Assembly: GCF_007065885.1 (NCBI RefSeq)
Contig: NZ_CP041409.1
Location: forward strand, 868,001-932,000
DNA length: 64,000 nucleotides
Origin: Altererythrobacter sp. TH136
Lineage (GTDB): Bacteria; Pseudomonadota; Alphaproteobacteria; Sphingomonadales; Sphingomonadaceae
Direction of reading: 5' to 3'
In this document: positions 1 to 64,000 of the stretch, piece by piece
Numbering within the stretch: position 1 is the stretch's first letter
Layout: each line of letters begins with the position of its first letter
Notes under the pieces: generated by a model
Told to the model about the DNA's origin: nothing
Seen by the model: the letters and a program-made list of their open reading frames with translations, nothing else
Databases searched by the model: none
Made by a program: the position numbers and the translations under genes

Positions 1-1
1 G

Positions 2-1009
2 CACGGCATCGTCAGCGCGCCGATCGCGTACGCGCTGCTGGAGAACGCCCGCCGCGCCCGCCTCGGCCTGAACCGCGAAGACTACCGCGCCGCCATGGGC
101 GAACTGTTCGCGCCGCTGAGCGCGGTGGCCGCGGCCAACCCGTATTCGAGCGCCGCGAGCGAGCCGTTGTCGGCGGAAGAGATCGCCACGGTCACCCCGA
201 AGAACCGGATGATCGCCGATCCCTTCCCTTTGAAGGTCGTCGCCCGCGACCAGGTCAACATGGGTGCCGCGATGCTGGTGATGTCAGTCGCCGCTGCACG
301 CGAAGCGGGAATTGCGGAGGACCGCTGGATCTATATCCACGGTGCCGCGCACGCTGCCGAACCCGACATCCTCGAGCGCGCCGATCCGGGCGCCTATCCC
401 GCCGCCGAAGCCGCGCTGGACGCGGCGCTGGCGGCGGCCGGCAAGCGGATTGACGAAGTGGCGGTGCTCGATTTCTATTCGTGCTTCCCCGTCGCGGTGT
501 TCTCGACGGCGATCGATCACCTCGGCCTGTCGCCAGACGATCCGCGCGGCCTGACGGTGACGGGCGGCCTTCCCTACTTCGGCGGCGCGGGCAACGGCTA
601 TTCCAGCCACGCGATCGCCAGCGTGGTCGAACGGCTGCGCGCGAACGCGGGCGCATACGGTCTGGTCGGTGCCAACGGCGGGTTCCAGAGCAAGTATGCG
701 GCTCTCGTCCTGTCCACCGAGCCGGCGGCTTTTCCAGGCTGGAGCGAAGCCGTCCAGCACCGCCCGGCCGCGCCCGACCTGGTCGAACTGGTCGCGCGCA
801 CCGGCACGATCGACACCTACACCGTCGTGCATGACCGCACGGGGCCGAGCTATGCGGTGGTGATCGGCCATCTGCCCGACGACCGCCGCTTCATCGCGCG
901 CAGCGACGATGCCGAGACGCTGGCCTTGATGGATGCGCACGACCCCCTCGGTCGGCAGGTCACGCTCACCAATGACGGCGCGCGGAACGCGTTCACACTC
1001 GCCGATTGA
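2..1009 (+). CDS. Acetyl-CoA acetyltransferase-like thiolase, 5'-truncated by the window edge
   Basis: The frame is open from base 2, so the N-terminus lies outside the window; about 335 residues are visible before the TGA. The visible part matches the thiolase-superfamily acetyl-CoA acetyltransferase/SCP2-thiolase type: a [10 protein letters not shown] segment, a glycine-rich stretch with [13 protein letters not shown], and a C-terminal tail resembling the OB-like domain found on such bacterial proteins. Proteins of this group make or cleave acyl-CoA carbon-carbon bonds in the cytosol; the exact substrate cannot be read from the sequence. It is followed after 31 bases by acs on the same strand, which suggests a shared role in acyl-CoA metabolism. 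Confidence 0.8.
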
Positions 1010-1040
1010 CCCGCTAGCCTGCCGCGCAAAGGAGAGAGCC

Positions 1041-2996
<1,956 letters not shown>

Positions 2997-3084
2997 TCAT
3001 GGGTCCCCACTCGGTTGGTCAGCGGCCTGCGTCAAACGCGCGATGCGGGCAGGACAATGGTCGTCTACAGCGGCGCCCGCATCC

Positions 3085-4342
3085 TCAGCTTAGAAGGTCG
3101 AGGATCAGCAGCAGGATCGACATGATCAGCCCCAGATAAGCGACCGACAGCGGGCACTTGAACACCCCGTCAGCGACTGGGTTGCCTCGCCGTTTCAACC
3201 TGATCAGCGCCAGGTTTATGCCCGCGAACACGAGAAGAGTTCCACGCGCGGTCCACTCCGCCAGCCCGGTCAGGGGCACTAGCACAGCCAGCAGAAGAAT
3301 TCCGGCAACCGCAACACCCGTGGCGAACACGGGTACTCGGGAGACCGGGTGAACCTGCGCCAGAGGAGCGGGCAGATTTCCCTGGACGGACAGACCGTAG
3401 AGAACCCGAGCGATCATGATCATGTGCACGACCACACCGGTCAGTGTGGCGACGATAGCGATCGCGCTCATGAAGTGAGGCGACCGCCCGGTCAGCCTCT
3501 CAAACACTTCAGCAAGAGGTGCAGAAGAGGTCGCGAGCTCGCCGGGCGGCACCGCGTTCACGGCTGTCCAGACGACCAGCGCATAGAGAACCGCGGTGAT
3601 TGCGAGCGTCAGGAACAGAGCGGCAGGAAGGGTGCGCGAGGAATCCTTCAACTCCTCCGAGATATTCACGATGTGCTCGAAACCGACGAACGCGAAAACC
3701 GCGAGAAGGGTCGTGCCACCGATCCCCCACCCACGCGGCCGTATCTCCTGCGGAGGGAATGATCTCCGGAATTCGCCCCCATTCCTCACCTCCATTAGCG
3801 AACCCCGCCCCGACAATCAGAAGCAGGCCGCCGACTTCTATCAGCGTCATCAGTCCCGCCACGGCGATCGATTGGCTGGTCGCGAGGCATGCTACCGCAC
3901 CCATGACGATGACCACACCGGTGATGATCGCCCAATTGGGCAAGTCTATCAGAGTGGCGAGGTAGCCCGCGCTGCCAACGCTGATGGTGGCTCCCGAAAC
4001 AGTGGCGGTGATAACCATCAGCAAGCCCATTCCCAAGGTCAGCCGCTTGCGGTGGAATGCCGCCTCTACATAGGCCGCCTCGCTGGCGCTGACGGGCATC
4101 CGCGTTCCCAACTCGGCGAACGAGGCGGCGGTGAACCCCATCGCGATGGCCGCCAGCAGAAAGCCGAGCGGGGCGTGCATTCCGCTTTTCCCGGCAGCGA
4201 TGCCGACCAGCACGTAGATACCCGCGCCGATGGTTACGCCCACACCGTACAGAACCGCATGTGTCAGCGTCAGCGACTTGGCCAAACCTTCGCCTGGGGC
4301 CTCAAACACGCGAGGCTGTCTCCGGACTTGGTGGTGATCCAT
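3085..4342 (-). pseudogene. APC-family amino acid permease, frameshifted in a G5 run
   Basis: Two overlapping minus-strand frames together give one APC-superfamily transporter. The N-terminal part (ATG at 4342) has the signature GVGVTIGAGIYVLVG and several membrane segments; the C-terminal part carries FVGFEHIVNISEELK and five to six further hydrophobic segments, ending at 3085. The frames would join as AAWVG-IGGTTLL if one base were removed from the C5 run at 3724-3728 (G5 on the coding strand). The rest of both halves is uninterrupted, so the lesion is either recent or a base-calling error. It probably imported amino acids or amines across the inner membrane. Confidence 0.85.
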
Positions 4343-4416
4343 TGCTCACCATATGCCCAAAAATCACCGCAGTCGACCAAGCGCGCGCGAGGCGCGGCCG
4401 TTTAGGCCCCCCGCGG

Positions 4417-5250
4417 TCAGTCAGCCGGATGCGCCTCCAGCCACCGCGTCAAATCACCGATCACCGCGTCCTTCTCCGGCTCGTTGTAAATCTCGTGGAA
4501 CAGGCCTGGATAGGTGATCACCGTCTTGTCGCTCGCGCCGATGGCGTCGATCGTCGGACGGGCGCCTTTTAGCGGCACCAGCGCGTCGGCTTCGCCGTGC
4601 TGGATCAGGACCGGGACTTTCATTCCGGGCGCGCGGGCGAGGTAGCCGGGGAGCGGGGCGAACAGTTCGTGCGCGGTGCGCGCCGGGACCTTGCCGATCG
4701 TCACCAGCGGATCGGCGGCGTAAGCTTTCACTACGGCCGGATCGCGGCTGACCGCCTCGGGCGGAAGCGCGACCGTCCCCAGCCCCGGCGCGATCGCGGA
4801 TAGCAGCTTCACGATCAGCCGTTGCCCGGCGGGCGCGCTGCCGCCGATCAGCGGACCGGACAGGATCAGGCCCGACAGGTCTTCCGGCCAGCGCAAGGCG
4901 TAACCGAACGCGACGTTCCCTCCCATCGAGTGGCCGAGCAGCTTGATCCGCTGCCCGCCGTGCCGCGCGCGGACTTCGCTGACGAACTTGTGGAAGTCCT
5001 CGATCACCCAGGCCATCCGGTCGACCAGCGCGCGCTTGCCGCCTGAACGGCCGTGGCCCCGGTGGTCGAGCGCGTAGAGCGCATACCCGTGCGGCACCAG
5101 CCGCTCCACCAGATTGCCATACCGCCCGCCGTGCTCGGCAAAGCCGTGGGCGATGGCGATCACGTCGCGCACCGGCCCCTCGGGCAGCCAGCCCTGCGCG
5201 AACAGCTCAACCCCGCCGTGGCCGGTCAGCCGCCAATCCGTGCGCTTCAC
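4417..5250 (-). CDS. Alpha/beta hydrolase, monoacylglycerol lipase / lysophospholipase type
   Basis: The protein has 277 residues and starts at a GTG (5250) that overlaps the TGA of the upstream acyl-CoA dehydrogenase in a GTGA junction, implying translational coupling. It is a serine hydrolase of the Hydrolase_4 family: oxyanion region AHGFAEHGGRY, DHRGHGRSGG, nucleophile elbow GHSMGGN, an acid residue in GEADALVPLKG and the catalytic histidine in GLFHEIYNEPE. Such enzymes cleave ester bonds of monoacylglycerols or lysophospholipids. Coupling to an acyl-CoA dehydrogenase suggests it releases fatty acids for beta-oxidation, which is inference. Confidence 0.88.
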   Translation of the reverse strand: MKRTDWRLTGHGGVELFAQGWLPEGPVRDVIAIAHGFAEHGGRYGNLVERLVPHGYALYALDHRGHGRSGGKRALVDRMAWVIEDFHKFVSEVRARHGGQRIKLLGHSMGGNVAFGYALRWPEDLSGLILSGPLIGGSAPAGQRLIVKLLSAIAPGLGTVALPPEAVSRDPAVVKAYAADPLVTIGKVPARTAHELFAPLPGYLARAPGMKVPVLIQHGEADALVPLKGARPTIDAIGASDKTVITYPGLFHEIYNEPEKDAVIGDLTRWLEAHPAD

Positions 5251-6533
5251 CCGAACTTGCCCCGGTTGGGGCCGAGATAGCCGAACAGGTACGCGCCCAC
5301 CTTGCGCATCTGGATCTCCTCCGCGCCCTCGGTGATGCGGTAGCGGCGGTGGTGGCGGAAGATGTGCTCGAACGGCTTGTGCCGCGAATAGCCGATCCCG
5401 CCGTGCACCTGCATCGCCCGGTCCGCCGCCTCGCACACCAGCCGGTTCGCCCAGTAGTTGCACATGCTGACCTTGTCGGAGATCGTCCGCTCGATCTCCT
5501 CGTGCGGCATGTTGTCCATCTCCCACGCGGTCTTGTAGATCAGCAGCCGCAGCATCTCGCACTGGGTTTTCAACTCGACCAGCGGGAACTGGATCGCCTG
5601 GTTGCGCGCCAGTTCCTCGCCGAACGGCTTGCGGAGGCGCGCATATTTCACGCTTTCATCGATGCAGTGGAGCGCGGCGCCAAGGCTGCTGGCGGCTTGC
5701 CGGATGCGGTTCTGGTGGACGAAGCTCTGCGCCAGGCTCAGCCCGCGGCCTTCCGCGCCCAGCATCGCGCTGTCGGGCACCCACACGTTGGTGAACGACA
5801 GGCGCGGGTGGTCGGTGGGCATGTTGAAGGTCCACATCCACTCCTCGATCTTCAGCCCTTCGGTGGGATTGGGAACCAGGAAGCAGGTGATCCCGCGCGC
5901 ATCGCCCGGCTCCCCGCTGGTGCGGGCGAAGGTGGCGCAGTGGGTGGCGACGTGCATCCCGGTGATCCACATCTTCTCGCCGTCGATCCGCCAGCCCGGC
6001 ACCCCGTCACGCTCTTCGCGCACGGCGCGGGTTTCCATCCAGGTCGCGTCCGATCCGTGGTCAGGCTCGGTCAGGCCGAATGCCACCCGGCGCCGCCCTT
6101 CGAACCCGCCGAGGATAAACTCGTCCTTCTGCTCCTCCGTGCCGAAGTGTTCGAACATCGCCACGAACGGGAAATTGCCGACGATCGAGTGTTCGTTCTG
6201 TAGATCGTTGTGCAGCCCCAGCCCGCGCCGGGCAAAGCGTTCGCGGATCACCGCCATCCACAGGTTGCTGCCATCCTTGCCGCCGTACTTCTTCGGCGCG
6301 GAAAAGCGCCAGTGGCCGGCCTTGTCCGCGGCCCGCCGCGCTTGGCCGAGCAGTTGCTCCCACTCGTGATTGGGCAGGCCTTCGCGGTCCCAGTCGGTCC
6401 GGGCGTCTTCACGCCGGTGGTCGAAGAAGCGGATGTTGTCGTCCGCTGCCACCAGCGGCTCGATCTCCGCCTCGATGAAGGCGACCAGTTCGGCGTAATA
6501 GTCTTCCAGCTCCCGCGGAATCGCAAAGTCCAT
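5247..6533 (-). CDS. Acyl-CoA dehydrogenase
   Basis: The protein has 428 residues, starting at ATG 6533. It has the acyl-CoA dehydrogenase fold: an N-terminal helical domain, a middle domain with FGLTEPDHGSDATWMETRA and GEKMWITGMH (flavin and substrate contacts), and a C-terminal domain with QAIQFPLVELKTQCEMLR and MQVHGGIGYSRHKPFEHIFR. It oxidises an acyl-CoA to the 2-enoyl-CoA using FAD and passes electrons to ETF. It is the longer, ACAD10/11-like type often found beside a phosphotransferase and DUF6285, both of which are encoded divergently about 1.3 kb away, beyond kynU. Confidence 0.9.
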   Translation of the reverse strand: MDFAIPRELEDYYAELVAFIEAEIEPLVAADDNIRFFDHRREDARTDWDREGLPNHEWEQLLGQARRAADKAGHWRFSAPKKYGGKDGSNLWMAVIRERFARRGLGLHNDLQNEHSIVGNFPFVAMFEHFGTEEQKDEFILGGFEGRRRVAFGLTEPDHGSDATWMETRAVREERDGVPGWRIDGEKMWITGMHVATHCATFARTSGEPGDARGITCFLVPNPTEGLKIEEWMWTFNMPTDHPRLSFTNVWVPDSAMLGAEGRGLSLAQSFVHQNRIRQAASSLGAALHCIDESVKYARLRKPFGEELARNQAIQFPLVELKTQCEMLRLLIYKTAWEMDNMPHEEIERTISDKVSMCNYWANRLVCEAADRAMQVHGGIGYSRHKPFEHIFRHHRRYRITEGAEEIQMRKVGAYLFGYLGPNRGKFG

Positions 6534-6594
6534 CGCCGCCTCTCCCTTTTGGTTGTTGGGAGAAACCTATCGCAGGCGGACAAGAGAGCAAGCG

Positions 6595-7818
6595 TCAGGT
6601 CACGGCGCTGCGCTGTTTGTGTTCGGGCCGGTCCCATTCGCGCTGCTCCATCACCGCCGCCAGGTAATCGACCGCCGCCGCAACCTCGGCATGGGTGATA
6701 TAGAGCGGGGTGAACCCGAAGCGCAGGATGTCGGGCGCGCGGAAGTCCCCGATCACGCCGCGCTCGATCAGCGCCTGTATGATCGCGTACCCTTCCGGAT
6801 GGCGATAGGAGACCTGGCTCCCCCGCTCTGCCGGGTCGGCAGGACTGGCGAGCGCAAACCCCCACGCCTCCGCCAGCGGTGCCATGCGTTCGATGAACAG
6901 CTCCGCCAACGAGATCGACTTAGCGCGCACCGCTGCCATGTCGGCTTCAAGGAACAGGTCCACCCCCACCTCCAGCGCGGCCATGCCCAGCACCGGCGGC
7001 GTGCCCACCAGGAAGCGCGCGATGCCCGGCGCCGGTTCGTAGCGATCCTCGAACGCAAACGGCGCCGCATGGCCGAACCATCCGGCCAGCGCCGGGGTCA
7101 CCTTCCCCTGATGCCGCTGCGCCACATACAGGAACCCCGGCGCGCCGGGTCCGCCGTTGAGGTATTTGTATCCGCAGCCCACCGCGAAGTCGGCGCCTGC
7201 CCCCGTCAGGTCTACCGGCACGGCCCCGGCACTATGGCTGAGATCCCAGATCATGGCCGCGCCGTGACGATGAGCCAGTGAAGTGATCCGCGCCATGTCA
7301 CGCATCCGGCCGGTCTTGTAATGCACCTGGGTCAGCAGGACGGCCGCCACGGATCCGTCGATCGCATCCTCGATCTGGTCAGGTTGCACCAGTTGTGCGC
7401 GGACTTGGCGACCGGTCAGCGCCTCGATCCCCTGCATCATGTATACGTCGGTGGGGAAGTTGCCGCGTTCGGACAGGATCACGCTGCGTTCCGGCGCCAG
7501 CGACAGCGCCGCGCACGAAGCCTTGAAAACGTTGATGGATGTGGAATCGCAGGCGATCACCTCGCCCTCCCCGGCCCCGATCAGGCGGCCGATCTTGTCG
7601 CCAATCCGCTGCGGCATCCCGATCCAGTCTGCCTGGTTCCACGAGGTGATCAGCCCCTCCCCCCACTCCTTCCGAACCACCTGCAGCACCCGTTCCTCAG
7701 CCGCTTTCGGCCGCGCCCCCAGCGAGTTGCCGTCTAGGTAGATCACCCCCTCAGGCAGGGCGAAGCGGTCGCGGAAAGGGGCCAGCGGGTCAGCGGCGTC
7801 GAGTTGTGCAGGGGTCAT
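6595..7818 (-). CDS. kynU: Kynureninase
   Basis: The protein has 407 residues; the ATG at 7818 follows an AGGGAGGAACG ribosome site. Motifs are those of PLP-dependent kynureninase: FALPEGVIYLDGNSLG at the N-terminus, ACDSTSINVFKA, ERGNFPTDVYMMQG, WDLSHSAGAVPVDL, and the PLP-binding lysine in GCGYKYLNGGPGAPGF near residue 218. It cleaves kynurenine or 3-hydroxykynurenine to (hydroxy)anthranilate and alanine in tryptophan degradation. No other kynurenine-pathway gene is visible in the window, so it may act alone or be completed elsewhere. Confidence 0.95.
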   Translation of the reverse strand: MTPAQLDAADPLAPFRDRFALPEGVIYLDGNSLGARPKAAEERVLQVVRKEWGEGLITSWNQADWIGMPQRIGDKIGRLIGAGEGEVIACDSTSINVFKASCAALSLAPERSVILSERGNFPTDVYMMQGIEALTGRQVRAQLVQPDQIEDAIDGSVAAVLLTQVHYKTGRMRDMARITSLAHRHGAAMIWDLSHSAGAVPVDLTGAGADFAVGCGYKYLNGGPGAPGFLYVAQRHQGKVTPALAGWFGHAAPFAFEDRYEPAPGIARFLVGTPPVLGMAALEVGVDLFLEADMAAVRAKSISLAELFIERMAPLAEAWGFALASPADPAERGSQVSYRHPEGYAIIQALIERGVIGDFRAPDILRFGFTPLYITHAEVAAAVDYLAAVMEQREWDRPEHKQRSAVT

Positions 7819-7880
7819 CGTTCCTCCCTAGCCGCACAAGTGTTTGCCAGCGAAGCGCAAATCGCGCACGTTGCCCTGCG

Positions 7881-8906
7881 ATGGAAGCCGACACCGACCT
7901 CGCCGAAGCGCTGCGCCGGGCCGCGCACGATGCGGGTATGCCGGCTGAGCGGGTGGACAATCTGCGCCAGTTGTCGGGCGGCGCCAGCAAGGAGATGTGG
8001 GCCTTCGACCTGGTGGCGTCAGACGGGACCTCGACTCCGCTCGTGCTGCGCCGCCAGCCGCCGGGTCGCGGTTTCTCGTCGCAAGGTCTGCCGAGCGTCG
8101 CCGCCGAAGCTGCGCTGATCCGGCTTGCCGAGGGCGCGGGCGTGCCGGTCCCATCGGTTGCCTTCGAACTGGCTCCGGGCTCTCCGGCGGGCGACGGCTA
8201 CGCGATGGCGCGGATCGAAGGTGAAACCGTCGGCGGGCGGGTGCTGAAACTGGCTGAACTGGCCGAGGCGCGCGCGCAGATGGCGCGGCGCTGCGGGGAG
8301 ATCCTCGCGCGGCTTCATGCGGCGAAAGGATACGAGGCGCTGGGCCTGCGGGAAATCGGGGCCCGGGCGGAACTTGCCGCGCTGGAGGAGCGCCACCGCG
8401 CCACCGGACACGACCGGCCCGTGTTCGAACTCGCGCTCCGCTGGCTAGACGATCACTTGCCCGAAGAACGTACCCGCGTTCTCCTTCATGGCGATTTTCG
8501 CAACGGTAACCTGATGGTCGGCCCCGATGGCATTCGGGCGGTGCTTGACTGGGAACTCGCGCATGTCGGCCCACCCGTCTACGACCTGGCCTGGCTGTGC
8601 GTCACCAGTTGGCGCTTTCAGCGGCCCGAACTGCCGGTGGGCGGCTTCGGCACGCGGGAGGACCTGATCGCGGGCTACGAGGCCGTTGGCGGAGCGCCGG
8701 TGGACCCCGGCGAACTCCATGCGTGGGAGGTGTTCCAGACCATGAACTGGGGTGTGATGTGCGCCGGCATTGCCGAAGCGTTCGCGGACGGCGGCCGCTC
8801 GATCGAGGCCGGCGTGATCGCCCGCCGTGCAAGCGAAACCGAGTTCGATCTCATGCGCCTGCTCGCGCCGGACCATCCCGCATGGAGTGCAGCGGATGTT
8901 CGATAA
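7881..8906 (+). CDS. Phosphotransferase family protein (APH/ACAD10-like kinase)
   Basis: The protein has 341 residues starting at ATG 7881; an upstream in-frame extension overlaps the kynU promoter region and is rejected. It has the APH kinase-like fold: N-lobe with LSGGASKEMWAFDL, the catalytic loop VLLHGDFRNGNLMV and the metal-binding AVLDWELAHVGPPVYDLAW. ACAD10/11 N-terminal domains and their bacterial homologues phosphorylate 4-hydroxyacyl-CoAs so that a partner dehydrogenase can act; that role is inferred here from the nearby acyl-CoA dehydrogenase. It overlaps the DUF6285 gene by 11 bases, so the two are probably co-translated. Its name as an aminoglycoside phosphotransferase should not be read as drug resistance. 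Confidence 0.88.
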   Translation: MEADTDLAEALRRAAHDAGMPAERVDNLRQLSGGASKEMWAFDLVASDGTSTPLVLRRQPPGRGFSSQGLPSVAAEAALIRLAEGAGVPVPSVAFELAPGSPAGDGYAMARIEGETVGGRVLKLAELAEARAQMARRCGEILARLHAAKGYEALGLREIGARAELAALEERHRATGHDRPVFELALRWLDDHLPEERTRVLLHGDFRNGNLMVGPDGIRAVLDWELAHVGPPVYDLAWLCVTSWRFQRPELPVGGFGTREDLIAGYEAVGGAPVDPGELHAWEVFQTMNWGVMCAGIAEAFADGGRSIEAGVIARRASETEFDLMRLLAPDHPAWSAADVR

Positions 8907-9252
8907 ACCCGCGCCCGCGCTGCTGATCGCCGAAGCGCGCCGCGCGCTTGAGGCAGGCGTTGCCCAGGGTTTTCCGCAGAAGGTGGTCGCCAACGCCCTC
9001 GGAATCGCGCAACGCGAGCTTGAGGCGGGCCCACAGCGGACGCGGCAGGAGCTGGAACGGCTGAACGCATTGCTGGGAGACGACGGCGATCTCCCCACCC
9101 TGAACGGCCGACTGGCGAGCGCCATACGCACCGGTACGACTGCCGCCGATGATCCCGCTCTCCTCGATCACCTGATCCGCACGACCATCGCGAAGCTGGA
9201 GATCGATCAACCGGCTTACCCGGCGTTCAAGGCGTGGCGCGAAGGCGCCTAG
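8896..9252 (+). CDS. DUF6285 family protein
   Basis: The protein has 118 residues, starting at ATG 8896 inside the last codons of the phosphotransferase gene. It is helical, begins MFDKPAPALLIAEARRAL and ends near YPAFKAWREGA, the pattern of DUF6285 proteins that sit downstream of phosphotransferase genes. It has no membrane segment and no recognised catalytic motif. Its conserved position suggests an accessory subunit or stabiliser of the kinase in acyl-CoA catabolism; the function is unknown. Confidence 0.75.
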   Translation: MFDKPAPALLIAEARRALEAGVAQGFPQKVVANALGIAQRELEAGPQRTRQELERLNALLGDDGDLPTLNGRLASAIRTGTTAADDPALLDHLIRTTIAKLEIDQPAYPAFKAWREGA

Positions 9253-9821
9253 CCATCGCCCAGCGACGTCAGGCTGCGCGCTCCGTCGACCACCTGCCGT
9301 CCAACCATCTCGAGCTGCGAGCGAGAACGATCGTCCAGCCGGTCACCGGTGGGCGAGAACATGTCGGGCCCCACCCGGATCGTGGCACCCATCGGCGTGG
9401 GCCAGCCCCGCAGTGCGTGCACGACGGTGCGCAATGTCTGCATCGTGTTGACCGTCGCCTGATCGCCGTAAGCGGTCGCGATCAACCCCACCGCGCGGCC
9501 ATCGAGGTAAGGTCGCGCGTCGCTGGCCAGATCCTCAAGGTAGTCGAGGGCGTTCTTGACGAGACCCGAAACCGTTCCGTGATAACCGGGCGCGGAGATC
9601 AGCAGACCATCGGCCGCCCGCACCGCCTCAACCATTTCCGCGCCGTGCTCCAGCGTATGGCCCGGCCCCCGGTAGTGCGGCAGGGCCGCCAGATAGGCGC
9701 CGTCGAACAGCGACACTTGCGCGCCCTCCGCTTCTGCGGCCGCGATTGCGGACTTGAGGGCAAGCTCGGTTGCGCTGCCAGGCGAAACCGTGCCGCCGAT
9801 CGCGACGATGCGGGGGGTCAA
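9249..9821 (-). CDS. NADPH-dependent FMN reductase family protein
   Basis: The protein has 190 residues. The proposed start is a TTG at 9821 that overlaps the glpD stop as TTGA; the longer open frame is in the wrong frame relative to glpD and is rejected. It has the flavodoxin-like fold of the FMN_red family: IVAIGGTVSPGSATELAL for phosphate binding, FDGAYLAALPHY, and SAPGYHGTVSGLVKNALDYLE near the flavin. Such enzymes reduce free FMN or quinones with NAD(P)H. Coupling to glpD suggests a shared transcript but not necessarily a shared pathway. Confidence 0.82.
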   Translation of the reverse strand: MTPRIVAIGGTVSPGSATELALKSAIAAAEAEGAQVSLFDGAYLAALPHYRGPGHTLEHGAEMVEAVRAADGLLISAPGYHGTVSGLVKNALDYLEDLASDARPYLDGRAVGLIATAYGDQATVNTMQTLRTVVHALRGWPTPMGATIRVGPDMFSPTGDRLDDRSRSQLEMVGRQVVDGARSLTSLGDG

Positions 9822-11308
9822 GCGGGATGCTCCTGCGTCAAGAATTGCTCCAGTGCCTGTCGCTGTTCGGGCGAGAAACGCAAGCCCAGCTTGGTCCGCC
9901 GCCACAGGATGTCGTCTGCGGTGACGGCCCACTCCCGTGTGCAGAGGTAGCGCACCTCCCGCGCTGTCAGACCCGCCCCGAAGTGCTCGCCGCATGCCCC
10001 AAGAGTGGCCGCATCGCCGAGCACGGTGAACGCGAGCGTGCCGTATGCCTTCACGAGACGATCCGCCCAGGCAGGTTCGAGGAAGGGATAGCGCGCGGCG
10101 AGCTCACTCCTCAGCTTCGGTTGCCCGTCGGTCGCGAAATCACCACCGGGGAGAGGCGCGCGGTCAGTCCAGTGCTGTCCGTCAAGCTCAGCAAGGCGCT
10201 CCCCCAGAAGCGCGACCGCCTCCTGCGCGAGGTGCCGATATGTGGTGATCTTGCCGCCGAAGACGCTCAGGATCGGCGCGCCCTCGTCCTCCTCCGACAG
10301 TTCGAATCGATAGCCGCGGGTGGCCGCCTCAGGCTTGCCGCTGCCGTCGTCGATCAGGGGCCGGACCCCGGCGAAGGCCCAGACGATCTGCTCGGGCAGC
10401 ACGGCCTTTTGGAAGAAGCGGCTCGCGCCCTCGCAAAGATAGGCGATCTCCTCCTCGCTCGCCTCGATCGGATCGTTCGGTCCCTGGTCCCGGTCCGTGG
10501 TCCCAATGAGGGTGAAGTCCCGTTCGTAGGGCATCGCGAAGAAGATGCGCCCGTCCGGCAGCTGGAAGAAGTACGGATACGGGTGATCGAACAACCGCGA
10601 CACCACGATGTGCGACCCGCGAACCAGTCGTACCGCGCTGTCCGTGCGTTCGTCCGCCTTGCGCAACAGCTTCAGCACGCCGGGTCCCGCCGCGTTGACG
10701 ATCGCTCGCGCGGAGAACTGCCCGTCGGGAGTGGAAATGCGCCAGGCCGGCCCAACCCGTTCCAGCTCCTCGACGGGACAGCGGGTACGCACGTGCGCCC
10801 CTCTGTCCGCGGCGTCACGCGCATTGAGGATGACCAGCCGCGCGTCATCGACCCAGCAATCGGAATAGGCGAAGCCGTGGGTAAATTCGGGCTTCAACGG
10901 CTCACCCGCCGGATGGCGATCGAAGCGGATGCTCTGCATGGCCGGCAGCTTCTTGCGGGCGCCGATATGGTCGTAAAGGAACAGGCCCAGCCGCAGCAGC
11001 CACCGCGGACGGAGGCCGCGAACGTGAGGCAGGACGAAGCGCATCGGCCAGATGATGTGCGGCGCGATGGTCCACAGGCGTTCGCGCTCGGACAAGGCCT
11101 CCCGCACCAGCCCGAACTCGTAGTGCTCGAGATAGCGCAACCCGCCGTGGATCAGTTTGCTCGACGCCGACGACGTGCCGCCCGCGAGATCGCCCGCCTC
11201 GAGCAACAGCACCCGCGCGCCCCGTCCCGCGAGGTCGCGCGCGATCCCGGCGCCATTCACGCCGCCGCCGATCACCGCGACATCGAAGGTATGCTCCGCT
11301 TGCCCCAT
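9818..11308 (-). CDS. glpD: Aerobic glycerol-3-phosphate dehydrogenase
   Basis: The protein has 496 residues starting at ATG 11308; the open frame upstream of this runs into the next gene and is not used. It is an FAD-dependent GlpD: the dinucleotide-binding motif VAVIGGGVNGAGIARDLAG is at the N-terminus, followed by SSKLIHGGLRYLEHYEF, GFAYSDCWVDDARLV, GTTDRDQGPNDP and VFGGKITTYRHLAQEA, with a C-terminal DAO_C domain ending around CTREWAVTADDILWRRTKLG. It oxidises glycerol-3-phosphate to dihydroxyacetone phosphate at the inner membrane and feeds the quinone pool. No glpK or glpF is visible. Confidence 0.95.
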   Translation of the reverse strand: MGQAEHTFDVAVIGGGVNGAGIARDLAGRGARVLLLEAGDLAGGTSSASSKLIHGGLRYLEHYEFGLVREALSERERLWTIAPHIIWPMRFVLPHVRGLRPRWLLRLGLFLYDHIGARKKLPAMQSIRFDRHPAGEPLKPEFTHGFAYSDCWVDDARLVILNARDAADRGAHVRTRCPVEELERVGPAWRISTPDGQFSARAIVNAAGPGVLKLLRKADERTDSAVRLVRGSHIVVSRLFDHPYPYFFQLPDGRIFFAMPYERDFTLIGTTDRDQGPNDPIEASEEEIAYLCEGASRFFQKAVLPEQIVWAFAGVRPLIDDGSGKPEAATRGYRFELSEEDEGAPILSVFGGKITTYRHLAQEAVALLGERLAELDGQHWTDRAPLPGGDFATDGQPKLRSELAARYPFLEPAWADRLVKAYGTLAFTVLGDAATLGACGEHFGAGLTAREVRYLCTREWAVTADDILWRRTKLGLRFSPEQRQALEQFLTQEHPA

Positions 11309-11376
11309 ACCGCTCCTGCGTACAGTTCCCGCCGGCGCTGGCGAAGCTACTCCCTCATGTCGCGGTTCGGTTGCAG

Positions 11377-12693
11377 CTAGTTGCGGAACGATGCCGACAT
11401 GGCGGAATCGTGCGGGCCTTCGCGGACTTCGTTGAGCTCGTGGCGTCCGACCACCATGTGATGCACGGCATCCGGGCCATCCGCGATGCGCAGCGTGCGG
11501 GTGTTGGCATACATGCGGGCCAGCGGCGTGTGCTGCGAAACGCCGAGCGCACCATACATCTGGATCGCCTCGTCGATGATCTGGCACACCCGTTCAGGCA
11601 CCATGGCCTTGACCATGTGGATCCACACGCGGGCTTCGCGGTTGCCGAGCACGTCCATCGCCTTGGCGGCCTTCAGCACCATCAGGCGCATGGCCTCGAT
11701 GTCGATCCGGGCCCGGCTGACGATCTCCAGATTGCCGCCCAGCTGGATGATCGGCTTACCAAAGGCCACGCGGCTCATGCCTCGGCTGACCATCAGGTCG
11801 AGCGCTTTTTCCGCCGAACCGATGGCGCGCATGCAGTGGTGGATGCGGCCGGGCCCAAGGCGAAGCTGGCTGATCTCGAACCCGCGGCCTTCGCCCAGCA
11901 GGATGTTCGACGCGGGCACGCGTGCATTGTTGAAACGAATGTGCATGTGGCCATGCGGCGCGTCGTAATCGCCAAACACCTGCTGACCGCCGACGATCTC
12001 GACACCTTCGGTGGGCAGCGGCACCAGGATCTGCGATTGGCGCCCGGAAGCGGGCGAGTCCTCGTCGCCGGTGCGCACCATCGTGATCATGACCTTGCAG
12101 CGCGGATCGCCGGCGCCCGAGATGTAATGCTTTTCGCCGTTGATGACGTACTCGTCACCCACCCGAACCGCGGTAGTATCGATGTTCTTCGCGTCGGAGC
12201 TGGCGGTGTTCAGTTCGGTCATGCAGAAGGCGGAGCGAATCTTCCCCTCGAGCAGCGGCTCCAGCCACTGCTTCTTCTGCTCCGGCGTGCCGACCCGTTC
12301 CAGCACCTCCATGTTGCCCGTGTCAGGCGCGGCGCAGTTCATGATCTCCGATGCGAGCCGGTTCTTGCCCAGTTCCACGGCGATGTAGGCATAATCGAGA
12401 TTGGACAGGCCTTCGCCGGTGTGGGCGTCAGGCAGGAAGAAGTTCCACAGCCCTTCCGCCTTTGCCTTTTCCTTGGCGGCATCCAGCACTTCGAGCTGGC
12501 CGGGCGCGTAGTCCCAGATGTCCGCGCGGTTCTCACCCAGTTCGTGGAATTTCTCCGAAGCCGGCTGCACCACTTCCTGGATGAATTGCTTGACCTGATT
12601 GAACAGCGGCAGCGCCTTGTCGGACATCCGCAGATCGTTGAGCTCATCCTGAGGGTTCAGCGCAAAGCCGGACTGCGAACGTTCGGTGGTCAT
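11377..12693 (-). CDS. Acyl-CoA dehydrogenase
   Basis: The protein has 438 residues from ATG 12693, which has GAAGGA about ten bases upstream; an in-frame TTG at 12714 would add seven residues and lacks such a site. Domains follow the acyl-CoA dehydrogenase order, with AFCMTELNTASSDAKNIDTT and GEKHYISGAGD in the middle domain and a C-terminal helical bundle ending IADGPDAVHHMVVGRHEL. The ADGPDEVH-type ending is typical of the ACAD10/11-like group. It oxidises an acyl-CoA, with electrons passing to ETF. It lies alone, convergent with nothing and 69 bases from glpD. Confidence 0.9.
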   Translation of the reverse strand: MTTERSQSGFALNPQDELNDLRMSDKALPLFNQVKQFIQEVVQPASEKFHELGENRADIWDYAPGQLEVLDAAKEKAKAEGLWNFFLPDAHTGEGLSNLDYAYIAVELGKNRLASEIMNCAAPDTGNMEVLERVGTPEQKKQWLEPLLEGKIRSAFCMTELNTASSDAKNIDTTAVRVGDEYVINGEKHYISGAGDPRCKVMITMVRTGDEDSPASGRQSQILVPLPTEGVEIVGGQQVFGDYDAPHGHMHIRFNNARVPASNILLGEGRGFEISQLRLGPGRIHHCMRAIGSAEKALDLMVSRGMSRVAFGKPIIQLGGNLEIVSRARIDIEAMRLMVLKAAKAMDVLGNREARVWIHMVKAMVPERVCQIIDEAIQMYGALGVSQHTPLARMYANTRTLRIADGPDAVHHMVVGRHELNEVREGPHDSAMSASFRN

Positions 12694-12980
12694 GGATCTA
12701 TCCTTCAGCTTCAAACGACGGGCCGGACGGCCGGGTGACGGCCCTTGCTAGGCACTGTTGCCGCGCCTTGCACCCATAGTTTTTCGATGACCTGCTTGTG
12801 AAGTTGCTTTCTGCTTCGGCCCGGCCGCATCGGACCGATGGCGCGCCACCTACCGAGACCCTGTGGACGCCGCCGTTTCGCAGCCGCTCAAGCCTTCACT
12901 TCGATAAGTAGGTTCGGATGGCATCCTGCGCGGCCCGCCGCACAAGGGACGGCGACTACTGCGGCAAACGTATTTGAGAG
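12694..12980. other. Non-coding stretch left of the tRNA fragment
   Basis: I see no gene, hairpin terminator with a T-run, or repeat here. It holds the upstream region of the acyl-CoA dehydrogenase gene and the chromosomal flank of the integration site. Confidence 0.4.
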
Positions 12981-13031
12981 TGGTAGCGGAGGAGGGACTT
13001 GAACCCCCGACACGCGGATTATGATTCCGCT
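12981..13031 (-). other. 3' half of a tRNA (anticodon CAT): displaced attachment-site copy
   Basis: On the minus strand this reads an anticodon arm (GCGGA stem, loop ATCATAA with anticodon CAT, TCCGC), a five-base variable loop, a T-arm (GGGGG, TTCAAGT, CCCTC), the acceptor 3' strand CTCCGCT, A and an encoded CCA. The matching acceptor 5' strand AGCGGAG and a D-arm are absent to the right, so this is only the 3' part of a tRNA-Met or tRNA-Ile(CAU). The integrase gene starts 44 bases away. This is the expected product when an element integrates into a tRNA 3' end, with the intact tRNA at the other end. Confidence 0.75.
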
Positions 13032-13074
13032 GTTTACTACCGCAATTCTGCGGTTTTCTAGCCTCGTGCTGCAT

Positions 13075-14193
13075 TCATGTTGCACTCGCACTGCCGAAGA
13101 TGCCCCGACTTGCAGCGTGCGCTAGCGCCGTGTCGCGCTTGTCGTCCGCCATCAGGTGCCCGTAAGTATCTAGCGTCATCTGCGCGCTGGCATGCCCCAA
13201 CCAACTCTGGAGGCGCTTCAAATCCACGCCGGCAGATATCCAATTAGAGGCAGCCGCATGTCTTAGTGCGTGCATGCCAAATCTGGTCCCCTGAGCGTCG
13301 CTGAGTCTCGCACGGGCGCAGAGTGGCGCCCACCACCGCCGCAACAGGTTCTCGCGTCTAAGCGGCCCGCCTGTGGCGCTTGGCAGCAGCAACCCCTTGC
13401 CCCCGGTCCGCAGCTTATGCGCCTTCAACTCTTTCACGACTTCAGGAGGCAGGGGGATCGTGCGCCGCCCTGCCCTGCTCTTCGGCGGCCCGATGACGCC
13501 CCATGCATCAGCGCGCTGGGTTATCGTGACCGTAGCGGCCTTTAGATCAATCGCTGACCAGTCGAGTCCGCGAAGCTCGCTTGAGCGCATGCCGCTGGAG
13601 ATCAGCAGCCCCACTATCGGCCGCTCCTCGTCGCGGGCTGCCTGCAGCAGCGCGCGCAATTCGGTTGCTGCCGGTACGACCACCGGCTCGCGATCGCGGC
13701 TGGCGCGAACCACCTTCACGCCTTGCGCGACATTCTGTGCGACTAAACCGCGGCGCTGAGCTTCAGAGATGATCATCGACAGGGACCGTACAGCCTTGCC
13801 GGCCATCGCCTTAGAACGAGTGTCGAGCAACTGGTCGCGGAAGGACTCCACCTGCGGTCGGGTCAATCGCGACAAGCGCAAGCCGCCGATCAACGGCACA
13901 ATGTGGAGGCGTGCCAGTTCGCGATAAGACTTCACTGTCGAGCGCTCCCGCCCTTCCCGTTCGGACTTCGCAATCCAGAGATCAGCGGCTGCCGCTACGT
14001 CGATCGAGTCCCGATCATGCGTGTGAGTACCATCACGCACTTGCGTGGCAGCTGTCAGTGCAAAGGTCTCAGCATCCTTTTTGCGCGTGAACTGGCGCGA
14101 CCGACGCTTGCCGGCGATGTCGCGATAATCGACGAGCCACGCTTGTTTGGCGGTGCCGTCCGGGGCGACCCAGGCGCGCTTTCTAATCGCCAT
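13075..14193 (-). CDS. Tyrosine-type site-specific integrase
   Basis: The protein has 372 residues from ATG 14193 (MAIRKRAWV); a TTG nine bases upstream is unlikely. It has an N-terminal arm-binding region, a SAM-like core-binding domain (SYRELARLHIVPLIGGLRLSR) and a catalytic domain with the arginine in LISSGMRSSELRGLDW, the HALRHAAASNW box (HxxR) and LGHASAQMTLDTYGH with the nucleophilic tyrosine. Its 3' end is 44 bases from the tRNA fragment, the usual place for an integrase that uses a tRNA. It overlaps the next gene upstream by 11 bases, so the two are co-transcribed. Confidence 0.93.
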   Translation of the reverse strand: MAIRKRAWVAPDGTAKQAWLVDYRDIAGKRRSRQFTRKKDAETFALTAATQVRDGTHTHDRDSIDVAAAADLWIAKSEREGRERSTVKSYRELARLHIVPLIGGLRLSRLTRPQVESFRDQLLDTRSKAMAGKAVRSLSMIISEAQRRGLVAQNVAQGVKVVRASRDREPVVVPAATELRALLQAARDEERPIVGLLISSGMRSSELRGLDWSAIDLKAATVTITQRADAWGVIGPPKSRAGRRTIPLPPEVVKELKAHKLRTGGKGLLLPSATGGPLRRENLLRRWWAPLCARARLSDAQGTRFGMHALRHAAASNWISAGVDLKRLQSWLGHASAQMTLDTYGHLMADDKRDTALAHAASRGIFGSASAT

Positions 14194-14854
14194 CAGAGGC
14201 AACTTCGAGGTTGAGCGTCACCATCTTATCAAGACGGGTCTTCTTGAACTCTCTGATCGGCGCGCTGTTGTCGACAACCAACTTAGTCAGGAATTCGGTG
14301 AGCGTGGAACTTGATGGCTCTAAGACCTCGCTCCAATGAACCAATAAAGCGTACATCATCTCCCGGAGGCCGATGACGACCCACCTCCAGTGTTCTCCAG
14401 TGACGGGCTCAAAATCGACCTTAGAGCGCGATAGCTGACCGAGCATCTTTCGCCGTGTGACGATCGATAAGGCGCCGTAAGGCAACCGATTCTCGCGATC
14501 GAGGGCAGCAAACGTGAGGGCACTCGGACTTATAAGTAGCATCGGCTCCGATGCGTTCTTTATCGGTCCGATTGCCATCAAGCAGGCGACGAACAGATCG
14601 TCGCGGTTTTCTTCGATGAGATCTGCGACAGCGCGCGGCGACAAACCAACTTGGATCAGCTCCAGAGCTACTGCCAACTCCAAGATCATCGGAGTTGAAT
14701 AGGCGACCCGTTTGCCTTTGCCAGGGTTGGCCCCCGCCGGCACCCCTTCCCCCTGAAGCTTACGTAGCCGGGCCTTGAACGCACCTAAGCCCTCGGGCGC
14801 GACCCAGTGCATATCGGCGAAGACGCCAATTACGGCCGCATAGCTTAGCTCCAT
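14183..14854 (-). CDS. Regulator-like protein of the integrative element (function unknown)
   Basis: The protein has 223 residues from ATG 14854, which follows GGTGGGGATC; a GTG at 14902 would lengthen it by 16 residues. The first hundred residues hold segments (MELSYAAVIGVFADMHWV and YSTPMILELAVALELIQVG) that recall MerR-type or phage-repressor helix-turn-helix proteins, but I cannot assign a family with confidence. Its place, co-directional with the integrase and divergent from the Xis-like gene, is where satellites and temperate phages keep their repressor. That role is inference. Confidence 0.5.
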   Translation of the reverse strand: MELSYAAVIGVFADMHWVAPEGLGAFKARLRKLQGEGVPAGANPGKGKRVAYSTPMILELAVALELIQVGLSPRAVADLIEENRDDLFVACLMAIGPIKNASEPMLLISPSALTFAALDRENRLPYGALSIVTRRKMLGQLSRSKVDFEPVTGEHWRWVVIGLREMMYALLVHWSEVLEPSSSTLTEFLTKLVVDNSAPIREFKKTRLDKMVTLNLEVASDGD

Positions 14855-14958
14855 CTGATCCCCACCATGCAAAAACCGGATTCGGTTTAAGCCGCTTGAC
14901 ACGGATGCTACGGACAGACAAGTAACACCTGTTCCGGTTTAGATATTAAAGGGAGCGT
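14855..14958. promoter_or_regulatory. Divergent promoter region of the element
   Basis: This short interval separates the regulator-like gene from the Xis-like gene. It carries two related motifs, GATTCGGTTTAAG near 14878 and GTTCCGGTTTAGA near 14930, in direct orientation about 50 bases apart. They could be repressor or Xis binding sites. The plus-strand gene has a clear AAAGGGAG ribosome site at 14948-14955. Confidence 0.4.
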
Positions 14959-15141
14959 ATGCAAATGTTGAATGCAGACCTGTTGAGCGGCGCGAAAGCG
15001 GCAGGCGATTATATCGGGGAAAGCCCCCGCGCCGTTTATCACATGACAGAGCGCGGCTTGCTGCCCTGCATCCGCAAGGGCCGTAAGCTCTACTTCCGCA
15101 AGTCCGAGCTTGAAGCTGCATTCCGTTCGGAGGCGGCTTGA
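14959..15141 (+). CDS. AlpA/excisionase-type helix-turn-helix protein
   Basis: The protein has 60 residues from ATG 14959, preceded by AAAGGGAG. It is a winged-helix Xis/AlpA-like protein: AGDYIGESPRAVYHMTERG forms the helix-turn-helix and LPCIRKGRKLYFRKSELEA the wing. Proteins of this kind direct integrase towards excision or activate satellite genes. It is the first gene of the plus-strand block and diverges from the regulator and integrase. Confidence 0.8.
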   Translation: MQMLNADLLSGAKAAGDYIGESPRAVYHMTERGLLPCIRKGRKLYFRKSELEAAFRSEAA

Positions 15142-15142
15142 G

Positions 15143-15313
15143 ATGAATACGAAAAACCCCCTGAGCGTGGCTCAAGGGGCTTCGGTGTCGATTGGTCCCG
15201 ACGCGAAGCCTTCTAACAGCTGCCGCCCTCGCCTTCAAGCATCACCGGCCGCCCGGTTACGCCTCGCGGCGCTGCTCTGGAAGCCTTCTGCCATGGAGGC
15301 TGATCATGGGTAA
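15143..15313 (+). CDS. Possible small protein of 56 residues
   Basis: The ATG at 15143 follows the Xis-like stop by one base and the frame ends at 15313, overlapping the next gene by eight bases. The peptide (starting MNTKNPLSVAQGASVS) has no recognised domain. A hairpin lies within its first codons. Tight packing in a compact element supports translation, but the coding evidence is weak. Confidence 0.35.
   Translation: MNTKNPLSVAQGASVSIGPDAKPSNSCRPRLQASPAARLRLAALLWKPSAMEADHG
15152..15177 (-). terminator. Hairpin with a T-run on the minus strand
   Basis: On the plus strand CCCCTGAGC, a GTG loop and GCTCAAGGGG form a nine-pair stem with one bulged A. An A5 run precedes it, so on the minus strand the hairpin is followed by T5, the form of an intrinsic terminator. 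It faces leftwards, towards the Xis-like gene and regulator, and would block antisense transcription entering from the right. Confidence 0.4.
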
Positions 15314-15815
15314 CGCTACGCTGCACCACAACAGCGGCATCCTGATCCCGCGTTCTGAGTACGAGGAACTGACCGAGGCGCTGGCGACGGTGTTTCGCAT
15401 CGGTGCCAAGTTCACCCCTCGCCTAGTCGATCGGCTGGACCTGCAGGACGGCGATCCTGATCTGGAGGACAGCGGGGACGATGAACCTGCCGGCGATGAA
15501 AAGGACGGCGCCTGGATCGAATGGCACCAGATGCGCGGCTCGCCGAAGCGCAGATCAAATATTCTGCCGACCTATAACGAGGACGACGAGGAGGACGATC
15601 CTTCCGAGGAAGACGACCATAGCGGTCAGTGCACCCAGGATGAGATCAGCAGCGGTGTACCTAGTTTCGGCTGGGGCGGCCCAATGGCGGCAGGTTGCCC
15701 GATCGCTGACCCTGGCATCGCAGACAGCGGCGCCGTGCAAGACGCGTATGGGCTGGATGCGCCGAACTATGGCGTCGATCAGTCTCAGCCTCTCAGCCCT
15801 GGCCACGAGGTCTAG
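15306..15815 (+). CDS. Acidic hypothetical protein of the integrative element
   Basis: The protein has 169 residues from ATG 15306 with GGAGG upstream. The N-terminal 45 residues look folded (LIPRSEYEELTEALATVFRI). The rest is acidic and low-complexity, with clusters such as EDDEEDDPSEEDD, and is probably disordered. I do not recognise a family. Strong acidity and position in an element raise the possibility of a DNA-mimic or anti-host protein, but nothing in the sequence proves it. Confidence 0.6.
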   Translation: MGNATLHHNSGILIPRSEYEELTEALATVFRIGAKFTPRLVDRLDLQDGDPDLEDSGDDEPAGDEKDGAWIEWHQMRGSPKRRSNILPTYNEDDEEDDPSEEDDHSGQCTQDEISSGVPSFGWGGPMAAGCPIADPGIADSGAVQDAYGLDAPNYGVDQSQPLSPGHEV

Positions 15816-15820
15816 GTCCT

Positions 15821-16663
15821 ATGGGGCAAGGTCACCAGAAGGCCGACCACGGCGGCAACTTTTACATGACGCCCCGGCGCGTGGTGTCGAGCGTGGCGTG
15901 GAGGCACACAAGCTTCCGCGCCCGCTCGATCCTTGATGCGTTCCAGCTCGCCTTCAACGGTCGCAACAATGGCGAGATCGCCTTTGCCATCCACGACATC
16001 GGTAAGGCGATCGGCAACTCTAATCACGGCCCAAACGCGAAGGCCGTCGCTGAGCTGATCGAGAAAGGATTTCTCGAATGCACAAGCGATGCAAACCGGG
16101 CGCAGTCCAAGGCGCGGACCTACCGGATCACCTTCATCTCAACCGGCGAGCCGCGCAAGAACGTGCCGGCGACACACGATTACGAGACTTGGCGACCCGC
16201 TACTCGGCGGACATTCGGCGGTGTGAGAACAACAAGCAAGAACCCGCTTCCCGGTGTTGAAACAACAAGCACGGTGAAAGTCTCCGGTGTTGAAACAACA
16301 AGCACATCGACGGAAAGCCGCCGGTTTGGGGGCGTTTCCTTAGATGTGGGAACAACACCCCCTCTATATAACCATCCTACGCCTGCCGAGCAGGGCGATA
16401 AAACGTCCCTCCAACCTCTGAAAATATCCTTTCAAACGCGGGCGGCCGATTTGCGGGCTGACCTGGAGACACTGCGCGCCTGGGTTGTCGAAGCTGTCGA
16501 ACGGAGAGGATACGGCGGCGCAAGGATGCTGGCGCAAGACGCTGGCATCTCTGAGGTCGCGCTGTCGAGGTTCCGCAGCGGGAAGAACCTGCCCGATCAA
16601 TATCGTATCGCGCTGCAGGAGGCCTGCGCGAGGGCGATCCCCTTCAACAAGTTGGCTACTTAG
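15821..16663 (+). CDS. Replication-type DNA-binding protein of the integrative element
   Basis: The protein has 280 residues from ATG 15821. The N-terminal ~100 residues resemble the winged-helix domain of phage/plasmid replication proteins (SSVAWRHTSFRARSILDAFQ, AIHDIGKAIGNSNHGPNAKA, KARTYRITF). The central region contains 11-residue repeats beginning GVRTTSK or GVETTST, encoded by near-identical DNA repeats. The C-terminus has a second helix-turn-helix-like segment (ARMLAQDAGISEVALSRFR). An initiator gene that contains its own origin is a common phage and satellite arrangement, so replication initiation is the favoured role. The gene ends in a TAGTG junction with the next. Confidence 0.55.
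   Translation: MGQGHQKADHGGNFYMTPRRVVSSVAWRHTSFRARSILDAFQLAFNGRNNGEIAFAIHDIGKAIGNSNHGPNAKAVAELIEKGFLECTSDANRAQSKARTYRITFISTGEPRKNVPATHDYETWRPATRRTFGGVRTTSKNPLPGVETTSTVKVSGVETTSTSTESRRFGGVSLDVGTTPPLYNHPTPAEQGDKTSLQPLKISFQTRAADLRADLETLRAWVVEAVERRGYGGARMLAQDAGISEVALSRFRSGKNLPDQYRIALQEACARAIPFNKLAT
16220..16357 (+). repeat. Iteron-like direct repeats at 33-bp spacing (candidate origin)
   Basis: The motif GGTGTTGAAACAACAAGCA occurs at 16253 and 16286, and a close variant (GGTGTGAGAACAACAAGCA) at 16220, so three copies lie at exactly 33-bp intervals. A degenerate fourth copy (GATGTGGGAACAACA) starts at 16343. An AT-rich stretch, CTCTATATAACC, follows at about 16362. The repeats lie inside the replication-type gene and are in frame (33 bp is 11 codons), so either DNA-level or protein-level selection could keep them. 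Confidence 0.6.
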
Positions 16664-17511
16664 TGGCTCGCCCCAAATCAGACGTCGACCCCAAGAAGCT
16701 GCATAACGCGGCCATGCCTAGCCGCCGCCGGCGGAAGCGCAGAGAAAGACCGGATCCCCCGGCGCAGCTGAAATCGGCCGAAGCTAAGGCGTTAGCGCGT
16801 CTGAGACGCATGCCCATCTCGCCGGGGATGCTCATCGAAGTGCGAGATGACGGGGACGACGGCTGGGAGTTCGTCTCACCTTGGAATGACGAGGAACTCC
16901 ACGAGATCCACCTGCACAACACCTTCGGCACTAGGTCGCACGCTGCGACCACGGCGTTTCTAGGCGAGGTCGGCAAGCTGTGCCGGCGAGACTTTGATCA
17001 CGATATCCAGCAGTGGAAGATCAACGAGACCGACCTGAACGCGGCTCTGGATTGGATAGCATCGATCGAGCCCCGCAACCCGATCGAGGCCGCAACAGCT
17101 CTGCAGATGCTCGCGCTACACCGAATGCAGATGAGCCTCTCACGCGGCGCCCTCAATAGCGGTGGCATGGTCATGACGCGCGAAGCGGCACTCGCCGGCA
17201 AGCTGTCCCAGCGGTTCGCCATGCTTCAGGCGAGCCTGCGTGACGGCCGCGGCACACGGAAGCCGATCAGCCGCCAATCGATCAAGGTTTCCAAGGAGAC
17301 CCACCATCACCAGCATATCCATGTCCACCGGAGGGATCAGCAAAATGACGGACAACCTCATGGACCGACAGACGCGCTTATTGACCAATGCGCCGCTCTG
17401 CCGAGCCCGAACCAAGCGGGGGACGGCCTGCCGTTGCCCAGCGATGAGAGGGAAGCGCGTGTGCCGCATTCACGGGGGCAAGAGCCCAGGCGCGCCAAGG
17501 GGAAAGGATAA
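16663..17511 (+). CDS. Hypothetical protein of the integrative element, possibly small-terminase-related
   Basis: The protein has 282 residues. It starts at a GTG whose first base is the last base of the preceding TAG; an ATG exists 17 codons later. The N-terminus is very basic (SRRRRKRRERP). The middle is helical, with WKINETDLNAALDWIASIEP and ALQMLALHRMQMSLS. The last ~55 residues overlap another gene in a different frame and look non-conserved. Its place before an HGG-type protein hints at a packaging-associated role, but I cannot assign it. Confidence 0.55.
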   Translation: MARPKSDVDPKKLHNAAMPSRRRRKRRERPDPPAQLKSAEAKALARLRRMPISPGMLIEVRDDGDDGWEFVSPWNDEELHEIHLHNTFGTRSHAATTAFLGEVGKLCRRDFDHDIQQWKINETDLNAALDWIASIEPRNPIEAATALQMLALHRMQMSLSRGALNSGGMVMTREAALAGKLSQRFAMLQASLRDGRGTRKPISRQSIKVSKETHHHQHIHVHRRDQQNDGQPHGPTDALIDQCAALPSPNQAGDGLPLPSDEREARVPHSRGQEPRRAKGKG

Positions 17512-17596
17512 CGGTAAATGGAAACACGGTGGCGAGACCAAAGAGTCCATTGCAATGCGACGAGCGGCCTCAGCGCTCTTAAAGCAGCTTGGCTGA
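17345..17596 (+). CDS. Small HGG-motif phage-type protein
   Basis: The protein has 83 residues from ATG 17345, with GGAGGG about twelve bases upstream. It contains CRARTKRGTACRCPAMRGK, with cysteines that may bind a metal, and RIHGGKSPGAPRGKDNGKWKHG, the HGG...GAP.G..NG..KHG pattern typical of small proteins beside phage terminase genes. It overlaps the preceding gene by 167 bases in another frame. The motif is clear enough that this frame is coding, and the end of the upstream gene may be the less constrained one. Confidence 0.75.
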   Translation: MTDNLMDRQTRLLTNAPLCRARTKRGTACRCPAMRGKRVCRIHGGKSPGAPRGKDNGKWKHGGETKESIAMRRAASALLKQLG

Positions 17597-17817
17597 AGGC
17601 CACGCAGTTGACGTCCGCTTATAAGGTTTGCTGTGAACGCCCAGAATGTCTTGTATTCGGGTGGAAAGCAGTCACACTAAGACTGGTGTGGTCAGGTAGC
17701 GTCTAGGGTGCACCTACGCACCTCAACCCGGTAATCTGTGACTTCGGACCTGTTCCCAAAAGACACGCGCTTCAGGACCTGCTCGCGGTGCGTCGTGCCG
17801 ATTGGCATCGGTGCGAC

Positions 17818-18321
17818 ATGATCACTAATGTTCTTCGAGCCGCATTGTTGGGCCTCATGCTCTTCGGAATGAACATTGCCGGCGGTGTGAGCGCTCTAGC
17901 CGCCTCCAATTCCGTGACGGCGACAATGGAGGTGAGCCTGCATGTTACTGCTAACTGCACGGTAAGAGCCGATCCGCTCAGCTTTGGCTCGCTCAACGAG
18001 GCCGACGCACCCGACGCCGATGCAAGCTCTTCTATTGAAGTAGCTTGCACAGAGAGCACGCCGTTCATGGTCATGCTCGATGACGGACAAAATGCAGGCG
18101 GTGGAGCGAGGCGGGCCCTAGACCCTGTTCGTGGGAGATACGTCTCTTACGACATCTACAGCGATAGGGCTCACACAGAGCGCTGGGGCGGGGTGGGGAG
18201 TGCAGTTTTGGTTGCTGGCACTAGCCCGGTAACTCGGTTGTTAGCCTACGGTGCGGTGCATAGTTCAGAGATCGCCGCCGGGGATTACCGAGACCTAGTT
18301 ACATTGACGGTTGCCTATTAG
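17818..18321 (+). CDS. Spore coat protein U domain protein (Csu-type pilin-like), secreted
   Basis: The protein has 167 residues from ATG 17818. The first ~35 residues are a signal peptide (VLRAALLGLMLFGMNIAGGV, cleavage likely after SALAA). The mature part is an SCPU domain: VTATMEVSLHVTANCTVRADPLSFG, two cysteines (in ANCTV and VACTES), and a C-terminal strand AGDYRDLVTLTVAY resembling a donor strand. SCPU proteins are usually subunits of chaperone-usher fimbriae. No usher or chaperone gene is nearby, so this is an orphan. It may be cargo of the preceding element. Confidence 0.8.
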   Translation: MITNVLRAALLGLMLFGMNIAGGVSALAASNSVTATMEVSLHVTANCTVRADPLSFGSLNEADAPDADASSSIEVACTESTPFMVMLDDGQNAGGGARRALDPVRGRYVSYDIYSDRAHTERWGGVGSAVLVAGTSPVTRLLAYGAVHSSEIAAGDYRDLVTLTVAY

Positions 18322-18574
18322 GGAAGCCAATCGGCGTTTGCTGCACTTTCTGAATGGGTCGTTTGCGGCTGGCCCGCTCTTAGGCTGCGTCAAGACACGC
18401 GTGAGCGGCTCAAGATGGGTGGAAAGCAAACATACAGCATCAGGTGTGGCGGATGAGGCCTCGATACGCCCGTCCGTCTCGCTAGGTATTTAGCATTTCG
18501 GAACTTCTTGCGCATACTGGAAGTGGTGCAAGCCTTACCTCGGAGCAGGGTACAACAGGAGGGAATCAAGACAC

Positions 18575-19717
18575 GTGGCCGAGTTAAACAATTCGGCTGC
18601 GGGTCTCGAGGTCGCAGCGAGCCAAGCTACAGTTTCAGCTTCAGGTTCGCCTTCCTCCGAGTTATCTTCACTAACCGCCGCTCGAGGGATTGCGGCATGG
18701 TGGGTGGTAGTGTTCCACCTCCACTTCTACCTTCCTCCCGCACCGTTCGGAGCGCTTTCCTTGGTGCTCAAGTCCGGTAATCTCGCAGTGGATTTCTTTT
18801 TCGTACTCTCCGGGTTCGTGATCCAGCTCAGCTGGGGACGGAGGATTGGAGAGGAAGAAGGCCCCATGAAGTTTTTTGTGGCCCGTTTCGCCCGTATCTA
18901 TCCGCTTCACCTGCTGCTGTTGCTTGCTTTCGCAGTCTATTTCAGCGCTGCTGTCATATTCGGAAGCTCGACCTCAGCCGCAGATCCCCAGCCGCTGTAT
19001 TTCCTGATGTCGCTCTTCCTCGTGCAGAATTGGGGCTTCGCGGCAGAGACGTCATGGAATGTGCCCGCGTGGTCGATTTCGGCGGAAGCGGGAGCCTATC
19101 TCCTTTTTCCGCTGCTCCTCGCGATGCTGAGTCCCGGCAGACGCCCGATCTGGCTCTTGCTGCTATGTATCCTATTCCTGTCACTGGCCCTGCATGGTTG
19201 GTTTCGACTTTTCGATTACTCGTTTCCCAATGACGTGGCGCAGACCGGGCTCGCTCGCTGCATCGTGCAGTTCGCCATCGGCATGATCGTATGCGAGGTG
19301 TACGAGCGGCTGTCGCCGTCCCGACGCGAGGGTCATCTCCTCCTGATTATCTCCGGCTGCCTTGCTGCTTGCTGGTTTGCATTCGCGGCGCCGGTGGTGC
19401 CGCTGGCTTGGGCGACGCTGATCCTAGGGCTTGCCTGCGGAGGCGCGCAATGGCTGTCCTTTGCTCCTCTCGTTTGGATCGGGCGCATCAGCTTTGCGAC
19501 GTATCTTTCACATTATTTCGTGCTCATGGTCTACAAGTTCGTCTTTTTAGACGAAGGCGGGACGCTCAGGCTGCCCGTGAGCATCTTATATGCCGCGACT
19601 GTCTTGGTCCTTTCGGCGCTCCTCTATCACTGCTTCGAGCGGCCAGCACAACAAACCGTGCTCGATCGGTTTGGCACGCCGAATAGCAGAGGAATGAAAC
19701 GCAAAGCGTCAGCATAA
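18575..19717 (+). CDS. Acyltransferase 3 family membrane protein (OafA/YrhL-like)
   Basis: The protein has 380 residues starting at a GTG (18575) with AGGAGGGA upstream. It has about ten hydrophobic segments and the Acyl_transf_3 hallmarks: SSLTAARGIAAWWVVVFHLH with the conserved RxxAxxxVxxxH pattern, then SGNLAVDFFFVLSGFVIQLSW and FFVARFARIYPLHLL. Family members transfer acetyl or other acyl groups to surface polysaccharides or lipids at the inner membrane. Standing alone next to mobile genes, it could modify an envelope glycan, for example to change phage reception. Confidence 0.85.
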   Translation: MAELNNSAAGLEVAASQATVSASGSPSSELSSLTAARGIAAWWVVVFHLHFYLPPAPFGALSLVLKSGNLAVDFFFVLSGFVIQLSWGRRIGEEEGPMKFFVARFARIYPLHLLLLLAFAVYFSAAVIFGSSTSAADPQPLYFLMSLFLVQNWGFAAETSWNVPAWSISAEAGAYLLFPLLLAMLSPGRRPIWLLLLCILFLSLALHGWFRLFDYSFPNDVAQTGLARCIVQFAIGMIVCEVYERLSPSRREGHLLLIISGCLAACWFAFAAPVVPLAWATLILGLACGGAQWLSFAPLVWIGRISFATYLSHYFVLMVYKFVFLDEGGTLRLPVSILYAATVLVLSALLYHCFERPAQQTVLDRFGTPNSRGMKRKASA

Positions 19718-19795
19718 GCTGCAAAGTCACCGCGATCGGCTGACGTGCTCTAGAGTAGACAAGCCGCGTGGTGCCAAATCTTCCGCCCGTCAGAA

Positions 19796-19990
19796 GTCGA
19801 ACGTCCGCTTTGGTCGAAAGCCGACACTCCTCCCGAAGCTGAGCAAACGTCTGTTTCTGGGGACTGCCCTACAGCTGCTAGAAGACCGGGAGTGGGCGCA
19901 AAGCTGCCATCGTGTTCGGCTTCGCCGAACGTCCGCAATGGGGTCGAAAGCAGACATTCCGCTTCCAGTCGCCCATCCTTCAAAAGCGGT
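19796..19990. repeat. Sphingomonad-type intergenic repeats
   Basis: The acyltransferase-resolvase gap (19718-20015) holds no gene. It carries two copies of the module AACGTCCGC...GGTCGAAAGC(A/C)GAC (19800 and 19927), an AACGTCTGTTTCTGG half at 19847, and a GACCGGGAGTGGGCGCAAA motif at 19884 that recurs at 51154. The modules are degenerate inverted repeats. Confidence 0.65.
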
Positions 19991-20015
19991 CATTCGTCAG
20001 ATGGCAACAATTCCA

Positions 20016-20552
20016 TCACAGGGCGCGATAAACGCTAGCCCTCGATATCCCGAGCTTTCGAGCTATCGCGGCCGGTCCTAATCCAGAATCTTTAAGGTCT
20101 TTGACCGCAGCCGGATCAATGCTTGGCTTTCGACCGCGGTAGACCCCGCGCTCCTTGGCTCGTTCAATGCCGTCGCGCTGCCTTTCTCGCCTGATGTCAT
20201 TCTCGAACTCAGCAACAGCGCCAAGGATTGCCAGCGTCAGCTTGCCAGTGCTGGTCGAGGTATCCACCCCACCCTGTTGAAGGCAGCGGAAAGCAACGTC
20301 CTCAGCTTGAACTCGCGCCATGATCGAGTGAAGGTCGCCTACCGAACGCGCCAGGCGATCCAGGCGCGTCACGACTAGAGTGTCCCCCTCGCGGGCCTGA
20401 TCCAGCGCCCTCCCCAGCTCAGGTCGATCTTTCGTGGATCGGCCGCTCACTTTCTCGCTGTAGATCTTTTGGCACCCCGCTGCGCGAAGGGCGTCCACTT
20501 GGGCCTCAACCGATTGTCCAGTCGAGCTCACTCGTGCGTATCCAATAAGCAT
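20016..20552 (-). CDS. Serine resolvase/invertase family recombinase
   Basis: The protein has 178 residues from ATG 20552. It begins MLIGYARVSSTGQSVEAQ with the catalytic serine in YARVSS, has VTRLDRLARSVGDLHSIM and the E-helix segment with GAVAEFENDIRRERQRDGI, and ends with a Hin-type helix-turn-helix (GLGPAAIARKLGISRASVYRAL). Length and domains fit the Tn3-resolvase/DNA-invertase group. No transposase or invertible gene pair is adjacent, so it is a stand-alone recombinase, probably a leftover of a transposon. Confidence 0.92.
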   Translation of the reverse strand: MLIGYARVSSTGQSVEAQVDALRAAGCQKIYSEKVSGRSTKDRPELGRALDQAREGDTLVVTRLDRLARSVGDLHSIMARVQAEDVAFRCLQQGGVDTSTSTGKLTLAILGAVAEFENDIRRERQRDGIERAKERGVYRGRKPSIDPAAVKDLKDSGLGPAAIARKLGISRASVYRAL

Positions 20553-21017
20553 GCAGCACCTGTCGCATTAGGGTTTAGACCATAGCTGACTAGTGCATCG
20601 AAATGCGCAAATCAACCCAATTGAGACGACATCCATGCAGGCTTGAAACGTCGCTGTGAGGTATACCCTACAGATGCAACGCATGCGTCATGGCTCGGCT
20701 ATCGGATGCCTAGGGGGGTGGCCCAAAGAGTAGCGCCTTCGACTTGGGCACCGCTGCAGGATTGCTTTGCAAACGCTAACACAGTTTCTCGCCCGCGCGC
20801 GCGAGGGAACCAACATACCGAACGTCTGCTTCTGGGCCGATAGCGGACTGACTGCTTGCGGCAGCGGCTCGGCAAAAGCGGACGTATCTCGAGCGACCTC
20901 ACCTTCAGGGCCGTGCACCGTGTTGCGTCGCGATCCTGACCTTGGTGACGTGGCCGTGCATTTTCCCACGATCGGCTTTCACATTAGCGAATGCCCCGCC
21001 GAATAAAGGCAGCCGAT
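20553..21017. other. Gene-free region with intergenic repeats
   Basis: No convincing gene is present. From about 20818 to 20886 there is a repeat module: AACGTCTGCTTCTGGGCCGA, then TAGCGGAC, then AAAAGCGGACGT, the same family as the copies near 19.8 and 41.2 kb. The resolvase promoter must lie just right of 20552. I see no other signal. Confidence 0.5.
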
Positions 21018-22355
21018 CTAAGCGGCGAGCCGGCGCCCTCGCGCCTTGCCGCGCCGTTCCCCCCGCGCGATCTCTTTGTGAAGATCGGCCACGTAGCGGG
21101 CGAAATCGACCTGGATGGTGTGCCGCGTCGATTGGTAATAGTCCCCCAGTTCGACCGCTTCATCGTGGGACGTGATCCGGCGCACTTCGTCGACCGAAGG
21201 CAGTTCATAGCGGCCTGCAAGGTAGCTGGTCGCCAGCTTTGACTGCTGTTCGGCAAAGTTCACCAGTGTAGGTAACGGTTGAGCCAGACCCATGAAGAAC
21301 AGATCGGGGATGCCGGGGATCATCATGCGCTTGAACAGCGGGAAGCGGTTCTGCGAGTCGGGCAGGAGCGCCGGGTCGTCGAAAAAAGGGAAGCTGATCC
21401 GGTAGCCGGTGGCGTAAATGATCGCGTCCACCGCTTCGACGCTATCGTCCTCGAAGCGGACGCGACTTCCTTCGAGCGCCTTGATGTTGGGCTTGAACTT
21501 GATGTCGCCGCAACTGGCACGGGTCAGGAACTCGCCGGAAACCGAGGGATGCGCATCCAGCGGTTCGTGATCGGGCGCAGGCAGGCCGTAATCCTCCATC
21601 CGGCCGACCATTTTCTTGATCATGCGACGAGCGATCGCCTTGCCCAGCTTGCGCGGAATCCACGTCGGCATTGCCGATTTGTCCATCGGCTTGCCGCCCG
21701 CCATTTTCGGCAGCACCCAAACCCCGCGCCGCGCCGCCACCCAAAGATTCTTCGCCAGGTGTCGCTGCGAGAGTTCGCTGGCGACGTCCATCGCAGAATT
21801 GCCCATGCCTACCACGACCACATTCTTGCCGCGCAAGTCGACCGGATCGTATGGATCGCGGTAACTGTGAACGTGGAAGTGCGGGCCTTCGAAGGCGCCG
21901 GGATATTCTGGGATGTTGGGATTCCAGTGATGCCCGTTGCACACGAACAGAACCTCGTAGTCCCGCGTCTCGCCCGTCGACAGGGTCACCCGCCATCCGC
22001 CGTCGGGCAGCCGGACGGCGTGCGTGACCGCCGTGTTGAAGGTGATGCGTTCCCGAAGTCCGAAATGGTCGACGTAATCGCGGAAGTAGCGCCACAACAG
22101 CTCGTGGCTGGGGAAGTCGGGCCAGTCGTCGGGCACGGGGAAATCCTCGAACGCGAGGCGCCACTTGGACGTGTCGATGTGGAGCGACTGGTAGCAGGCC
22201 GATTTGCCGTTGGGATTCTTGTAGTACCAGTTGCCGCCGACATCGTCGGACATTTCGAAGCAGTCGAAGGAAATCCTTTCGTCCTGCAGCCGCTTGGCGG
22301 TCGTGAATCCTGAACAACCAGCACCGATGATGCACGCTCGCTTGTCGTCGCCCAT
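21018..22355 (-). CDS. Flavin-containing monooxygenase (class B, FMO type)
   Basis: The protein has 445 residues from ATG 22355, with GAGGGAGCG upstream; the longer open frame has no ribosome site. The FAD motif is CIIGAGCSGFTTAKRL near the N-terminus, the NADPH motif is VVVVGMGNSAMDVASEL, and the fingerprint between them reads FEGPHFHVHSY, which follows the FMO pattern FxGxxxHxxxY rather than the Baeyer-Villiger pattern ending in WP. YATGYRISFPFFD is the usual C-terminal motif. It inserts one oxygen atom into a hydrophobic or heteroatom substrate. It stands at the left edge of a catabolic cluster and diverges from the esterase gene. Confidence 0.9.
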   Translation of the reverse strand: MGDDKRACIIGAGCSGFTTAKRLQDERISFDCFEMSDDVGGNWYYKNPNGKSACYQSLHIDTSKWRLAFEDFPVPDDWPDFPSHELLWRYFRDYVDHFGLRERITFNTAVTHAVRLPDGGWRVTLSTGETRDYEVLFVCNGHHWNPNIPEYPGAFEGPHFHVHSYRDPYDPVDLRGKNVVVVGMGNSAMDVASELSQRHLAKNLWVAARRGVWVLPKMAGGKPMDKSAMPTWIPRKLGKAIARRMIKKMVGRMEDYGLPAPDHEPLDAHPSVSGEFLTRASCGDIKFKPNIKALEGSRVRFEDDSVEAVDAIIYATGYRISFPFFDDPALLPDSQNRFPLFKRMMIPGIPDLFFMGLAQPLPTLVNFAEQQSKLATSYLAGRYELPSVDEVRRITSHDEAVELGDYYQSTRHTIQVDFARYVADLHKEIARGERRGKARGRRLAA

Positions 22356-22521
22356 ATCCGCTCCCTCAATTCTACAGACTTTGAGGCGATGATGACCCGA
22401 TGCGGACGGCCCATCAAGCTGGGCGCGTAAAGGGATTCTCTTGGCCGCCGAAGCTCGGCCTGCTTGAACGGCGGCGCGATCGAGACCTACTGTGCGAAAA
22501 ACCGCACGAAGGCGGCGTATC

Positions 22522-23676
22522 ATGGGAGGGAGACTATTGGTAGACGATCGTTTGTTTGCCGCTGCTGTCGCCGCGGCCAATTTGCCAGGCGCGATCGGGC
22601 TCATTCTGGACCGCCACGGAATTCGTTATGCCCGGGGCTTCGGCGTGTCGGAGATCGGCCGCGACGTCCCGATGCGGATCGAGACGCCGGTCCAGATCGC
22701 GTCGATGACAAAGGCTATCGTGGCTGTCGGCGCGATGCAACTGGTAGAGCGAGGCAAGCTCAGCCTGGACGATCCGGTTGATCAACTGCTGCCAGAACTC
22801 GCCACCCCGCAAGTGCTGACGGGCTTCGCCGGGGATGGCAGCCCGAAACTGCGGCCGGCGGCGCGGCCCATCACATTGCGCCACCTGCTCACCCATACCT
22901 CAGGCCTCTCGTACAGCTTCATCCGGCCAGAGACGCTGCGGTGGTTCCAGATACAGGGGATGCCTCCACCCGGCAGCCGCAAGAGCATCGAAATGCCACT
23001 GCTTTTCGATCCAGGGGAGGCATGGGAGTACAGCGTCGGGATCGACTGGGCGGGCCTCGCGATCGAAGCGGCGACCGGCCAGCGGCTGGGTGCCTACCTG
23101 GCGGAGCACGTCACAGGTCCGCTGCGGATGCACGATACCGCCTTCCATACCGCGCCCCCACCGGGGGCAGCCAGTGTTCACGTGCCCGCGCAGGAAGGGG
23201 GGTGGGCCACGCAACCGTTGTGGCTCAACAGCGGCGAGTTCGACATGGGCGGAGGCGGATTGACCTCGACGGCTCTTGATTACGGCCGGTTCCTCCGCAT
23301 GGTGCTTTGCGGCGGCGAACTTGATGGAGCCCGCATCCTGTCGGGACCCACATTGGCGGAGATGGGCCGAAACCAGATCGGCGACATCCGCGCTGGCTAC
23401 ATGGGCACAGCGATTCCCGAACTGGCGCAACCTTTCGACTCGTATCCCGATCAACAGACCGGCTGGGGTCTGACGTGGCTGATCAATCCGGAACCAACCG
23501 CGGAGGGCCGCTCGGCGGGCAGCCTTGCATGGGCGGGAATCTTCAACAGCTATTACTGGGCTGATCCGGCCGCCGGCATCGCCGGCGTCTTCGTCAGTCA
23601 GGTTTCGCCGTTCGGGCATCCCGCCGCCCTCGACGCGTTCCACGCGCTCGAGCGATTTGCCTACGGTCGCGATTGA
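22522..23676 (+). CDS. Beta-lactamase-fold serine hydrolase (family VIII esterase type)
   Basis: The SxxK nucleophile motif is in IASMTKAIVAVGAMQLVERG, and HLLTHTSGLSYSF and YSVGIDWAGLAIEAATG give the other active-site segments of the class C/EstB family. An ATG at 22522 has no ribosome site, whereas a TTG at 22537 follows GGGAGGGAG, so translation may start there (379 residues rather than 384). No signal peptide is seen, which argues for a cytosolic esterase rather than a drug-resistance enzyme. It could hydrolyse the ester product of an oxygenase. Confidence 0.87.
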   Translation: MGGRLLVDDRLFAAAVAAANLPGAIGLILDRHGIRYARGFGVSEIGRDVPMRIETPVQIASMTKAIVAVGAMQLVERGKLSLDDPVDQLLPELATPQVLTGFAGDGSPKLRPAARPITLRHLLTHTSGLSYSFIRPETLRWFQIQGMPPPGSRKSIEMPLLFDPGEAWEYSVGIDWAGLAIEAATGQRLGAYLAEHVTGPLRMHDTAFHTAPPPGAASVHVPAQEGGWATQPLWLNSGEFDMGGGGLTSTALDYGRFLRMVLCGGELDGARILSGPTLAEMGRNQIGDIRAGYMGTAIPELAQPFDSYPDQQTGWGLTWLINPEPTAEGRSAGSLAWAGIFNSYYWADPAAGIAGVFVSQVSPFGHPAALDAFHALERFAYGRD

Positions 23677-23700
23677 TCGGGTGTTGACAGGGAAAAGGCG

Positions 23701-24507
23701 ATGTCTGTCAGATATAACACCATAACGGTGGAAAAGCGCGGCGCGGTAGACTGGCTGACGCTCAACCGGCCCGAAGCGCTCAACGCCATCTCGGTCGACA
23801 TGGTGCGCGAACTCGACGACTATTTCGGCCGGCTCTACCACGACCGGGAAACCCGGGTCGTGGTCATGCGCGGCGCCGGCCGCGCATTCTGCGCCGGACT
23901 CGACATCAAGGACCGTGCCGGGCGGAGCCCGCAGGCGATCCCATTCGGTGGAGGATTCGGTTTCCAGGGTTATCTGGCGGGTGTTTACATCAAGATGCGC
24001 CGTTGCCCGCAGCCGATCGTCGCGCTCGTCCACGGAGCGGCCTGCGGGGGCGGGTTCTCATTCGCGCTCGCCTCGGACATCCGCATCGCGGGCGAGAGCA
24101 TGCGGATGAACGCGGCCTTCGTGAAGCTCGGCTTATCGGCATGCGACATGGGCGTGAGCTACTTTCTCCCGCGGCTGGTTGGGGTGTCGGTAGCTTCCGA
24201 GCTAATGCTGACCGGACGTTTCATCCATGCGCCGCGGGCGCTTGCCACCGGCCTGATCAGCGAGGTGGTGCCCGACCATCAACTCGAGGCGGCAGCCCAA
24301 TCCTACCTCGATGAGATGCTGCTCGCATCGCCGATGGGTCTGCGAATGACTAAGGAGGGGCTCAACATGGCCGTGGACGCCGCGAGTCTCGAGGCCGCCA
24401 TGGCGATTGAGAACCGCAACCAACTGATGACCGCCGCTAGCCCGAACTTCGCCGAAGGGATGCAGGCGTTCCTGGAAAAGCGTCCACCGAGGTATATCGC
24501 CGACTAG
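23701..24507 (+). CDS. Enoyl-CoA hydratase/isomerase family protein
   Basis: The protein has 268 residues starting at ATG 23701 with AGGGAAAAGG upstream. Crotonase-fold motifs are LTLNRPEALNAISVDM, GAGRAFCAGLDIKD (oxyanion hole), and IVALVHGAACGGGFSFALASDIRIA. The usual hydratase glutamate region reads LGLSACDMGVSYFLPRLVG, where DMG is the form common in crotonase-like isomerases and hydrolases. It acts on acyl-CoA intermediates in the cytosol. It lies 24 bases after the esterase gene and probably belongs to its transcript. Confidence 0.9.
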   Translation: MSVRYNTITVEKRGAVDWLTLNRPEALNAISVDMVRELDDYFGRLYHDRETRVVVMRGAGRAFCAGLDIKDRAGRSPQAIPFGGGFGFQGYLAGVYIKMRRCPQPIVALVHGAACGGGFSFALASDIRIAGESMRMNAAFVKLGLSACDMGVSYFLPRLVGVSVASELMLTGRFIHAPRALATGLISEVVPDHQLEAAAQSYLDEMLLASPMGLRMTKEGLNMAVDAASLEAAMAIENRNQLMTAASPNFAEGMQAFLEKRPPRYIAD

Positions 24508-24608
24508 AGACGAGGACACGGCGCTTGAACGGTTTCGCCTCCTAACCATCGGCAGTCTGGCTAACGGCCGACCGTCCGTCCGTTTTCCAGTGAAGAAACA
24601 GATCAACT

Positions 24609-25298
24609 CTAGGTTTCGCTCCGAGCACCGCCAGCGCCGATCGCGCCGATCAGGAGCGCCAATTGACCGGCGATGATGTCCTCGTCGATCGTTTCCAGGG
24701 ACCTGCCCAGAAAGTCCTCCGCGACCTTGCGCGCCCCGCCTTGCCAATTCAAACCGGAGAGCAGGTGAAGCGCGAGGACCTTGTCCTCGATAAGAACCTC
24801 GGTGCGCTCGCGTGTCCTGCTGATGAGGCCGGCAATGAGATTGAGCCCGGGCAGCCACAACCGTTCGAGCATGAGGTCATAGCCGGGCCCCCCGACCTGC
24901 ATCTCCCGCATCATGAATGCAGCCCAAGGTTCCTTCGCGTCGCGTGACAGCAAGGTTTCTGAGAGTCCCAGCGTGACCCGCCGCAGGGCTGCATTCGCGC
25001 TTTCTGGAGTATCGACCGCCGCCAGGTCGCCAAGCTCTTCCATCATGGGCCCCATGCGTTCGCGGTAGCGCTTGATGACATGGATCGCGCATGCCCGGTG
25101 GAGCCCCGCCTTGTCGGTGAAGTGGTAAGCTATCGTAGGGAGGGCCACCTTCGCCTCGTCCGCCAGCTGGCGCACCGATGTCGCACGGAACCCCTGCCTT
25201 CCGAACAGGTCAAGCGCGACCTCGAGCAGTCGCCTGCTCGTCTCGCCGCTTACCTTGTAGGAGCCTCTTCGTCTGTCTTCGGCGCGCGAAGCGTTCAT
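24609..25298 (-). CDS. TetR family transcriptional regulator
   Basis: The protein has 229 residues from ATG 25298, preceded by AAAGGTGA. The N-terminal helix-turn-helix is ALDLFGRQGFRATSVRQLAD followed by EAKVALPTIAYHFTDKAGL; the C-terminal half resembles the DUF1956/CecR-like ligand domain. It is divergent from the MpaB-family gene, and a palindrome lies between them, so it very likely represses that gene and the receptor/acyl-CoA genes behind it, with a substrate or CoA-ester as inducer. It converges with the enoyl-CoA hydratase gene. Confidence 0.9.
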   Translation of the reverse strand: MNASRAEDRRRGSYKVSGETSRRLLEVALDLFGRQGFRATSVRQLADEAKVALPTIAYHFTDKAGLHRACAIHVIKRYRERMGPMMEELGDLAAVDTPESANAALRRVTLGLSETLLSRDAKEPWAAFMMREMQVGGPGYDLMLERLWLPGLNLIAGLISRTRERTEVLIEDKVLALHLLSGLNWQGGARKVAEDFLGRSLETIDEDIIAGQLALLIGAIGAGGARSET

Positions 25299-25350
25299 TG
25301 TGTCACCTTTAACATCATTTCGCTTGTCGAGAAGCGGACTGCCCGATACC

Positions 25351-25374
25351 AATATCTAACACTCGTTACATATT
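25351..25374. promoter_or_regulatory. Palindromic operator, likely bound by the TetR regulator
   Basis: Left arm AATATCTAAC and right arm GTTACATATT are separated by ACTC; the arms are complementary at nine of ten positions. It sits 10 bases before the MpaB-family start and 52 bases before the regulator start. A 24-bp palindrome between divergent tetR and target gene is the standard TetR layout. Its position covering the MpaB start region suggests direct repression. Confidence 0.75.
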
Positions 25375-25384
25375 GAGTCTTGCT

Positions 25385-26296
25385 ATGAGCGCGACTTCGG
25401 ACCCGTACCGCGTCGACTACCTGCATCCGGCAGGAGAGGCATCGCTGGTGCCGCCAGCCTCGCCCCAATGGCGCGTGTTCAAGAACCCGATCTCCCTAGG
25501 GATAGGCGGTGTCGCGGCTGTCCTGCTCGAATTCGCGGACGCGCGGATCCGCAGCGGCGTGTGGGATCACTCGACGTACAAGGCTGACCCGATCGGCCGC
25601 TCGCGCCGTACCGGCACCGCCGCCCTTGCCGGAGTCTATGGGCCGGCAAGCACCGCCCGCCGGATTATCGGCGGGGTCAACAGGATGCATGCCAAGGTGT
25701 CAGGGGAGACGCCTGGGGGCGAGGCCTACCGCGCGCTCGATCCCGGGTTGCTCGACTGGGTCGCGGCCACCGCAGGGTACGGCTTTCTCGAAGCGTACCA
25801 TCGCTTCGTCATGCCCCTGACCGGTCGCGAGAGGGCCGCCTATTACCGCGATCATGAGCCGGTCACCCGGCTCTACGGGGTGCAGAACCCCCTGCGCTGC
25901 GATGCGGACTTCTTTTCTATGCTCGACCGCCTTTACCCGCGCTTCGAGCCGCATCCCATCGTCGGCGAATTCCTCGCGATCATCATGTCCGGTCAGGCCG
26001 CGCCTTCGGTGCCGCGGCCTCTGCATCGCGCGTTAGGCCGTGCATCGGTGGCGCTGCTGCCCGACAAGGTCCGCGATCGACTGGAGCTTGGCCGCGAATA
26101 CGATTTGACGACGCGCGACCACGCGATGCTGCGCGCGGCCGGTTGGCTGGCGGAACGCATTCCCGTTCGGGATTCGCCGCCGTGGCAATCGGCCGTTCGT
26201 CTCGGGCTGCCCGGAAGCTTCGCTTGGCGCTCCCCGCGCAAGCAACGGCAACTGCTGGCGGCACTCGGCCGTGAAGGAGTGCCGGCGACTTCCTGA
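25385..26296 (+). CDS. MpaB/DUF2236 family oxygenase
   Basis: The protein has 303 residues from ATG 25385; a TTG four codons upstream is possible. The family signs are FKNPISLGIGGVAAVLLEFADARIRSG (split around residues 25-50), YGPASTARRIIGGVNRMHAKVSG with the conserved histidine, and WVAATAGYGFLEAYHRFVMPL with a second. DUF2236 proteins include the fungal MpaB oxygenase and the haem-type latex-clearing protein Lcp, which cleave isoprenoid chains. Placed under a TetR operator and before a TonB receptor, it may oxidise an imported isoprenoid or lipid; that is inference. Confidence 0.82.
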   Translation: MSATSDPYRVDYLHPAGEASLVPPASPQWRVFKNPISLGIGGVAAVLLEFADARIRSGVWDHSTYKADPIGRSRRTGTAALAGVYGPASTARRIIGGVNRMHAKVSGETPGGEAYRALDPGLLDWVAATAGYGFLEAYHRFVMPLTGRERAAYYRDHEPVTRLYGVQNPLRCDADFFSMLDRLYPRFEPHPIVGEFLAIIMSGQAAPSVPRPLHRALGRASVALLPDKVRDRLELGREYDLTTRDHAMLRAAGWLAERIPVRDSPPWQSAVRLGLPGSFAWRSPRKQRQLLAALGREGVPATS

Positions 26297-26359
26297 AGAT
26301 TTGAACGTGTCGAGATCAACCCGCGCAGCGACGCGGGAGCCATGAGGAGAGGAATAGAA

Positions 26360-28837
26360 ATGACCAGCTTGAATCGCGCCGCGCGCATGAGCCTTTCGGT
26401 CGGCGCAGCCACCATCGCATTGCTGTCGGGTATGAGCGCTCAGGCGCAAGAGGCGGCGGAGCAAGAGACGTCCAGCGCAATTCAGGCCGAGCCTCTTCCT
26501 GGCGAAATCATCGTCACGGCCCAGCGCCGCGAGGAATCGATAAACCGGGTGGGCATTTCCATTCAGGCCCTCACTGCCGACACGCTCGCAGAATTGCGCG
26601 TCAATTCGGTGAGGGACCTGGCTGCGGTCGTGCCCAGCTTCACCGTCGCGCAAAGTTACCAGGGCGTGCCGACGTACACTTTGCGCGGCATCGGTTTCAA
26701 CACGATCAACCTGTCGGCCACTTCGACCGTGGGCACCTACACCGACGAGGTCGCCTACGCTTATCCGATCATGAACACCGGCCCGCTGATCGATATCGAG
26801 CGGGTCGAAGTGCTCAAGGGCCCTCAGGGGACGCTCTACGGTCGCAACACGACCGCTGGCCTCATCAACTTCGTCACCGGCAAACCGAGTGAGACGACTT
26901 CGGGCGCGATGACCGTCGACGTCGGCAATTACCAGACGACCAATGTGGGCGGCTACGTCACCGGCCCGATTGCCAGCGGAGTGCAGGCGCGCATCGGTTA
27001 CCGCGTCGATCTGAGCGACAAGGGATGGCAGGTCAGCAACAGCCGCGGTGAGCGGCAGGGCGAAGTCCGGCGGTACGGGCTACGCGGATCGCTGGCGTTT
27101 CAGCCGGGGCCCCTCGAAGTTGACCTGTCGGCTACCTACTGGGTGAACAAGTCCGACACCGTCGTCGGTCAAGCGATCGGCTTCACTCCGGGCACCACGC
27201 CGGGCGGCGGCGGCCTGGCAAGCTTCTTCAACGCGCCGGGTGCCGCCGCCTACATCGCCGCCAACTTCCCGACCGACGGCAATCAGGCCGACTGGGCGCC
27301 GTACTCTCGTCGCGCGCCGGACATCGGCCGCGGCGCCGGCATTCCCGGCCCACTGCAGGAAGACAATTGGTTCCTCGGCCTCAAGGGCAGGGTCCAGTGG
27401 AACCTTTCCGATTCCGCGCGCATGGTGTCGCTGACGGGTTACAACGAGTTCGTGCGTGACGCCGTGTTCGATTGGTCGGGCATTCCGAATGAAGTGCTGG
27501 TCCAGCATGCCGAGGGTCGTATCCGCAGCTTCGCACAGGAACTGCGGGTGGAAGGCGACGGACCGGGCTACAACTGGCTCGTAGGAGGCTACTTCGCCCG
27601 CGACAAGATCAGCGATACCAACCGCACGCTGCTGGGCGAGAACGCCAACGTCGGCCTGCTACGCGCGCTGACTTTCCAGCTGCTTGGGTCGCCGCTCAAC
27701 ACCTTCGGCTATACTGCGGCAGACGCGGCGACGACGTTCCGCACCTACCGCGACGAGGGCAACTTCAACAACAAGACATGGAGCGTGTTCGGCAGCGGCG
27801 ATTATGCGTTTTCCGACCTGCTCAAACTGACCCTTGGCGCGCGCTACACCAAGGACCGGCAGGAATTCACCGGCTGCTCGCGCGATTTCAAAGGCAGCAT
27901 GCTGCCGAACGTCAACCTCGCCAACCGTGCCCTGTATCTGCAGATCTACGGCAAGTTCGCGCCGCCGATCGGGCTCAACGACTGCAACACCTTCGATCCC
28001 GTCAGCGGGACATTCGGCCCGGTGAGCGCGGTGCTGCCGGAAGACAACTTCTCGTGGCGTGCCGCGCTGGACATCACGCCCAGCCCGACGACGCTGTTCT
28101 ATGCATCGGTCTCGCGCGGGTACAAGTCGGGTACTTCTCCGGTGAACGCCGCCAGCACCGCGCGCCAGAACCTGCCTGTGAAGCAGGAGCAGCTCACCGC
28201 CTATGAGGTGGGCGCCAAGCTCGGCCTGCTCGACCGGCGCGCCCAGTTGAACGTCGCGGCGTTCTACTACGACTACAAAGATAAGCAGATCAGCGCCTAC
28301 TTCGCCGATCCGATCTACACCGCGCTGGCGCGGCTCGATAACGTACCCAAGTCGAAGGCTTACGGCATCGAGGGCGAACTGACCGTCCGCCCGACGTCCA
28401 CCATCACCTTGATTGGCAATGCCCTGTGGCTGAAGACCCGGGTCGATGGCTACGTGGGCATCAACGCTGCCGGCCAGCCGCAGGACTTCGATGGCGCAGG
28501 TTTCATCTACAGCCCGGAATGGACCGTCTCGGGCACCGCGCTGCTCGATCAGCCGATCGGCAACGGCCTCAACCTGACCGCGAACACGAACGTCCGCTAT
28601 CAGTCCCGGCAGACAACCATCTTTGAGGTCAATCCGCTGTACGATATCGATCCGTATACGGTCGTTAACGCCGGGCTCGGCATCAAGGCCGAAGACGACA
28701 GCTGGTCGCTCGGTATCTGGGGTCGCAACCTGTTCGATAAGTACTACTGGAACGCGGTGGCGAGTAACTCCAACATCGTCGTCCGCTTCCCCGGCCAGGT
28801 CCGCACCTACGGCGCCACGGCCTCGTTCCGGTTTTGA
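26360..28837 (+). CDS. TonB-dependent outer-membrane receptor
   Basis: The protein has 825 residues from ATG 26360, with GAGAGGAA upstream. It has a signal peptide (cleavage near SAQAQ), a TonB-box-like PGEIIVTAQRREESINRVG, a plug domain with VEVLKGPQGTLYGRNTTAG, and a 22-strand barrel ending YGATASFRF with a terminal Phe. This is the large sphingomonad receptor type used for uptake of hydrophobic substrates, sugars or aromatics. Its place between an oxygenase and an acyl-CoA synthetase points to import of the substrate those enzymes degrade. Confidence 0.92.
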   Translation: MTSLNRAARMSLSVGAATIALLSGMSAQAQEAAEQETSSAIQAEPLPGEIIVTAQRREESINRVGISIQALTADTLAELRVNSVRDLAAVVPSFTVAQSYQGVPTYTLRGIGFNTINLSATSTVGTYTDEVAYAYPIMNTGPLIDIERVEVLKGPQGTLYGRNTTAGLINFVTGKPSETTSGAMTVDVGNYQTTNVGGYVTGPIASGVQARIGYRVDLSDKGWQVSNSRGERQGEVRRYGLRGSLAFQPGPLEVDLSATYWVNKSDTVVGQAIGFTPGTTPGGGGLASFFNAPGAAAYIAANFPTDGNQADWAPYSRRAPDIGRGAGIPGPLQEDNWFLGLKGRVQWNLSDSARMVSLTGYNEFVRDAVFDWSGIPNEVLVQHAEGRIRSFAQELRVEGDGPGYNWLVGGYFARDKISDTNRTLLGENANVGLLRALTFQLLGSPLNTFGYTAADAATTFRTYRDEGNFNNKTWSVFGSGDYAFSDLLKLTLGARYTKDRQEFTGCSRDFKGSMLPNVNLANRALYLQIYGKFAPPIGLNDCNTFDPVSGTFGPVSAVLPEDNFSWRAALDITPSPTTLFYASVSRGYKSGTSPVNAASTARQNLPVKQEQLTAYEVGAKLGLLDRRAQLNVAAFYYDYKDKQISAYFADPIYTALARLDNVPKSKAYGIEGELTVRPTSTITLIGNALWLKTRVDGYVGINAAGQPQDFDGAGFIYSPEWTVSGTALLDQPIGNGLNLTANTNVRYQSRQTTIFEVNPLYDIDPYTVVNAGLGIKAEDDSWSLGIWGRNLFDKYYWNAVASNSNIVVRFPGQVRTYGATASFRF

Positions 28838-28846
28838 GGAAAACCG

Positions 28847-30403
28847 ATGATCGACGTCCATAGCCTGCCGAAGACGTTCGACGGGGCGCTCCACCATCAT
28901 GCGGTGGAGCGCCCCGAGGCCGTCGCCTTGCGGTTCGAAGACCGGACAACGTCGTGGAGGGAATTCGACGAGACCGCGAACCGGATCGCCAATGGGCTGA
29001 TCGGACTGGGCCTCACCAAGGGGGGCCGTGTTGCCTACCTGGGCAAGAACAGCGACCGGGCGATCATGTTGACGCTCGGCGCAGCGCGCGCCGCGGTGGT
29101 CTTCATCCCGATCATCTGGCGCCTGGCTCCGGCCGAGATCGAATACATCCTCGAGGATAGCGAAGCCAAGGTGCTGTTCGTCGAACCCAGCTTCGCTGCG
29201 GTCGGCGAGACGGCGGCAGCACAGGGCATGACGGTGATCGACATGGCGGACGGGTTCGAAGCCTTGGTGGATGCCGGGGCGCCCACCCCGCCGCCGTCCT
29301 CCGTCGACGAGCACGATATCATTCTGCAGCTCTACACTTCGGGCACGACCGGCAAGCCCAAGGGGGTGATGCTGAGCCACGCCAATGGCATTCGTCAGCG
29401 CGCCAACCAGATCGCCGCGGGGGTGACCTGGTTATTGAACGACCCGGGCGACGCGACCGTGGTCGCCATGCCCTATGGGCACATCGGCGGCGTCGGATTC
29501 GCGTTGCTGGCCACGAACGGCGGGCAGGAAATGATCGTCCACGCGGAATTCGATCCGGGGGCGGTCATCGAGGCGGTCGAGCGCTACAGCGTGAAACGCA
29601 TCTTCCTGGTACCGGCCGCAATCGGCATCCTGCTGCAACATCCACGCGCTGCGACTGCGGACTTCAGCTCAATCGAAACGCTCTCATACGGCGCCAGCCC
29701 GATACCGTTGCCGCTGCTGCAACAGGCCGTCGACCGCCTGGGCTGCGGTTTCGTGCAGGCCTACGGCATGACGGAGACCTGGGGCACGGTGGTCGCCTTG
29801 CCCCCGGAGGATCACTTGCCCGGGCGCGAACAGAAGATGATTTCAGCAGGCAAGGCTCTGCCGGGCGTCGGCATCCGCATCATCGACGAGGATGGCAATA
29901 CCTTGCCGGTCGGGACCATCGGCGAGATCGCCGTCAGCAGCCCGAACAACATGGCCGGATACTGGAAGAAACCCGAGGAGTCGGCGAAGACGATGTTCGC
30001 GGAAGGCTGGATCCGGACCGGCGATGCCGGAGTCCTCGATGAAGAGGGATATCTGTTCATCCAGGACCGGATCAAGGACATGATCATAACCGGTGCGGAG
30101 AACGTCTATCCCGCCGAAGTGGAAAGCGCGATCCACGGCCACCCAGCGGTGCTCGAGGCAGCGGTGATCGGCGTCCCGGACCCCAGGTGGGGCGAAGCGG
30201 TCAAGGCGATGGTCGTGCTCAAGCCCGGCGCCGAGGCGACCGCCGAGGCGATCATCGCCCACGCTCGAACCCGGATCGCCGGGTTCAAGTGCCCCAAGTC
30301 GGTAGAATTCATCGACGCCCTGCCGCGCAACCCTTCAGGGAAGATTCTGCGTCGCGAATTGCGCGAGCCGTTCTGGGCCGGGCACGACCGACGGGTGAAC
30401 TGA
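28847..30403 (+). CDS. AMP-forming fatty acyl-CoA synthetase
   Basis: The protein has 518 residues, starting at ATG 28847, ten bases after the receptor stop, with GAGGAAAA as ribosome site. The AMP-binding signature is LQLYTSGTTGKPKGVMLSH, the YGMTETWGTVV motif and GWIRTGDAGVLDEEGYLFI follow, and the catalytic lysine is in PRNPSGKILRRELRE. It activates a carboxylic acid to its CoA ester. It probably forms a transcript with the receptor and the following dehydrogenase. Substrate cannot be read directly; long-chain or cyclic acids fit the context. Confidence 0.9.
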   Translation: MIDVHSLPKTFDGALHHHAVERPEAVALRFEDRTTSWREFDETANRIANGLIGLGLTKGGRVAYLGKNSDRAIMLTLGAARAAVVFIPIIWRLAPAEIEYILEDSEAKVLFVEPSFAAVGETAAAQGMTVIDMADGFEALVDAGAPTPPPSSVDEHDIILQLYTSGTTGKPKGVMLSHANGIRQRANQIAAGVTWLLNDPGDATVVAMPYGHIGGVGFALLATNGGQEMIVHAEFDPGAVIEAVERYSVKRIFLVPAAIGILLQHPRAATADFSSIETLSYGASPIPLPLLQQAVDRLGCGFVQAYGMTETWGTVVALPPEDHLPGREQKMISAGKALPGVGIRIIDEDGNTLPVGTIGEIAVSSPNNMAGYWKKPEESAKTMFAEGWIRTGDAGVLDEEGYLFIQDRIKDMIITGAENVYPAEVESAIHGHPAVLEAAVIGVPDPRWGEAVKAMVVLKPGAEATAEAIIAHARTRIAGFKCPKSVEFIDALPRNPSGKILRRELREPFWAGHDRRVN

Positions 30404-30404
30404 G

Positions 30405-31175
30405 GTGACTTTCGCGCATAGCGACGAACAGCGGATGCTCGCAGAAACACTCGATGGGGCGCTTTCCGGCGGCGATCCGGCTACTTGGAACGATGCGGTT
30501 CAGGGGCCGGGCCTCGACGCCCTCGGGATTCCTGAGGCCAGCGGCGGAATAGGGACCGACTTGCGCGACGCAGCGGTCGTTGCTGCCGCGTTCGGCCGCG
30601 CCAATGCCGGTCTGCCTTGGGCAGAGCACTGGACCGCGACGAAGCTCGGGGCGCCTGACCTCGATGGTCCAAGGGCAGCGTGCGAGGCCGAGGCGCTGCG
30701 TTTCGCCAACGACGAGACGCAACGTGCGGAGGCGCGCGACGACATTGCGCTCCTCCATGCTGCCGAGATGGTTGGCCTGTGCCGAACCATGCTTGGCGAT
30801 ACCGCTGCTTACCTGAAACAACGACATCAGTTCGGCGTGCCGATCGCCAGCTTTCAGGTCCTTCGCCACCGGGTCGCCGACATGGCCATGGCGCTGGAGC
30901 ACGCCGAAGCGCTGGTCGACCTCGCAATCGATGCCGCTCCATCCAGTCGCCCGCTTCTGATCAGCGCGGCGCGCGTCGTCGCGGACGAGTCTGGCCGCAT
31001 CGTCGGTGAAGGGGCGGTGCAGTTGCACGGTGCCATGGGGTTGACCGCAGAACTGAGGCTGGGCGGCTATTTCCGCCGTTTGCGTATGTTGATGCAGGAC
31101 GACGGCACAGCTGCCGCACACGTGCGCCGCTATGCGGCCTTGTCCAGCACCCCGCGCGCGATCAGATCCCGCTGA
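30405..31175 (+). CDS. Short acyl-CoA dehydrogenase-like protein
   Basis: The protein has 256 residues and starts at a GTG two bases after the synthetase stop. It has a shortened N-terminal and middle region and a good C-terminal helical domain (RHQFGVPIASFQVLRHRVADM, EGAVQLHGAMGLTAELRLG). Full-length dehydrogenases have about 380 residues, so part of the flavin-binding middle domain is missing. Such small members form heteromers with a full-length partner in steroid degradation. Its 3' end overlaps the convergent full-length dehydrogenase by 46 bases. Confidence 0.8.
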   Translation: MTFAHSDEQRMLAETLDGALSGGDPATWNDAVQGPGLDALGIPEASGGIGTDLRDAAVVAAAFGRANAGLPWAEHWTATKLGAPDLDGPRAACEAEALRFANDETQRAEARDDIALLHAAEMVGLCRTMLGDTAAYLKQRHQFGVPIASFQVLRHRVADMAMALEHAEALVDLAIDAAPSSRPLLISAARVVADESGRIVGEGAVQLHGAMGLTAELRLGGYFRRLRMLMQDDGTAAAHVRRYAALSSTPRAIRSR

Positions 31176-32278
31176 ATTTCGTTCGATCCCGCGTAGATCG
31201 AACTCGCCCGGTTGTTGAGATAACGCGGCATGGCGACCGCGATCGCATCCGGCGCCGCCTCCAACGGCCCCTTCCACCCGGCGGCGATGTCCAGCGCAAT
31301 GGCGTCGATCCGTTGGGACGCCTCGGTCCCCATCACCTTCATCATCGACGGCCGAACCGAAACAGCGGGTCCGCGCCCCGACAGCGCCGCAAGCTCCATC
31401 GCCCGAAGTCCTTCGACCGCAATTTCCTCGCGAGCCAGTCGCTCGCGGTTCGCCTCGTGCCCCAGCCAGCCGGTCGCTTCGGCTGCTTCGTGAACTGCGG
31501 CGAGGTGCGATTTGAGCCCGGGCGCATAGCGGCCGCCACGCTCGAACGTGAGCAGGTGCTTGGCCACCGTCCAGCCGTCGTTCTCCTCGCCGAGCCGGCC
31601 CGACACAGGCACCCGCACATCGTCGAAGAAGACCTGGTTGAATTCGTGATCGCCGGCCAGCGTCTGGATCGGCGCCACCGTGATGCCGGGGGTGCTCATT
31701 TCCAGTAGCAGAAAGGTGATGCCGCTCTGCGGCCGACCTTCGGTGCCGGTGCGAACGAGGCAGAACATCCGCGTCGCGAAATGCGCGTGCGTGGTCCAGA
31801 TCTTGGAGCCGTTGAGCACGTAGTGATCGCCCTCGCGGATCGCGCGGAGCTTCAACGAGGCGAGGTCAGAGCCGGCCCCCGGTTCAGAATAACCCTGGCA
31901 CCAGTAATCTTCGCCCGAAAGGATGCGCGGCAGCAGTTGCGCCTTCTGCTCCGGCGTACCGTAATGCATGATCACCGGGGCAACCATTTTCAGGCCCATC
32001 GGCGCGAGCGATGGCGCGTAGGCACGCGCGGCCTCTTCGGCGAAGATGTAGCGCTGGATGTCGTCCCATCCGGTGCCGCCGTACTCAACCGGCCAATCGG
32101 GCGTCGCCCACCCCCGGGCGTGGAGTAATTGCTGCCACGCAAGCGAAACGGACGGGTGCTGGAACACCGATGTCGCCCGCCTCGCGGCGCGGCGCAGTTC
32201 GGGCGTAAGCGCGGTGTCTAGGAAGGCGCGAACTTCGGAGCGGAAGGCCAGCGCATCGGGCGTTTCTAGCAATGTCAT
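31130..32278 (-). CDS. Acyl-CoA dehydrogenase
   Basis: The protein has 382 residues from the ATG at 32278. It has the full domain set: WGPLEAAPD-type C-terminus, CQGYSEPGAGSDLASLKLRA and GSKIWTTHAHFATRMFC in the middle domain, and NNRASSIYAGSNEIQRDLIA with the catalytic-region helix. The group includes FadE-type enzymes of steroid and cyclic-acid degradation. It is convergent with the short dehydrogenase gene and overlaps it by 46 bases, so both cannot lie on one transcript even if the products work together. Confidence 0.9.
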   Translation of the reverse strand: MTLLETPDALAFRSEVRAFLDTALTPELRRAARRATSVFQHPSVSLAWQQLLHARGWATPDWPVEYGGTGWDDIQRYIFAEEAARAYAPSLAPMGLKMVAPVIMHYGTPEQKAQLLPRILSGEDYWCQGYSEPGAGSDLASLKLRAIREGDHYVLNGSKIWTTHAHFATRMFCLVRTGTEGRPQSGITFLLLEMSTPGITVAPIQTLAGDHEFNQVFFDDVRVPVSGRLGEENDGWTVAKHLLTFERGGRYAPGLKSHLAAVHEAAEATGWLGHEANRERLAREEIAVEGLRAMELAALSGRGPAVSVRPSMMKVMGTEASQRIDAIALDIAAGWKGPLEAAPDAIAVAMPRYLNNRASSIYAGSNEIQRDLIARGVLDKAA

Positions 32279-32597
32279 TCTATGCAGAATGAATACCTAG
32301 CCCTACTTTACAAGCCAATTCCACGGCCTCGGGAATCCTGCTGCCTTTATCTTGGACGCGATCAGAGTCCGCTTTGGGGAGTTTAGATGACCGAGATCGG
32401 GCGCATTGCGGAACGGCAGGATTTGGGCCGTGAGGAGACGGTCTGCTTGCAGCAACTGACCCCGGCAATGCTGCCATTAGCCATCAAGCCTTTCGGAGTA
32501 TCCAGGCGACAACCCATTGTGCTTCGATACTTTTCGAATTATAGCTTGACCTCCGCCCCTGCACCCGTACTTCGACAGTCCTCGAAAGGTGGTGCCG
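32279..32597. promoter_or_regulatory. Upstream region of the ars operon with TTCGA palindromes
   Basis: No gene is present. Between about 32523 and 32588 two imperfect palindromes occur, TTCGATACTTTTCGAA and CTTCGACAGTCCTCGAAAG, both built on TTCGA/TCGAA arms. They lie just upstream of the arsR-like gene and are plausible operators for it. Confidence 0.45.
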
Positions 32598-32972
32598 ATG
32601 GGCGGTCTCGATTCTCAGCTATGGGCGGTGGATGCGCTGGGGGCGCTCGCTCATGAAACCCGGCTGGCAGTCTTCCGCGCGCTGGTGAAGGCCGGGCCGG
32701 AGGGCATGATTGCAGGCGCGATTGCCGATCATTGCAGCGTGCCGCCATCGACCATGTCGCATCATCTCGCCGCGCTGGAGCGCGCCGGGCTGGTCCAGTC
32801 AGAGCGCGAAAGCCGGTTGATCCACTACCGCGCTGACTTTCCGGGGATGCGGCGCCTGTTGACATTCCTGATGCAGGATTGCTGCCAAGGCGCGCCGGAA
32901 ATGTGCGGCGACCTGCTGGGCGATCTTGCCTGCCTTGCCGATCAACCCGCCAACGCTTCAGGCGAAAGATGA
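32598..32972 (+). CDS. arsR: ArsR family arsenic-responsive repressor
   Basis: The protein has 124 residues from ATG 32598 (a GTG at 32589 is possible; AAAGGTGG precedes both). It is a winged helix-turn-helix protein: ALAHETRLAVFRALVKAG, then HCSVPPSTMSHHLAALERAGLV as recognition region. Cysteines near the C-terminus (DCCQGAPEMC) could bind arsenite, as in ArsR types with C-terminal metalloid sites. It overlaps the arsenate reductase gene by ATGA. It would repress the operon until As(III) binds. Confidence 0.87.
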   Translation: MGGLDSQLWAVDALGALAHETRLAVFRALVKAGPEGMIAGAIADHCSVPPSTMSHHLAALERAGLVQSERESRLIHYRADFPGMRRLLTFLMQDCCQGAPEMCGDLLGDLACLADQPANASGER

Positions 32973-33475
32973 CGGACCGACCTTTTACCATCCTCGTCCT
33001 GTGCACCGGCAACAGCGCCCGCTCGATCCTGGGCGAAGCGCTGTTCAATCATCTTGGCGGCAACGGGGTTCGCGCCTTCAGCGCGGGCAGCAAGCCCAAG
33101 GGCGTGCCGCACCCCGGCGCGCTGCGGCTGCTGGCGCGGCGCGGCATCGATACCGCCGCCTTCCGCTCGAAAAGCTGGGACGCATTCACCGCGCCGGACA
33201 GCCCGCCGATCGATCTGGCCATCACTGTCTGCGGCAATGCGGCAAGTGAGGCGTGCCCCGTTTTCCTTGGCAGCCCGCTCAAGGCCCACTGGGGCCTGCC
33301 CGATCCAGCCGATGTGACCGACTGCGAGGCCGACGTTGATGCAGCGTTCGAGGAAACCTGGCGCCTGCTGGAGTTGCGGGTCCGGGCGTTCCTCGCGCTC
33401 GATCGGGCCGCCATGGACCCGCGCGAGTTGCAAGCCGGGCTGGCCGGGATCGGCGCGATGGACGGTGCCGCATGA
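32969..33475 (+). CDS. arsC: Low-molecular-weight phosphatase-type arsenate reductase
   Basis: The protein has 168 residues, starting at an ATGA overlap with arsR. The active-site P-loop is [18 protein letters not shown] (CX5R), followed by LPDPADVT, the conserved aspartate segment of the family. It reduces arsenate to arsenite with thioredoxin or glutaredoxin in characterised members. It overlaps the ACR3 remnant by ATGA, so the three were one operon. With the exporter destroyed, its arsenite product would have no outlet from this locus. Confidence 0.85.
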
Positions 33476-33643
33476 GCGCCGCCGCATCCCCGCTTGGCCT
33501 GTTCGAACGCTACCTGTCGGTCTGGGTCTTTCTCGCCATTCTGGCCGGTCTGGCGCTGGGTCTTGTCGCGCCCGATGCCATCAGCGCCATGGCGGGCTTT
33601 GAATATGCCTCGGTCAATCTGGTGGTGGCCGTGCTGATCTGGG
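33472..33643 (+). pseudogene. ACR3-type arsenite exporter, truncated after the first segments
   Basis: The ATG overlaps the arsC stop (ATGA). About 57 residues match the start of an ACR3 permease: [20 protein letters not shown] and [13 protein letters not shown], the first two membrane segments. The normal continuation is lost, and from about 33643 the DNA is an IS5-family transposase fragment in opposite orientation. ACR3 proteins usually have about 350 residues and ten segments, so this remnant cannot export arsenite. Confidence 0.8.
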
Positions 33644-33762
33644 CCGCCCTTGGTCCGTCCAACCAGGGGCCCAAGATACCTTTTTACCCCAAGGCTGGAA
33701 GGCGTGCGGCCGGCCATGAGATAAGTTGCGTCGATCATGTCGGTCCGCGGCTCGGCTTTTTG
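33643..33762 (-). pseudogene. IS5-family transposase fragment
   Basis: On the minus strand about 40 codons read [20 protein letters not shown] and then LVGRTKGG, matching the DDE-domain start of IS5-family transposases (MIDATYLKAHRTA...GRTKGG). The fragment ends abruptly inside the ACR3 gene and has no intact ends. The middle aspartate of the DDE triad is the D of MIDAT. Confidence 0.7.
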
Positions 33763-33934
33763 GTCTAAAGGGCCCCATAGCAGCCTGCCGCCGACCGCCG
33801 GCACCGGAGATGGCTCCATCGCCATCTCCGGCCTCCGGTTCCGCTTCACTCCACCTCCGTCCGGATATGACGGCGAGCTTATTGTACCAACAAACCGCTC
33901 GGTCCGCTCGGTGGGGGCAGATCAGATCCGCACG

Positions 33935-35110
33935 TCAGCCGTGCGGGCGCATAACCACCTTGATGACGCCTTCTTCCTTGTCCCGAAACTTGGCGTACAT
34001 TTCCGGCGCGTCCTCGAGGCTTGCCGGGTGGGTAATCACGAAACTGGGATCGATTGCACCGGCTACGATCTTCTCCAGCAACGGCTTGGTGTAGCGCTGA
34101 ACGTGGGTCTGACCGAGTTTGATCGTCAGTCCCTTGTTCATTGCCGCCCCGAGTGGCAGCTTGTCGGCCACGCCGACGTATACGCCAGGGACGGACACCG
34201 TGCCTCCCTTGCGACAATTCATGATGGCTTGGCGCAGCACATGCACCCGATCAGTGGCGAGCATCATGCTCGCCTTGACCTTGTCCATCACCGCATCGGC
34301 CGCGCCGTGAGCTGCGGCCTCGCAGCCGACCGCATCGATGCAGCTGTCCGGACCACGTCCCTTGGTCCGCGCCTGCAATTCGTCATAGACATCGGTCTCG
34401 GTGAAGTTGATCGTCTCGGCGCCGCCCGCCTCGGCCATGGCGAGCCGCTCGGGCACCTCGTCGATCGCGATCACCCGGCCCGCGCCCATCATCAGGGCCG
34501 ATCGGATGGCGAACTGGCCGACCGGGCCGCAACCCCAGATCGCGACGGTGTCGCCGGGCTCGATCTGTGCGTTCTCGGCGGCCATGTAGCCTGTCGGAAA
34601 GATGTCGGATAGAAACAGCGCCTGCTCATCCGTAATGTTGTCGGGGATTTTGATCGGACCGACGTCGGCCATCGGCACGCGCAGATATTCCGCCTGACCG
34701 CCGCAGTAGCCGCCCATCATGTGGCTAAAGCCGAACAACCCTGCGGGCGAATGGCCCATGGCCTTTGCTGCCATCTCGGCGTTCGGATTTGTCCGGTCGC
34801 AAGCGGCAAACAGGCCTTTCTTACAGAACCAGCAATCGCCGCAACTGATCGTGAAGGGTACGACGACACGATCGCCGATCTTCAGGTTCGTCACTTCGGA
34901 ACCGAGAGCGACGACTTCCCCCATATTCTCGTGGCCGAGGATATCACCTGCCTCCATCGTAGGCTGGTAGCCATCGAGCAGGTGAAGGTCGGACCCGCAA
35001 ATGGCGCATGCCGTGACCTTGATGATGGCATCACGGGGGTGCTTGATCTCGGGATCCGCGACGGTGTCGACGCGAACGTCACCCTTACCGTGCCAACACA
35101 GTGCGCGCAT
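33935..35110 (-). CDS. Zinc-dependent alcohol dehydrogenase (formaldehyde dehydrogenase-like)
   Basis: The protein has 391 residues from ATG 35110, with GGAGAG upstream; the open frame above this is IS5 remnant. It is a medium-chain dehydrogenase: [15 protein letters not shown] and [14 protein letters not shown] (catalytic zinc), [15 protein letters not shown] (structural zinc cysteines), and [18 protein letters not shown] (NAD-binding). This type includes formaldehyde dismutase-like and glutathione-independent enzymes. It is intact although IS5-family debris lies on both sides, so it was probably carried in with the insertion sequences. Confidence 0.9.
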
Positions 35111-35186
35111 AATTCTCTCCATTTCAGAAAACCGGTCCACCCGGCGGACCAGTCTGAAGACCTTAACGCGCTTGCGCGTGATCGGG

Positions 35187-35518
35187 TCCCCCCTTTTTGC
35201 GCCGCCGGAGCACCGGTGCGCTTTCACATAGCTGCTGTCGATCTGGCCGGTCTCGGCCATCCACCCTTCCTCGGTCAAGGCCGCCAGGATACAGTTCACG
35301 CCGCGTCGGCTCCAGCGGTTCCAGCGATTGTAGATGGTCGTCGAGGGATCATACTCGCTCGGGCAGTCGGCTCAGCGACCGCCGCAGTTCAGCATGTGCA
35401 CGATACCCGATATCACCCGCCGATCATCGACCCGCCGGGTCCCCGGCTGGTTCTTCGGCAAGTGCGGCTCGATCGCCGCCCACGCCGCATCCGACAGCCA
35501 GAACAACGATCCCGCCAT
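35187..35518 (-). pseudogene. IS5-family transposase ORFA remnant with an in-frame TGA
   Basis: From ATG 35518 the minus strand reads MAGSLFWLSDAAWAAIEPHL, then a TGA at 35372-35374 where the family has Trp, then [20 protein letters not shown] and [12 protein letters not shown]. It stops at an AAAAAGGGGGG tract, the place of the usual ORFA-ORFB frameshift, and no ORFB follows. The copy is dead. Confidence 0.8.
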
Positions 35519-36082
35519 GCCCAGAGCCTCCTCAACTGGAGACTCCCTGAATCAGCACACCGTTGCGGGATCAAGCTTCTGATCGGGTTTGGACCCTAAG
35601 AATTTGATGCTCCAAGCTCTAAAGGCGACCAGCGTCCGTCCGTGATGAAATTGTAGGAGCAAGATAGTCCCAATGCGACCAGCTCTCTTGGCGGCTAGTC
35701 GACGACGGGTTGGTAATATCAAAAGATCGTGCGCTGGGCGTCAATCGGGCTCTCGGTCTTGATGCGCGCCTTGGTCCCGCGTGAATACTCGTCCTTGTCC
35801 ACGGAACGCTGCGTTTGGTTTAGGCTTATAGCCCAGCCTTTTGAGCGCAGCTCGGCAAAGCGAGCGGCTTACCCCCGCTCGTTTGCCGATGACAGTTCCC
35901 TGATTCTTAGGTTTGCGGATACCCAAACGGCCCGCATGTTTGGGATCAATGCCCTTCAACATGTAGCGGCGGACGGCGAGGGACGACCTTACCTTCCCGA
36001 TGTCGACACACCCCGCCGGAGATTGATGATGGTTTATTGCAGCTTTGCGATGAATTTTGGCACCCGGTTCAAGACTTGTAAT
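35519..36082. other. Gene-poor debris right of the IS5 remnant
   Basis: No recognisable gene. A 73-residue minus-strand open frame at 35741-35962 has no family resemblance and no ribosome site. Base composition is lower in GC than the flanks. Confidence 0.4.
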
Positions 36083-36346
36083 CTACCGGGGAACTAGATC
36101 GCAGAATTCCTTGTAGAGCTCATCTGGGATATGGACAGTCCAGTGCACATGGTCGTTTTCACGAAGGTATTTGTATTGTGGATGAAAGTCCTTTTTTAGT
36201 TCCCTGCTTCGAGTGCGCAGGTATCGGCAGTATCGTTCGTTGCGCAATCTATCGAAATTATCTTCGCCGCTTTCGCTCAGGCTATAACTTATTGAGACGA
36301 AGACATTGAGCGGAACCCCGGTTGTGCACTCGTGGGTTGTTGCCGC
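36083..36346 (-). pseudogene. Start-less fragment of an unknown gene
   Basis: An 87-codon open stretch without ATG, GTG or TTG start ends in TAG at 36083-36085. The peptide is protein-like (for example NERYCRYLRTRSRELKKDF and HVHWTVHIPDELYKEFCDL), unlike random frames around it, so it is probably the 3' end of a truncated gene. I do not recognise the family. The GC content is lower than the window average, suggesting acquired DNA. Confidence 0.35.
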
Positions 36347-36631
36347 CTACGGCCTCGGTCGGTTGCGATTACTGGGGAAGCCCTCCCAGCGTGATGGAGA
36401 CTCTGGGCCGCATGGAGCGAGATGTGCTCTGTTTGCTTTTTGCCGCGAAAAGCCCTGTTAGACATACCAACTCTCGTCCATTTGTTCCTAGCACTCGTCT
36501 GCGCTGCTGTTAGGATCGGGAGCATGCGGGACGAAGCGGTATTGGGCGGTAAATTTCATATGGCTCAGATTGGGACAGTTTTGGTGGGTCATGAACGTCG
36601 CGCCGATGAACAGAGACCGACGCGAAATGGA

Positions 36632-36912
36632 TCAGGGATAGGTGGGTCGCTCGTAGATAACGGTCCGGTTTGTGGCGAAAGATGGGAGAAACACTGCGTC
36701 CCGCCACTGCCGATGACGCCAGGCAGGCTCTCGAAGCTTTTCATGGCAATGTCGAAGCCGGGTAGTTCTTCGTGGACGATGCGTATTTGCTCACTATCGG
36801 CTGCGTCCGTCACGATATCGCAGCGGACGAGATCGGTCGTTAGTTCGTCGAGCTTGTAGGCGAAGATCGCACGCACGTCGTCGCGGGATACGGGATCGAA
36901 CCCCTTGGCCAT
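36632..36912 (-). pseudogene. Hypothetical protein of about 93 residues, frameshifted
   Basis: From ATG 36912 the minus strand encodes MAKGFDPVSRDDVRAIFAYK and VHEELPGFDIAMKSFESLPG; the rest continues in another frame as WRDAVFLPSFATNRTVIYER and PTYP before a stop at 36632-36634. One base appears to be missing near 36712. The product looks like a small hypothetical protein I recall from sphingomonad accessory regions; its function is unknown. Confidence 0.5.
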
Positions 36913-37340
36913 CACGATAGCGAAGCCGTTTTCGGCTTTCGCATGGCACCTCCGTTCAGGCGGGTGTCAACGCAGCAGGTTGCTGACCATAACAGGATGG
37001 ATCATCGCTTCAGGTGCGTCGAGGCCCTTCGGACAGTCGCGGACGATCCATAGCCAGCGCGTCATCCGTCCAAGGTCCGCTCGACCCTCCAACTTTGAAG
37101 GAGCACTCCAAAGCCGAACACGTCCACCGACAACAGATGATCTCGACGGTGAAGTCGCGCAGAGCAGCCGCATCAGGCAGCTTGATCCGACCGCAGGGCC
37201 TATCGCCGAACGCGTGCTTTCGAGATAGCGGGCATTTGCAGATCGCGGACACGATCTCGTGGGCCCTTGCGCCGTTCGAGATGTTGGCCGTCGTCAGGGC
37301 GACCATGATAGCGATGTGGCGAGATCTCCTCGGGCACGGC
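36913..37340. other. Unassigned stretch left of the IS5-family element
   Basis: Two overlapping minus-strand open frames (36967-37173 and 37010-37357) are present, but neither has a convincing start or a recognisable domain. They may be pieces of one decayed gene cut by the insertion sequence. No regulatory signal was seen. Confidence 0.35.
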
Positions 37341-38135
37341 TTAGGTTTCGTGGACAAAGGGTATCCAGAGCTTGATTGAAGCGAGAGCGACGAAGCCGAG
37401 GTAGGACTCTTTGGTTTTGTCGTAGCGGGTCGCGATGCGCCGCCAGTTCTTCAGCTTGTTGAACAGCCGCTCGATCACGTTCCGCCAACGGTATTTTACC
37501 CGGTCGTGCGGTGCAGGTGTGCGGCGATTGGCCTTGGCAGGGATGACCGCTTCGACCGGCAGCGGCGATCTCCTCGCGGATGGCATCGGCATCATAGCCG
37601 CGGTCGGCGAGGAACGCTTCGATGCGGTCACCGATCATCCGGAAGAGCGGCGCAAAGCCTTGAACGTCGTGAGCTTGGCCGGGCGTCAGCACGAAGCCGA
37701 GTGGGAGGCCTCTGGCGTCGCATCTGGCGTGGAGTTTGGTGGTGAAGCCTCCCCGCGATCGGCCGAGCCCCTCTGTTTGCTGAGTCCCCTTTTTAAGCCG
37801 ACTGCACAATGATGTGCCCGGACCACTGTGGTGTCGATCATGTCGGCGGCAGTGTCCCGTCCCGCCAGTTCGGCCAGCGTCTCGAGCATGGCATCAAACA
37901 CGCCGGTCGTAACCCATCTTCGGTAGCGCCGGAAGACGCTGTTCCACTTGCCATACTCATCCGGCAGGTGTCGCCACTGCGCGCCGGTGCGCGCGATCCA
38001 CATCATGCCTTCGAAGTAGCGTCGATTATCCTGCGCCGGCCGGCAGCCACGCCCGCGCTCCGGCGGCAGCAGCGGCATGACCAGTTCCCACTCGTCATCC
38101 GATACCCCAATCCGCTCGCCCAAGGCCGCCTCCAA
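37341..38135 (-). pseudogene. IS5-family transposase, ORFA/ORFB with an extra frameshift
   Basis: ORFA (38135 to 37686) carries MPLLPPERGRGCRPAQDNRR and the first aspartate in DMIDTTVVRAHHCAVGL. ORFB is reached by a -1 shift at a TTAAAAAGG tract near 37797, as is normal in this group, giving KKGTQQTEGLGRSRGGFTTK and the second aspartate in LADRGYDADAIREE. A second, abnormal frameshift near 37560 separates this from the end segment KYRWRNVIERLFNKLKNWRR and YDKTKESYLGFV, which carries the catalytic glutamate and stops at 37341. As read, the protein is not functional. Confidence 0.8.
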
Positions 38136-38192
38136 AAGGCAGCCTTGAATCGAACGACGAGTCCCAGGTCAAGCTTTGTCCACGAAGCCTAA
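37341..38192 (-). mobile_element. IS5-family insertion sequence (IS427-like), 852 bp
   Basis: The ends are 19-bp inverted repeats differing at one position: TTAGGTTTCGTGGACAAAG at 37341-37359 and the complement of TTAGGCTTCGTGGACAAAG at 38174-38192. Between them lies one transposase region split into ORFA and ORFB. The flanks show TTA at the left and TAA at the right; I cannot confirm a direct target duplication of the TNA type, so one flank may have been altered. Confidence 0.85.
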
Positions 38193-38232
38193 CTACATCA
38201 AGACACTGGTCGTTAAAACCGACCGCGTCGCG

Positions 38233-39342
38233 TCACCGACGAAAGGAAAAAAGCGCGGTTGGCAGCGAAGCGGGGGCGCCCGGCTTATACCAGTTCGTAT
38301 CCTGGATATGCGAGGCAGTGACGTAGATCGTCCCGTCCGGCCCTTCCGACAGCGTATCGGGCCAGCGCAATCTCTTGTCGGTTACCACCGGCTCCAGCGC
38401 ATCGCCCTTCCAATACTTCACGGAATTGTCGGTTGGTGAGGTGACATAGAGCGTGTCGTCGCTGCCCATCCAGAGGCCGTCCGCAACATTGGTCGTGCCG
38501 ACGGTCTTCACCGCCGCTTCAACGTCCGAGGCCGAAGTGCTCTTGCTGAGTTTCGATGTATCGATCGAATAGAGCGTTCGGCCGGTCAGCGCCTGCCAGT
38601 AAAGCGTCTCTCTGTCGTTGGAGACTGCAAGGCCGTCGGACGAGAAGCTGGGCTGGCGACCATCGGGCCGACGAAGCGGCTTGCCATCGATTTCGACGAT
38701 CACGTCCTTCTCGACCTGCGTGGACTTATGGCCGTCGAGCGCGCGGAAGGCGTCACCGGTGTCAAGGTCGACGACTATGATCGCGCCGCGTGTGCCCGAA
38801 TCAGTAATGTAACCGGTCTTGCCGTCAGCGCTGAAGCGGATGTCATTGAGATAGGTACCCTGAAGCGCCACCGTCTCGTCGAACAGGATCGTCTTGGTGA
38901 CTTGGTCGGTCGCGAGGTCGACACGGACCAGCTTGGGGCCGCCGGGCAGGATCTTTTCGTTGCCGGGCGCGGCGGGATCGAGCACCCACAAGGCGCCCCG
39001 ACCATCCGCCACGATCGATTGCACGCAGACGAAATACTCGCCGACCGGCATTTCGCTCGCCTTCGCGTTGCGCCAGGAATTCCATCTCTCGTCCGGATAG
39101 GCCTTGAGCTTTCCGCTCGGAAGCAATTCGGCGACCGAGATCGGGGCGTCGTCGGTCCAGCGCGGGAAACAGACGAAGATCCGCCCGTCCTCGGTGACGC
39201 TTACGCCGGTCACCTGATGGTCGAAATCCGCGACCTTGGTGAGTTTCGAATCCGTGCCCGCGAACTTGAACGCGAACGCGGCTCCGGCTGCTGCGGTGCC
39301 GGCAACGGCGGCTCCGACGAGCGCCTTCTGCTTCGTGTCCAT
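38233..39342 (-). CDS. Yellow/major royal jelly-like protein (L-dopachrome tautomerase-related), copy 1
   Basis: The protein has 369 residues from ATG 39342, which overlaps the stop of the upstream gene (TGATG) and has GAGGGAGGG as ribosome site. An N-terminal hydrophobic segment (KALVGAAVAGTAAAGAAFAF) suggests export or a membrane anchor. The rest is a six-bladed propeller of the MRJP/yellow family: FPRWTDDAPISVAELLPSG, WNSWRNAKASEMPVG, LWVLDPAAPGNEKILPGGPK and YITDSGTRGAIIVVDLDTGD. Bacterial members have unknown substrates; insect relatives bind amines or act on dopachrome. A paralogue lies at 61203-62309. Confidence 0.85.
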   Translation of the reverse strand: MDTKQKALVGAAVAGTAAAGAAFAFKFAGTDSKLTKVADFDHQVTGVSVTEDGRIFVCFPRWTDDAPISVAELLPSGKLKAYPDERWNSWRNAKASEMPVGEYFVCVQSIVADGRGALWVLDPAAPGNEKILPGGPKLVRVDLATDQVTKTILFDETVALQGTYLNDIRFSADGKTGYITDSGTRGAIIVVDLDTGDAFRALDGHKSTQVEKDVIVEIDGKPLRRPDGRQPSFSSDGLAVSNDRETLYWQALTGRTLYSIDTSKLSKSTSASDVEAAVKTVGTTNVADGLWMGSDDTLYVTSPTDNSVKYWKGDALEPVVTDKRLRWPDTLSEGPDGTIYVTASHIQDTNWYKPGAPASLPTALFSFRR

Positions 39343-40016
39343 CAGACTGTCCCTCCCTCAAGCGGCCGCGCGACCGACGTGTTCCTGCTCGTCCTCTCCT
39401 CATCACCAGCGGATGCAATCTTGAACGCCAAGATTTGTGCGCGGTGGATCTGGGGAGGCTCGGCGAACAGCGAAGCAGCGCTTCCGGATAGCGCCGTGCC
39501 GACTTCGCCCGACAGATGCGCCTCGCGCCCTGCCTCGTCGGCGAAGGTATCGACGATGGCGAACCGAGTCTTTCCGAGACGCAGAGCGTACCACGACAGG
39601 GTGCCCGGCTCCCGCTCCACGGCCGATTGGGCTCCTTGCAGGAAGCGGGCAACCTCTTCCTCCGCACCATCCCGTGCTTCAAGCGGAACATGCAGGGCCA
39701 AGCGCGGCAGGGCGTCCGCCGCCGGCACCTTGAGGGCGAGGATGTCGGCCGGCTCGATCTCCGGCAATCCGTTGAGGATGGTGAAGGTCTTCACCACCAG
39801 CGCCCGGCCGACCGTGCCGAACAGATGCTTCAGCCGGCCGGCATTGCCGGGGAAGGTATCGAAGATGGCGAAGTCGGCGGGGCCAAAGCGCAGCGCGTAC
39901 CAGTGCCGCGTGTCCTGCTCATGCTCGACCGGCTCCAGCGCACCCCGGAGGAATTCAGCGGCATCTTCCTGGTGGGTCGGCCCGGCTTCAATGCCTACGA
40001 ACAGTGCCTTGTGCAT
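39342..40016 (-). CDS. Tandem ABM-domain (antibiotic biosynthesis monooxygenase-like) protein
   Basis: The protein has 224 residues from ATG 40016, with GGAGAGAAAAG upstream. It has two similar halves: FVGIEAGPTHQEDAAEFLRG with HWYALRFGPADFAIFDTFP, and HVPLEARDGAEEEVARFLQG with SWYALRLGKTRFAIVDTFA. Each fits the dimeric alpha-beta barrel (ABM) fold of cofactor-free or haem-degrading monooxygenases. The tandem form makes the dimer within one chain. It is translationally coupled to the yellow-like gene, so the two probably act in one process, perhaps with quinones or reactive aldehydes. Confidence 0.8.
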   Translation of the reverse strand: MHKALFVGIEAGPTHQEDAAEFLRGALEPVEHEQDTRHWYALRFGPADFAIFDTFPGNAGRLKHLFGTVGRALVVKTFTILNGLPEIEPADILALKVPAADALPRLALHVPLEARDGAEEEVARFLQGAQSAVEREPGTLSWYALRLGKTRFAIVDTFADEAGREAHLSGEVGTALSGSAASLFAEPPQIHRAQILAFKIASAGDEERTSRNTSVARPLEGGTV

Positions 40017-40111
40017 CTTTTCTCTCCTTGTTCCGATGGTAGCGCCTCGAGCTCTACGGAAGGCGTCCTGGGCCTAAATCATGGGCGATCGAGCGGCAAG
40101 GGAATGGCGCG

Positions 40112-40443
40112 ATGCGCGCGGCGGACTCAAAACTGAGAGCCGAGATCTGGAGCGATGGCGACGGAGACGATCAGGACGGCGCTCACGACAGCGGTCGACG
40201 CCTCCTCGCTTCCCGCGGTGCGCTCGACGCCCTGATGCGGCGCGAGCGGCGCGATCTCCTCTTTGAGGTGCGTCTGAGAGCCGAGCGGATCGAGACGCGA
40301 TACACCCGCTACATGGACAAGGAACCCTTCGATGAGCTCAGGAACACGCGGTACGTCGTCCTCCGCCCCGGCCAGCCCGCCAAAGCAACTGCGCGAAATT
40401 ATCGAACTCGGAGAGGCCCTCGTCGCCGAGCTAGGCCTCGACT
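40112..40443 (+). pseudogene. Small hypothetical gene with a one-base insertion
   Basis: The frame reads DALMRRERRDLLFEVRLRAE and YMDKEPFDELRNTRYVVLRP and then loses sense. Removing one A near 40381 lets it continue as AKQLREIIELGEALVAELGLD and stop at 40441-40443. The restored protein would be helical, about 110 residues, with an uncertain start. It lies 26 bases before the next broken gene, so the two were probably one operon. The family is not recognised. Confidence 0.45.
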
Positions 40444-40469
40444 AGTCGAATGATGTCCTTGGCCGTTGG

Positions 40470-41078
40470 ATGGCGCACCATTTCGCGAAACTGATCGAAG
40501 CGGCGAAATCGGCGGCAGACGATGCGCGCGTTGCGGCCGAGGATCGATGCGTCACCGCGATCCTAGAGGTTTGGCGGCATCGGAATTGCCTTCCGCATGG
40601 TGCACGCCCGTTCGAACCCGCGGAGCGAGTGCTGGATGTGATCACCGCACTCGATCCCGATGCGACGCAACCTTTCTACAACCGCCTCGCCCTCGACTGG
40701 GACGACCAGTCGAAGCTCGCGGAACGCAAGGTGCTCGACGTCGTCGTCCTTTTCGATCGAGTGTCGCGCCAAGTGCTTCGTCACCTGTTGTCCCGTGCCA
40801 TCGAGGAGATTCCGGACCAGACCCGCGCCTGGGTGAAACGCGCTTCCGGGATGGGGCTCGCCGGCCGCGACATCGCCACCTTGCGTCAGATCGTCTACGT
40901 AACCGGCGACGCCGAGAAGGACGAACACCGCAGGCTCGTGGACGAGGTGAACGGCGTGCGGTCGTAGATCGAACGTCTCGAGCGCTTCGCCAATATGGCG
41001 AAACTCGTTCAGGACGAGCTCGAGACCCGCCTCGCATCATTGGAGGCGGAACTTCCCGACGAGGATGCGGAAAACTGA
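40470..41078 (+). pseudogene. Hypothetical protein interrupted by a TAG codon
   Basis: From ATG 40470 a 165-codon frame (MAHHFAKLIEAAKSAADDAR, WRHRNCLPHGARPFEPAERV, and NRLALDWDDQSKLAERKVLD) reaches TAG at 40965-40967. The same frame continues without further interruption as IERLERFANMAKLVQDELET to a TGA at 41076-41078. The downstream part is clearly coding-like and coiled-coil in character, so the TAG is a nonsense mutation. I do not recognise the family; the pattern recalls accessory genes on islands. Confidence 0.5.
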
Positions 41079-41349
41079 CGGCAGATCTACGCGCTGACTC
41101 AGCACCACTGATGGGCGAGCAACGAAATCAAGCTCGAAGATTAAATGTAGCCATTTGAAGGATGTCCGCTTTTGGGGATCGACGTCCAAGTGCTAAACGA
41201 CCGCGATTGGGCGCAATACAGACTGGCTGCTATTGGGCCGTAAGCGGTCAGTCCGCTCCCAGGTGCCGCGACGACCAAGGCCGACGTTCCGCAAACGACC
41301 CCATTGCGGCCCTTCGGCACCAAAGCCTCACTCCAACGTTTCTGCCACG
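41079..41349. repeat. Cluster of sphingomonad-type intergenic repeats
   Basis: No gene lies here. Repeat modules include ATGTCCGCTTTTGGGGATCG at 41161, AACGACCGCGATTGGGCGCA at 41195 and GACGTTCCGCAAACGACCCC at 41282, all variants of the dispersed family. Confidence 0.6.
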
Positions 41350-41793
41350 ATGAGCCGCTCCGCTATAACTCTTTCGCTGGTTTGCGCCACGACGCTAGTA
41401 TTGGGGGCTTGCATGAGCACTCCGCCGACCCAGACTGTGCACATCACGCAGGAGCGCTTGCTGGGAGAGTGGTCCTTAGTTCGCGTCGGGTCGCAACGTG
41501 TTTCGGATGTCATGACTTTAGACTTTCGGGATGACGGGATCCTGCTGGGCTCCGTGCGGTGTAACAGCATGTCGGGCCCATATGACGTGCGCAGTGCTAG
41601 GATCGTTTTTCCGGACGGGGTTATCATAACCGCCGCAGGTTGCGGCAAGAGACCGCCCTCCAGCCAATCTGCAGCCGATACCGCAGAGCGGGTCCTGTTC
41701 CGCAGCCCTGTTGCTACGTTCGCCCTGTCGTATGACCTGCAGAAGCTTTTTGTGACGGGGAATTCAATGCTTCAGTTTCAACGAATACGATAG
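41350..41793 (+). CDS. META-domain lipoprotein
   Basis: The protein has 147 residues from ATG 41350. A lipoprotein signal ends in LVLGAC, with the lipidated cysteine at about residue 20. The mature part begins ITQERLLGEWSLVRVGSQRV and has LDFRDDGILLGSVRCNSMSG, the META/HslJ domain pattern (G-x-W ... F...G...G..GCN). HslJ-like proteins sit in the envelope and relate to heat or drug tolerance. It stands alone between repeat clusters, and its spacing suggests its own promoter. Confidence 0.75.
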   Translation: MSRSAITLSLVCATTLVLGACMSTPPTQTVHITQERLLGEWSLVRVGSQRVSDVMTLDFRDDGILLGSVRCNSMSGPYDVRSARIVFPDGVIITAAGCGKRPPSSQSAADTAERVLFRSPVATFALSYDLQKLFVTGNSMLQFQRIR

Positions 41794-41928
41794 GATACGG
41801 AGGCTAGAGCAGAACGTCCGCTTCCCACCTAATACGCGCCGTAGCCGCCGACTGCCGGGGAACCTGAAAGCGGACCAGCCGCTAACGACCCCGTTGCGGA
41901 CATACGGCTGAAGTCTATCATCATCCGG

Positions 41929-42135
41929 ATGAGCAGAGATTTACGCGATTCATTGAGGCTTTGGGGAGGCGTTCTCCTTTTCCTGTTAACGGTTTGGGCA
42001 CTGCTGCGCTCTGATCTTGTAAGCATCGGAGACAAGATTCCTCCCCGGTGGTTCTTAGTTGCGATGACGGTGCTCGGTGCATCCAGCCTTGGACAAGTTG
42101 GCTGGCAACTGTGGCGGCGGCGAAGGGCAAAATAG
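41929..42135 (+). CDS. Small two-segment membrane protein
   Basis: The protein has 68 residues from ATG 41929. Two hydrophobic helices (LWGGVLLFLLTVWALL and WFLVAMTVLGASSLGQVGW) are joined by a short polar loop, and the C-terminus is basic (RRRRAK), so both ends are probably cytoplasmic. No family was recognised. The intervals on both sides carry repeat modules (GAACGTCCGCTTCC at 41816, GGACGGCCGCTTTCC at 42145). Confidence 0.55.
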   Translation: MSRDLRDSLRLWGGVLLFLLTVWALLRSDLVSIGDKIPPRWFLVAMTVLGASSLGQVGWQLWRRRRAK

Positions 42136-42200
42136 CCCTCATCGGACGGCCGCTTTCCACCCATTGCAGCCAATCGCACCTTTCCAGGCGCAACCCGAAA

Positions 42201-42226
42201 GCGGTCGACCAGGTGAGGTCGACCGC
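42201..42226. repeat. Perfect 10-6-10 inverted repeat beside a tyrosine recombinase
   Basis: GCGGTCGACC and GGTCGACCGC flank the hexamer AGGTGA. It lies 10 bases beyond the recombinase stop codon. On the gene's strand it is followed by TTTCGGGTT, a poor T-run, so it could be a weak terminator, but its geometry also fits a recombinase core site. Confidence 0.6.
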
Positions 42227-42235
42227 CCGAAGGTC

Positions 42236-42868
42236 TCAGATTTCCGTGCGCTCCGCCAGTAGTAGTGCGTCTTCGACATCGACCCCAAGATAGCGAACGG
42301 TGTTCTCGATCTTGGTGTGACCTAGAAGTATCTGAATTGCGCGGATGTTGCCCGTAGCGCGGTAGATCATCGCGGCCTTCGTCCGTCGAAGCGAGTGCGT
42401 CCCGTACTCAGATTTCCGTAGGCCAATCGCGGTAACCCACTCATCCACCAAACGCGCATACTGGCGCGTGCTCATGTGTCCGGCGTGGTCGATCCTGCTT
42501 GGAAAGAGGTACTCGCTGGTCGAGCCGCCCCGACGTTCTAACCAGGAAAGCAGGGTTGAACGGACATCGGCTGTGAGCTCGAACTGAACTGGCCGATTGG
42601 TCTTCTGCTGGACGACAATTGCCCTAGTGCGGATGTCGGTCCCAGCTACGACGTCGCCGATCTTGATCTTGACCAAGTCGCATCCGCGCAACTTGCTATC
42701 GATTGCTAGGTCGAATAGCGCCTTATCCCGTAGCCGACCTTCACGATCCAGATGGAAGCGGATTGCCCAAATCTGTTTTTGTGTCAGTGGTCGCTTTGTG
42801 CCGACGGTCTTGCCAGCATTCCACGCTGCACGCGCCTGTATGGCAGGATCAAATCTCGAATAGCCCAT
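42236..42868 (-). CDS. Single-domain tyrosine recombinase
   Basis: The protein has 210 residues from ATG 42868, with GAGGAGAAC upstream; an upstream in-frame extension is not supported. Only the catalytic domain is present: the first arginine in LAIDSKLRGCDLVKIK, HSLRRTKAAMIYRATG as the HxxR box, and LLGHTKIENTVRYLG with histidine and nucleophilic tyrosine. The N-terminal core-binding domain of typical integrases (about 100 residues) is missing. Such short recombinases are common on alphaproteobacterial plasmids and islands; targets are generally unknown. Confidence 0.88.
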   Translation of the reverse strand: MGYSRFDPAIQARAAWNAGKTVGTKRPLTQKQIWAIRFHLDREGRLRDKALFDLAIDSKLRGCDLVKIKIGDVVAGTDIRTRAIVVQQKTNRPVQFELTADVRSTLLSWLERRGGSTSEYLFPSRIDHAGHMSTRQYARLVDEWVTAIGLRKSEYGTHSLRRTKAAMIYRATGNIRAIQILLGHTKIENTVRYLGVDVEDALLLAERTEI

Positions 42869-43114
42869 TGTCGTTCTCCTCGGCCATGATTGGCCACAAA
42901 GAGAACGGTCGCAGCTTGGCGGGTGGTGGGCCGTTTGCTGTCTGTCTGCTTTTGGAACCACACGGTCAACTTCGGCTGTTCAGAAACCCAAAATCGACTG
43001 CGATAAGCTAGCGCGCTTCATGCCGTCAACGGAACGAGAAGCCCAGAACTGCCGTTCGCTGAATTATAGGCTCGGCCACTTACGGCAATGAGAACGTGGG
43101 AAAGGAGGCGCGTC

Positions 43115-44214
43115 GTGCGAGAACAGGAGCCCTTGAGCGACTTCATAGTGCACGGTCAGAGGCCCTTGAACGCCGAGCCGCGTTCCCGGCTGCTGGTGGC
43201 GCAGTTCCGTACCCCGCAATCGGCCTTTTACATTCGCAACCACGGCGACATTCCCGCCCTCGGGCCTGATCACGCGGTCGAACTTACCGGACTGATAGAT
43301 AGCCCTTCGACGTTCACCCTTGCCGACCTGCGCCGCGATTTTCCGGAGCGGAAAGTCACGGCCGTGCTGCAATGCGCGGGAAACCGGCGGGCCGATCTTC
43401 AGTCGGTTGAAAAGACGTCGGGCGACCCTTGGTTGGTGGGCGCAATCGGCAATGCGGAGTGAACGGGAGTTTCGCTGGCGGATGTGCTGGAGCGAGCAAG
43501 GATCGACCTGTCGCGCGCGCGTTTCGTCGCTTTCACCTGCGCCGACCAGGTCGATGTGGACGGAGAAATCGCGCCTTACGGGGTATCGATCCCGCTCGAG
43601 CGGGCCCTTGCCGGCGACGTCCTGATCGCGTGGGCCCTGAACGGCGAACCACTGGCGCCCGAACACGGCGCGCCGATGCGGATTATCGTCCCGGACTACG
43701 CGGGCGTCCGCAGCGCCAAGTGGATCGAAAGGATCGAGGTGCGCGACACTCCGTCCCAGGCGCCGATCCAGGCGAAGGATTACAAGTTGTTTCCGGCGTC
43801 CGTGAAGAAGGACGATGCGGATTGGGACGAGGGTCTGACGATCGAGGCCATGCCGGTCACCTCGGCGATCTGCGCGCCGGAACGGGGGGAGGCTCTACAG
43901 GCGGGGCGGACCAGGCTGGAAGGCTATGCCGCGGCCTACGGCCGCTCGGGGTGGCGCGCGTCGATGTATCGACCGACGGCGGGGCTACCTGGCGCCAGGC
44001 CGAGCTTCGATCCGATCCGAAAGCGCGCGCGGCGTGGACGCTGTGGTCGATCGACGTCAACCTGCCGAGCGGAACGCACGAGTTGGTGGTGAAGGCGGTC
44101 GACGAGGCCGGGCAGACGCAGCCCCAGGATGCGGCGGATGTCTGGAACTTCACGGGTTATCTCTCCACCGCTCGGCACCGGGTCACGGTGAAGGCCGTGG
44201 CGGACGACGGTTAG
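43115..44214 (+). pseudogene. Sulfite oxidase-type molybdopterin enzyme, nonsense-mutated and frameshifted
   Basis: The GTG at 43115 follows AAAGGAGG. The product matches sulfite oxidases: VELTGLIDSPSTFTLADLRR, TAVLQCAGNRR with the molybdenum-ligand cysteine, and SADQVD-like FTCADQVDVDGEI. Near 43460 the expected Trp in NAEWTGVSLADVL is TGA, and near 43948 a G is missing from a G4 run, shifting the Mo-co dimerisation domain (VARVDVSTDGGATWRQAEL, VWNFTGYLSTARHRVTV). Both lesions must be undone for a whole protein. It would have oxidised sulfite to sulfate for the adjoining sulfide cluster. Confidence 0.88.
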
Positions 44215-45599
44215 GCCTTTTCGACGCTCCGGTCTTCTTCCTGCGCCGCCTTCCACGCTCCCATCGATCCAAGGTAGACGTCGACCTTGGCCACCCCTTT
44301 GCTTTCAAGCCACCCTGCCGCGATCGTCGCGCGCATCCCGCTGGCGCACATCAGCGTGTAGCGGCGCGAGGGATCGAGTTCCCGCCAGCGATCGTTGAGC
44401 TCGCCGACGTATATGTGATGCGAGCCCTCGATCGATTCCTCGGCCCGTTCGTCCGCGTCGCGGACATCGAGCAGGGTCCAGTCGGCACGGTCGCCGGCCA
44501 GCCGCCGCTCGACGGTCTCGGTGTCGATCATCGGGATCAACCGCATCGGCGTTCCTTCGGCCGCCGCTGGGACCACGCCGACATAACCGCCCAGCACGTT
44601 GTCTAGGGCGATGCGCACGAGGTGCTCCATTGCCTCTTCCAGCTGATCGTGCGCCGAGCCGATCAGCGCAACGGTTTCGCCTTCGCGGATGAACCAGCCG
44701 GCAAAGGCCGGGACCATGTCAACCGGCAGGTTGATGCTGCCGGGAAGATGACCGGAGGCGTAGGCCAACGGCTCGCGTACATCGACCAGGTGGTCGGCGC
44801 CGCAACTTGCCAGCTGGTCGAGACTGAGCGGAGCTGGCCGCGCGGTGCGAGGTGCTGGCTCCCCGCCGACCAGGTTCAGCCGTTCCATCAACCGGAAATA
44901 CGGCGGCTGGTAATGGTTCTCGTTGACCTTGCGGTCGATGAATGCCGCGCGGTCCTCGATTTGCAGCAGCGAATTGTTCCGCCGCTCGTGCCCTATCGTC
45001 GAAAACTCCCGATCGGCCATGCCCGATCCGCACACGGACCCGGCCCCATGCGCGGGATAGACGATGGCCTGGTCGCCCACGCCGCAGATCTTGCGCAGCG
45101 AATCGAACAGCAATCCCGAAACCTCGCGCTTCCTGTCTGGGTAGAAATCCGTCCGCCCGACGTCGCCGATGAACAAGGCGTCGCCGGTGAACACACCGAC
45201 CGCGCCCTCCGGATAGTCGCTGTCGAAGAGCGCGTAAGCGACGTGATCGAACGTGTGTCCGGGAGTCTCCAGCACCGCGATCTCGAGCGAACCGATCTTG
45301 TGCCTGTCGCCCTCGCGGGTGGTCTGGGCATAGACCACCTCGCCATCGGCGTTGGGCCCGTGAAAGACCGTGGCGCCGGTCATTTCGGCTAGAACCGGTG
45401 CGCCGGATACGAAATCCTCGTTCCTATGCGTCTCCAGGATGTGCGTAATCTCGAGACCCTCGGCGCGGGCCTTCTCTACGTAGATCTCGCAATCGCGCCG
45501 CGGGTCGATCACGGCCGCCTTGCCGCCCGAGCCGACCAGATAGGAAAGGTGCGACAATCCAGGCGTCTTGATCTTTTCGAGTATCAACGGGGCCTCCAT
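44211..45599 (-). CDS. MBL-fold/rhodanese fusion (persulfide dioxygenase-rhodanese type)
   Basis: The protein has 462 residues from ATG 45599. The N-terminal metallo-beta-lactamase domain (about 1-230) has THILETHRNEDFVSG, where canonical persulfide dioxygenases have THxHxDH, then ETPGHTFDHVAYALF, GVFTGDALFIGDVGRTD and YPAHGAGSVCG. Two rhodanese domains follow (LVDVREPLAYASGHLPGSIN; TLLDVRDADERAEESIEGSH with the active-loop cysteine in TLMCASGMRA). Fusions of this kind turn persulfide into sulfite and thiosulfate. It converges with the dead sulfite oxidase, overlapping it by four bases. Confidence 0.88.
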   Translation of the reverse strand: MEAPLILEKIKTPGLSHLSYLVGSGGKAAVIDPRRDCEIYVEKARAEGLEITHILETHRNEDFVSGAPVLAEMTGATVFHGPNADGEVVYAQTTREGDRHKIGSLEIAVLETPGHTFDHVAYALFDSDYPEGAVGVFTGDALFIGDVGRTDFYPDRKREVSGLLFDSLRKICGVGDQAIVYPAHGAGSVCGSGMADREFSTIGHERRNNSLLQIEDRAAFIDRKVNENHYQPPYFRLMERLNLVGGEPAPRTARPAPLSLDQLASCGADHLVDVREPLAYASGHLPGSINLPVDMVPAFAGWFIREGETVALIGSAHDQLEEAMEHLVRIALDNVLGGYVGVVPAAAEGTPMRLIPMIDTETVERRLAGDRADWTLLDVRDADERAEESIEGSHHIYVGELNDRWRELDPSRRYTLMCASGMRATIAAGWLESKGVAKVDVYLGSMGAWKAAQEEDRSVEKA

Positions 45600-45653
45600 G
45601 CAGCCCTGACGCAACGGGTCATCCCGTGGGGCGGTTCCGCTGCAGTCGCGGGG

Positions 45654-46286
45654 TCACCCTTGTTTGATCCCGACGCCCCACTCCATCCACCCGACCCACC
45701 TGGGCATTTTCTCAAGGTAGCGCTCTCCCGCGGGTTGAATGGCGAACCCGGCGTCTGCAATCGCACTCGAGACCGGCCTGGTCAGGTGGCAGTTGCCCAT
45801 CATCCGTTTCCACGCAGGTTCGATGATGCGCTGCCATCTGGCGGGCGCTGGATCGGGTGCCCGCCCGTGCTCCAGGTAGAGGAATCGGCCACCCGGCCGA
45901 AGGATTCGCAGAAGCTCGGCGAGAACCTGTCGCTGATCGTCCACCGAGCACATCGTGAATGTGCTGACCACGGTATCGAAGCTGTCATCGGCAAACGGGA
46001 TGTCTTCGCCGTGGCCGTGGCGAATGTCGGACTCCCAGCCTTTCTCCAGCGCTGCCTGTTTTGCCAAATCGAGCAAGTTTGCCCCCGGGTCGATCCCTGC
46101 AAAAGCAGTGACCCGCTGCGGATCGTAGAATGGCTGGTTGAGCCCCCCGCCGACCCCGAGCTCGAACACCTTTCCTTCGGCGAGCGGCACCAGTTTCGCA
46201 CGGAGCCGCATGATCTTGGGGTCTCCGCACGCACACCGGATCAGGCGGGAGAGGATGGCTTCCTCGTAGAATGTCTTCAGGCCCAT
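45654..46286 (-). CDS. Class I SAM-dependent methyltransferase
   Basis: The protein has 210 residues from ATG 46286. The SAM motif is KVFELGVGGGLNQPFYD, followed by AGIDPGANLLDLAKQAA, HGEDIPFADDSFDTVVSTFT and LRPGGRFLYLEHGRAPD: the Methyltransf_11 order. The C-terminus (ERYLEKMPRWVGWMEWGV) resembles thiol or phospholipid methyltransferases such as METTL7-like proteins, which can methylate hydrogen sulfide. In this context sulfide or thiol methylation is a reasonable guess. It diverges from the ArsR gene. Confidence 0.83.
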   Translation of the reverse strand: MGLKTFYEEAILSRLIRCACGDPKIMRLRAKLVPLAEGKVFELGVGGGLNQPFYDPQRVTAFAGIDPGANLLDLAKQAALEKGWESDIRHGHGEDIPFADDSFDTVVSTFTMCSVDDQRQVLAELLRILRPGGRFLYLEHGRAPDPAPARWQRIIEPAWKRMMGNCHLTRPVSSAIADAGFAIQPAGERYLEKMPRWVGWMEWGVGIKQG

Positions 46287-46400
46287 GGGCTAATCCTCGC
46301 GGCTTATGAGGCAACCGGCAATGTCTCTCGCGAGACCGGCGGGTGGGGTCGGCGGCGAACCCAAAAAAGCACGCTTGAAAATTCATTAGCAGTATCTACA

Positions 46401-46414
46401 TTAGATTTATCTAA
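46401..46414. promoter_or_regulatory. Small palindrome upstream of the BigR-like gene
   Basis: TTAGAT and ATCTAA flank TT, 17 bases before the GTG of the regulator and in AT-rich DNA between divergent genes. It is a plausible operator for the sulfide-sensing repressor, although it differs from the ATTC-N8-GAAT site I recall for BigR. Confidence 0.5.
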
Positions 46415-46431
46415 GATAGAGGGACTGCGAA

Positions 46432-46770
46432 GTGAGTAGTGAGTTCGAGGCGCAAGCGTCAGAAGCCGTCGCGCTCCTCAAGGCGATGGCAAATACGCCG
46501 CGTTTGCTCGTGCTGTGTCATCTTGCCGAGGGCGGAGAGCACTCGGTGGGCGACCTGGCCGCGAAGGTGGGGCTGAGCCAATCCGCCCTGTCCCAGCACC
46601 TGGCCAGGCTTCGCGAACTGAAGCTCGTCGCGACGCGCAAGGATGCCCAGACGGTCTTCTACAGCGTGTGCGACGACAAGGCGCTCCAGGTGCTTTCCCT
46701 CCTCCACGACCTGTTCTGCCCGGAACTCGGGCGGGCGGACGCTATTATCGAACGCAGGAGCCGATCATGA
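46432..46770 (+). CDS. ArsR/SmtB family repressor, BigR/SqrR-like (persulfide sensor)
   Basis: The protein has 112 residues, starting at a GTG. It has a winged helix-turn-helix: VALLKAMANTPRLLVLCHLA, then AKVGLSQSALSQHLARLREL as recognition helix. Two cysteines (VLCHLAEGGEHS, near residue 27, and LHDLFCPELG, near 97) are at the positions where BigR/SqrR proteins form a disulfide or tetrasulfide on exposure to persulfide. It overlaps the persulfide dioxygenase gene by ATGA. It probably represses the operon until sulfide rises. Confidence 0.87.
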   Translation: MSSEFEAQASEAVALLKAMANTPRLLVLCHLAEGGEHSVGDLAAKVGLSQSALSQHLARLRELKLVATRKDAQTVFYSVCDDKALQVLSLLHDLFCPELGRADAIIERRSRS

Positions 46771-47699
46771 ACACCGATACGCATCTCGAGCGGGCCATCT
46801 CGCTGGTGGAAGAAACATTGGCCGGCGCCCGGCAGGCCCCGCTTGTGCAGGCTTTCTTCGACGAGCCGACTTTCACCGCGACCTATGTGATCAGCGATCC
46901 CGCCACAAAGCGTGCCGCCATCATCGATAGCGTGCTCGACTTCGATCACGCGTCGGGAAGCACGGGCTTCGCTTCCGCTGACCTGGTGATTGCTTATGTG
47001 GAGCAGGAGGGACTGACGGTCGAATGGCTGCTCGAAACCCATGCGCACGCCGATCACCTTTCCGCGGCCCCTTACCTGCAAGAGAAGCTGGGCGGGAAGC
47101 TGGCGATCGGGGCGGATATCGTCACGGTGCAGGATGTCTTCGGCAAGATCTTCAACGAAGGCACGCAGTTTGAACGCAACGGTTCTCAATTCGACGTCCT
47201 GCTGAACGACGGGGACACGCTGCAAATCGGAGAGCTGGAACTGGTGGCGCTTCACGTGCCCGGTCATACCCTTGCCGACATGGCCTTCGTCATCGGCGAT
47301 GCGCTGTTCACCGGCGACACCATGTTCATGCCCGACTACGGATCGGCCCGTGCGGATTTTCCCGGCGGTGACGCGCGTGCGCTCTATCGCTCTGTGCGGC
47401 GTCTCATGGAGTTGCCGGACGCAACCCGGGTGTTCCTGTGCCACGACTACAAGGCCCCCAACCGCGACCACTTCGTGTGGGAGACGACCATGCTCGCGGA
47501 GCGGACCGGCAACGTCCACCTGCACAAGGACGTGACCGAGGATGACTTCGTGGCCATGCGCACCCAGCGCGATGCCACGCTGGAAATGCCCCGGCTGATC
47601 CTGCCGGCGATCCAGGTTAACATGCGCGCTGGTCACTTGCCCGAGCCCGAAGACAACGGGGTCGTCTACCTGAAGCTGCCGCTGAACTTGCTTCGCTAG
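46767..47699 (+). CDS. Persulfide dioxygenase, MBL fold (ETHE1/Blh type)
   Basis: The protein has 310 residues, starting at the ATGA overlap with the regulator. It has the canonical metal motif LLETHAHADHLSAAPYLQ, then LELVALHVPGHTLADMAFV, ALFTGDTMFMPDYGSARADF and RVFLCHDYKAPNRD. It oxidises glutathione persulfide to sulfite. It is the second MBL enzyme of the cluster and, unlike the rhodanese fusion, keeps the full HxHxDH motif. The downstream YeeE genes, sulfurtransferase and transporter are in the same direction with short gaps. Confidence 0.9.
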   Translation: MNTDTHLERAISLVEETLAGARQAPLVQAFFDEPTFTATYVISDPATKRAAIIDSVLDFDHASGSTGFASADLVIAYVEQEGLTVEWLLETHAHADHLSAAPYLQEKLGGKLAIGADIVTVQDVFGKIFNEGTQFERNGSQFDVLLNDGDTLQIGELELVALHVPGHTLADMAFVIGDALFTGDTMFMPDYGSARADFPGGDARALYRSVRRLMELPDATRVFLCHDYKAPNRDHFVWETTMLAERTGNVHLHKDVTEDDFVAMRTQRDATLEMPRLILPAIQVNMRAGHLPEPEDNGVVYLKLPLNLLR

Positions 47700-47708
47700 G
47701 AGCTGGCC

Positions 47709-48140
47709 ATGTTGGAACCTCTTTCCCCGTTCGTGGCGATCACCGGCGGTCTGCTGATCGGCATCGCCGCCGGCCTGCTGCTCCTGGCCAACGGCCGCAT
47801 CGCCGGCGTCTCCGGGATGCTGGTGACGGCCACCGGGATCGACAAGGGTGGGACGCCGTGGGGGCAGGCGGCCGCGTTCGTTGTCGGCCTGCCGCTGGGT
47901 GCGGCGCTGATTGCCATGTTTGTCCGCCGCCCGGAACTGGTCATCACGGCATCGCCCGCGGCCCTTGTCGTCGCCGGCCTACTGGTCGGATTCGGTACGC
48001 GGCTGGGGAATGGTTGCACCAGCGGGCATGGGGTGTGCGGTGTGGCGCGGCTGTCACGCCGTTCGATCGTCGCTACGCTGACCTTCGTGGGCATCGCCGC
48101 CGCGACCGTCTTCGTCATCCGCCACGTGCTGGGGGCCTGA
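47709..48140 (+). CDS. YeeE/YedE family sulfur-transport membrane protein, first half (PmpA-like)
   Basis: The protein has 143 residues from ATG 47709, nine bases after the dioxygenase stop, with AGGAGCT upstream. It has four hydrophobic helices and the DUF395 motif LVGFGTRLGNGCTSGHGVCG, containing the conserved cysteines thought to pass thiosulfate or sulfur through the membrane. It pairs with the next gene. This split form is common in sulfide-detoxification clusters beside BigR and persulfide dioxygenase. Confidence 0.87.
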   Translation: MLEPLSPFVAITGGLLIGIAAGLLLLANGRIAGVSGMLVTATGIDKGGTPWGQAAAFVVGLPLGAALIAMFVRRPELVITASPAALVVAGLLVGFGTRLGNGCTSGHGVCGVARLSRRSIVATLTFVGIAAATVFVIRHVLGA

Positions 48141-48142
48141 TC

Positions 48143-48589
48143 ATGCGCCGTATACTTGCCGCTTTGCTGGTCGGTGTGATCTTCGGCGCGGGGCTCGCCC
48201 TGTCCGACATGATCAACCCCGCCCGGGTGCAGGCATTCCTCGACGTTGCGGGGCGATGGGACCCCACCCTTCTGTACGTGATGGGCTCGGCTCTGGTCGC
48301 GTCCGCGCTGGCTTACCGTGTCCGGCGCCGGCTGACGCATCCCGCCCTGGCCGAGCGATTCCACGTGCCCGGCAACGCAGCCCCCGACCCGCGCCTTTTA
48401 GTCGGGGCCGCGGTGTTCGGGATCGGCTGGGGCATCGCCGGATTCTGCCCCGGCCCGGCGATCGCGGGGCTCGTGCTGGGCGCGTGGCAGGTCTGGCTGT
48501 TCGTGGCCGCGATGCTGGTGGGCATGGCCGCGCACCGGCTTCTGCCCCGGCCCGCCGAAGAACCGCGCAGGCAGCAACCCGCAACCTAG
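48143..48589 (+). CDS. YeeE/YedE family sulfur-transport membrane protein, second half (PmpB-like)
   Basis: The protein has 148 residues from ATG 48143, two bases after the preceding stop. It has four hydrophobic helices: an N-terminal LVGVIFGAGLALSDMINPAR, the conserved FGIGWGIAGFCPGPAIAGL with one cysteine, and a last helix VWLFVAAMLVGMAAHRLL. It probably forms a heteromer with the preceding protein in the inner membrane to move a reduced sulfur compound. The C-terminal tail is basic and polar. Confidence 0.86.
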   Translation: MRRILAALLVGVIFGAGLALSDMINPARVQAFLDVAGRWDPTLLYVMGSALVASALAYRVRRRLTHPALAERFHVPGNAAPDPRLLVGAAVFGIGWGIAGFCPGPAIAGLVLGAWQVWLFVAAMLVGMAAHRLLPRPAEEPRRQQPAT

Positions 48590-48599
48590 GAGATCGAAG

Positions 48600-48938
48600 A
48601 TGACCGAATACAAGCAGCTTTCCCCCAATCTAGCGGTGCGCACCCAGGTGAAGCCGGCCGAAATCGGCGAGCTTGCGGCGCAGGGGTTCAAGGGGATCAT
48701 CAATGCCCGCCCGGACGACGAGGAGCCGGGCCAGCCCAAGTCGGCCGAGCTCGAAGCCGAGGCCAAGCGCCACGGCCTCGCCTATACCCACATCCCCGTG
48801 GTGCCCGGCCAGGCCAGCGCCGAAGACGGGCAGCGGTTTGCCGAAGCGCTGCGCCAGTGCGACGGCAAGGTCGTCAGCTTCTGCCGGTCGGGCGCGCGCG
48901 CCGCGGACCTGTGGGAGATGGCCGGCAAGCCGCAATAG
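48600..48938 (+). CDS. DUF442/TIGR01244 sulfurtransferase-phosphatase-like protein
   Basis: The protein has 112 residues from ATG 48600, with AGGAGATCGAAG upstream. It has a dual-specificity-phosphatase-like fold with the active-site loop VVSFCRSGARAADLW (CxSGxR, cysteine near residue 97). In Blh/DUF442 systems this domain is a persulfide sulfurtransferase, often fused to the dioxygenase; here it is a separate gene. It likely transfers sulfane sulfur between the dioxygenases and rhodaneses. Confidence 0.87.
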   Translation: MTEYKQLSPNLAVRTQVKPAEIGELAAQGFKGIINARPDDEEPGQPKSAELEAEAKRHGLAYTHIPVVPGQASAEDGQRFAEALRQCDGKVVSFCRSGARAADLWEMAGKPQ

Positions 48939-48941
48939 ACC

Positions 48942-50711
48942 GTGTCGATGCTCGCCCGCTACCTGCCGGTCCTTGCCTGGGGGCGCAGCTACAATCGCCA
49001 GACCCTCGTCAATGACGGCGTAGCGGCGGGGATCGTCACGATCATGCTCATCCCGCAGAGCCTGGCCTATGCCATGCTGGCGGGACTGCCCCCCGAGGTA
49101 GGCCTTTACGCCTCGATCCTGCCGATCATCGCCTATGCGATCTTCGGGACCAGCCGCACGCTGGCGGTCGGCCCCGTGGCAGTCATCTCGTTGATGACCC
49201 TCGCGGCCGCCGGCAGCGTCGCGCCGCCGGGAAGCGCCGAGTTCATCGCCGCGGCTCTCGTCCTGGCATTCTTGTCCGGACTAATGCTCGTCCTGATGGG
49301 CGTGCTCAAGCTCGGCTTCCTTGCCAACCTGCTGTCCCATCCGGTGGTTTCGGGCTTCATCACCGCTTCGGGCATCATCATCGCCACCAGCCAGCTGAAG
49401 TCGATCCTCGGGGTCGGGGCTTCGGGCGAAGCGATGCCGGAACTCCTGGCCACGCTTTGGCAGAACATCGGCACCACCAACCTGCCGACGGTGGCGATCG
49501 GCGTCGGCTCGCTCGCGTTCCTGTTCTGGGTGCGCAAGGGGCTGAAGCCGGCGCTGATGCGCCTGGGCGTTCCTGCCCGTCCGGCCGACCTGACCGCCAA
49601 GGCGGGGCCCATCGCCGCCGTGGTCGCTTCCACCCTTGCAGTCATCGCGTTCGACCTCGAAGAGCGGGGCGTGAAGGTGGTCGGCGAGATTCCGCAAAGC
49701 CTGCCGCCGTTCACGGTCCCGTTGTTCGATCCAGGCCTGTGGCAACAGCTGCTGGTGCCGGCCCTGCTGCTGTCGGTGATCGGTTTCGTCGAGTCGGTCT
49801 CGGTCGCCCAGACGCTCGCCGCGAAGCGCCGGCAGCGGATCGACCCCGACCAGGAACTGATCGGGTTAGGCGCAGCCAACATCGCCGCCTCGTTCTCAGG
49901 GGGCTACCCGGTGACGGGCGGGTTCGCCCGGAGCGTCGTCAATTTCGACGCGGGCGCCGAGACGCCGGCGGCCGGCGCGATGACCGCGGTGGGCATCGCA
50001 ATCGCCGCGTTGTTCCTGACTCCGCTGCTGGCATCGCTTCCGATCGCCACCCTCGCGGCAACGATCATCGTGGCGGTGCTGAGCCTCGTCAATTTCGCGG
50101 CCATCCGGAACGTGTGGCGCTATTCGCGGGCCGACTTCGCCGCGATGGCGGCGACTATCCTGGTAACGCTGGGGTTTGGCGTGGAGCCGGGCGTGGTCGC
50201 GGGGGTCCTCCTCAGCCTCGCCCTCTTGCTGTGGCGTACGTCCCGCCCGCACGCCGCGATTGTTGGCCGGGTTCCGAACACCGAGCACTTTCGCAACGTC
50301 GACCGGCACGATGTCATCACCGACCCGCGGATCGTCACCATTCGCATCGATGAAAGCCTGACCTATCTCAACGCACGCTGGCTCGAGGAACACGTGCTCG
50401 AGGTGGTCGCCGATCGCCCTGAAGTGCGTCACCTGATCCTGATGGGGTCGGCGATCAACGCCATCGATGCCTCGGCGCTCGAAAGCCTCGAGGCGATAAA
50501 CCACCGTCTCGCCGATGCGGGAATTAAGCTGCATCTCTCCGAGGTGAAGGGTCCTGTCATGGACCGGCTCCGCGCATCGCGCCTGCTCGGCGATCTGACG
50601 GGGCGGATCTTCCTCTCTCAGGACAACGCCTTCGCGGCGCTGGTGTCATCCGCCGACGACGAGGGTGTGGAGCCCCGCGACGACCCTTGGCTCGCGCGCG
50701 GCCTCATTTGA
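48942..50711 (+). CDS. SulP family anion transporter with STAS domain
   Basis: The protein has 589 residues from a GTG at 48942 (an ATG lies two codons later; no strong ribosome site is seen). The transporter domain has the SulP motifs VTIMLIPQSLAYAMLAGLPP, VAVISLMTLA and GANIAASFSGGYPVTGGFAR-like sequence. The C-terminal ~110 residues are a STAS domain (RIDESLTYLNARWLEEHVLE, GSAINAIDASALESL). SulP proteins move sulfate, bicarbonate or dicarboxylates. At the end of a sulfide cluster, export or exchange of sulfite/sulfate is a natural role, but this is inference. Confidence 0.88.
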   Translation: MSMLARYLPVLAWGRSYNRQTLVNDGVAAGIVTIMLIPQSLAYAMLAGLPPEVGLYASILPIIAYAIFGTSRTLAVGPVAVISLMTLAAAGSVAPPGSAEFIAAALVLAFLSGLMLVLMGVLKLGFLANLLSHPVVSGFITASGIIIATSQLKSILGVGASGEAMPELLATLWQNIGTTNLPTVAIGVGSLAFLFWVRKGLKPALMRLGVPARPADLTAKAGPIAAVVASTLAVIAFDLEERGVKVVGEIPQSLPPFTVPLFDPGLWQQLLVPALLLSVIGFVESVSVAQTLAAKRRQRIDPDQELIGLGAANIAASFSGGYPVTGGFARSVVNFDAGAETPAAGAMTAVGIAIAALFLTPLLASLPIATLAATIIVAVLSLVNFAAIRNVWRYSRADFAAMAATILVTLGFGVEPGVVAGVLLSLALLLWRTSRPHAAIVGRVPNTEHFRNVDRHDVITDPRIVTIRIDESLTYLNARWLEEHVLEVVADRPEVRHLILMGSAINAIDASALESLEAINHRLADAGIKLHLSEVKGPVMDRLRASRLLGDLTGRIFLSQDNAFAALVSSADDEGVEPRDDPWLARGLI

Positions 50712-50718
50712 GCAGCTG

Positions 50719-51059
50719 ACAGGGGCCGGACCCATCGACACACCGCACATCGGCCCGCTTGCCGTGGCCGCCGACCGGATGCTCGCGGTCGCGGCGCTGT
50801 GGGCATTCGTTGCGGTGCTCTCGTATGGCCGTAAGCGGGTCGACCGCGACCTGTCCCGGCCGGCGACGAGGGCCTGCCCGCTGCGAACATTCTGCTGGAT
50901 CCGCAGGGAAGCATAGGCTCCGCACTGACTTCCTCGGCCCTGCGGACAACCGCCTTCGTCTCTGCCGATGGCCTCGTCGTCGATCTGCACATAGGAGAGA
51001 TTTCTCGAGCGGCGCTGATCGCGGGGGTGCGCGATCTCCGGCGGGCTTCCTCGCGCTGA
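50719..51059 (+). pseudogene. TlpA-like membrane thiol-disulfide protein, internal deletion
   Basis: The left part reads PHIGPLAVAADRMLAVAALW and AFVAVLSYGRKR, the first membrane segment of TlpA-like proteins found with such sulfur clusters. The right part, in another frame, reads NILLDPQGSIGSALTSSALR, TTAFVSADGLVVDLHIGEIS and RAALIAGVRDLRRASSR, the end of a thioredoxin-like domain. The joining region (about 50840-50890) lacks the remaining membrane segments and the CxxC motif, so most of the gene was deleted. Confidence 0.6.
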
Positions 51060-51107
51060 ACGAGGAACAGCGAATTCCCACCATCCGGTGTGACACCCTC
51101 GCGGCTG

Positions 51108-51186
51108 GGCTACACGAACGGCTGCTTCCAGGATCAAATCGCAACCGACGAATGACCGGGATTGGGCGCAAAATTGCCATCGGGAT
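51108..51186. repeat. Intergenic repeat abutting the helicase 3' end
   Basis: The segment holds ACGAACGGCTGCTTCCAGGA and GACCGGGATTGGGCGCAAA followed by ATTGCCATCG. The second part matches the copy at 19884 (26 of 29 positions by eye). It ends six bases before the helicase stop codon. Confidence 0.6.
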
Positions 51187-53757
51187 TCATGCGGCGATCT
51201 CCTCAGCCTCTCCTGTAGCGGGGTCCCAAAGAAGATAGCGCCAATCGTGCCCAATGGGCTCGACCTGCTCATGGGGAACAAGTGCAAAAACCCCCGGTGA
51301 GGTTTCATAGGAGTACATCAGATGTTGAACATCAGACATCGTAACCAATTGGTGAGCCTTTAGCCGCCGATCCTGGAGCTCACCGTTGATCCGTACGGCG
51401 ACGTGACTGCCCGGAGCGAAAATCAGTCGCTGCCCAGACGAACCAAGGGTGCCTTCTGATCCACTTTCGACAGAGCTCTCCAGAGATTTATGCCAATTCA
51501 TGAGCCGCAAGATTGTGATTTCGTCCAGGAGCGCCTCCGTCCCGGCCATTCGGGCGCCCCGTCCCAGTTGTCCCAGTACTCCAGCGAACTCGTCAAACAA
51601 AGGAGCGGTCAGCCGGAGGCCGCCACAAAGGTCGTCGAAAATAACCAGGGCGTCGTCCAACAGGCGAGGACCGCTTTTCTCGTGCAGCGCGATGCCCGAA
51701 CATTCCCAACGCACCTCCCCTGCAGCGACGCCTCGTTCGCGGGTCAAGATGGTGGCGAGTGCTTTCCCGATCCGATCCCGCGCTTCCGCGGCCGCTCCTC
51801 CGCGTCCACGGAACCAGAGTTCGTCGATGCGGATTACGACCCCACTTGTCGAAAAGTTCCGTTGCTTGCGCGAGAGACGTCGATCACGCTGGACCAGCTC
51901 CTTGTACAGGTGGTCAGTATTGCCGCTACGAAAGCCAATCACAGTTTCCGCAACTTGCATCCTGACTTCCGCTAGGGAACCGCTCGCACTGGTTTTCAGA
52001 TGTCCGTCCAGAACTTCGCTAGCCGCGTGCGACACGCCCACCTGGGTCAACAAGATTGGTGACGTTCGAGAATAGCCGCTCGTTTTCTGCAGATAGATGG
52101 ATCGCTCGTATGCAGTGCTCCGCCACTCGATGACCTTGTAAGCGGTCTTGCGATGTCGATAGGTTCCACCTGGATAAGCCTCTCGAAGGGCCTTCCCATC
52201 GTCGATAGTGCCTATGATCTCGCCGTCGCCCCGGTGGGCTCGAAGCGCAAATTTCCCGTCACCGATCCGTCGCAAGGGATAATCGCGATGCGGGCTCCCA
52301 GACCCTCCGTGTGCAAGGACGTGATCGATCTCAGCCGGTCGGATGGCCGCAGGATGTGCCAAGCCAAACGCATCGGCAAAGCCATTGGGCCAATCGATGT
52401 CGGCTGGCAGTCGCGCGCCGCCGTCGGCGCCGCCGCATTCCTCGAACAGGCAGCAGGCGTTCTGAACCTGTACGATGGGGTTCTCAAGGTAGAGAGATGA
52501 CCGCTCAGGCACCCCTACATAAAAGTCCCGGAGCGACGTGCCCAATTTGGCAAATGCAGAAGGTTCTGCGATCACCGCAAAGACGCCGGGTCCCGATCGA
52601 CCAACCCGCCCCACCCGCTGCCGAAAAGCCTTGCGAGACATCGGCACCCCCAGGCTCAGGCCAACAGCAAACTGGGGTACGTCGATCCCGAGCTCGAGAG
52701 CAGATGTGGATACGATGGCGCGGAGGCTGCCATTGTGCATGCCTGCGGCAATTTCGCTGCGATCTTCAGGCTCGAATCCAGCACGGAAAGGTTCAACGTC
52801 ATCACGTGCTATCGTGGACGCGACATTCTCCACGACCTTTCGCCCATCGGCGAAAGCGATCAGTGAGTCTGGGGCGATCTTGCCAGCCAAGTTCTCGATC
52901 AAACTTGCTAACGCGGACTCGGCAACCTGGCCGAATTCAGGACCTTCGATGTGAAGCAATGTCTTGGCCTGCCTTGGAGCACCGTTGTCCTCTTCGCTGA
53001 CGACATTGAATGGCAGTCCGGTCAGGTCTTGAAGGTGGCCCGCAGGATCGGCGATCGTTGCGCTTGCCGCCACAAACCGCAGCTCATTTTCAGGCAAGGC
53101 CGCAGCCCCGCGGCTACGATTGCGGGCCGCACGCAATCGCCGAAACAGCAACGCGCAATTGCTGCCAAACACGCCCTCAAGATCGTGAGCCTCGTCGATC
53201 ACTACGAACGCCAAGTTCCGGGCAAAGCGCTGGGCGTCGGGTGCCGCCACCATCCGCATGAACCACGCGTGGACGATATCCTCGGTCCCGATGATCAATC
53301 TAGCTCGCGCAAGAACCGCATCTCGGTCGATAAATGATGTGCTTCCGTTCACTTCGGCAACACTGTCCGCGCTAAGTCCGGCCGCCGCGAAGGCCGAGCG
53401 CCAGCGAACCAACTGATCCCAGGCAAGGGCCTTCGTTGGGTAGAGCGCGAAACCAGTGGCGTCGGGATCGGCGAGAAACTGTCGGACCATCTCGGCTTGG
53501 AATACAAGTGTCTTGCCCGAGCCTGTGCCGGTAGCGAGCACCACGTTATCGCCTCGCCCAAGCATCGTTAGCGCCTTGGCTTGGTGCAGCCACACCTTAT
53601 CTCCACCGCGCGTCAGCGCCCGGATGACCGGCATCAGCTGATCGGTACGAAATGCAGAGGGCAGGTCGCCAAGGCGTTCTGGACCGGCACCGATATCAAA
53701 ACGATCGACGACAGAGCCCGCGGGGATGCTCGCGAGAAACTTTTTGACGCAACTCAT
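51187..53757 (-). CDS. DEAH-box superfamily 2 helicase with a large novel C-terminal region
   Basis: The protein has 856 residues; ATG 53757 overlaps the previous stop as ATGA with GAAGGAACG upstream. Motifs: Walker A ATGTGSGKT (75-83), DEAH (188-191), SAT (232-234), STSALELGIDVP (350-361), QRVGRVGRSG (380-389). This is the order in the YprA/MrfA/Hrq1 group. The C-terminal ~460 residues do not show the cysteine cluster expected of the DUF1998 domain and look unfamiliar. It is the last gene of an overlapping operon with a tyrosine recombinase and a DUF3010-like protein, suggesting joint action on DNA. Confidence 0.88.
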   Translation of the reverse strand: MSCVKKFLASIPAGSVVDRFDIGAGPERLGDLPSAFRTDQLMPVIRALTRGGDKVWLHQAKALTMLGRGDNVVLATGTGSGKTLVFQAEMVRQFLADPDATGFALYPTKALAWDQLVRWRSAFAAAGLSADSVAEVNGSTSFIDRDAVLARARLIIGTEDIVHAWFMRMVAAPDAQRFARNLAFVVIDEAHDLEGVFGSNCALLFRRLRAARNRSRGAAALPENELRFVAASATIADPAGHLQDLTGLPFNVVSEEDNGAPRQAKTLLHIEGPEFGQVAESALASLIENLAGKIAPDSLIAFADGRKVVENVASTIARDDVEPFRAGFEPEDRSEIAAGMHNGSLRAIVSTSALELGIDVPQFAVGLSLGVPMSRKAFRQRVGRVGRSGPGVFAVIAEPSAFAKLGTSLRDFYVGVPERSSLYLENPIVQVQNACCLFEECGGADGGARLPADIDWPNGFADAFGLAHPAAIRPAEIDHVLAHGGSGSPHRDYPLRRIGDGKFALRAHRGDGEIIGTIDDGKALREAYPGGTYRHRKTAYKVIEWRSTAYERSIYLQKTSGYSRTSPILLTQVGVSHAASEVLDGHLKTSASGSLAEVRMQVAETVIGFRSGNTDHLYKELVQRDRRLSRKQRNFSTSGVVIRIDELWFRGRGGAAAEARDRIGKALATILTRERGVAAGEVRWECSGIALHEKSGPRLLDDALVIFDDLCGGLRLTAPLFDEFAGVLGQLGRGARMAGTEALLDEITILRLMNWHKSLESSVESGSEGTLGSSGQRLIFAPGSHVAVRINGELQDRRLKAHQLVTMSDVQHLMYSYETSPGVFALVPHEQVEPIGHDWRYLLWDPATGEAEEIAA

Positions 53758-54323
53758 GCGCACGTTCCTTCGCGACGCTGGTGATGCTGCTGTTCCAACT
53801 TCTTGGACAGCGCGAACGCGGCGGCGCCGTATGTCCGTTCAAGGAGTTGGCGGTGACGCTTGGGCAACCGAGCTTCCGGCTCTGGAAGCATTACGTCATT
53901 CTTCTTCAGCCAAGATGCCACCTGCATAGAGCTGGCCCCTTGGGCCCGAACCTGGCGCTGCAGCCACAACGCCGCCTCTGATTTCTGGTTAAGGTGCGAT
54001 CCGGCTTTTGGACCGCTCACCGGCGGACGCTGGATGAAAAGTTCGCGGACCTTGTGAGCTCGCAGATACGCGGCAATCTCTTCTGCGAAATGCAGAAGGC
54101 TCGGCTGATCATCGCCCGCAAGTTCGAGGATGGCCTTATGAACGATATCAAGGCTGTCCCCGTCCCATGAAATGCCGACCAGACATAGGAGCGATCCGGA
54201 GGGGATCGCCGCATGTGTGGTCCACTTGGTACCGAGAGTGAGGACGTCACTGGACCTTCTCGACGTTGATCGCACCGCGGTCGGCCCATAGCTGTGCGGC
54301 GAGACAAACCGATCAAATCGCAT
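53754..54323 (-). CDS. Hypothetical protein, weakly DUF3010 / RNase H-fold-like
   Basis: The protein has 189 residues; ATG 54323 lies 11 bases inside the recombinase gene, and the stop overlaps the helicase start as ATGA. A strand-like LLCLVGISWDGDSLDIV, then VRELFIQRPPVSGPKAGSHL followed by NQKSEAALWL recall DUF3010, where a K-R...G..AG....K.EAA pattern follows the same strand. DUF3010 is thought to share a RuvC/RNase H-like fold, but the acidic residues needed for a nuclease are not clear here. A helix-rich basic C-terminus (KRHRQLLERTYGAAAFALSK) may bind DNA. Assignment is tentative. Confidence 0.6.
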   Translation of the reverse strand: MRFDRFVSPHSYGPTAVRSTSRRSSDVLTLGTKWTTHAAIPSGSLLCLVGISWDGDSLDIVHKAILELAGDDQPSLLHFAEEIAAYLRAHKVRELFIQRPPVSGPKAGSHLNQKSEAALWLQRQVRAQGASSMQVASWLKKNDVMLPEPEARLPKRHRQLLERTYGAAAFALSKKLEQQHHQRREGTCA

Positions 54324-55149
54324 GAACGAGCGCCTCCGTCCCCGCGGAGAAATCGAGATAACACTCCGTCGATGTCAGCTGGGAATGGCCCAGCAGGCGC
54401 TGCACATCCGCCAAGCTGGCATGATGAGCTCCGCATGCGCGCGCCGCTCGGGTTGCAAAAGTTCGGCGCCCGGAATGGCTAGAACAGCCCATCAGACCGA
54501 GCTCGCGATAAAGCCGAAGGAACCAAACGGTTACCGATTTTGCGTTCTGAGGCCGAATACGTCCATGGCGAGCGTTGAAGGCGACGCGATCGGTTCTCGG
54601 ATGGGCGGTGATCAGCCGGTCCAGGGCGTCCCGCAGCATCGGATGAATAGGCACCTCGCGGGTGCTGCCGGTTTTGCTGCTATAGACCGTAAGACAAGAG
54701 CCTACCTTTCCCCGTGCATCGGTAAAGGCATGCCGGCGCAATTCCGCAATCTCTCCCGCTCGCAGCCCAGCCTTGCAGGAAAGTAGGACCTTGGCCCGAT
54801 CGCTTGCGGGGCTGTTACTAGCTTCCACATGGGCCAGCACCTTGATGATATCGGCATCCGCCAAGACCCTGGCGCGCTTTGGTCCGCCCGTTTTGTGTCG
54901 AGACGTCCTTCTCGGAAACGGACAGGCATAGGCCTTGTTCTGTGGGCTGACGGCAACGCCTCGATCAGCCGTGAACGGCATCCAAAGTCCTGCCGGACCT
55001 GAACGGGCAAGCTCCTCGAATGGATCAGCCAACACTGCGCCCTTGAGCAGGTCAATATGTTGCACTGATCGGAACGCTCTGCGATCAAATTCAACTCGAG
55101 CCTCATGGGGATAGAAGCCCGTACCAGACAACCTTTCAGAACTTAGCAT
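54313..55149 (-). CDS. Tyrosine recombinase, first gene of the helicase operon
   Basis: The protein has 278 residues; ATG 55149 follows AAAGGAGGTG, while a GTG at 55155 is less likely. Catalytic motifs are the arginine in LSCKAGLRAGEIAEL, the HxxR box SSHSGRRTFATRAAR, and LLGHSQLTSTECYLD with histidine and nucleophilic tyrosine. A short N-terminal domain precedes it. It resembles the divergent recombinase at 55669 (both have SHSGRRTF, a DVQ-x-LLGH-like segment and STE-x-Y). It overlaps the following gene by 11 bases, so recombinase, DUF3010-like protein and helicase are translated together. Confidence 0.88.
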   Translation of the reverse strand: MLSSERLSGTGFYPHEARVEFDRRAFRSVQHIDLLKGAVLADPFEELARSGPAGLWMPFTADRGVAVSPQNKAYACPFPRRTSRHKTGGPKRARVLADADIIKVLAHVEASNSPASDRAKVLLSCKAGLRAGEIAELRRHAFTDARGKVGSCLTVYSSKTGSTREVPIHPMLRDALDRLITAHPRTDRVAFNARHGRIRPQNAKSVTVWFLRLYRELGLMGCSSHSGRRTFATRAARACGAHHASLADVQRLLGHSQLTSTECYLDFSAGTEALVHAI

Positions 55150-55668
55150 TAGCACCTCCTTTCTATTCCGATTCGCTTTGCTTTTACAAGCTAGAGTTGA
55201 TTACAGCAAACGCGCTATTTTTACATTAACCTTAACGTCTAGAAATGTACTTCATCGTTATTGAAGTCGCAGAATGAAGGGGTTCACATGACTCTCCATT
55301 GGTCGCATCGAAAACGGGGGGACATTCGCCGGCTCACGTGTGCAGTGCTTCAGCTGCGGCTTTCAGCGACAGTTTCGATGCCAAACTTGCCGACAGGTTG
55401 CGCACAGATGCCAACCCTCATCGGCACGGCCGGACCACTCGGTTCAAGCTGGCGGCAGAGCCTCGTCGTGCAACCACCTGAATTTCTTAAGAGAAAGTGA
55501 TCACTGTAAAGTCTAAGTAGCAATACCATGACTAAGTAGCAAAATCGGTCTTTTGCTACTTACCAATGTTACACAGGGTCGACTTTAACTGTCTCTGGGG
55601 AATATCTACGAACCGGAAGATTCATCCGCACAGAAAATCTTGTTCGGCTCGCCCTGCACCCTCTTGGT
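55150..55668. other. AT-rich region between divergent recombinases
   Basis: This holds both recombinase promoters. It is clearly lower in GC than the rest, for example CTATTTTTACATTAACC near 55220. Two small open frames (55261-55500, 55299-55481) overlap in different frames and are not convincing. The striking feature is the inverted repeat at 55533. Confidence 0.5.
55514..55562. repeat. Perfect 12-6-12 inverted repeat plus a half-site: candidate recombination core
   Basis: TAAGTAGCAAAA (55533-55544) and TTTTGCTACTTA (55551-55562) are perfect inverted repeats around TCGGTC. An extra direct half-site TAAGTAGCAATA lies at 55514-55525. Two 11-13-bp arms around a 6-8-bp spacer is the architecture of Xer dif and lox-type sites. 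Confidence 0.65.
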
Positions 55669-56616
55669 ATGCGCTCCCCGCCATTCGCCGGTCTTTCAAC
55701 GGGAAGATTGCGAACTCTTGATCAGGAGCATGGTTTGTCCCGCCGACGGTTTCGAGATGAGACGAAGCACGATGCCGAGAAGGCTGCGCGCCAAGCGCGC
55801 CTCGACGCAAATTTCTTTGAGCAGACTGGCCTTCATTGGCCCCAGGTGGCGTGTGACGAAGGATCTGCCTCCCCGCCCCGCTCGCACCGAGCCAAGGTCC
55901 CGCGTCGACCTAGCAAAACCCCTCCGGTGCTCAACCAGTCAAAGTCTGCAAAGCCCAAGCCCACGGTGAAGGCCGTCAAACAAGAAGATGTCTCGGGCCT
56001 TGCCCGCACTAGAGGCGCTAAGAAGCGAGCGAAGCGCCTCAGCGAGAGCGAGTTGGAGCGTATGCTGGAAGTCGCAGGACGTGGCAATTCACCCTACAGT
56101 GATCGAGCGGTCCTGTTGCTCTCATATGATGCAGGCCTGCGGGCGTGTGAGATCGCAGACCTACGGGTGGACACATTCCTCACTGCCAGTGGGGACGTGG
56201 GCAAGACGCTCGACGTGATGCCGGGAACTGCCAAGTACGGCCGCGGACGCCCCCTGCCTATGACGCCTCGCCTACGAAAAGCGCTCGCGGATCTGCATCG
56301 TGAGCATCCTGCAGCTGAGTTCGTCGCGTTCAGCAATCGCCGAGGCCATCTTAAGTACCGCAATTCGAAAGCGTTGAGGTGTGCCTACAAGAAGATCGCC
56401 GAAGACGCGGGCCTTTTGGGCGTATCTAGTCACTCCGGTCGGCGCACATTTGGAACTGAGCACGCGCGATTGGCGAACTTGGCGGGCGGGTCAATTCGGG
56501 ATGTCCAAGCAATGCTTGGACACGCCTTCCTTAGTTCAACGGAGGCTTATATCGATCCTGGCGAAGCAGTGGTAAGGATGGTGGAGCTGCGCGCCGCACG
56601 GAAGCGGAAGAAGTAA
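55669..56616 (+). CDS. Tyrosine recombinase, divergent partner
   Basis: The protein has 315 residues from ATG 55669; a later start is possible because the first ~90 residues are basic and low-complexity (SKPKPTVKAVK region). The catalytic domain has the arginine in LLLSYDAGLRACEIADLRV, the HxxR box SSHSGRRTFGTEHAR, and MLGHAFLSSTEAYIDPG with histidine and tyrosine. It shares motif spacing with the recombinase at 54313-55149, suggesting a duplicated or paired recombinase set. No further gene follows on its strand before purU. Confidence 0.86.
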   Translation: MRSPPFAGLSTGRLRTLDQEHGLSRRRFRDETKHDAEKAARQARLDANFFEQTGLHWPQVACDEGSASPPRSHRAKVPRRPSKTPPVLNQSKSAKPKPTVKAVKQEDVSGLARTRGAKKRAKRLSESELERMLEVAGRGNSPYSDRAVLLLSYDAGLRACEIADLRVDTFLTASGDVGKTLDVMPGTAKYGRGRPLPMTPRLRKALADLHREHPAAEFVAFSNRRGHLKYRNSKALRCAYKKIAEDAGLLGVSSHSGRRTFGTEHARLANLAGGSIRDVQAMLGHAFLSSTEAYIDPGEAVVRMVELRAARKRKK

Positions 56617-57014
56617 GAGGCCCTGGCGAGCGCCAGCGAGCTGATCAGGTGATTTCAAGCTCCGAGCACGAGCCGAGCTACTTGTGCAAACTCCGATCGG
56701 GATGCTGACACATCAAATATGGGAATCGTCTTTTAGCATCGCCGCTGGCGGGATTCCGCGGCCTTGGCGTCGAATCGAGGAAAAGCGCCGGTTGAGCTCG
56801 ACGAAAGGCTTTTTTCTCGGCTGTGGTGTAAAGGGACTTTGTGCACCATTGGACGCGCGACCCCAGTCGGAACGTTACATGCAGCTGCTGCCGGCTGGCC
56901 AAGCGCTGATTGGGACCAGACAACGGGACCTCCAGGGGTGCGGCGACTTCCAATCCAAGCGTCGTTATCGCAACAGTCTGATTGGCAACTCTAGGTCGAA
57001 AGCGGACGATCTTT
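56617..57014. other. Gene-free stretch with repeat modules
   Basis: No gene is supported; overlapping small frames on both strands show no domain. Repeat-family pieces occur at the right end, for example CTAGGTCGAAAGCGGACGATC-like sequence just before 57012 and GCGCTGATTGGGACCAGACA near 56904. It marks the right side of the recombinase-helicase unit. Confidence 0.45.
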
Positions 57015-57890
57015 TTACCGAAACACCACTGTCCTGATGCCATTCAGGAACACTCTTCGTTCGGCCGTCCAACGGACTGCACGCGCCAGCACCCGGGCCT
57101 CGATGTCTCGTCCGATCCTTACCAAGTCTCCGTCGGTCGCGCGATGGTCGACGCGCTCGACGTCCTGCTCGATGATCGGACCCTCATCGAGATCGCTCGT
57201 GACGAAGTGAGCAGTCGCGCCGATCAGCTTCACTCCGCGCTCGTGGGCGCGGTGGTACGGCCGCGCACCCTTGAAGCTTGGCAAGAAGCTGTGGTGAATG
57301 TTTAGGCACCTTCCAGAAAGGCGATCGGCCAGGCCGCTGGAGAGCACCTGCATGTAGCGAGCGAGGACCAGATAGTCGGCGGCAGTCCGCGCAAAGACGG
57401 AGAATAGCTCTGCCTCCTGCTCGTCCTTCCTATCCGCGCTGACCGGCAGGTAGTGATAAGGGACGCCGTGCCATTCGGCGAGGTCGCGAAGGTCAGGATG
57501 GTTCGATACCACTCCGACGATATCGACGGGCAGGTTGCCGGTCTGCCAACGGTGGAGCAGGTCGTTGAGGCAGTGACTACCCTTTGACACGGCAATCAGC
57601 AGCTTCGGGCGGTGAGTTGAAGGCAGTAGCTCCCAATCCATCTCGTGCTGCTGCGCGATCGGGGAGAGCCCGGCGCGAAGCTCTTCCAGCGACTCTGGAA
57701 ACGCTTTCACATCGGCCTTGAACTCGATGCGCAAGAAGAAACGTCCGGAATCCAGATCCGCGTACTGCTGGCTATCGACGATGAAGCCACCAAGCCCGGC
57801 CAAGTGACCGCTGATGGCCGCGACTATTCCGACCCTGTCTGGGCAAGACAAGGTAATGATGTAGGAACGTGCCGCGTCGAGAGAGCTCAT
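57015..57890 (-). CDS. purU: Formyltetrahydrofolate deformylase
   Basis: The protein has 291 residues from ATG 57890. An N-terminal ACT domain (YIITLSCPDRVGIVAAISGH) precedes a formyl-transferase domain with HRPKLLIAVSKGSHCLNDLL, GVVSNHPDLRDLAEWHGVPY, and the catalytic segment CLNIHHSFLPSFKGARPYHR followed by GVKLIGATAHFVTSDLDEGP and IIEQD. It hydrolyses 10-formyl-THF to formate and THF, balancing one-carbon pools. It is a single gene; the 3' end carries repeat modules immediately beyond. Confidence 0.94.
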   Translation of the reverse strand: MSSLDAARSYIITLSCPDRVGIVAAISGHLAGLGGFIVDSQQYADLDSGRFFLRIEFKADVKAFPESLEELRAGLSPIAQQHEMDWELLPSTHRPKLLIAVSKGSHCLNDLLHRWQTGNLPVDIVGVVSNHPDLRDLAEWHGVPYHYLPVSADRKDEQEAELFSVFARTAADYLVLARYMQVLSSGLADRLSGRCLNIHHSFLPSFKGARPYHRAHERGVKLIGATAHFVTSDLDEGPIIEQDVERVDHRATDGDLVRIGRDIEARVLARAVRWTAERRVFLNGIRTVVFR

Positions 57891-58179
57891 ACAGCCGACC
57901 TTGCCACCTTTGTCGACCGCGGCAAGGTAGAAGCAGTTCGATGTCCGTTAGTGGGCCGGAAGCGGATGGTCGGCTCATGGATGCCTAGGTCGCTAAAGCC
58001 GCCGTTCGGCTGACGACCTCCTTGCCTACATCCGCTCTTCCAATCGCGAACTGGGTTTAGCGTGCAACGAGTAGGTGCTCCGAGCGTAGTCCCACCGAAG
58101 CTTTGTGAGAGCGCCGCCAGTGTCAGAGAACGAACAAGGCCACGACGACCTGATCAACGACTTAGGAGAAGTTGTTATC
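57891..58179. other. Gap between purU and the xdhC operon
   Basis: No gene is supported. It may contain the remains of a deleted molybdoenzyme subunit, but only the last part (after 58180) is recognisable. No terminator or repeat was identified. Confidence 0.35.
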
Positions 58180-58379
58180 GCTGCGCAGAGCGGTCACTTC
58201 CCGATGTGGATCAGCCAATGGAAACAATTGACGTGATCCTAGAAGCCAATGGTGGGGGCACCAGGCCGGGCGCGGCGAACGCCAAAGCCATTCACAACAC
58301 CACGGGGATGCGCTTGCGCGAATATCCGCTGACACTCGATAACGATTTGGAACGCCGTCACGCGTTTGCCTGGTCATGA
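58180..58379 (+). pseudogene. C-terminal remnant of a xanthine dehydrogenase-type molybdopterin subunit
   Basis: The frame reads LPDVDQPMETIDVILEANGG and then AKAIHNTTGMRLREYPLTLD, matching the extreme C-terminus of large molybdopterin-binding subunits (pattern ..IEVVILE.NGG ... A..NA...ATG.R.R.LPL). Only about 65 residues remain of roughly 730. Its stop overlaps the xdhC start as ATGA, the junction expected of an intact operon, so an upstream deletion removed the rest. Confidence 0.6.
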
Positions 58380-59386
58380 GAGAAAAAACGACAAGCAGTC
58401 TAATTCCCAATGGGCCGGATTGGCACGTCACTGGGCTGGAGGACGATGTCCGCGAGCGCATGTTTGCTACCGCCGACGCGGGCGAGACATTCGCTCTCGC
58501 CACGATCATAGCCGCAAATGGTGGACCCAGACCCGTGGGATCGCAGATGGTTGTGACTCGCGCCGAAAGTTGGGGCTTTCTGTCGGGCGGTTGCATCGAA
58601 GCCGATGTCGCGTTGAACGCGCGCGAGGTCATTCGGGACGGGGAGCCGCGGATCTTGGTCTACGGCGAGGGCAGTCCGTTCATCGACATCCGCCTTCCCT
58701 GCGGCGGCCGTATCGACGTGGCTATCGAGCGCATTCCTCCCGGCGACGCGGCGCTCGCGAACCTTCGAGCGTTAACGCTGGCGCGCCAACCCGCCTTATG
58801 GGTGAGCAATGGAACAAGCCGGGTTTGCGCCTCCGCCGATGAAGAAAACCGCGCGGTAACAGGCTGCATCAGCCGCCGCTTCGACCCCGAACTCCGCCTT
58901 GCGGTCGTGGGCAGGGACCCATTTGGGCTGGCCATTGCCGGCCTCGGCCGCACCCTAGGTTGGCAAACGATCCTCCTGAGCCCGTTCGGTCCCGATGGCG
59001 AACCGCCTTTTGGGGTCTTGTGCGATCGCCGTCCGCTGGCCGCATCGCTCGAGGCACTCTCGCCCGACCCCTGGACCGCGATCGCGATAGCGACGCATGA
59101 TCCCGATCTCGACCACAAGGCGCTCCTCGTCGCGCTCGTTTCGCGGGCAGGCTATGTGGGAGTCCTCGGCTCGCGCCGCAAGCTCGACAAGCGGCTGGCT
59201 GCCTTGAAGGCTGCGGGCCTATCCGATCACGAGATCGCCCGTCTCCACGCACCCATCGGTGTGCCTATCGACGCCCGGTCGCCATTTGAGGTTGCAGTGG
59301 CAGTTGCCGCCGAGATCATCGAGAGCAGCCGGTCCATGGCAACGCCCCGCACCGGCAAGCGCCGCGCGCTCCATGTCGCTCTCTAA
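58376..59386 (+). CDS. xdhC: XdhC/CoxI-family molybdenum cofactor insertion protein
   Basis: The protein has 336 residues, starting at ATG 58376. The N-terminal XdhC_CoxI domain has AGETFALATIIAANGGPRPV and WGFLSGGCIEADVALNAREV, with the conserved cysteine in GGCIE. The C-terminal Rossmann-like XdhC_C domain has LRLAVVGRDPFGLAIAGLGR and GYVGVLGSRRKLDKRLAALK, ending with APIGVPIDARSPFEVAVAV. It binds molybdenum cofactor, helps its sulfuration and delivers it to xanthine/aldehyde oxidoreductases. The likely client is the paoABC-type enzyme at the right end of the window. Confidence 0.92.
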   Translation: MREKTTSSLIPNGPDWHVTGLEDDVRERMFATADAGETFALATIIAANGGPRPVGSQMVVTRAESWGFLSGGCIEADVALNAREVIRDGEPRILVYGEGSPFIDIRLPCGGRIDVAIERIPPGDAALANLRALTLARQPALWVSNGTSRVCASADEENRAVTGCISRRFDPELRLAVVGRDPFGLAIAGLGRTLGWQTILLSPFGPDGEPPFGVLCDRRPLAASLEALSPDPWTAIAIATHDPDLDHKALLVALVSRAGYVGVLGSRRKLDKRLAALKAAGLSDHEIARLHAPIGVPIDARSPFEVAVAVAAEIIESSRSMATPRTGKRRALHVAL

Positions 59387-59975
59387 CCGATCCAAAGGGT
59401 GCCACGGACTCGTATTGGCCGCCGGCGCGGCCCAACGCTTCGGAGGCGCCAAGCTGCTCGCCCCGTTTCGCGACCAGCCCCTCGTTACATGGACTGCTAA
59501 GGCGGCGCTCGCGGCCAAGGTCGAGAGCGTCACGGTCGTTGTCGGAGCCGCTGCGGAGGCGGTGGAGGACGCGCTCCTGCCACTGGCGCAGGCGCGCTTG
59601 AGATCCGTGCGATGCGCGGACTGGCGGGACGGCCTGTCGGCATCGCTCCGATGTGGCCTCGCTACCCTGCCCACTGACTGCCGCGCCGTCCTTATCTTTC
59701 TCGCCGACATGCCAAACGTCAGCGTACAACTCGGCGACGAGGCTTTGGAACTGGTCCTCAAGGGCGCGCCGGCCGCTTGGCCGGTTTTCGCGGGCGTGCC
59801 AGGTCACCCGGTCGCCATTTCAGCGAATCTTCTCGCGCCCCTTCAGCGGCTTGAAGGCGACCGGGGAGCGCGCACCATTCTCGCCGGATTATCAGGGATC
59901 GCTCACATCGAAACCACTGACGTCGGTTGCATCCAGGACGTCGATACGCAAGATGACCTCCGTGGACTTTTCTGA
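59373..59975 (+). CDS. MocA/MobA-like molybdenum cofactor nucleotidyltransferase
   Basis: The protein has 200 residues from ATG 59373, 14 bases inside xdhC. It has the NTP-transferase fold: GLVLAAGAAQRFGGAKLLAP (nucleotide loop), ADWRDGLSASLRCGLATLPT, VLIFLADMPNVS (metal-binding aspartate) and VFAGVPGHPVAIS. MocA makes the CMP form of the cofactor used by PaoABC-type oxidases, MobA the GMP form; position beside xdhC and paoA favours MocA. The start and end overlaps show tight translational coupling. Confidence 0.85.
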   Translation: MSLSNRSKGCHGLVLAAGAAQRFGGAKLLAPFRDQPLVTWTAKAALAAKVESVTVVVGAAAEAVEDALLPLAQARLRSVRCADWRDGLSASLRCGLATLPTDCRAVLIFLADMPNVSVQLGDEALELVLKGAPAAWPVFAGVPGHPVAISANLLAPLQRLEGDRGARTILAGLSGIAHIETTDVGCIQDVDTQDDLRGLF

Positions 59976-61035
59976 CGTGACCGGAGCTCGCTTGGTGCTG
60001 GCAGCACGGGAGACTATCAGCCCGGAAGACGGCGCGAGCAGCGCTGCCGCGACGCCGCTCGTGGATAGTTTTGGAAGGACGATCGACTACGTACGGCTAT
60101 CGGTCACGGACCGATGCGATCTGCGGTGCCGCTATTGCATGGCGGAGGAAATGACCTTCGCTCCGCGGCCCGAACTGCTGACCTTCGCGGAAATCGAGCA
60201 GCTTGTCGACGCGCTCGTCGATCGCGGGGTCCGGCGGCTGCGCTTGACCGGGGGCGAGCCCCTAGTGCGCCGCGGCGTGGAGACGCTGATCGACAGGCTT
60301 GGGCGCCACCTCGGCCGAGGGCTTGACGAACTCACCCTCACCACCAACGGCACCCAGCTCGGCCGGATGGCCGCATCTATCCGTGCGGCAGGGGTTCGTC
60401 GCATCAATGTCAGCCTCGATACCCTCGATCCCAAACAGTATCAGCGCATCACCCGCCGAGGCAATCTGGGAAAGGTGTTAGTCGGCTTGGATGCGGCGCA
60501 TTCCGCTGGCTTGGCGGTCAAGATCAACATGGTGGCACTCGCGGGCATCAACGATGGCGAGTTCGCGGCCATGCTCGCTTGGTGCTGCGACCGTGGCTTC
60601 GATCTCACACTGATTGAAACGATGCCACTCGGACTGGTGGAGGAGAACCGCACGGCACATTACCTGCCGCTCGACACGGTGAGAGAGGCCCTAGCCGAGC
60701 ACTTCGTACTTTCGCCGTCGACACTGCGCACCGGCGGGCCGGCTCGCTATTACGAAGTAACCGGGACCGCCACCCGCCTCGGGCTTATCACGCCCTTGAC
60801 TCAAAATTTCTGTGCGGGCTGCAACCGCATCCGCATTTCCGCAACGGGGACCGTATACGGTTGCCTCGGTCGCGACCAGCACATCGAGCTTCGACCCGCC
60901 TTGCGGGAGGGGGATGTTGACGAACTGCACAAGCGCCTCGATTGTCTCGTCTCAGGTAAACCCCGCCGCCACGATTTCCAGATTGCAGCGCAAACCCCAG
61001 CGGTCGCGCGTCACATGAGCGTGACCGGTGGGTAA
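59953..61035 (+). CDS. moaA: GTP 3',8-cyclase (molybdopterin biosynthesis, radical SAM)
   Basis: The protein has 360 residues from ATG 59953, overlapping the previous gene by 23 bases. The radical-SAM cluster is SVTDRCDLRCRYCMAEEM (CxxxCxxC), LRLTGGEPLVRRGVETLI binds SAM, and the second iron-sulfur site is FCAGCNRIRISATGTVYGCL. It ends in Gly-Gly, which is needed for activity in characterised MoaA. The first ~40 residues are an extension of low conservation. MoaA with MoaC makes the first cofactor intermediate from GTP. moaC is not in the window. Confidence 0.93.
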   Translation: MTSVDFSDVTGARLVLAARETISPEDGASSAAATPLVDSFGRTIDYVRLSVTDRCDLRCRYCMAEEMTFAPRPELLTFAEIEQLVDALVDRGVRRLRLTGGEPLVRRGVETLIDRLGRHLGRGLDELTLTTNGTQLGRMAASIRAAGVRRINVSLDTLDPKQYQRITRRGNLGKVLVGLDAAHSAGLAVKINMVALAGINDGEFAAMLAWCCDRGFDLTLIETMPLGLVEENRTAHYLPLDTVREALAEHFVLSPSTLRTGGPARYYEVTGTATRLGLITPLTQNFCAGCNRIRISATGTVYGCLGRDQHIELRPALREGDVDELHKRLDCLVSGKPRRHDFQIAAQTPAVARHMSVTGG

Positions 61036-61202
61036 GCGTCCGCACGTGCGCTGAAGCGACGCTGGTGAGGTTCGCCACAACCGAGCTGCTCGGAAAAATA
61101 ACTAACCCATTTCGATTTGCGCATTTTCTTCGGCCCATTCACGGCGCGCGGCCGTTGACTGACAAACCGCCGCGTTTTGTGTTCGGTAAAAGGAGCAGGT
61201 GG

Positions 61203-62309
61203 ATGCCAAAGCGCGGTGTTTTGATGGGGTTGGGAGCTACGACGATCGCGCTGGCAGGGGCCGCCTACGCACAGGCAGGGCGCAGCGCTGCGCTCACCCA
61301 AGTCGCGCGCTTCGATCACCAGGTCACGGGCGTCGCTGTTACTGAAGACGGGCGCCGCTTCGTCAACTTCCCACGCTGGACCGACGACGCGCCGATCTCG
61401 GTTGCCGAGGTGATGCCCGACGGGACGCTTCAACCGTATCCCGACGCGAAGTGGAACAGCTGGCGCAACGCCAAGGCGAATGAGATGCCGGTCGGTGAAC
61501 ACTTTGTCTGCGTTCAGTCGATCGTGCCAGACGGCCATGGCAATCTGTGGGTGCTCGACCCGGGCGCGCCGGGTAACGAGAAGATCCTTGAAGGCGCGCC
61601 CAAGCTCGTCCGCATCGATCTGAAAACGAATAAGGTTACCAAGGTCATAGCGGTGCCAGGCGATGTCGCGCTGCAGGGCACCTACCTCAATGACATCCGC
61701 TTCTCGCCCGACGGGAAGACCGGATACATAACCGATAGCGGCACGCGCGGCGCGATCATCGTCATCGACTTGGAGGACGGAAAGAGCTTTCGCGCGCTCG
61801 ATGGCCATCCGTCGACCCAGATCGACAAGAGCGTCACCGTCGCGATCGAGGGCAAACCGCTGGTCCGACCCGATGGCCGGCAACCCGCGTTCGCCTCCGA
61901 CGGCATTGCGATCTCGGACGATGGACAGACGCTCTACTGGCAGGCGCTGACCGGCAAGACGCTTTATTCGATAGCAACCGACAAGCTGCGCCCCGATGTC
62001 GGCGAGAGCGATCGCGCCGCTGCGGTGAAGACCGTCGCCACTACGGCCGTCGCCGACGGCTTGTGGATGAGCAAGGCGGGAGTGCTCTATATCACCTCGC
62101 CGACCGATTATTCGATCAGGCGGCTTGCCGGCTCAGGCACGGAGATAGTCCTGACAGACAAGCGGCTACGCTGGCCCGACACCTTCGCCGAAGGCCCGGA
62201 CGGGACGATGTACGTCACCGCCAGCCATATCCAGGACACGCCATGGTTCAAACCGGGCGCCCCGCCGTCGATCCGCACCGAGTTGTTCTCGTTCACTCCG
62301 ACCCGTTGA
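61203..62309 (+). CDS. Yellow/major royal jelly-like protein, copy 2 (secreted)
   Basis: The protein has 368 residues from ATG 61203 with AAAAGGAGCAGG upstream. A signal peptide (LMGLGATTIALAGAAYAQA) directs it out of the cytoplasm. The propeller motifs match copy 1 closely: FPRWTDDAPISVAEVMPDG, WNSWRNAKANEMPVGEHFVC, LWVLDPGAPGNEKILEGAPK and YITDSGTRGAIIVIDLEDG. It lies nine bases before the catalase-like gene and upstream of an aldehyde-oxidase operon, whereas copy 1 is tied to an ABM protein. The substrate is unknown. Confidence 0.87.
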   Translation: MPKRGVLMGLGATTIALAGAAYAQAGRSAALTQVARFDHQVTGVAVTEDGRRFVNFPRWTDDAPISVAEVMPDGTLQPYPDAKWNSWRNAKANEMPVGEHFVCVQSIVPDGHGNLWVLDPGAPGNEKILEGAPKLVRIDLKTNKVTKVIAVPGDVALQGTYLNDIRFSPDGKTGYITDSGTRGAIIVIDLEDGKSFRALDGHPSTQIDKSVTVAIEGKPLVRPDGRQPAFASDGIAISDDGQTLYWQALTGKTLYSIATDKLRPDVGESDRAAAVKTVATTAVADGLWMSKAGVLYITSPTDYSIRRLAGSGTEIVLTDKRLRWPDTFAEGPDGTMYVTASHIQDTPWFKPGAPPSIRTELFSFTPTR

Positions 62310-62317
62310 GGATCGCC

Positions 62318-63400
62318 ATGACCTACCTGCGCTATCGCGACGACATCGAGACCCCTGAACCCGATGAACAGGAAACGATTGACGGCATCATTCAGGGCAT
62401 GACGCAGCAGAGCGAGGTGGTCGAGAAGCGCGAGCAGCACGCCGTGCGGGCCAGTCATGCCAAGAGTTCGGCCTGCGTCGTCGGCACGCTGGTGATCGTG
62501 GACGACCTTCCGCCCGAGCTGGCGCAGGGGCTTTTCGCCAAGCCTGGCAGCTACGACGTCGCAATCCGCTTCGCGCAAGGCCCGGGCGAGACGCTGGGCG
62601 ACCGCGTGTCGACGCACCGGGGCATGGCGATCAAGGTGTTCGGCGTTGAAGGGGAGAAGCTGCCTGGCCACGATGCACCGACCCAGGATTTCGTCTTCGC
62701 CACGGGGCGCACCTTTCCGTCCGGCACGGCGAGCGGCTTCCTGGGCGACGCGAAAAAACTCGGCGCGGCGACGCCGATGCCCGAGGGCGTCAAAAGCGCG
62801 GTGTCGTCGATGGCGCGCAACTTCAACAAGGTGCTGGGCATGTTCGACACCGCCTATGCCAAGGCGGACTTCTTCGGCCACCCATTCAGCCATCCGATCG
62901 GTGACGACTATTTCAGCCAGGCGCCGGTACGCTATGGTGATTACGTCGCGAAGCTCGGGGCCGTGCCGGCATCGCAGGCGCAGGATGCGCTTGGTGAGTG
63001 GCAGCTCGACCCACATGAGGACGAGGACGGTTTCCGCCGCGCCGCGATTGACTATTTCCGTGGCCACGATGCGGTGTTCGAGCTGAAGGTCCAGCTTTGG
63101 GCGGACGCGGAGACGCAGCCGATTGAGGACGCCTCGGTGGAATGGCCATCGCAGGATAGCCAGTATCGTACAGTCGCCACGATCCGCATTCCCGCGCAGG
63201 AAGCCTACAGCCCGGCGCGCGTCCGCTACTTCGATGAGGTGATGACCTTCCGCCCGGCCCACAGCCTGGCCGCGCATCGGCCGCTCGGGTCGGTGATGCG
63301 CGCGCGACTTCAGGTCTATCGTGCGCTGTCCGCCTTTCGCCACCGCGAGAACGGGGTTGCCGAGGAAAACACCGCTGATATCACCGCCATCCCGGCCTGA
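62318..63400 (+). CDS. Catalase-like family haem protein
   Basis: The protein has 360 residues from ATG 62318. It is a small catalase-fold protein: EKREQHAVRASHAKSSACVV holds the distal histidine, VAIRFAQGPGETLGDRVSTH and RGMAIKVFGVEGEKLPGHDA the core, and SPARVRYFDEVMTFRPAHSL followed by AHRPLGSVMRARLQVYRALS the proximal part with a tyrosine candidate. It is shorter than true catalases (about 480 residues) and lacks the flanking domains, as in SrpA-like or plant lipid-peroxide catalase relatives. It may use organic peroxides. It sits in an operon with the yellow-like protein and the oxidase. Confidence 0.82.
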   Translation: MTYLRYRDDIETPEPDEQETIDGIIQGMTQQSEVVEKREQHAVRASHAKSSACVVGTLVIVDDLPPELAQGLFAKPGSYDVAIRFAQGPGETLGDRVSTHRGMAIKVFGVEGEKLPGHDAPTQDFVFATGRTFPSGTASGFLGDAKKLGAATPMPEGVKSAVSSMARNFNKVLGMFDTAYAKADFFGHPFSHPIGDDYFSQAPVRYGDYVAKLGAVPASQAQDALGEWQLDPHEDEDGFRRAAIDYFRGHDAVFELKVQLWADAETQPIEDASVEWPSQDSQYRTVATIRIPAQEAYSPARVRYFDEVMTFRPAHSLAAHRPLGSVMRARLQVYRALSAFRHRENGVAEENTADITAIPA

Positions 63401-63423
63401 ACCGAAGCAAGAAGGCGCCAATC

Positions 63424-63936
63424 ATGCCGACAGCCGTCAATACCGCCACATACGCTGCCGTGCCGATCGGCACGGTGTCGACCACCCTGACGATCAACGG
63501 TGAGACGCGCACCCGCGCGATCGAGCCTTGGACGACGTTGCTCGACCTGCTGCGGGAGGGCGAAGACTTAACCGGCACCAAGAAGGGCTGCGATCATGGC
63601 CAGTGCGGCGCGTGCACCGTGCTGATTGACGGGCGCCGCATCAACTCGTGCCTCAAGCTGGCGGTAACGCTGGACGGGGCGGAGATCACGACGATCGAAG
63701 GGCTGGGCCAGCCGGGCGATCTTCATCCGCTGCAATCCGCCTTCTGCGACCACGACGCGTTCCAGTGCGGCTATTGCACGCCTGGCCAGATCTGCTCGGC
63801 GCAGGGCCTCATCAACGAAGGCAAGGCCAGAACCCGCGACGAGGTCCGCGAGCTGATGAGTGGAAACCTGTGCCGGTGCGGCGCCTATTCGAACATCGTC
63901 GATGCGGTGCTCGACGTGATCGGAGAAAAGGCATGA
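63424..63936 (+). CDS. paoA: Aldehyde oxidoreductase/xanthine dehydrogenase [2Fe-2S] subunit
   Basis: The protein has 170 residues from ATG 63424. It binds two [2Fe-2S] clusters: GCDHGQCGACTVLIDGRRIN and, C-terminally, FQCGYCTPGQICSAQGL with SGNLCRCGAYSNIVDAVL. The N-terminal extension is Ala-rich without a twin-arginine motif, so export is not obvious, unlike E. coli PaoA. It passes electrons from the molybdenum subunit to the FAD subunit encoded next, which it overlaps by ATGA. The symbol is by analogy with paoABC. Confidence 0.88.
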   Translation: MPTAVNTATYAAVPIGTVSTTLTINGETRTRAIEPWTTLLDLLREGEDLTGTKKGCDHGQCGACTVLIDGRRINSCLKLAVTLDGAEITTIEGLGQPGDLHPLQSAFCDHDAFQCGYCTPGQICSAQGLINEGKARTRDEVRELMSGNLCRCGAYSNIVDAVLDVIGEKA

Positions 63937-64000
63937 ACCGCTTCGACTATGCCCGCCCTGCAAGCGTTGCCGAAGCCGTGCAAGCAGGCGCTGGAGAGCA
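63933..64000 (+). CDS. paoB: FAD-binding subunit of the aldehyde oxidase, 3'-truncated by the window edge
   Basis: Only 22 codons are visible, starting at the ATGA overlap. The sequence MNRFDYARPASVAEAVQAG is the characteristic start of the FAD-binding subunits of this family (F.Y.RP.S..EA). The molybdopterin subunit (paoC) is expected beyond the window. Confidence 0.75.
   Translation, partial: MNRFDYARPASVAEAVQAGAGE

What the first reader, a model, noticed from the sequence alone, without database searches (positions are those of the whole stretch)
51187..55149. Overlapping operon: tyrosine recombinase, DUF3010-like protein, DEAH helicase
The sequence shows three genes with 11-bp and ATGA overlaps, so they are made together in one order. 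The recombinase is complete, the helicase has all motor motifs but an unfamiliar 460-residue C-terminus without an obvious DUF1998 zinc cluster, and the middle protein weakly recalls an RNase H-like fold. I know of no described system with this trio (DISARM, Druantia and Dpt systems differ in partners). It could be a helicase-assisted mobile element or a defence or DNA-repair island that moves by its own recombinase.
Basis: partly seen in the sequence, partly recalled or inferred. Interest (0 to 1): 0.78.

Follow-up and report, generated by a model that had tools for sequence, protein, structure and literature searches.

The report
YprA-type helicase operon with phage-like recombinase
A bacterial gene cluster joins a DNA-pulling motor of a family often used against viruses with a DNA-cutting-and-rejoining enzyme and a small RNase H-like protein; a second, rearranged copy in another genus suggests that the genes work together, probably in defence against foreign DNA.

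Summary
The trio is real: tyrosine recombinase, DUF3010-like protein and DEAH helicase in one overlapping minus-strand operon. The helicase is not unfamiliar: it is of the YprA/MrfA family, matching MrfA over nearly its whole length in sequence profile and fold, without the C-terminal zinc-cysteine cluster (31 of 31 sequences compared). The lineage is rare (about 1% of genomes sampled). Its commonest partner is a HATPase protein (8 of 16 close loci), and 7 of 8 neighbourhoods checked (hand-picked proteins) hold defence-type genes such as type III-B CRISPR, Septu, restriction systems and SIR2. The recombinase/DUF3010 version is a separate branch. It recurs, in another order but again fully overlapping, in one other genus, in a 22-kb island bounded by 40-bp tRNA-Gly repeats that carries another integrase. 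In 249 genomes the only DUF3010 matches besides 20 strong canonical ones are these two. The middle protein has probably lost catalytic acids. Best reading: a variant YprA-helicase defence operon that adopted a phage-type recombinase. Defence is inferred from context, not shown; mobility by its own recombinase is not supported.

The parts
54313..55155 (-). tyrosine recombinase 1 (280 aa from GTG; ATG 55149 preceded by AGGAGG); catalytic domain with a short, divergent N-terminus
   Evidence: PF00589 E 1.6e-15; phrog_216 integrase E 1.1e-28; R132, K161, H227, R230, H257, Y266 kept in the three proteins aligned
53754..54323 (-). DUF3010-like protein (189 aa), predicted RNase H-like fold, probably inactive
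   Evidence: PF11215 28.8 bits over cut-off 25; profile from 17 canonical members E 1.5e-11 in a 3-sequence search; of the canonical acids E7/E86/E128 only E86 is kept by my reading of the alignments
51187..53763 (-). YprA/MrfA-family DEAH helicase (858 aa from GTG, ATG at 53757), C-terminal half of the MrfA type without zinc cluster, plus a C-terminal beta-rich tail (about residues 779-858)
   Evidence: PF00270/PF00271; TIGR03817 209 bits, far below its cut-off of 874; MrfA best PDB match 334.6 bits, profile 9-729 of 850; AF2 pLDDT 87.7, Foldseek top match MrfA 6znp
55669..56616 (+). tyrosine recombinase 2 (315 aa), divergently transcribed, sister of recombinase 1
   Evidence: PF00589 E 1.9e-17; 40% identity to recombinase 1; sister branch, SH-aLRT 89
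55156..55668 (.). intergenic region between the divergent recombinases, GC 0.48
   Evidence: GC; no sigma-70-like promoter and no terminator-like site in 55000-55800
55533..55562 (.). perfect inverted repeat, 12-bp arms and 6-bp spacer, no second match in the genome with up to 3 mismatches; candidate recombinase core site or operator
   Evidence: one further direct half-copy at 55514

Best explanation
The unit is a variant of a rare, defence-associated lineage of YprA/MrfA-family helicases. Shown by sequence: the helicase lineage often pairs with a HATPase protein, and one branch instead carries a phage-type tyrosine recombinase and a DUF3010-like protein in one overlapping operon. Inferred: the helicase loads on and translocates along foreign DNA (phage replication or other branched intermediates). 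The DUF3010 protein, of a family placed near Holliday-junction resolvases but here probably without catalysis, acts as a DNA- or junction-recognising or scaffolding subunit. The recombinase works within the complex as the strand-cutting or joining partner, or sets operon expression at the palindrome between the two recombinase genes. Its original source is probably a phage.
For: The operon recurs with overlapping junctions in another genus despite 44-45% helicase identity; the two helicases are sisters at 100/100. Of 22 DUF3010 matches in 249 genomes, 20 are strong canonical ones and the other two, own genome and G025, both lie beside this helicase. The four helicase-linked recombinases group in one part of the recombinase tree with phage-contig relatives (98 SH-aLRT for the 8-row set; the four alone only 33). 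Helicase in 5 of 397, 4 of 385 and 4 of 326 genomes (own genome counted, samples overlapping): rare and patchy. Defence-type genes in 7 of 8 checked neighbourhoods: Cas10/Cmr4/Cmr5/Csx1, PtuA/PtuB, type ISP and type III restriction-modification, SIR2, C5 methyltransferase, Mrr-helicase. GC3 unlike the flanks.
Against: No functional test. Only two complete trios are known, both from the same bacterial family f1, and the G025 DUF3010 match is below the Pfam cut-off (20.6-22 against 25 bits), though E 1e-7 with my own profile. The proteins scanned for defence were hand-picked, 7 of the 15 loci were not scanned, and there was no control set. The nearest solved relative, MrfA, is described as a repair helicase. 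I saw no defence gene beside the trio in the window (ORF list only). In L012/L026 and L013/L034 the genes next to the helicase look like housekeeping ones by eye, though L012 has methyltransferase-like and Mrr-like ORFs 2-5 kb away.
Confidence: 0.5

Rival explanations
1. A mobile element: the recombinase(s) move the unit, with the helicase and DUF3010 protein as accessory factors or cargo. The palindrome between the recombinases would be the crossover site.
For: Two intact recombinases; low GC and GC3; a 12-6-12 palindrome like a recombinase core site beside recombinase 2; helicase absent from the 10 other genomes of the genus; the copy in G025 lies between 40-bp repeats.
Against: Helicase and recombinase pair occur once in the genome; no convincing terminal repeats and no empty site for the window copy; the palindrome occurs once in the genome and is not a family-wide feature (spacer 6: 5 of 56 upstream regions with at least 10 of 12 matches, other spacers 2-9; at least 11 of 12: 4 of 56, other spacers 1-3); the G025 island has its own phage-type integrase; 13 of 16 close helicase loci have no such recombinase beside them.
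Confidence: 0.2
2. A DNA-repair unit: a MrfAB-like pair in which DUF3010 stands in for the exonuclease MrfB, and the recombinase resolves intermediates.
For: MrfA is the closest solved relative over nearly the full length. Bell 2025 puts MrfAB and YprA-only helicases on a repair branch (section 5). DUF3010 is placed near Holliday-junction resolvases (passages).
Against: Rare and patchy distribution; defence-type neighbourhoods; GC3 unlike the flanks; probable loss of catalytic acids in the middle protein.
Confidence: 0.15
3. Chance company in an integration hot spot: recombinase, DUF3010 and helicase are independent passengers.
For: All look like island genes; most close relatives of the helicase lack the other two.
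Against: Overlapping junctions in both genomes with different gene orders; both outlying DUF3010 genes are here; the helicases are sisters and the recombinases group together.
Confidence: 0.1

Closest known systems
MrfA/YprA (and MrfAB) helicases
   Same: Same SF2 helicase architecture over nearly the whole chain; MrfA is the best sequence and structure match. MrfA works with MrfB, a 3'-5' exonuclease (Bell 2025 section 8; its RNase H-type fold is recalled).
   Different: No C-terminal Cys cluster, an extra C-terminal beta-rich tail, and the partners are a recombinase and a DUF3010-like protein.
TALON (Bell et al. 2025 preprint, PMC12458937; sections 5 and 8)
   Same: YprA-family helicase combined with an inactivated RNase H-fold domain.
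   Different: In TALON the domain is fused to the helicase, and the system typically has a NERD nuclease, TPR-CSD and TBP. Here it is a separate DUF3010-like gene and those partners are not in the trio.
Dpd, DISARM, Druantia, ARMADA
   Same: YprA-family helicases in defence operons; Dpd too has lost the zinc cluster (section 7).
   Different: Partners differ. PADLOC scores are low (best SngC 66.2, DruE 64.7, DpdF 49.3, DrmA 33.1 bits) against 334.6 bits to MrfA (a profile search, so not the same scale), and the window helicase has no CxxC.
DUF3010 (PF11215), RNase H-like family D.19 of Majorek et al. 2014 (passages)
   Same: Profile match above cut-off for the window protein.
   Different: Described there as mostly gammaproteobacterial single-domain proteins. 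Within about 1.5 kb of 20 canonical loci no recombinase or HATPase of these families was found; one (L070) has a 461-aa ORF matching the helicase profile at E 5.7e-21, too short for this family and probably a generic DEAD helicase.
Tyrosine recombinases on viral contigs (phrog_216)
   Same: Nearest relatives of the trio's recombinases in the tree are on four IMG/VR contigs of 14-163 kb.
   Different: No helicase of this family was found in the 79 viral loci held, each at most about 17 kb.

Membership tests
YprA/MrfA helicase family | similarity over the full length including the region after RecA2 | tested here: met
   profile 9-729 of 850 against MrfA 9-716 of 751, E 1.1e-98; Foldseek TM 0.66/0.75 over 816 columns, gaps included
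YprA/MrfA helicase family | 4-cysteine DUF1998 zinc cluster | tested here: not met
   0 Cys in the last 140 residues of the window helicase, at most 2 in any of 31 sequences and no CxxC there; four rows have one CxxC elsewhere. That the cluster lies at MrfA's very end is recalled. Bell 2025 reports its loss in Dpd too, so this does not exclude the family
ARMADA/BRIGADE/TALON/Druantia lineage | CxxC zinc-binding modules inserted in the helicase (section 7) | tested here: not met
   no CxxC motif in the window helicase
DISARM / Dpd / Druantia systems | partner genes of those systems next to the helicase | tested here: not met
   partners are recombinases and a DUF3010-like protein, without PADLOC hits; genes further out not scanned
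TALON | helicase fused to an inactive RNase H domain | tested here: not met
   the middle protein is a separate gene; Pfam shows only motor domains in the helicase
DUF3010 (PF11215) | profile match above curated cut-off | tested here: met
   28.8 vs 25 bits; the G025 protein falls short (20.6 bits)
DUF3010 (PF11215) | conserved acidic residues E7, E86, E128 | tested here: not met
   only E86 has an acidic counterpart; the N-terminal strand lies outside the profile match, so its alignment is less sure
RNase H-like fold | fold of the middle protein | tested here: inconclusive
   single-sequence AF2 model unusable, pLDDT 38.8; fold inferred only through DUF3010
tyrosine recombinase | R-K-H-R-H-Y catalytic set (set recalled) | tested here: met
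   6 of 6 in the three proteins compared
self-mobile element | defined ends, empty site or several copies | tested here: not met
   only the G025 copy has flanking repeats
anti-phage defence system | measured protection | not testable with these tools
   context evidence only

The most novel reading that the evidence does not exclude
A new class of YprA-helicase immunity in which a tyrosine recombinase taken from phages is itself the effector: helicase plus inactive RNase H-like subunit find branched or replicating foreign DNA, and the recombinase cuts, joins or resolves it. A sister two-gene form uses a HATPase protein instead.
Probability: 0.2. Interest if true: 0.82.

Novelty: new variant of a known kind. 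Interest (0 to 1): 0.55.

Why it matters
YprA-family helicases were recently proposed as the common core of several immune systems (Bell et al. 2025). This lineage scores nearest to the repair-type MrfA, lacks the zinc cluster, sits among defence-type genes and swaps partners (HATPase versus recombinase plus DUF3010). If confirmed, it would be a further recruitment of the family into immunity and would give a DUF3010 relative a role; one search listed only two papers that name DUF3010. It would also make testable the idea that a site-specific recombinase can serve as a defence component rather than as a mobility enzyme.

Tried and rejected
Rejected: a transposon moved by its own recombinase (no ends, no second copy). 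An empty site between sulP and purU in the genus: 8 of 11 genomes, own included, have purU and 2 of 11 have sulP at E 1e-50, and the two are not neighbours in the four regions read. A family-wide dif-like site upstream of the recombinases: spacer 6 gave 5 of 56 with at least 10 of 12 matches against 2-9 for other spacers, and 4 of 56 with at least 11 against 1-3; shuffles gave about 0-1 at every spacer, so palindromes are common there but spacer 6 is not special. A DUF3010 reading of the extra 180-aa protein in G025: hhalign 0.8% against the canonical profile, 0.2% against the window protein. Middle protein structure: unusable.

Led nowhere: no relative of the middle protein in plasmids or phages; 1 further match, G025, in 296 genomes of the order; no helicase relative on viral contigs by two pattern scans; plasmids: 44 records, all below 33% identity, one covering 80% of the query; viral fold library: TM at most 0.35 by query length in the 50 rows shown. 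PMC12595487 (passages) on phage-carried islands names no such trio.

Rows dropped before counts: one canonical row (L081) was a wrong ORF and was ignored; one search used 17 of the 20 canonical DUF3010 loci; helicase alignment A4 left out L022, L029, L039 and L043; the helicase tree used 28 rows and left out L007, L029, L038, L039, L041, L043-L047 and repeats of the same genomes (L012, L013); L173 was fetched later and is not in it; the recombinase palindrome scan and tree used viral loci L090-L139 only (of L090-L168), at E 1e-15 or better, without near-duplicates, the tree also only rows of 140 bits or more.
Full report
Observation. The minus strand holds recombinase, DUF3010-like protein and helicase in one overlapping operon. 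The recombinase's ATG at 55149 has an AGGAGG just upstream; recombinase and middle gene overlap by 11 bp; the helicase's ATG at 53757 overlaps the middle gene's stop as ATGA. PF11215 matches the middle protein above its cut-off. The recombinase keeps the six residues I assign as catalytic and the helicase its motor motifs. Third-position GC of the four genes is 0.59-0.65, against 0.86 for sulP on the left and 0.74 for purU on the right; gene names of the flanks are mine, from the sequences.

Helicase. A profile of 31 sequences (window included) has MrfA (YprA) as best match in the PDB, 334.6 bits, covering positions 9-729 of 850. The AlphaFold2 model is good (pLDDT 87.7, pTM 0.85) and Foldseek ranks MrfA first (TM 0.66/0.75). 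So the 460-residue C-terminus is of the YprA kind, but the match ends before MrfA's last 35 residues, where (recalled) its zinc cluster lies: none of the 31 has a CxxC in the last 140 residues, and only Cys438 is invariant in the alignment. A beta-rich tail (about 779-858) follows.

Distribution and partners. Full-length relatives occur in 4 of 385 genomes of the class at E 1e-40, and in 5 of 397 of the family and 4 of 326 of the order at E 1e-60; the own genome is counted each time and the samples overlap. A pattern-based scan of genome contigs gave 34 loci, two of them the same genomes as L012 and L013. Among 16 close loci (window, L008, L014-L025, L170, L173), 8 have a HATPase protein beside the helicase, in four of them overlapping its start by 4-89 bp; 3 have a recombinase of this family (window, L008 and, 1.5 kb upstream, L025); 5 have neither. 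L021 and L024 are short contigs, so absences there mean little; L014 has a 20-bit recombinase match 8 kb away. In the helicase tree the window and L008 proteins are sisters at 100/100, and with L025 and five HATPase-type proteins form a group at 99/98.

Defence context. I scanned 20 hand-picked neighbour proteins of 8 loci against PADLOC; 7 loci have defence-type genes: L173 type III-B CRISPR (Cas10, Cmr4, Cmr5, Csx1), L016 Septu (PtuA 577 bits, PtuB 300), L170 type ISP restriction-modification, L018 type III methyltransferase, L014 SIR2, L023 C5 methyltransferase, L008 an Mrr-helicase (Mrr domain over the Pfam cut-off; its PADLOC match lies in the motor part). L015 gave weak ATPase hits there, though it also has a protein alike to the SF1 helicase-nuclease of L170 by eye. 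The other 7 neighbourhoods were not scanned and no control set was run, so this is suggestive, not a measured enrichment.

Second trio. In G025 (another genus of the same family) the order is recombinase, helicase, a 180-aa protein of unknown kind, DUF3010-like protein, and all three junctions are ATGA overlaps. Its DUF3010 match is below the Pfam cut-off (20.6 bits) but E 1e-7 with my profile. The DUF3010 search of 249 phylum genomes matched 22: 20 strong ones plus these two, so both outliers, one of them the own genome, lie beside this helicase. The G025 unit is inside an island: a 40-bp copy of the 5' end of tRNA-Gly lies 22.3 kb from the intact tRNA gene, and a phage-type integrase is downstream of the trio; a further integrase-like ORF follows just beyond the tRNA by eye. 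The related genome G019 carries that tRNA with 14 bp upstream but, apart from two weaker tRNA matches, nothing else of the 19.5 kb searched; as its other flanks also differ from those of G025, this is not a proven empty site.

Middle protein. Majorek et al. 2014 (passages read) place DUF3010 in the RNase H-like superfamily near Holliday-junction resolvases and say that it keeps active-site residues. Canonical members keep acidic residues at E7 (16 of 17), E86 (17 of 17) and E128 (14 of 17). The window protein and the G025 protein keep the E86 equivalent but show no acid at the first-strand position, and E128 falls on a non-acidic residue in the window protein by the profile alignment. I conclude that it is probably inactive; the fold itself could not be modelled.

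Recombinases. They are found widely: 79 loci in viral contigs and 11 of 159 genomes of the family at E 1e-20. The four helicase-linked ones fall together (0 of 500 shuffles as clustered), inside a set of 8 supported at 98 with four from viral contigs; the support for the four alone is only 33 and three of them have long branches. The surroundings of those four viral genes include proteins that I read by eye as RIIA-like and SNF2-like (no profile run). The gap between the window's recombinases holds a perfect 12-6-12 palindrome without a second match in the genome. Its form suits a recombinase core site, but equally an operator; the family-wide test was negative.

Mechanism and novelty. Steps shown: gene linkage, family membership, recurrence, defence-type neighbourhoods. 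Steps inferred: translocation on foreign DNA, junction recognition by the inactive RNase H-like protein, and a recombinase role in the complex or in expression. Bell et al. 2025 (abstract, sections 5, 7, 8, 9 and passages) describe DISARM, Dpd, Druantia, ARMADA, BRIGADE and TALON; in its main text the words DUF3010, HATPase, GHKL and STAS do not occur, and its supplements were not read. My paper searches listed no title or abstract start describing this trio or the HATPase pair, in a library of open-licence PMC papers only; one search showed 10 of 127 papers. I file it as a new variant of a known kind.

Noticed in passing
L014 7714-8736, L015 7477-8718, L016 7674-8735, L017 7747-8718, L170 6654-7643, L023 7685-8707, L019 11328-12875, L021 3709-4719: A HATPase protein (N-terminal part STAS-like by eye) is the commonest partner of this helicase lineage and has no PADLOC match in the two examples scanned: a candidate two-gene defence unit.
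   Followed up: partly
L173 8407-18887: A helicase of this lineage lies directly downstream of a Csx1-like CARF protein in a type III-B CRISPR locus with Cmr4, Cmr5 and Cas10.
   Followed up: partly
window 12850-14202: A phage-type integrase ORF by eye (13075-14202, minus) with an adjoining frame that reads like a tRNA 3' end; ARAGORN finds no tRNA in the window. Possible remnant of another island.
   Followed up: no
window 20016-20552 and 37294-38135: By eye a serine resolvase and an IS5-like transposase (ORF list): the window looks like a mosaic of acquired stretches.
   Followed up: no
L132 and L117, upstream of the recombinase: Perfect palindromes with 6-bp spacers (13- and 14-bp arms) 41-111 bp before viral-contig recombinases; the L132 one looks dif-like to me (recalled).
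   Followed up: partly
L190 16339-16378 and L008 19164-19203: Exact 40-bp direct repeat of the 5' end of tRNA-Gly bounding 22.3 kb that also carry a C5-methyltransferase-like ORF (by eye) and a GHKL/Mrr-helicase pair.
   Followed up: yes
L012 4149-7770: By eye a DNA-methyltransferase-like and an Mrr-like ORF 2-5 kb from a lone helicase of the wider family.
   Followed up: no
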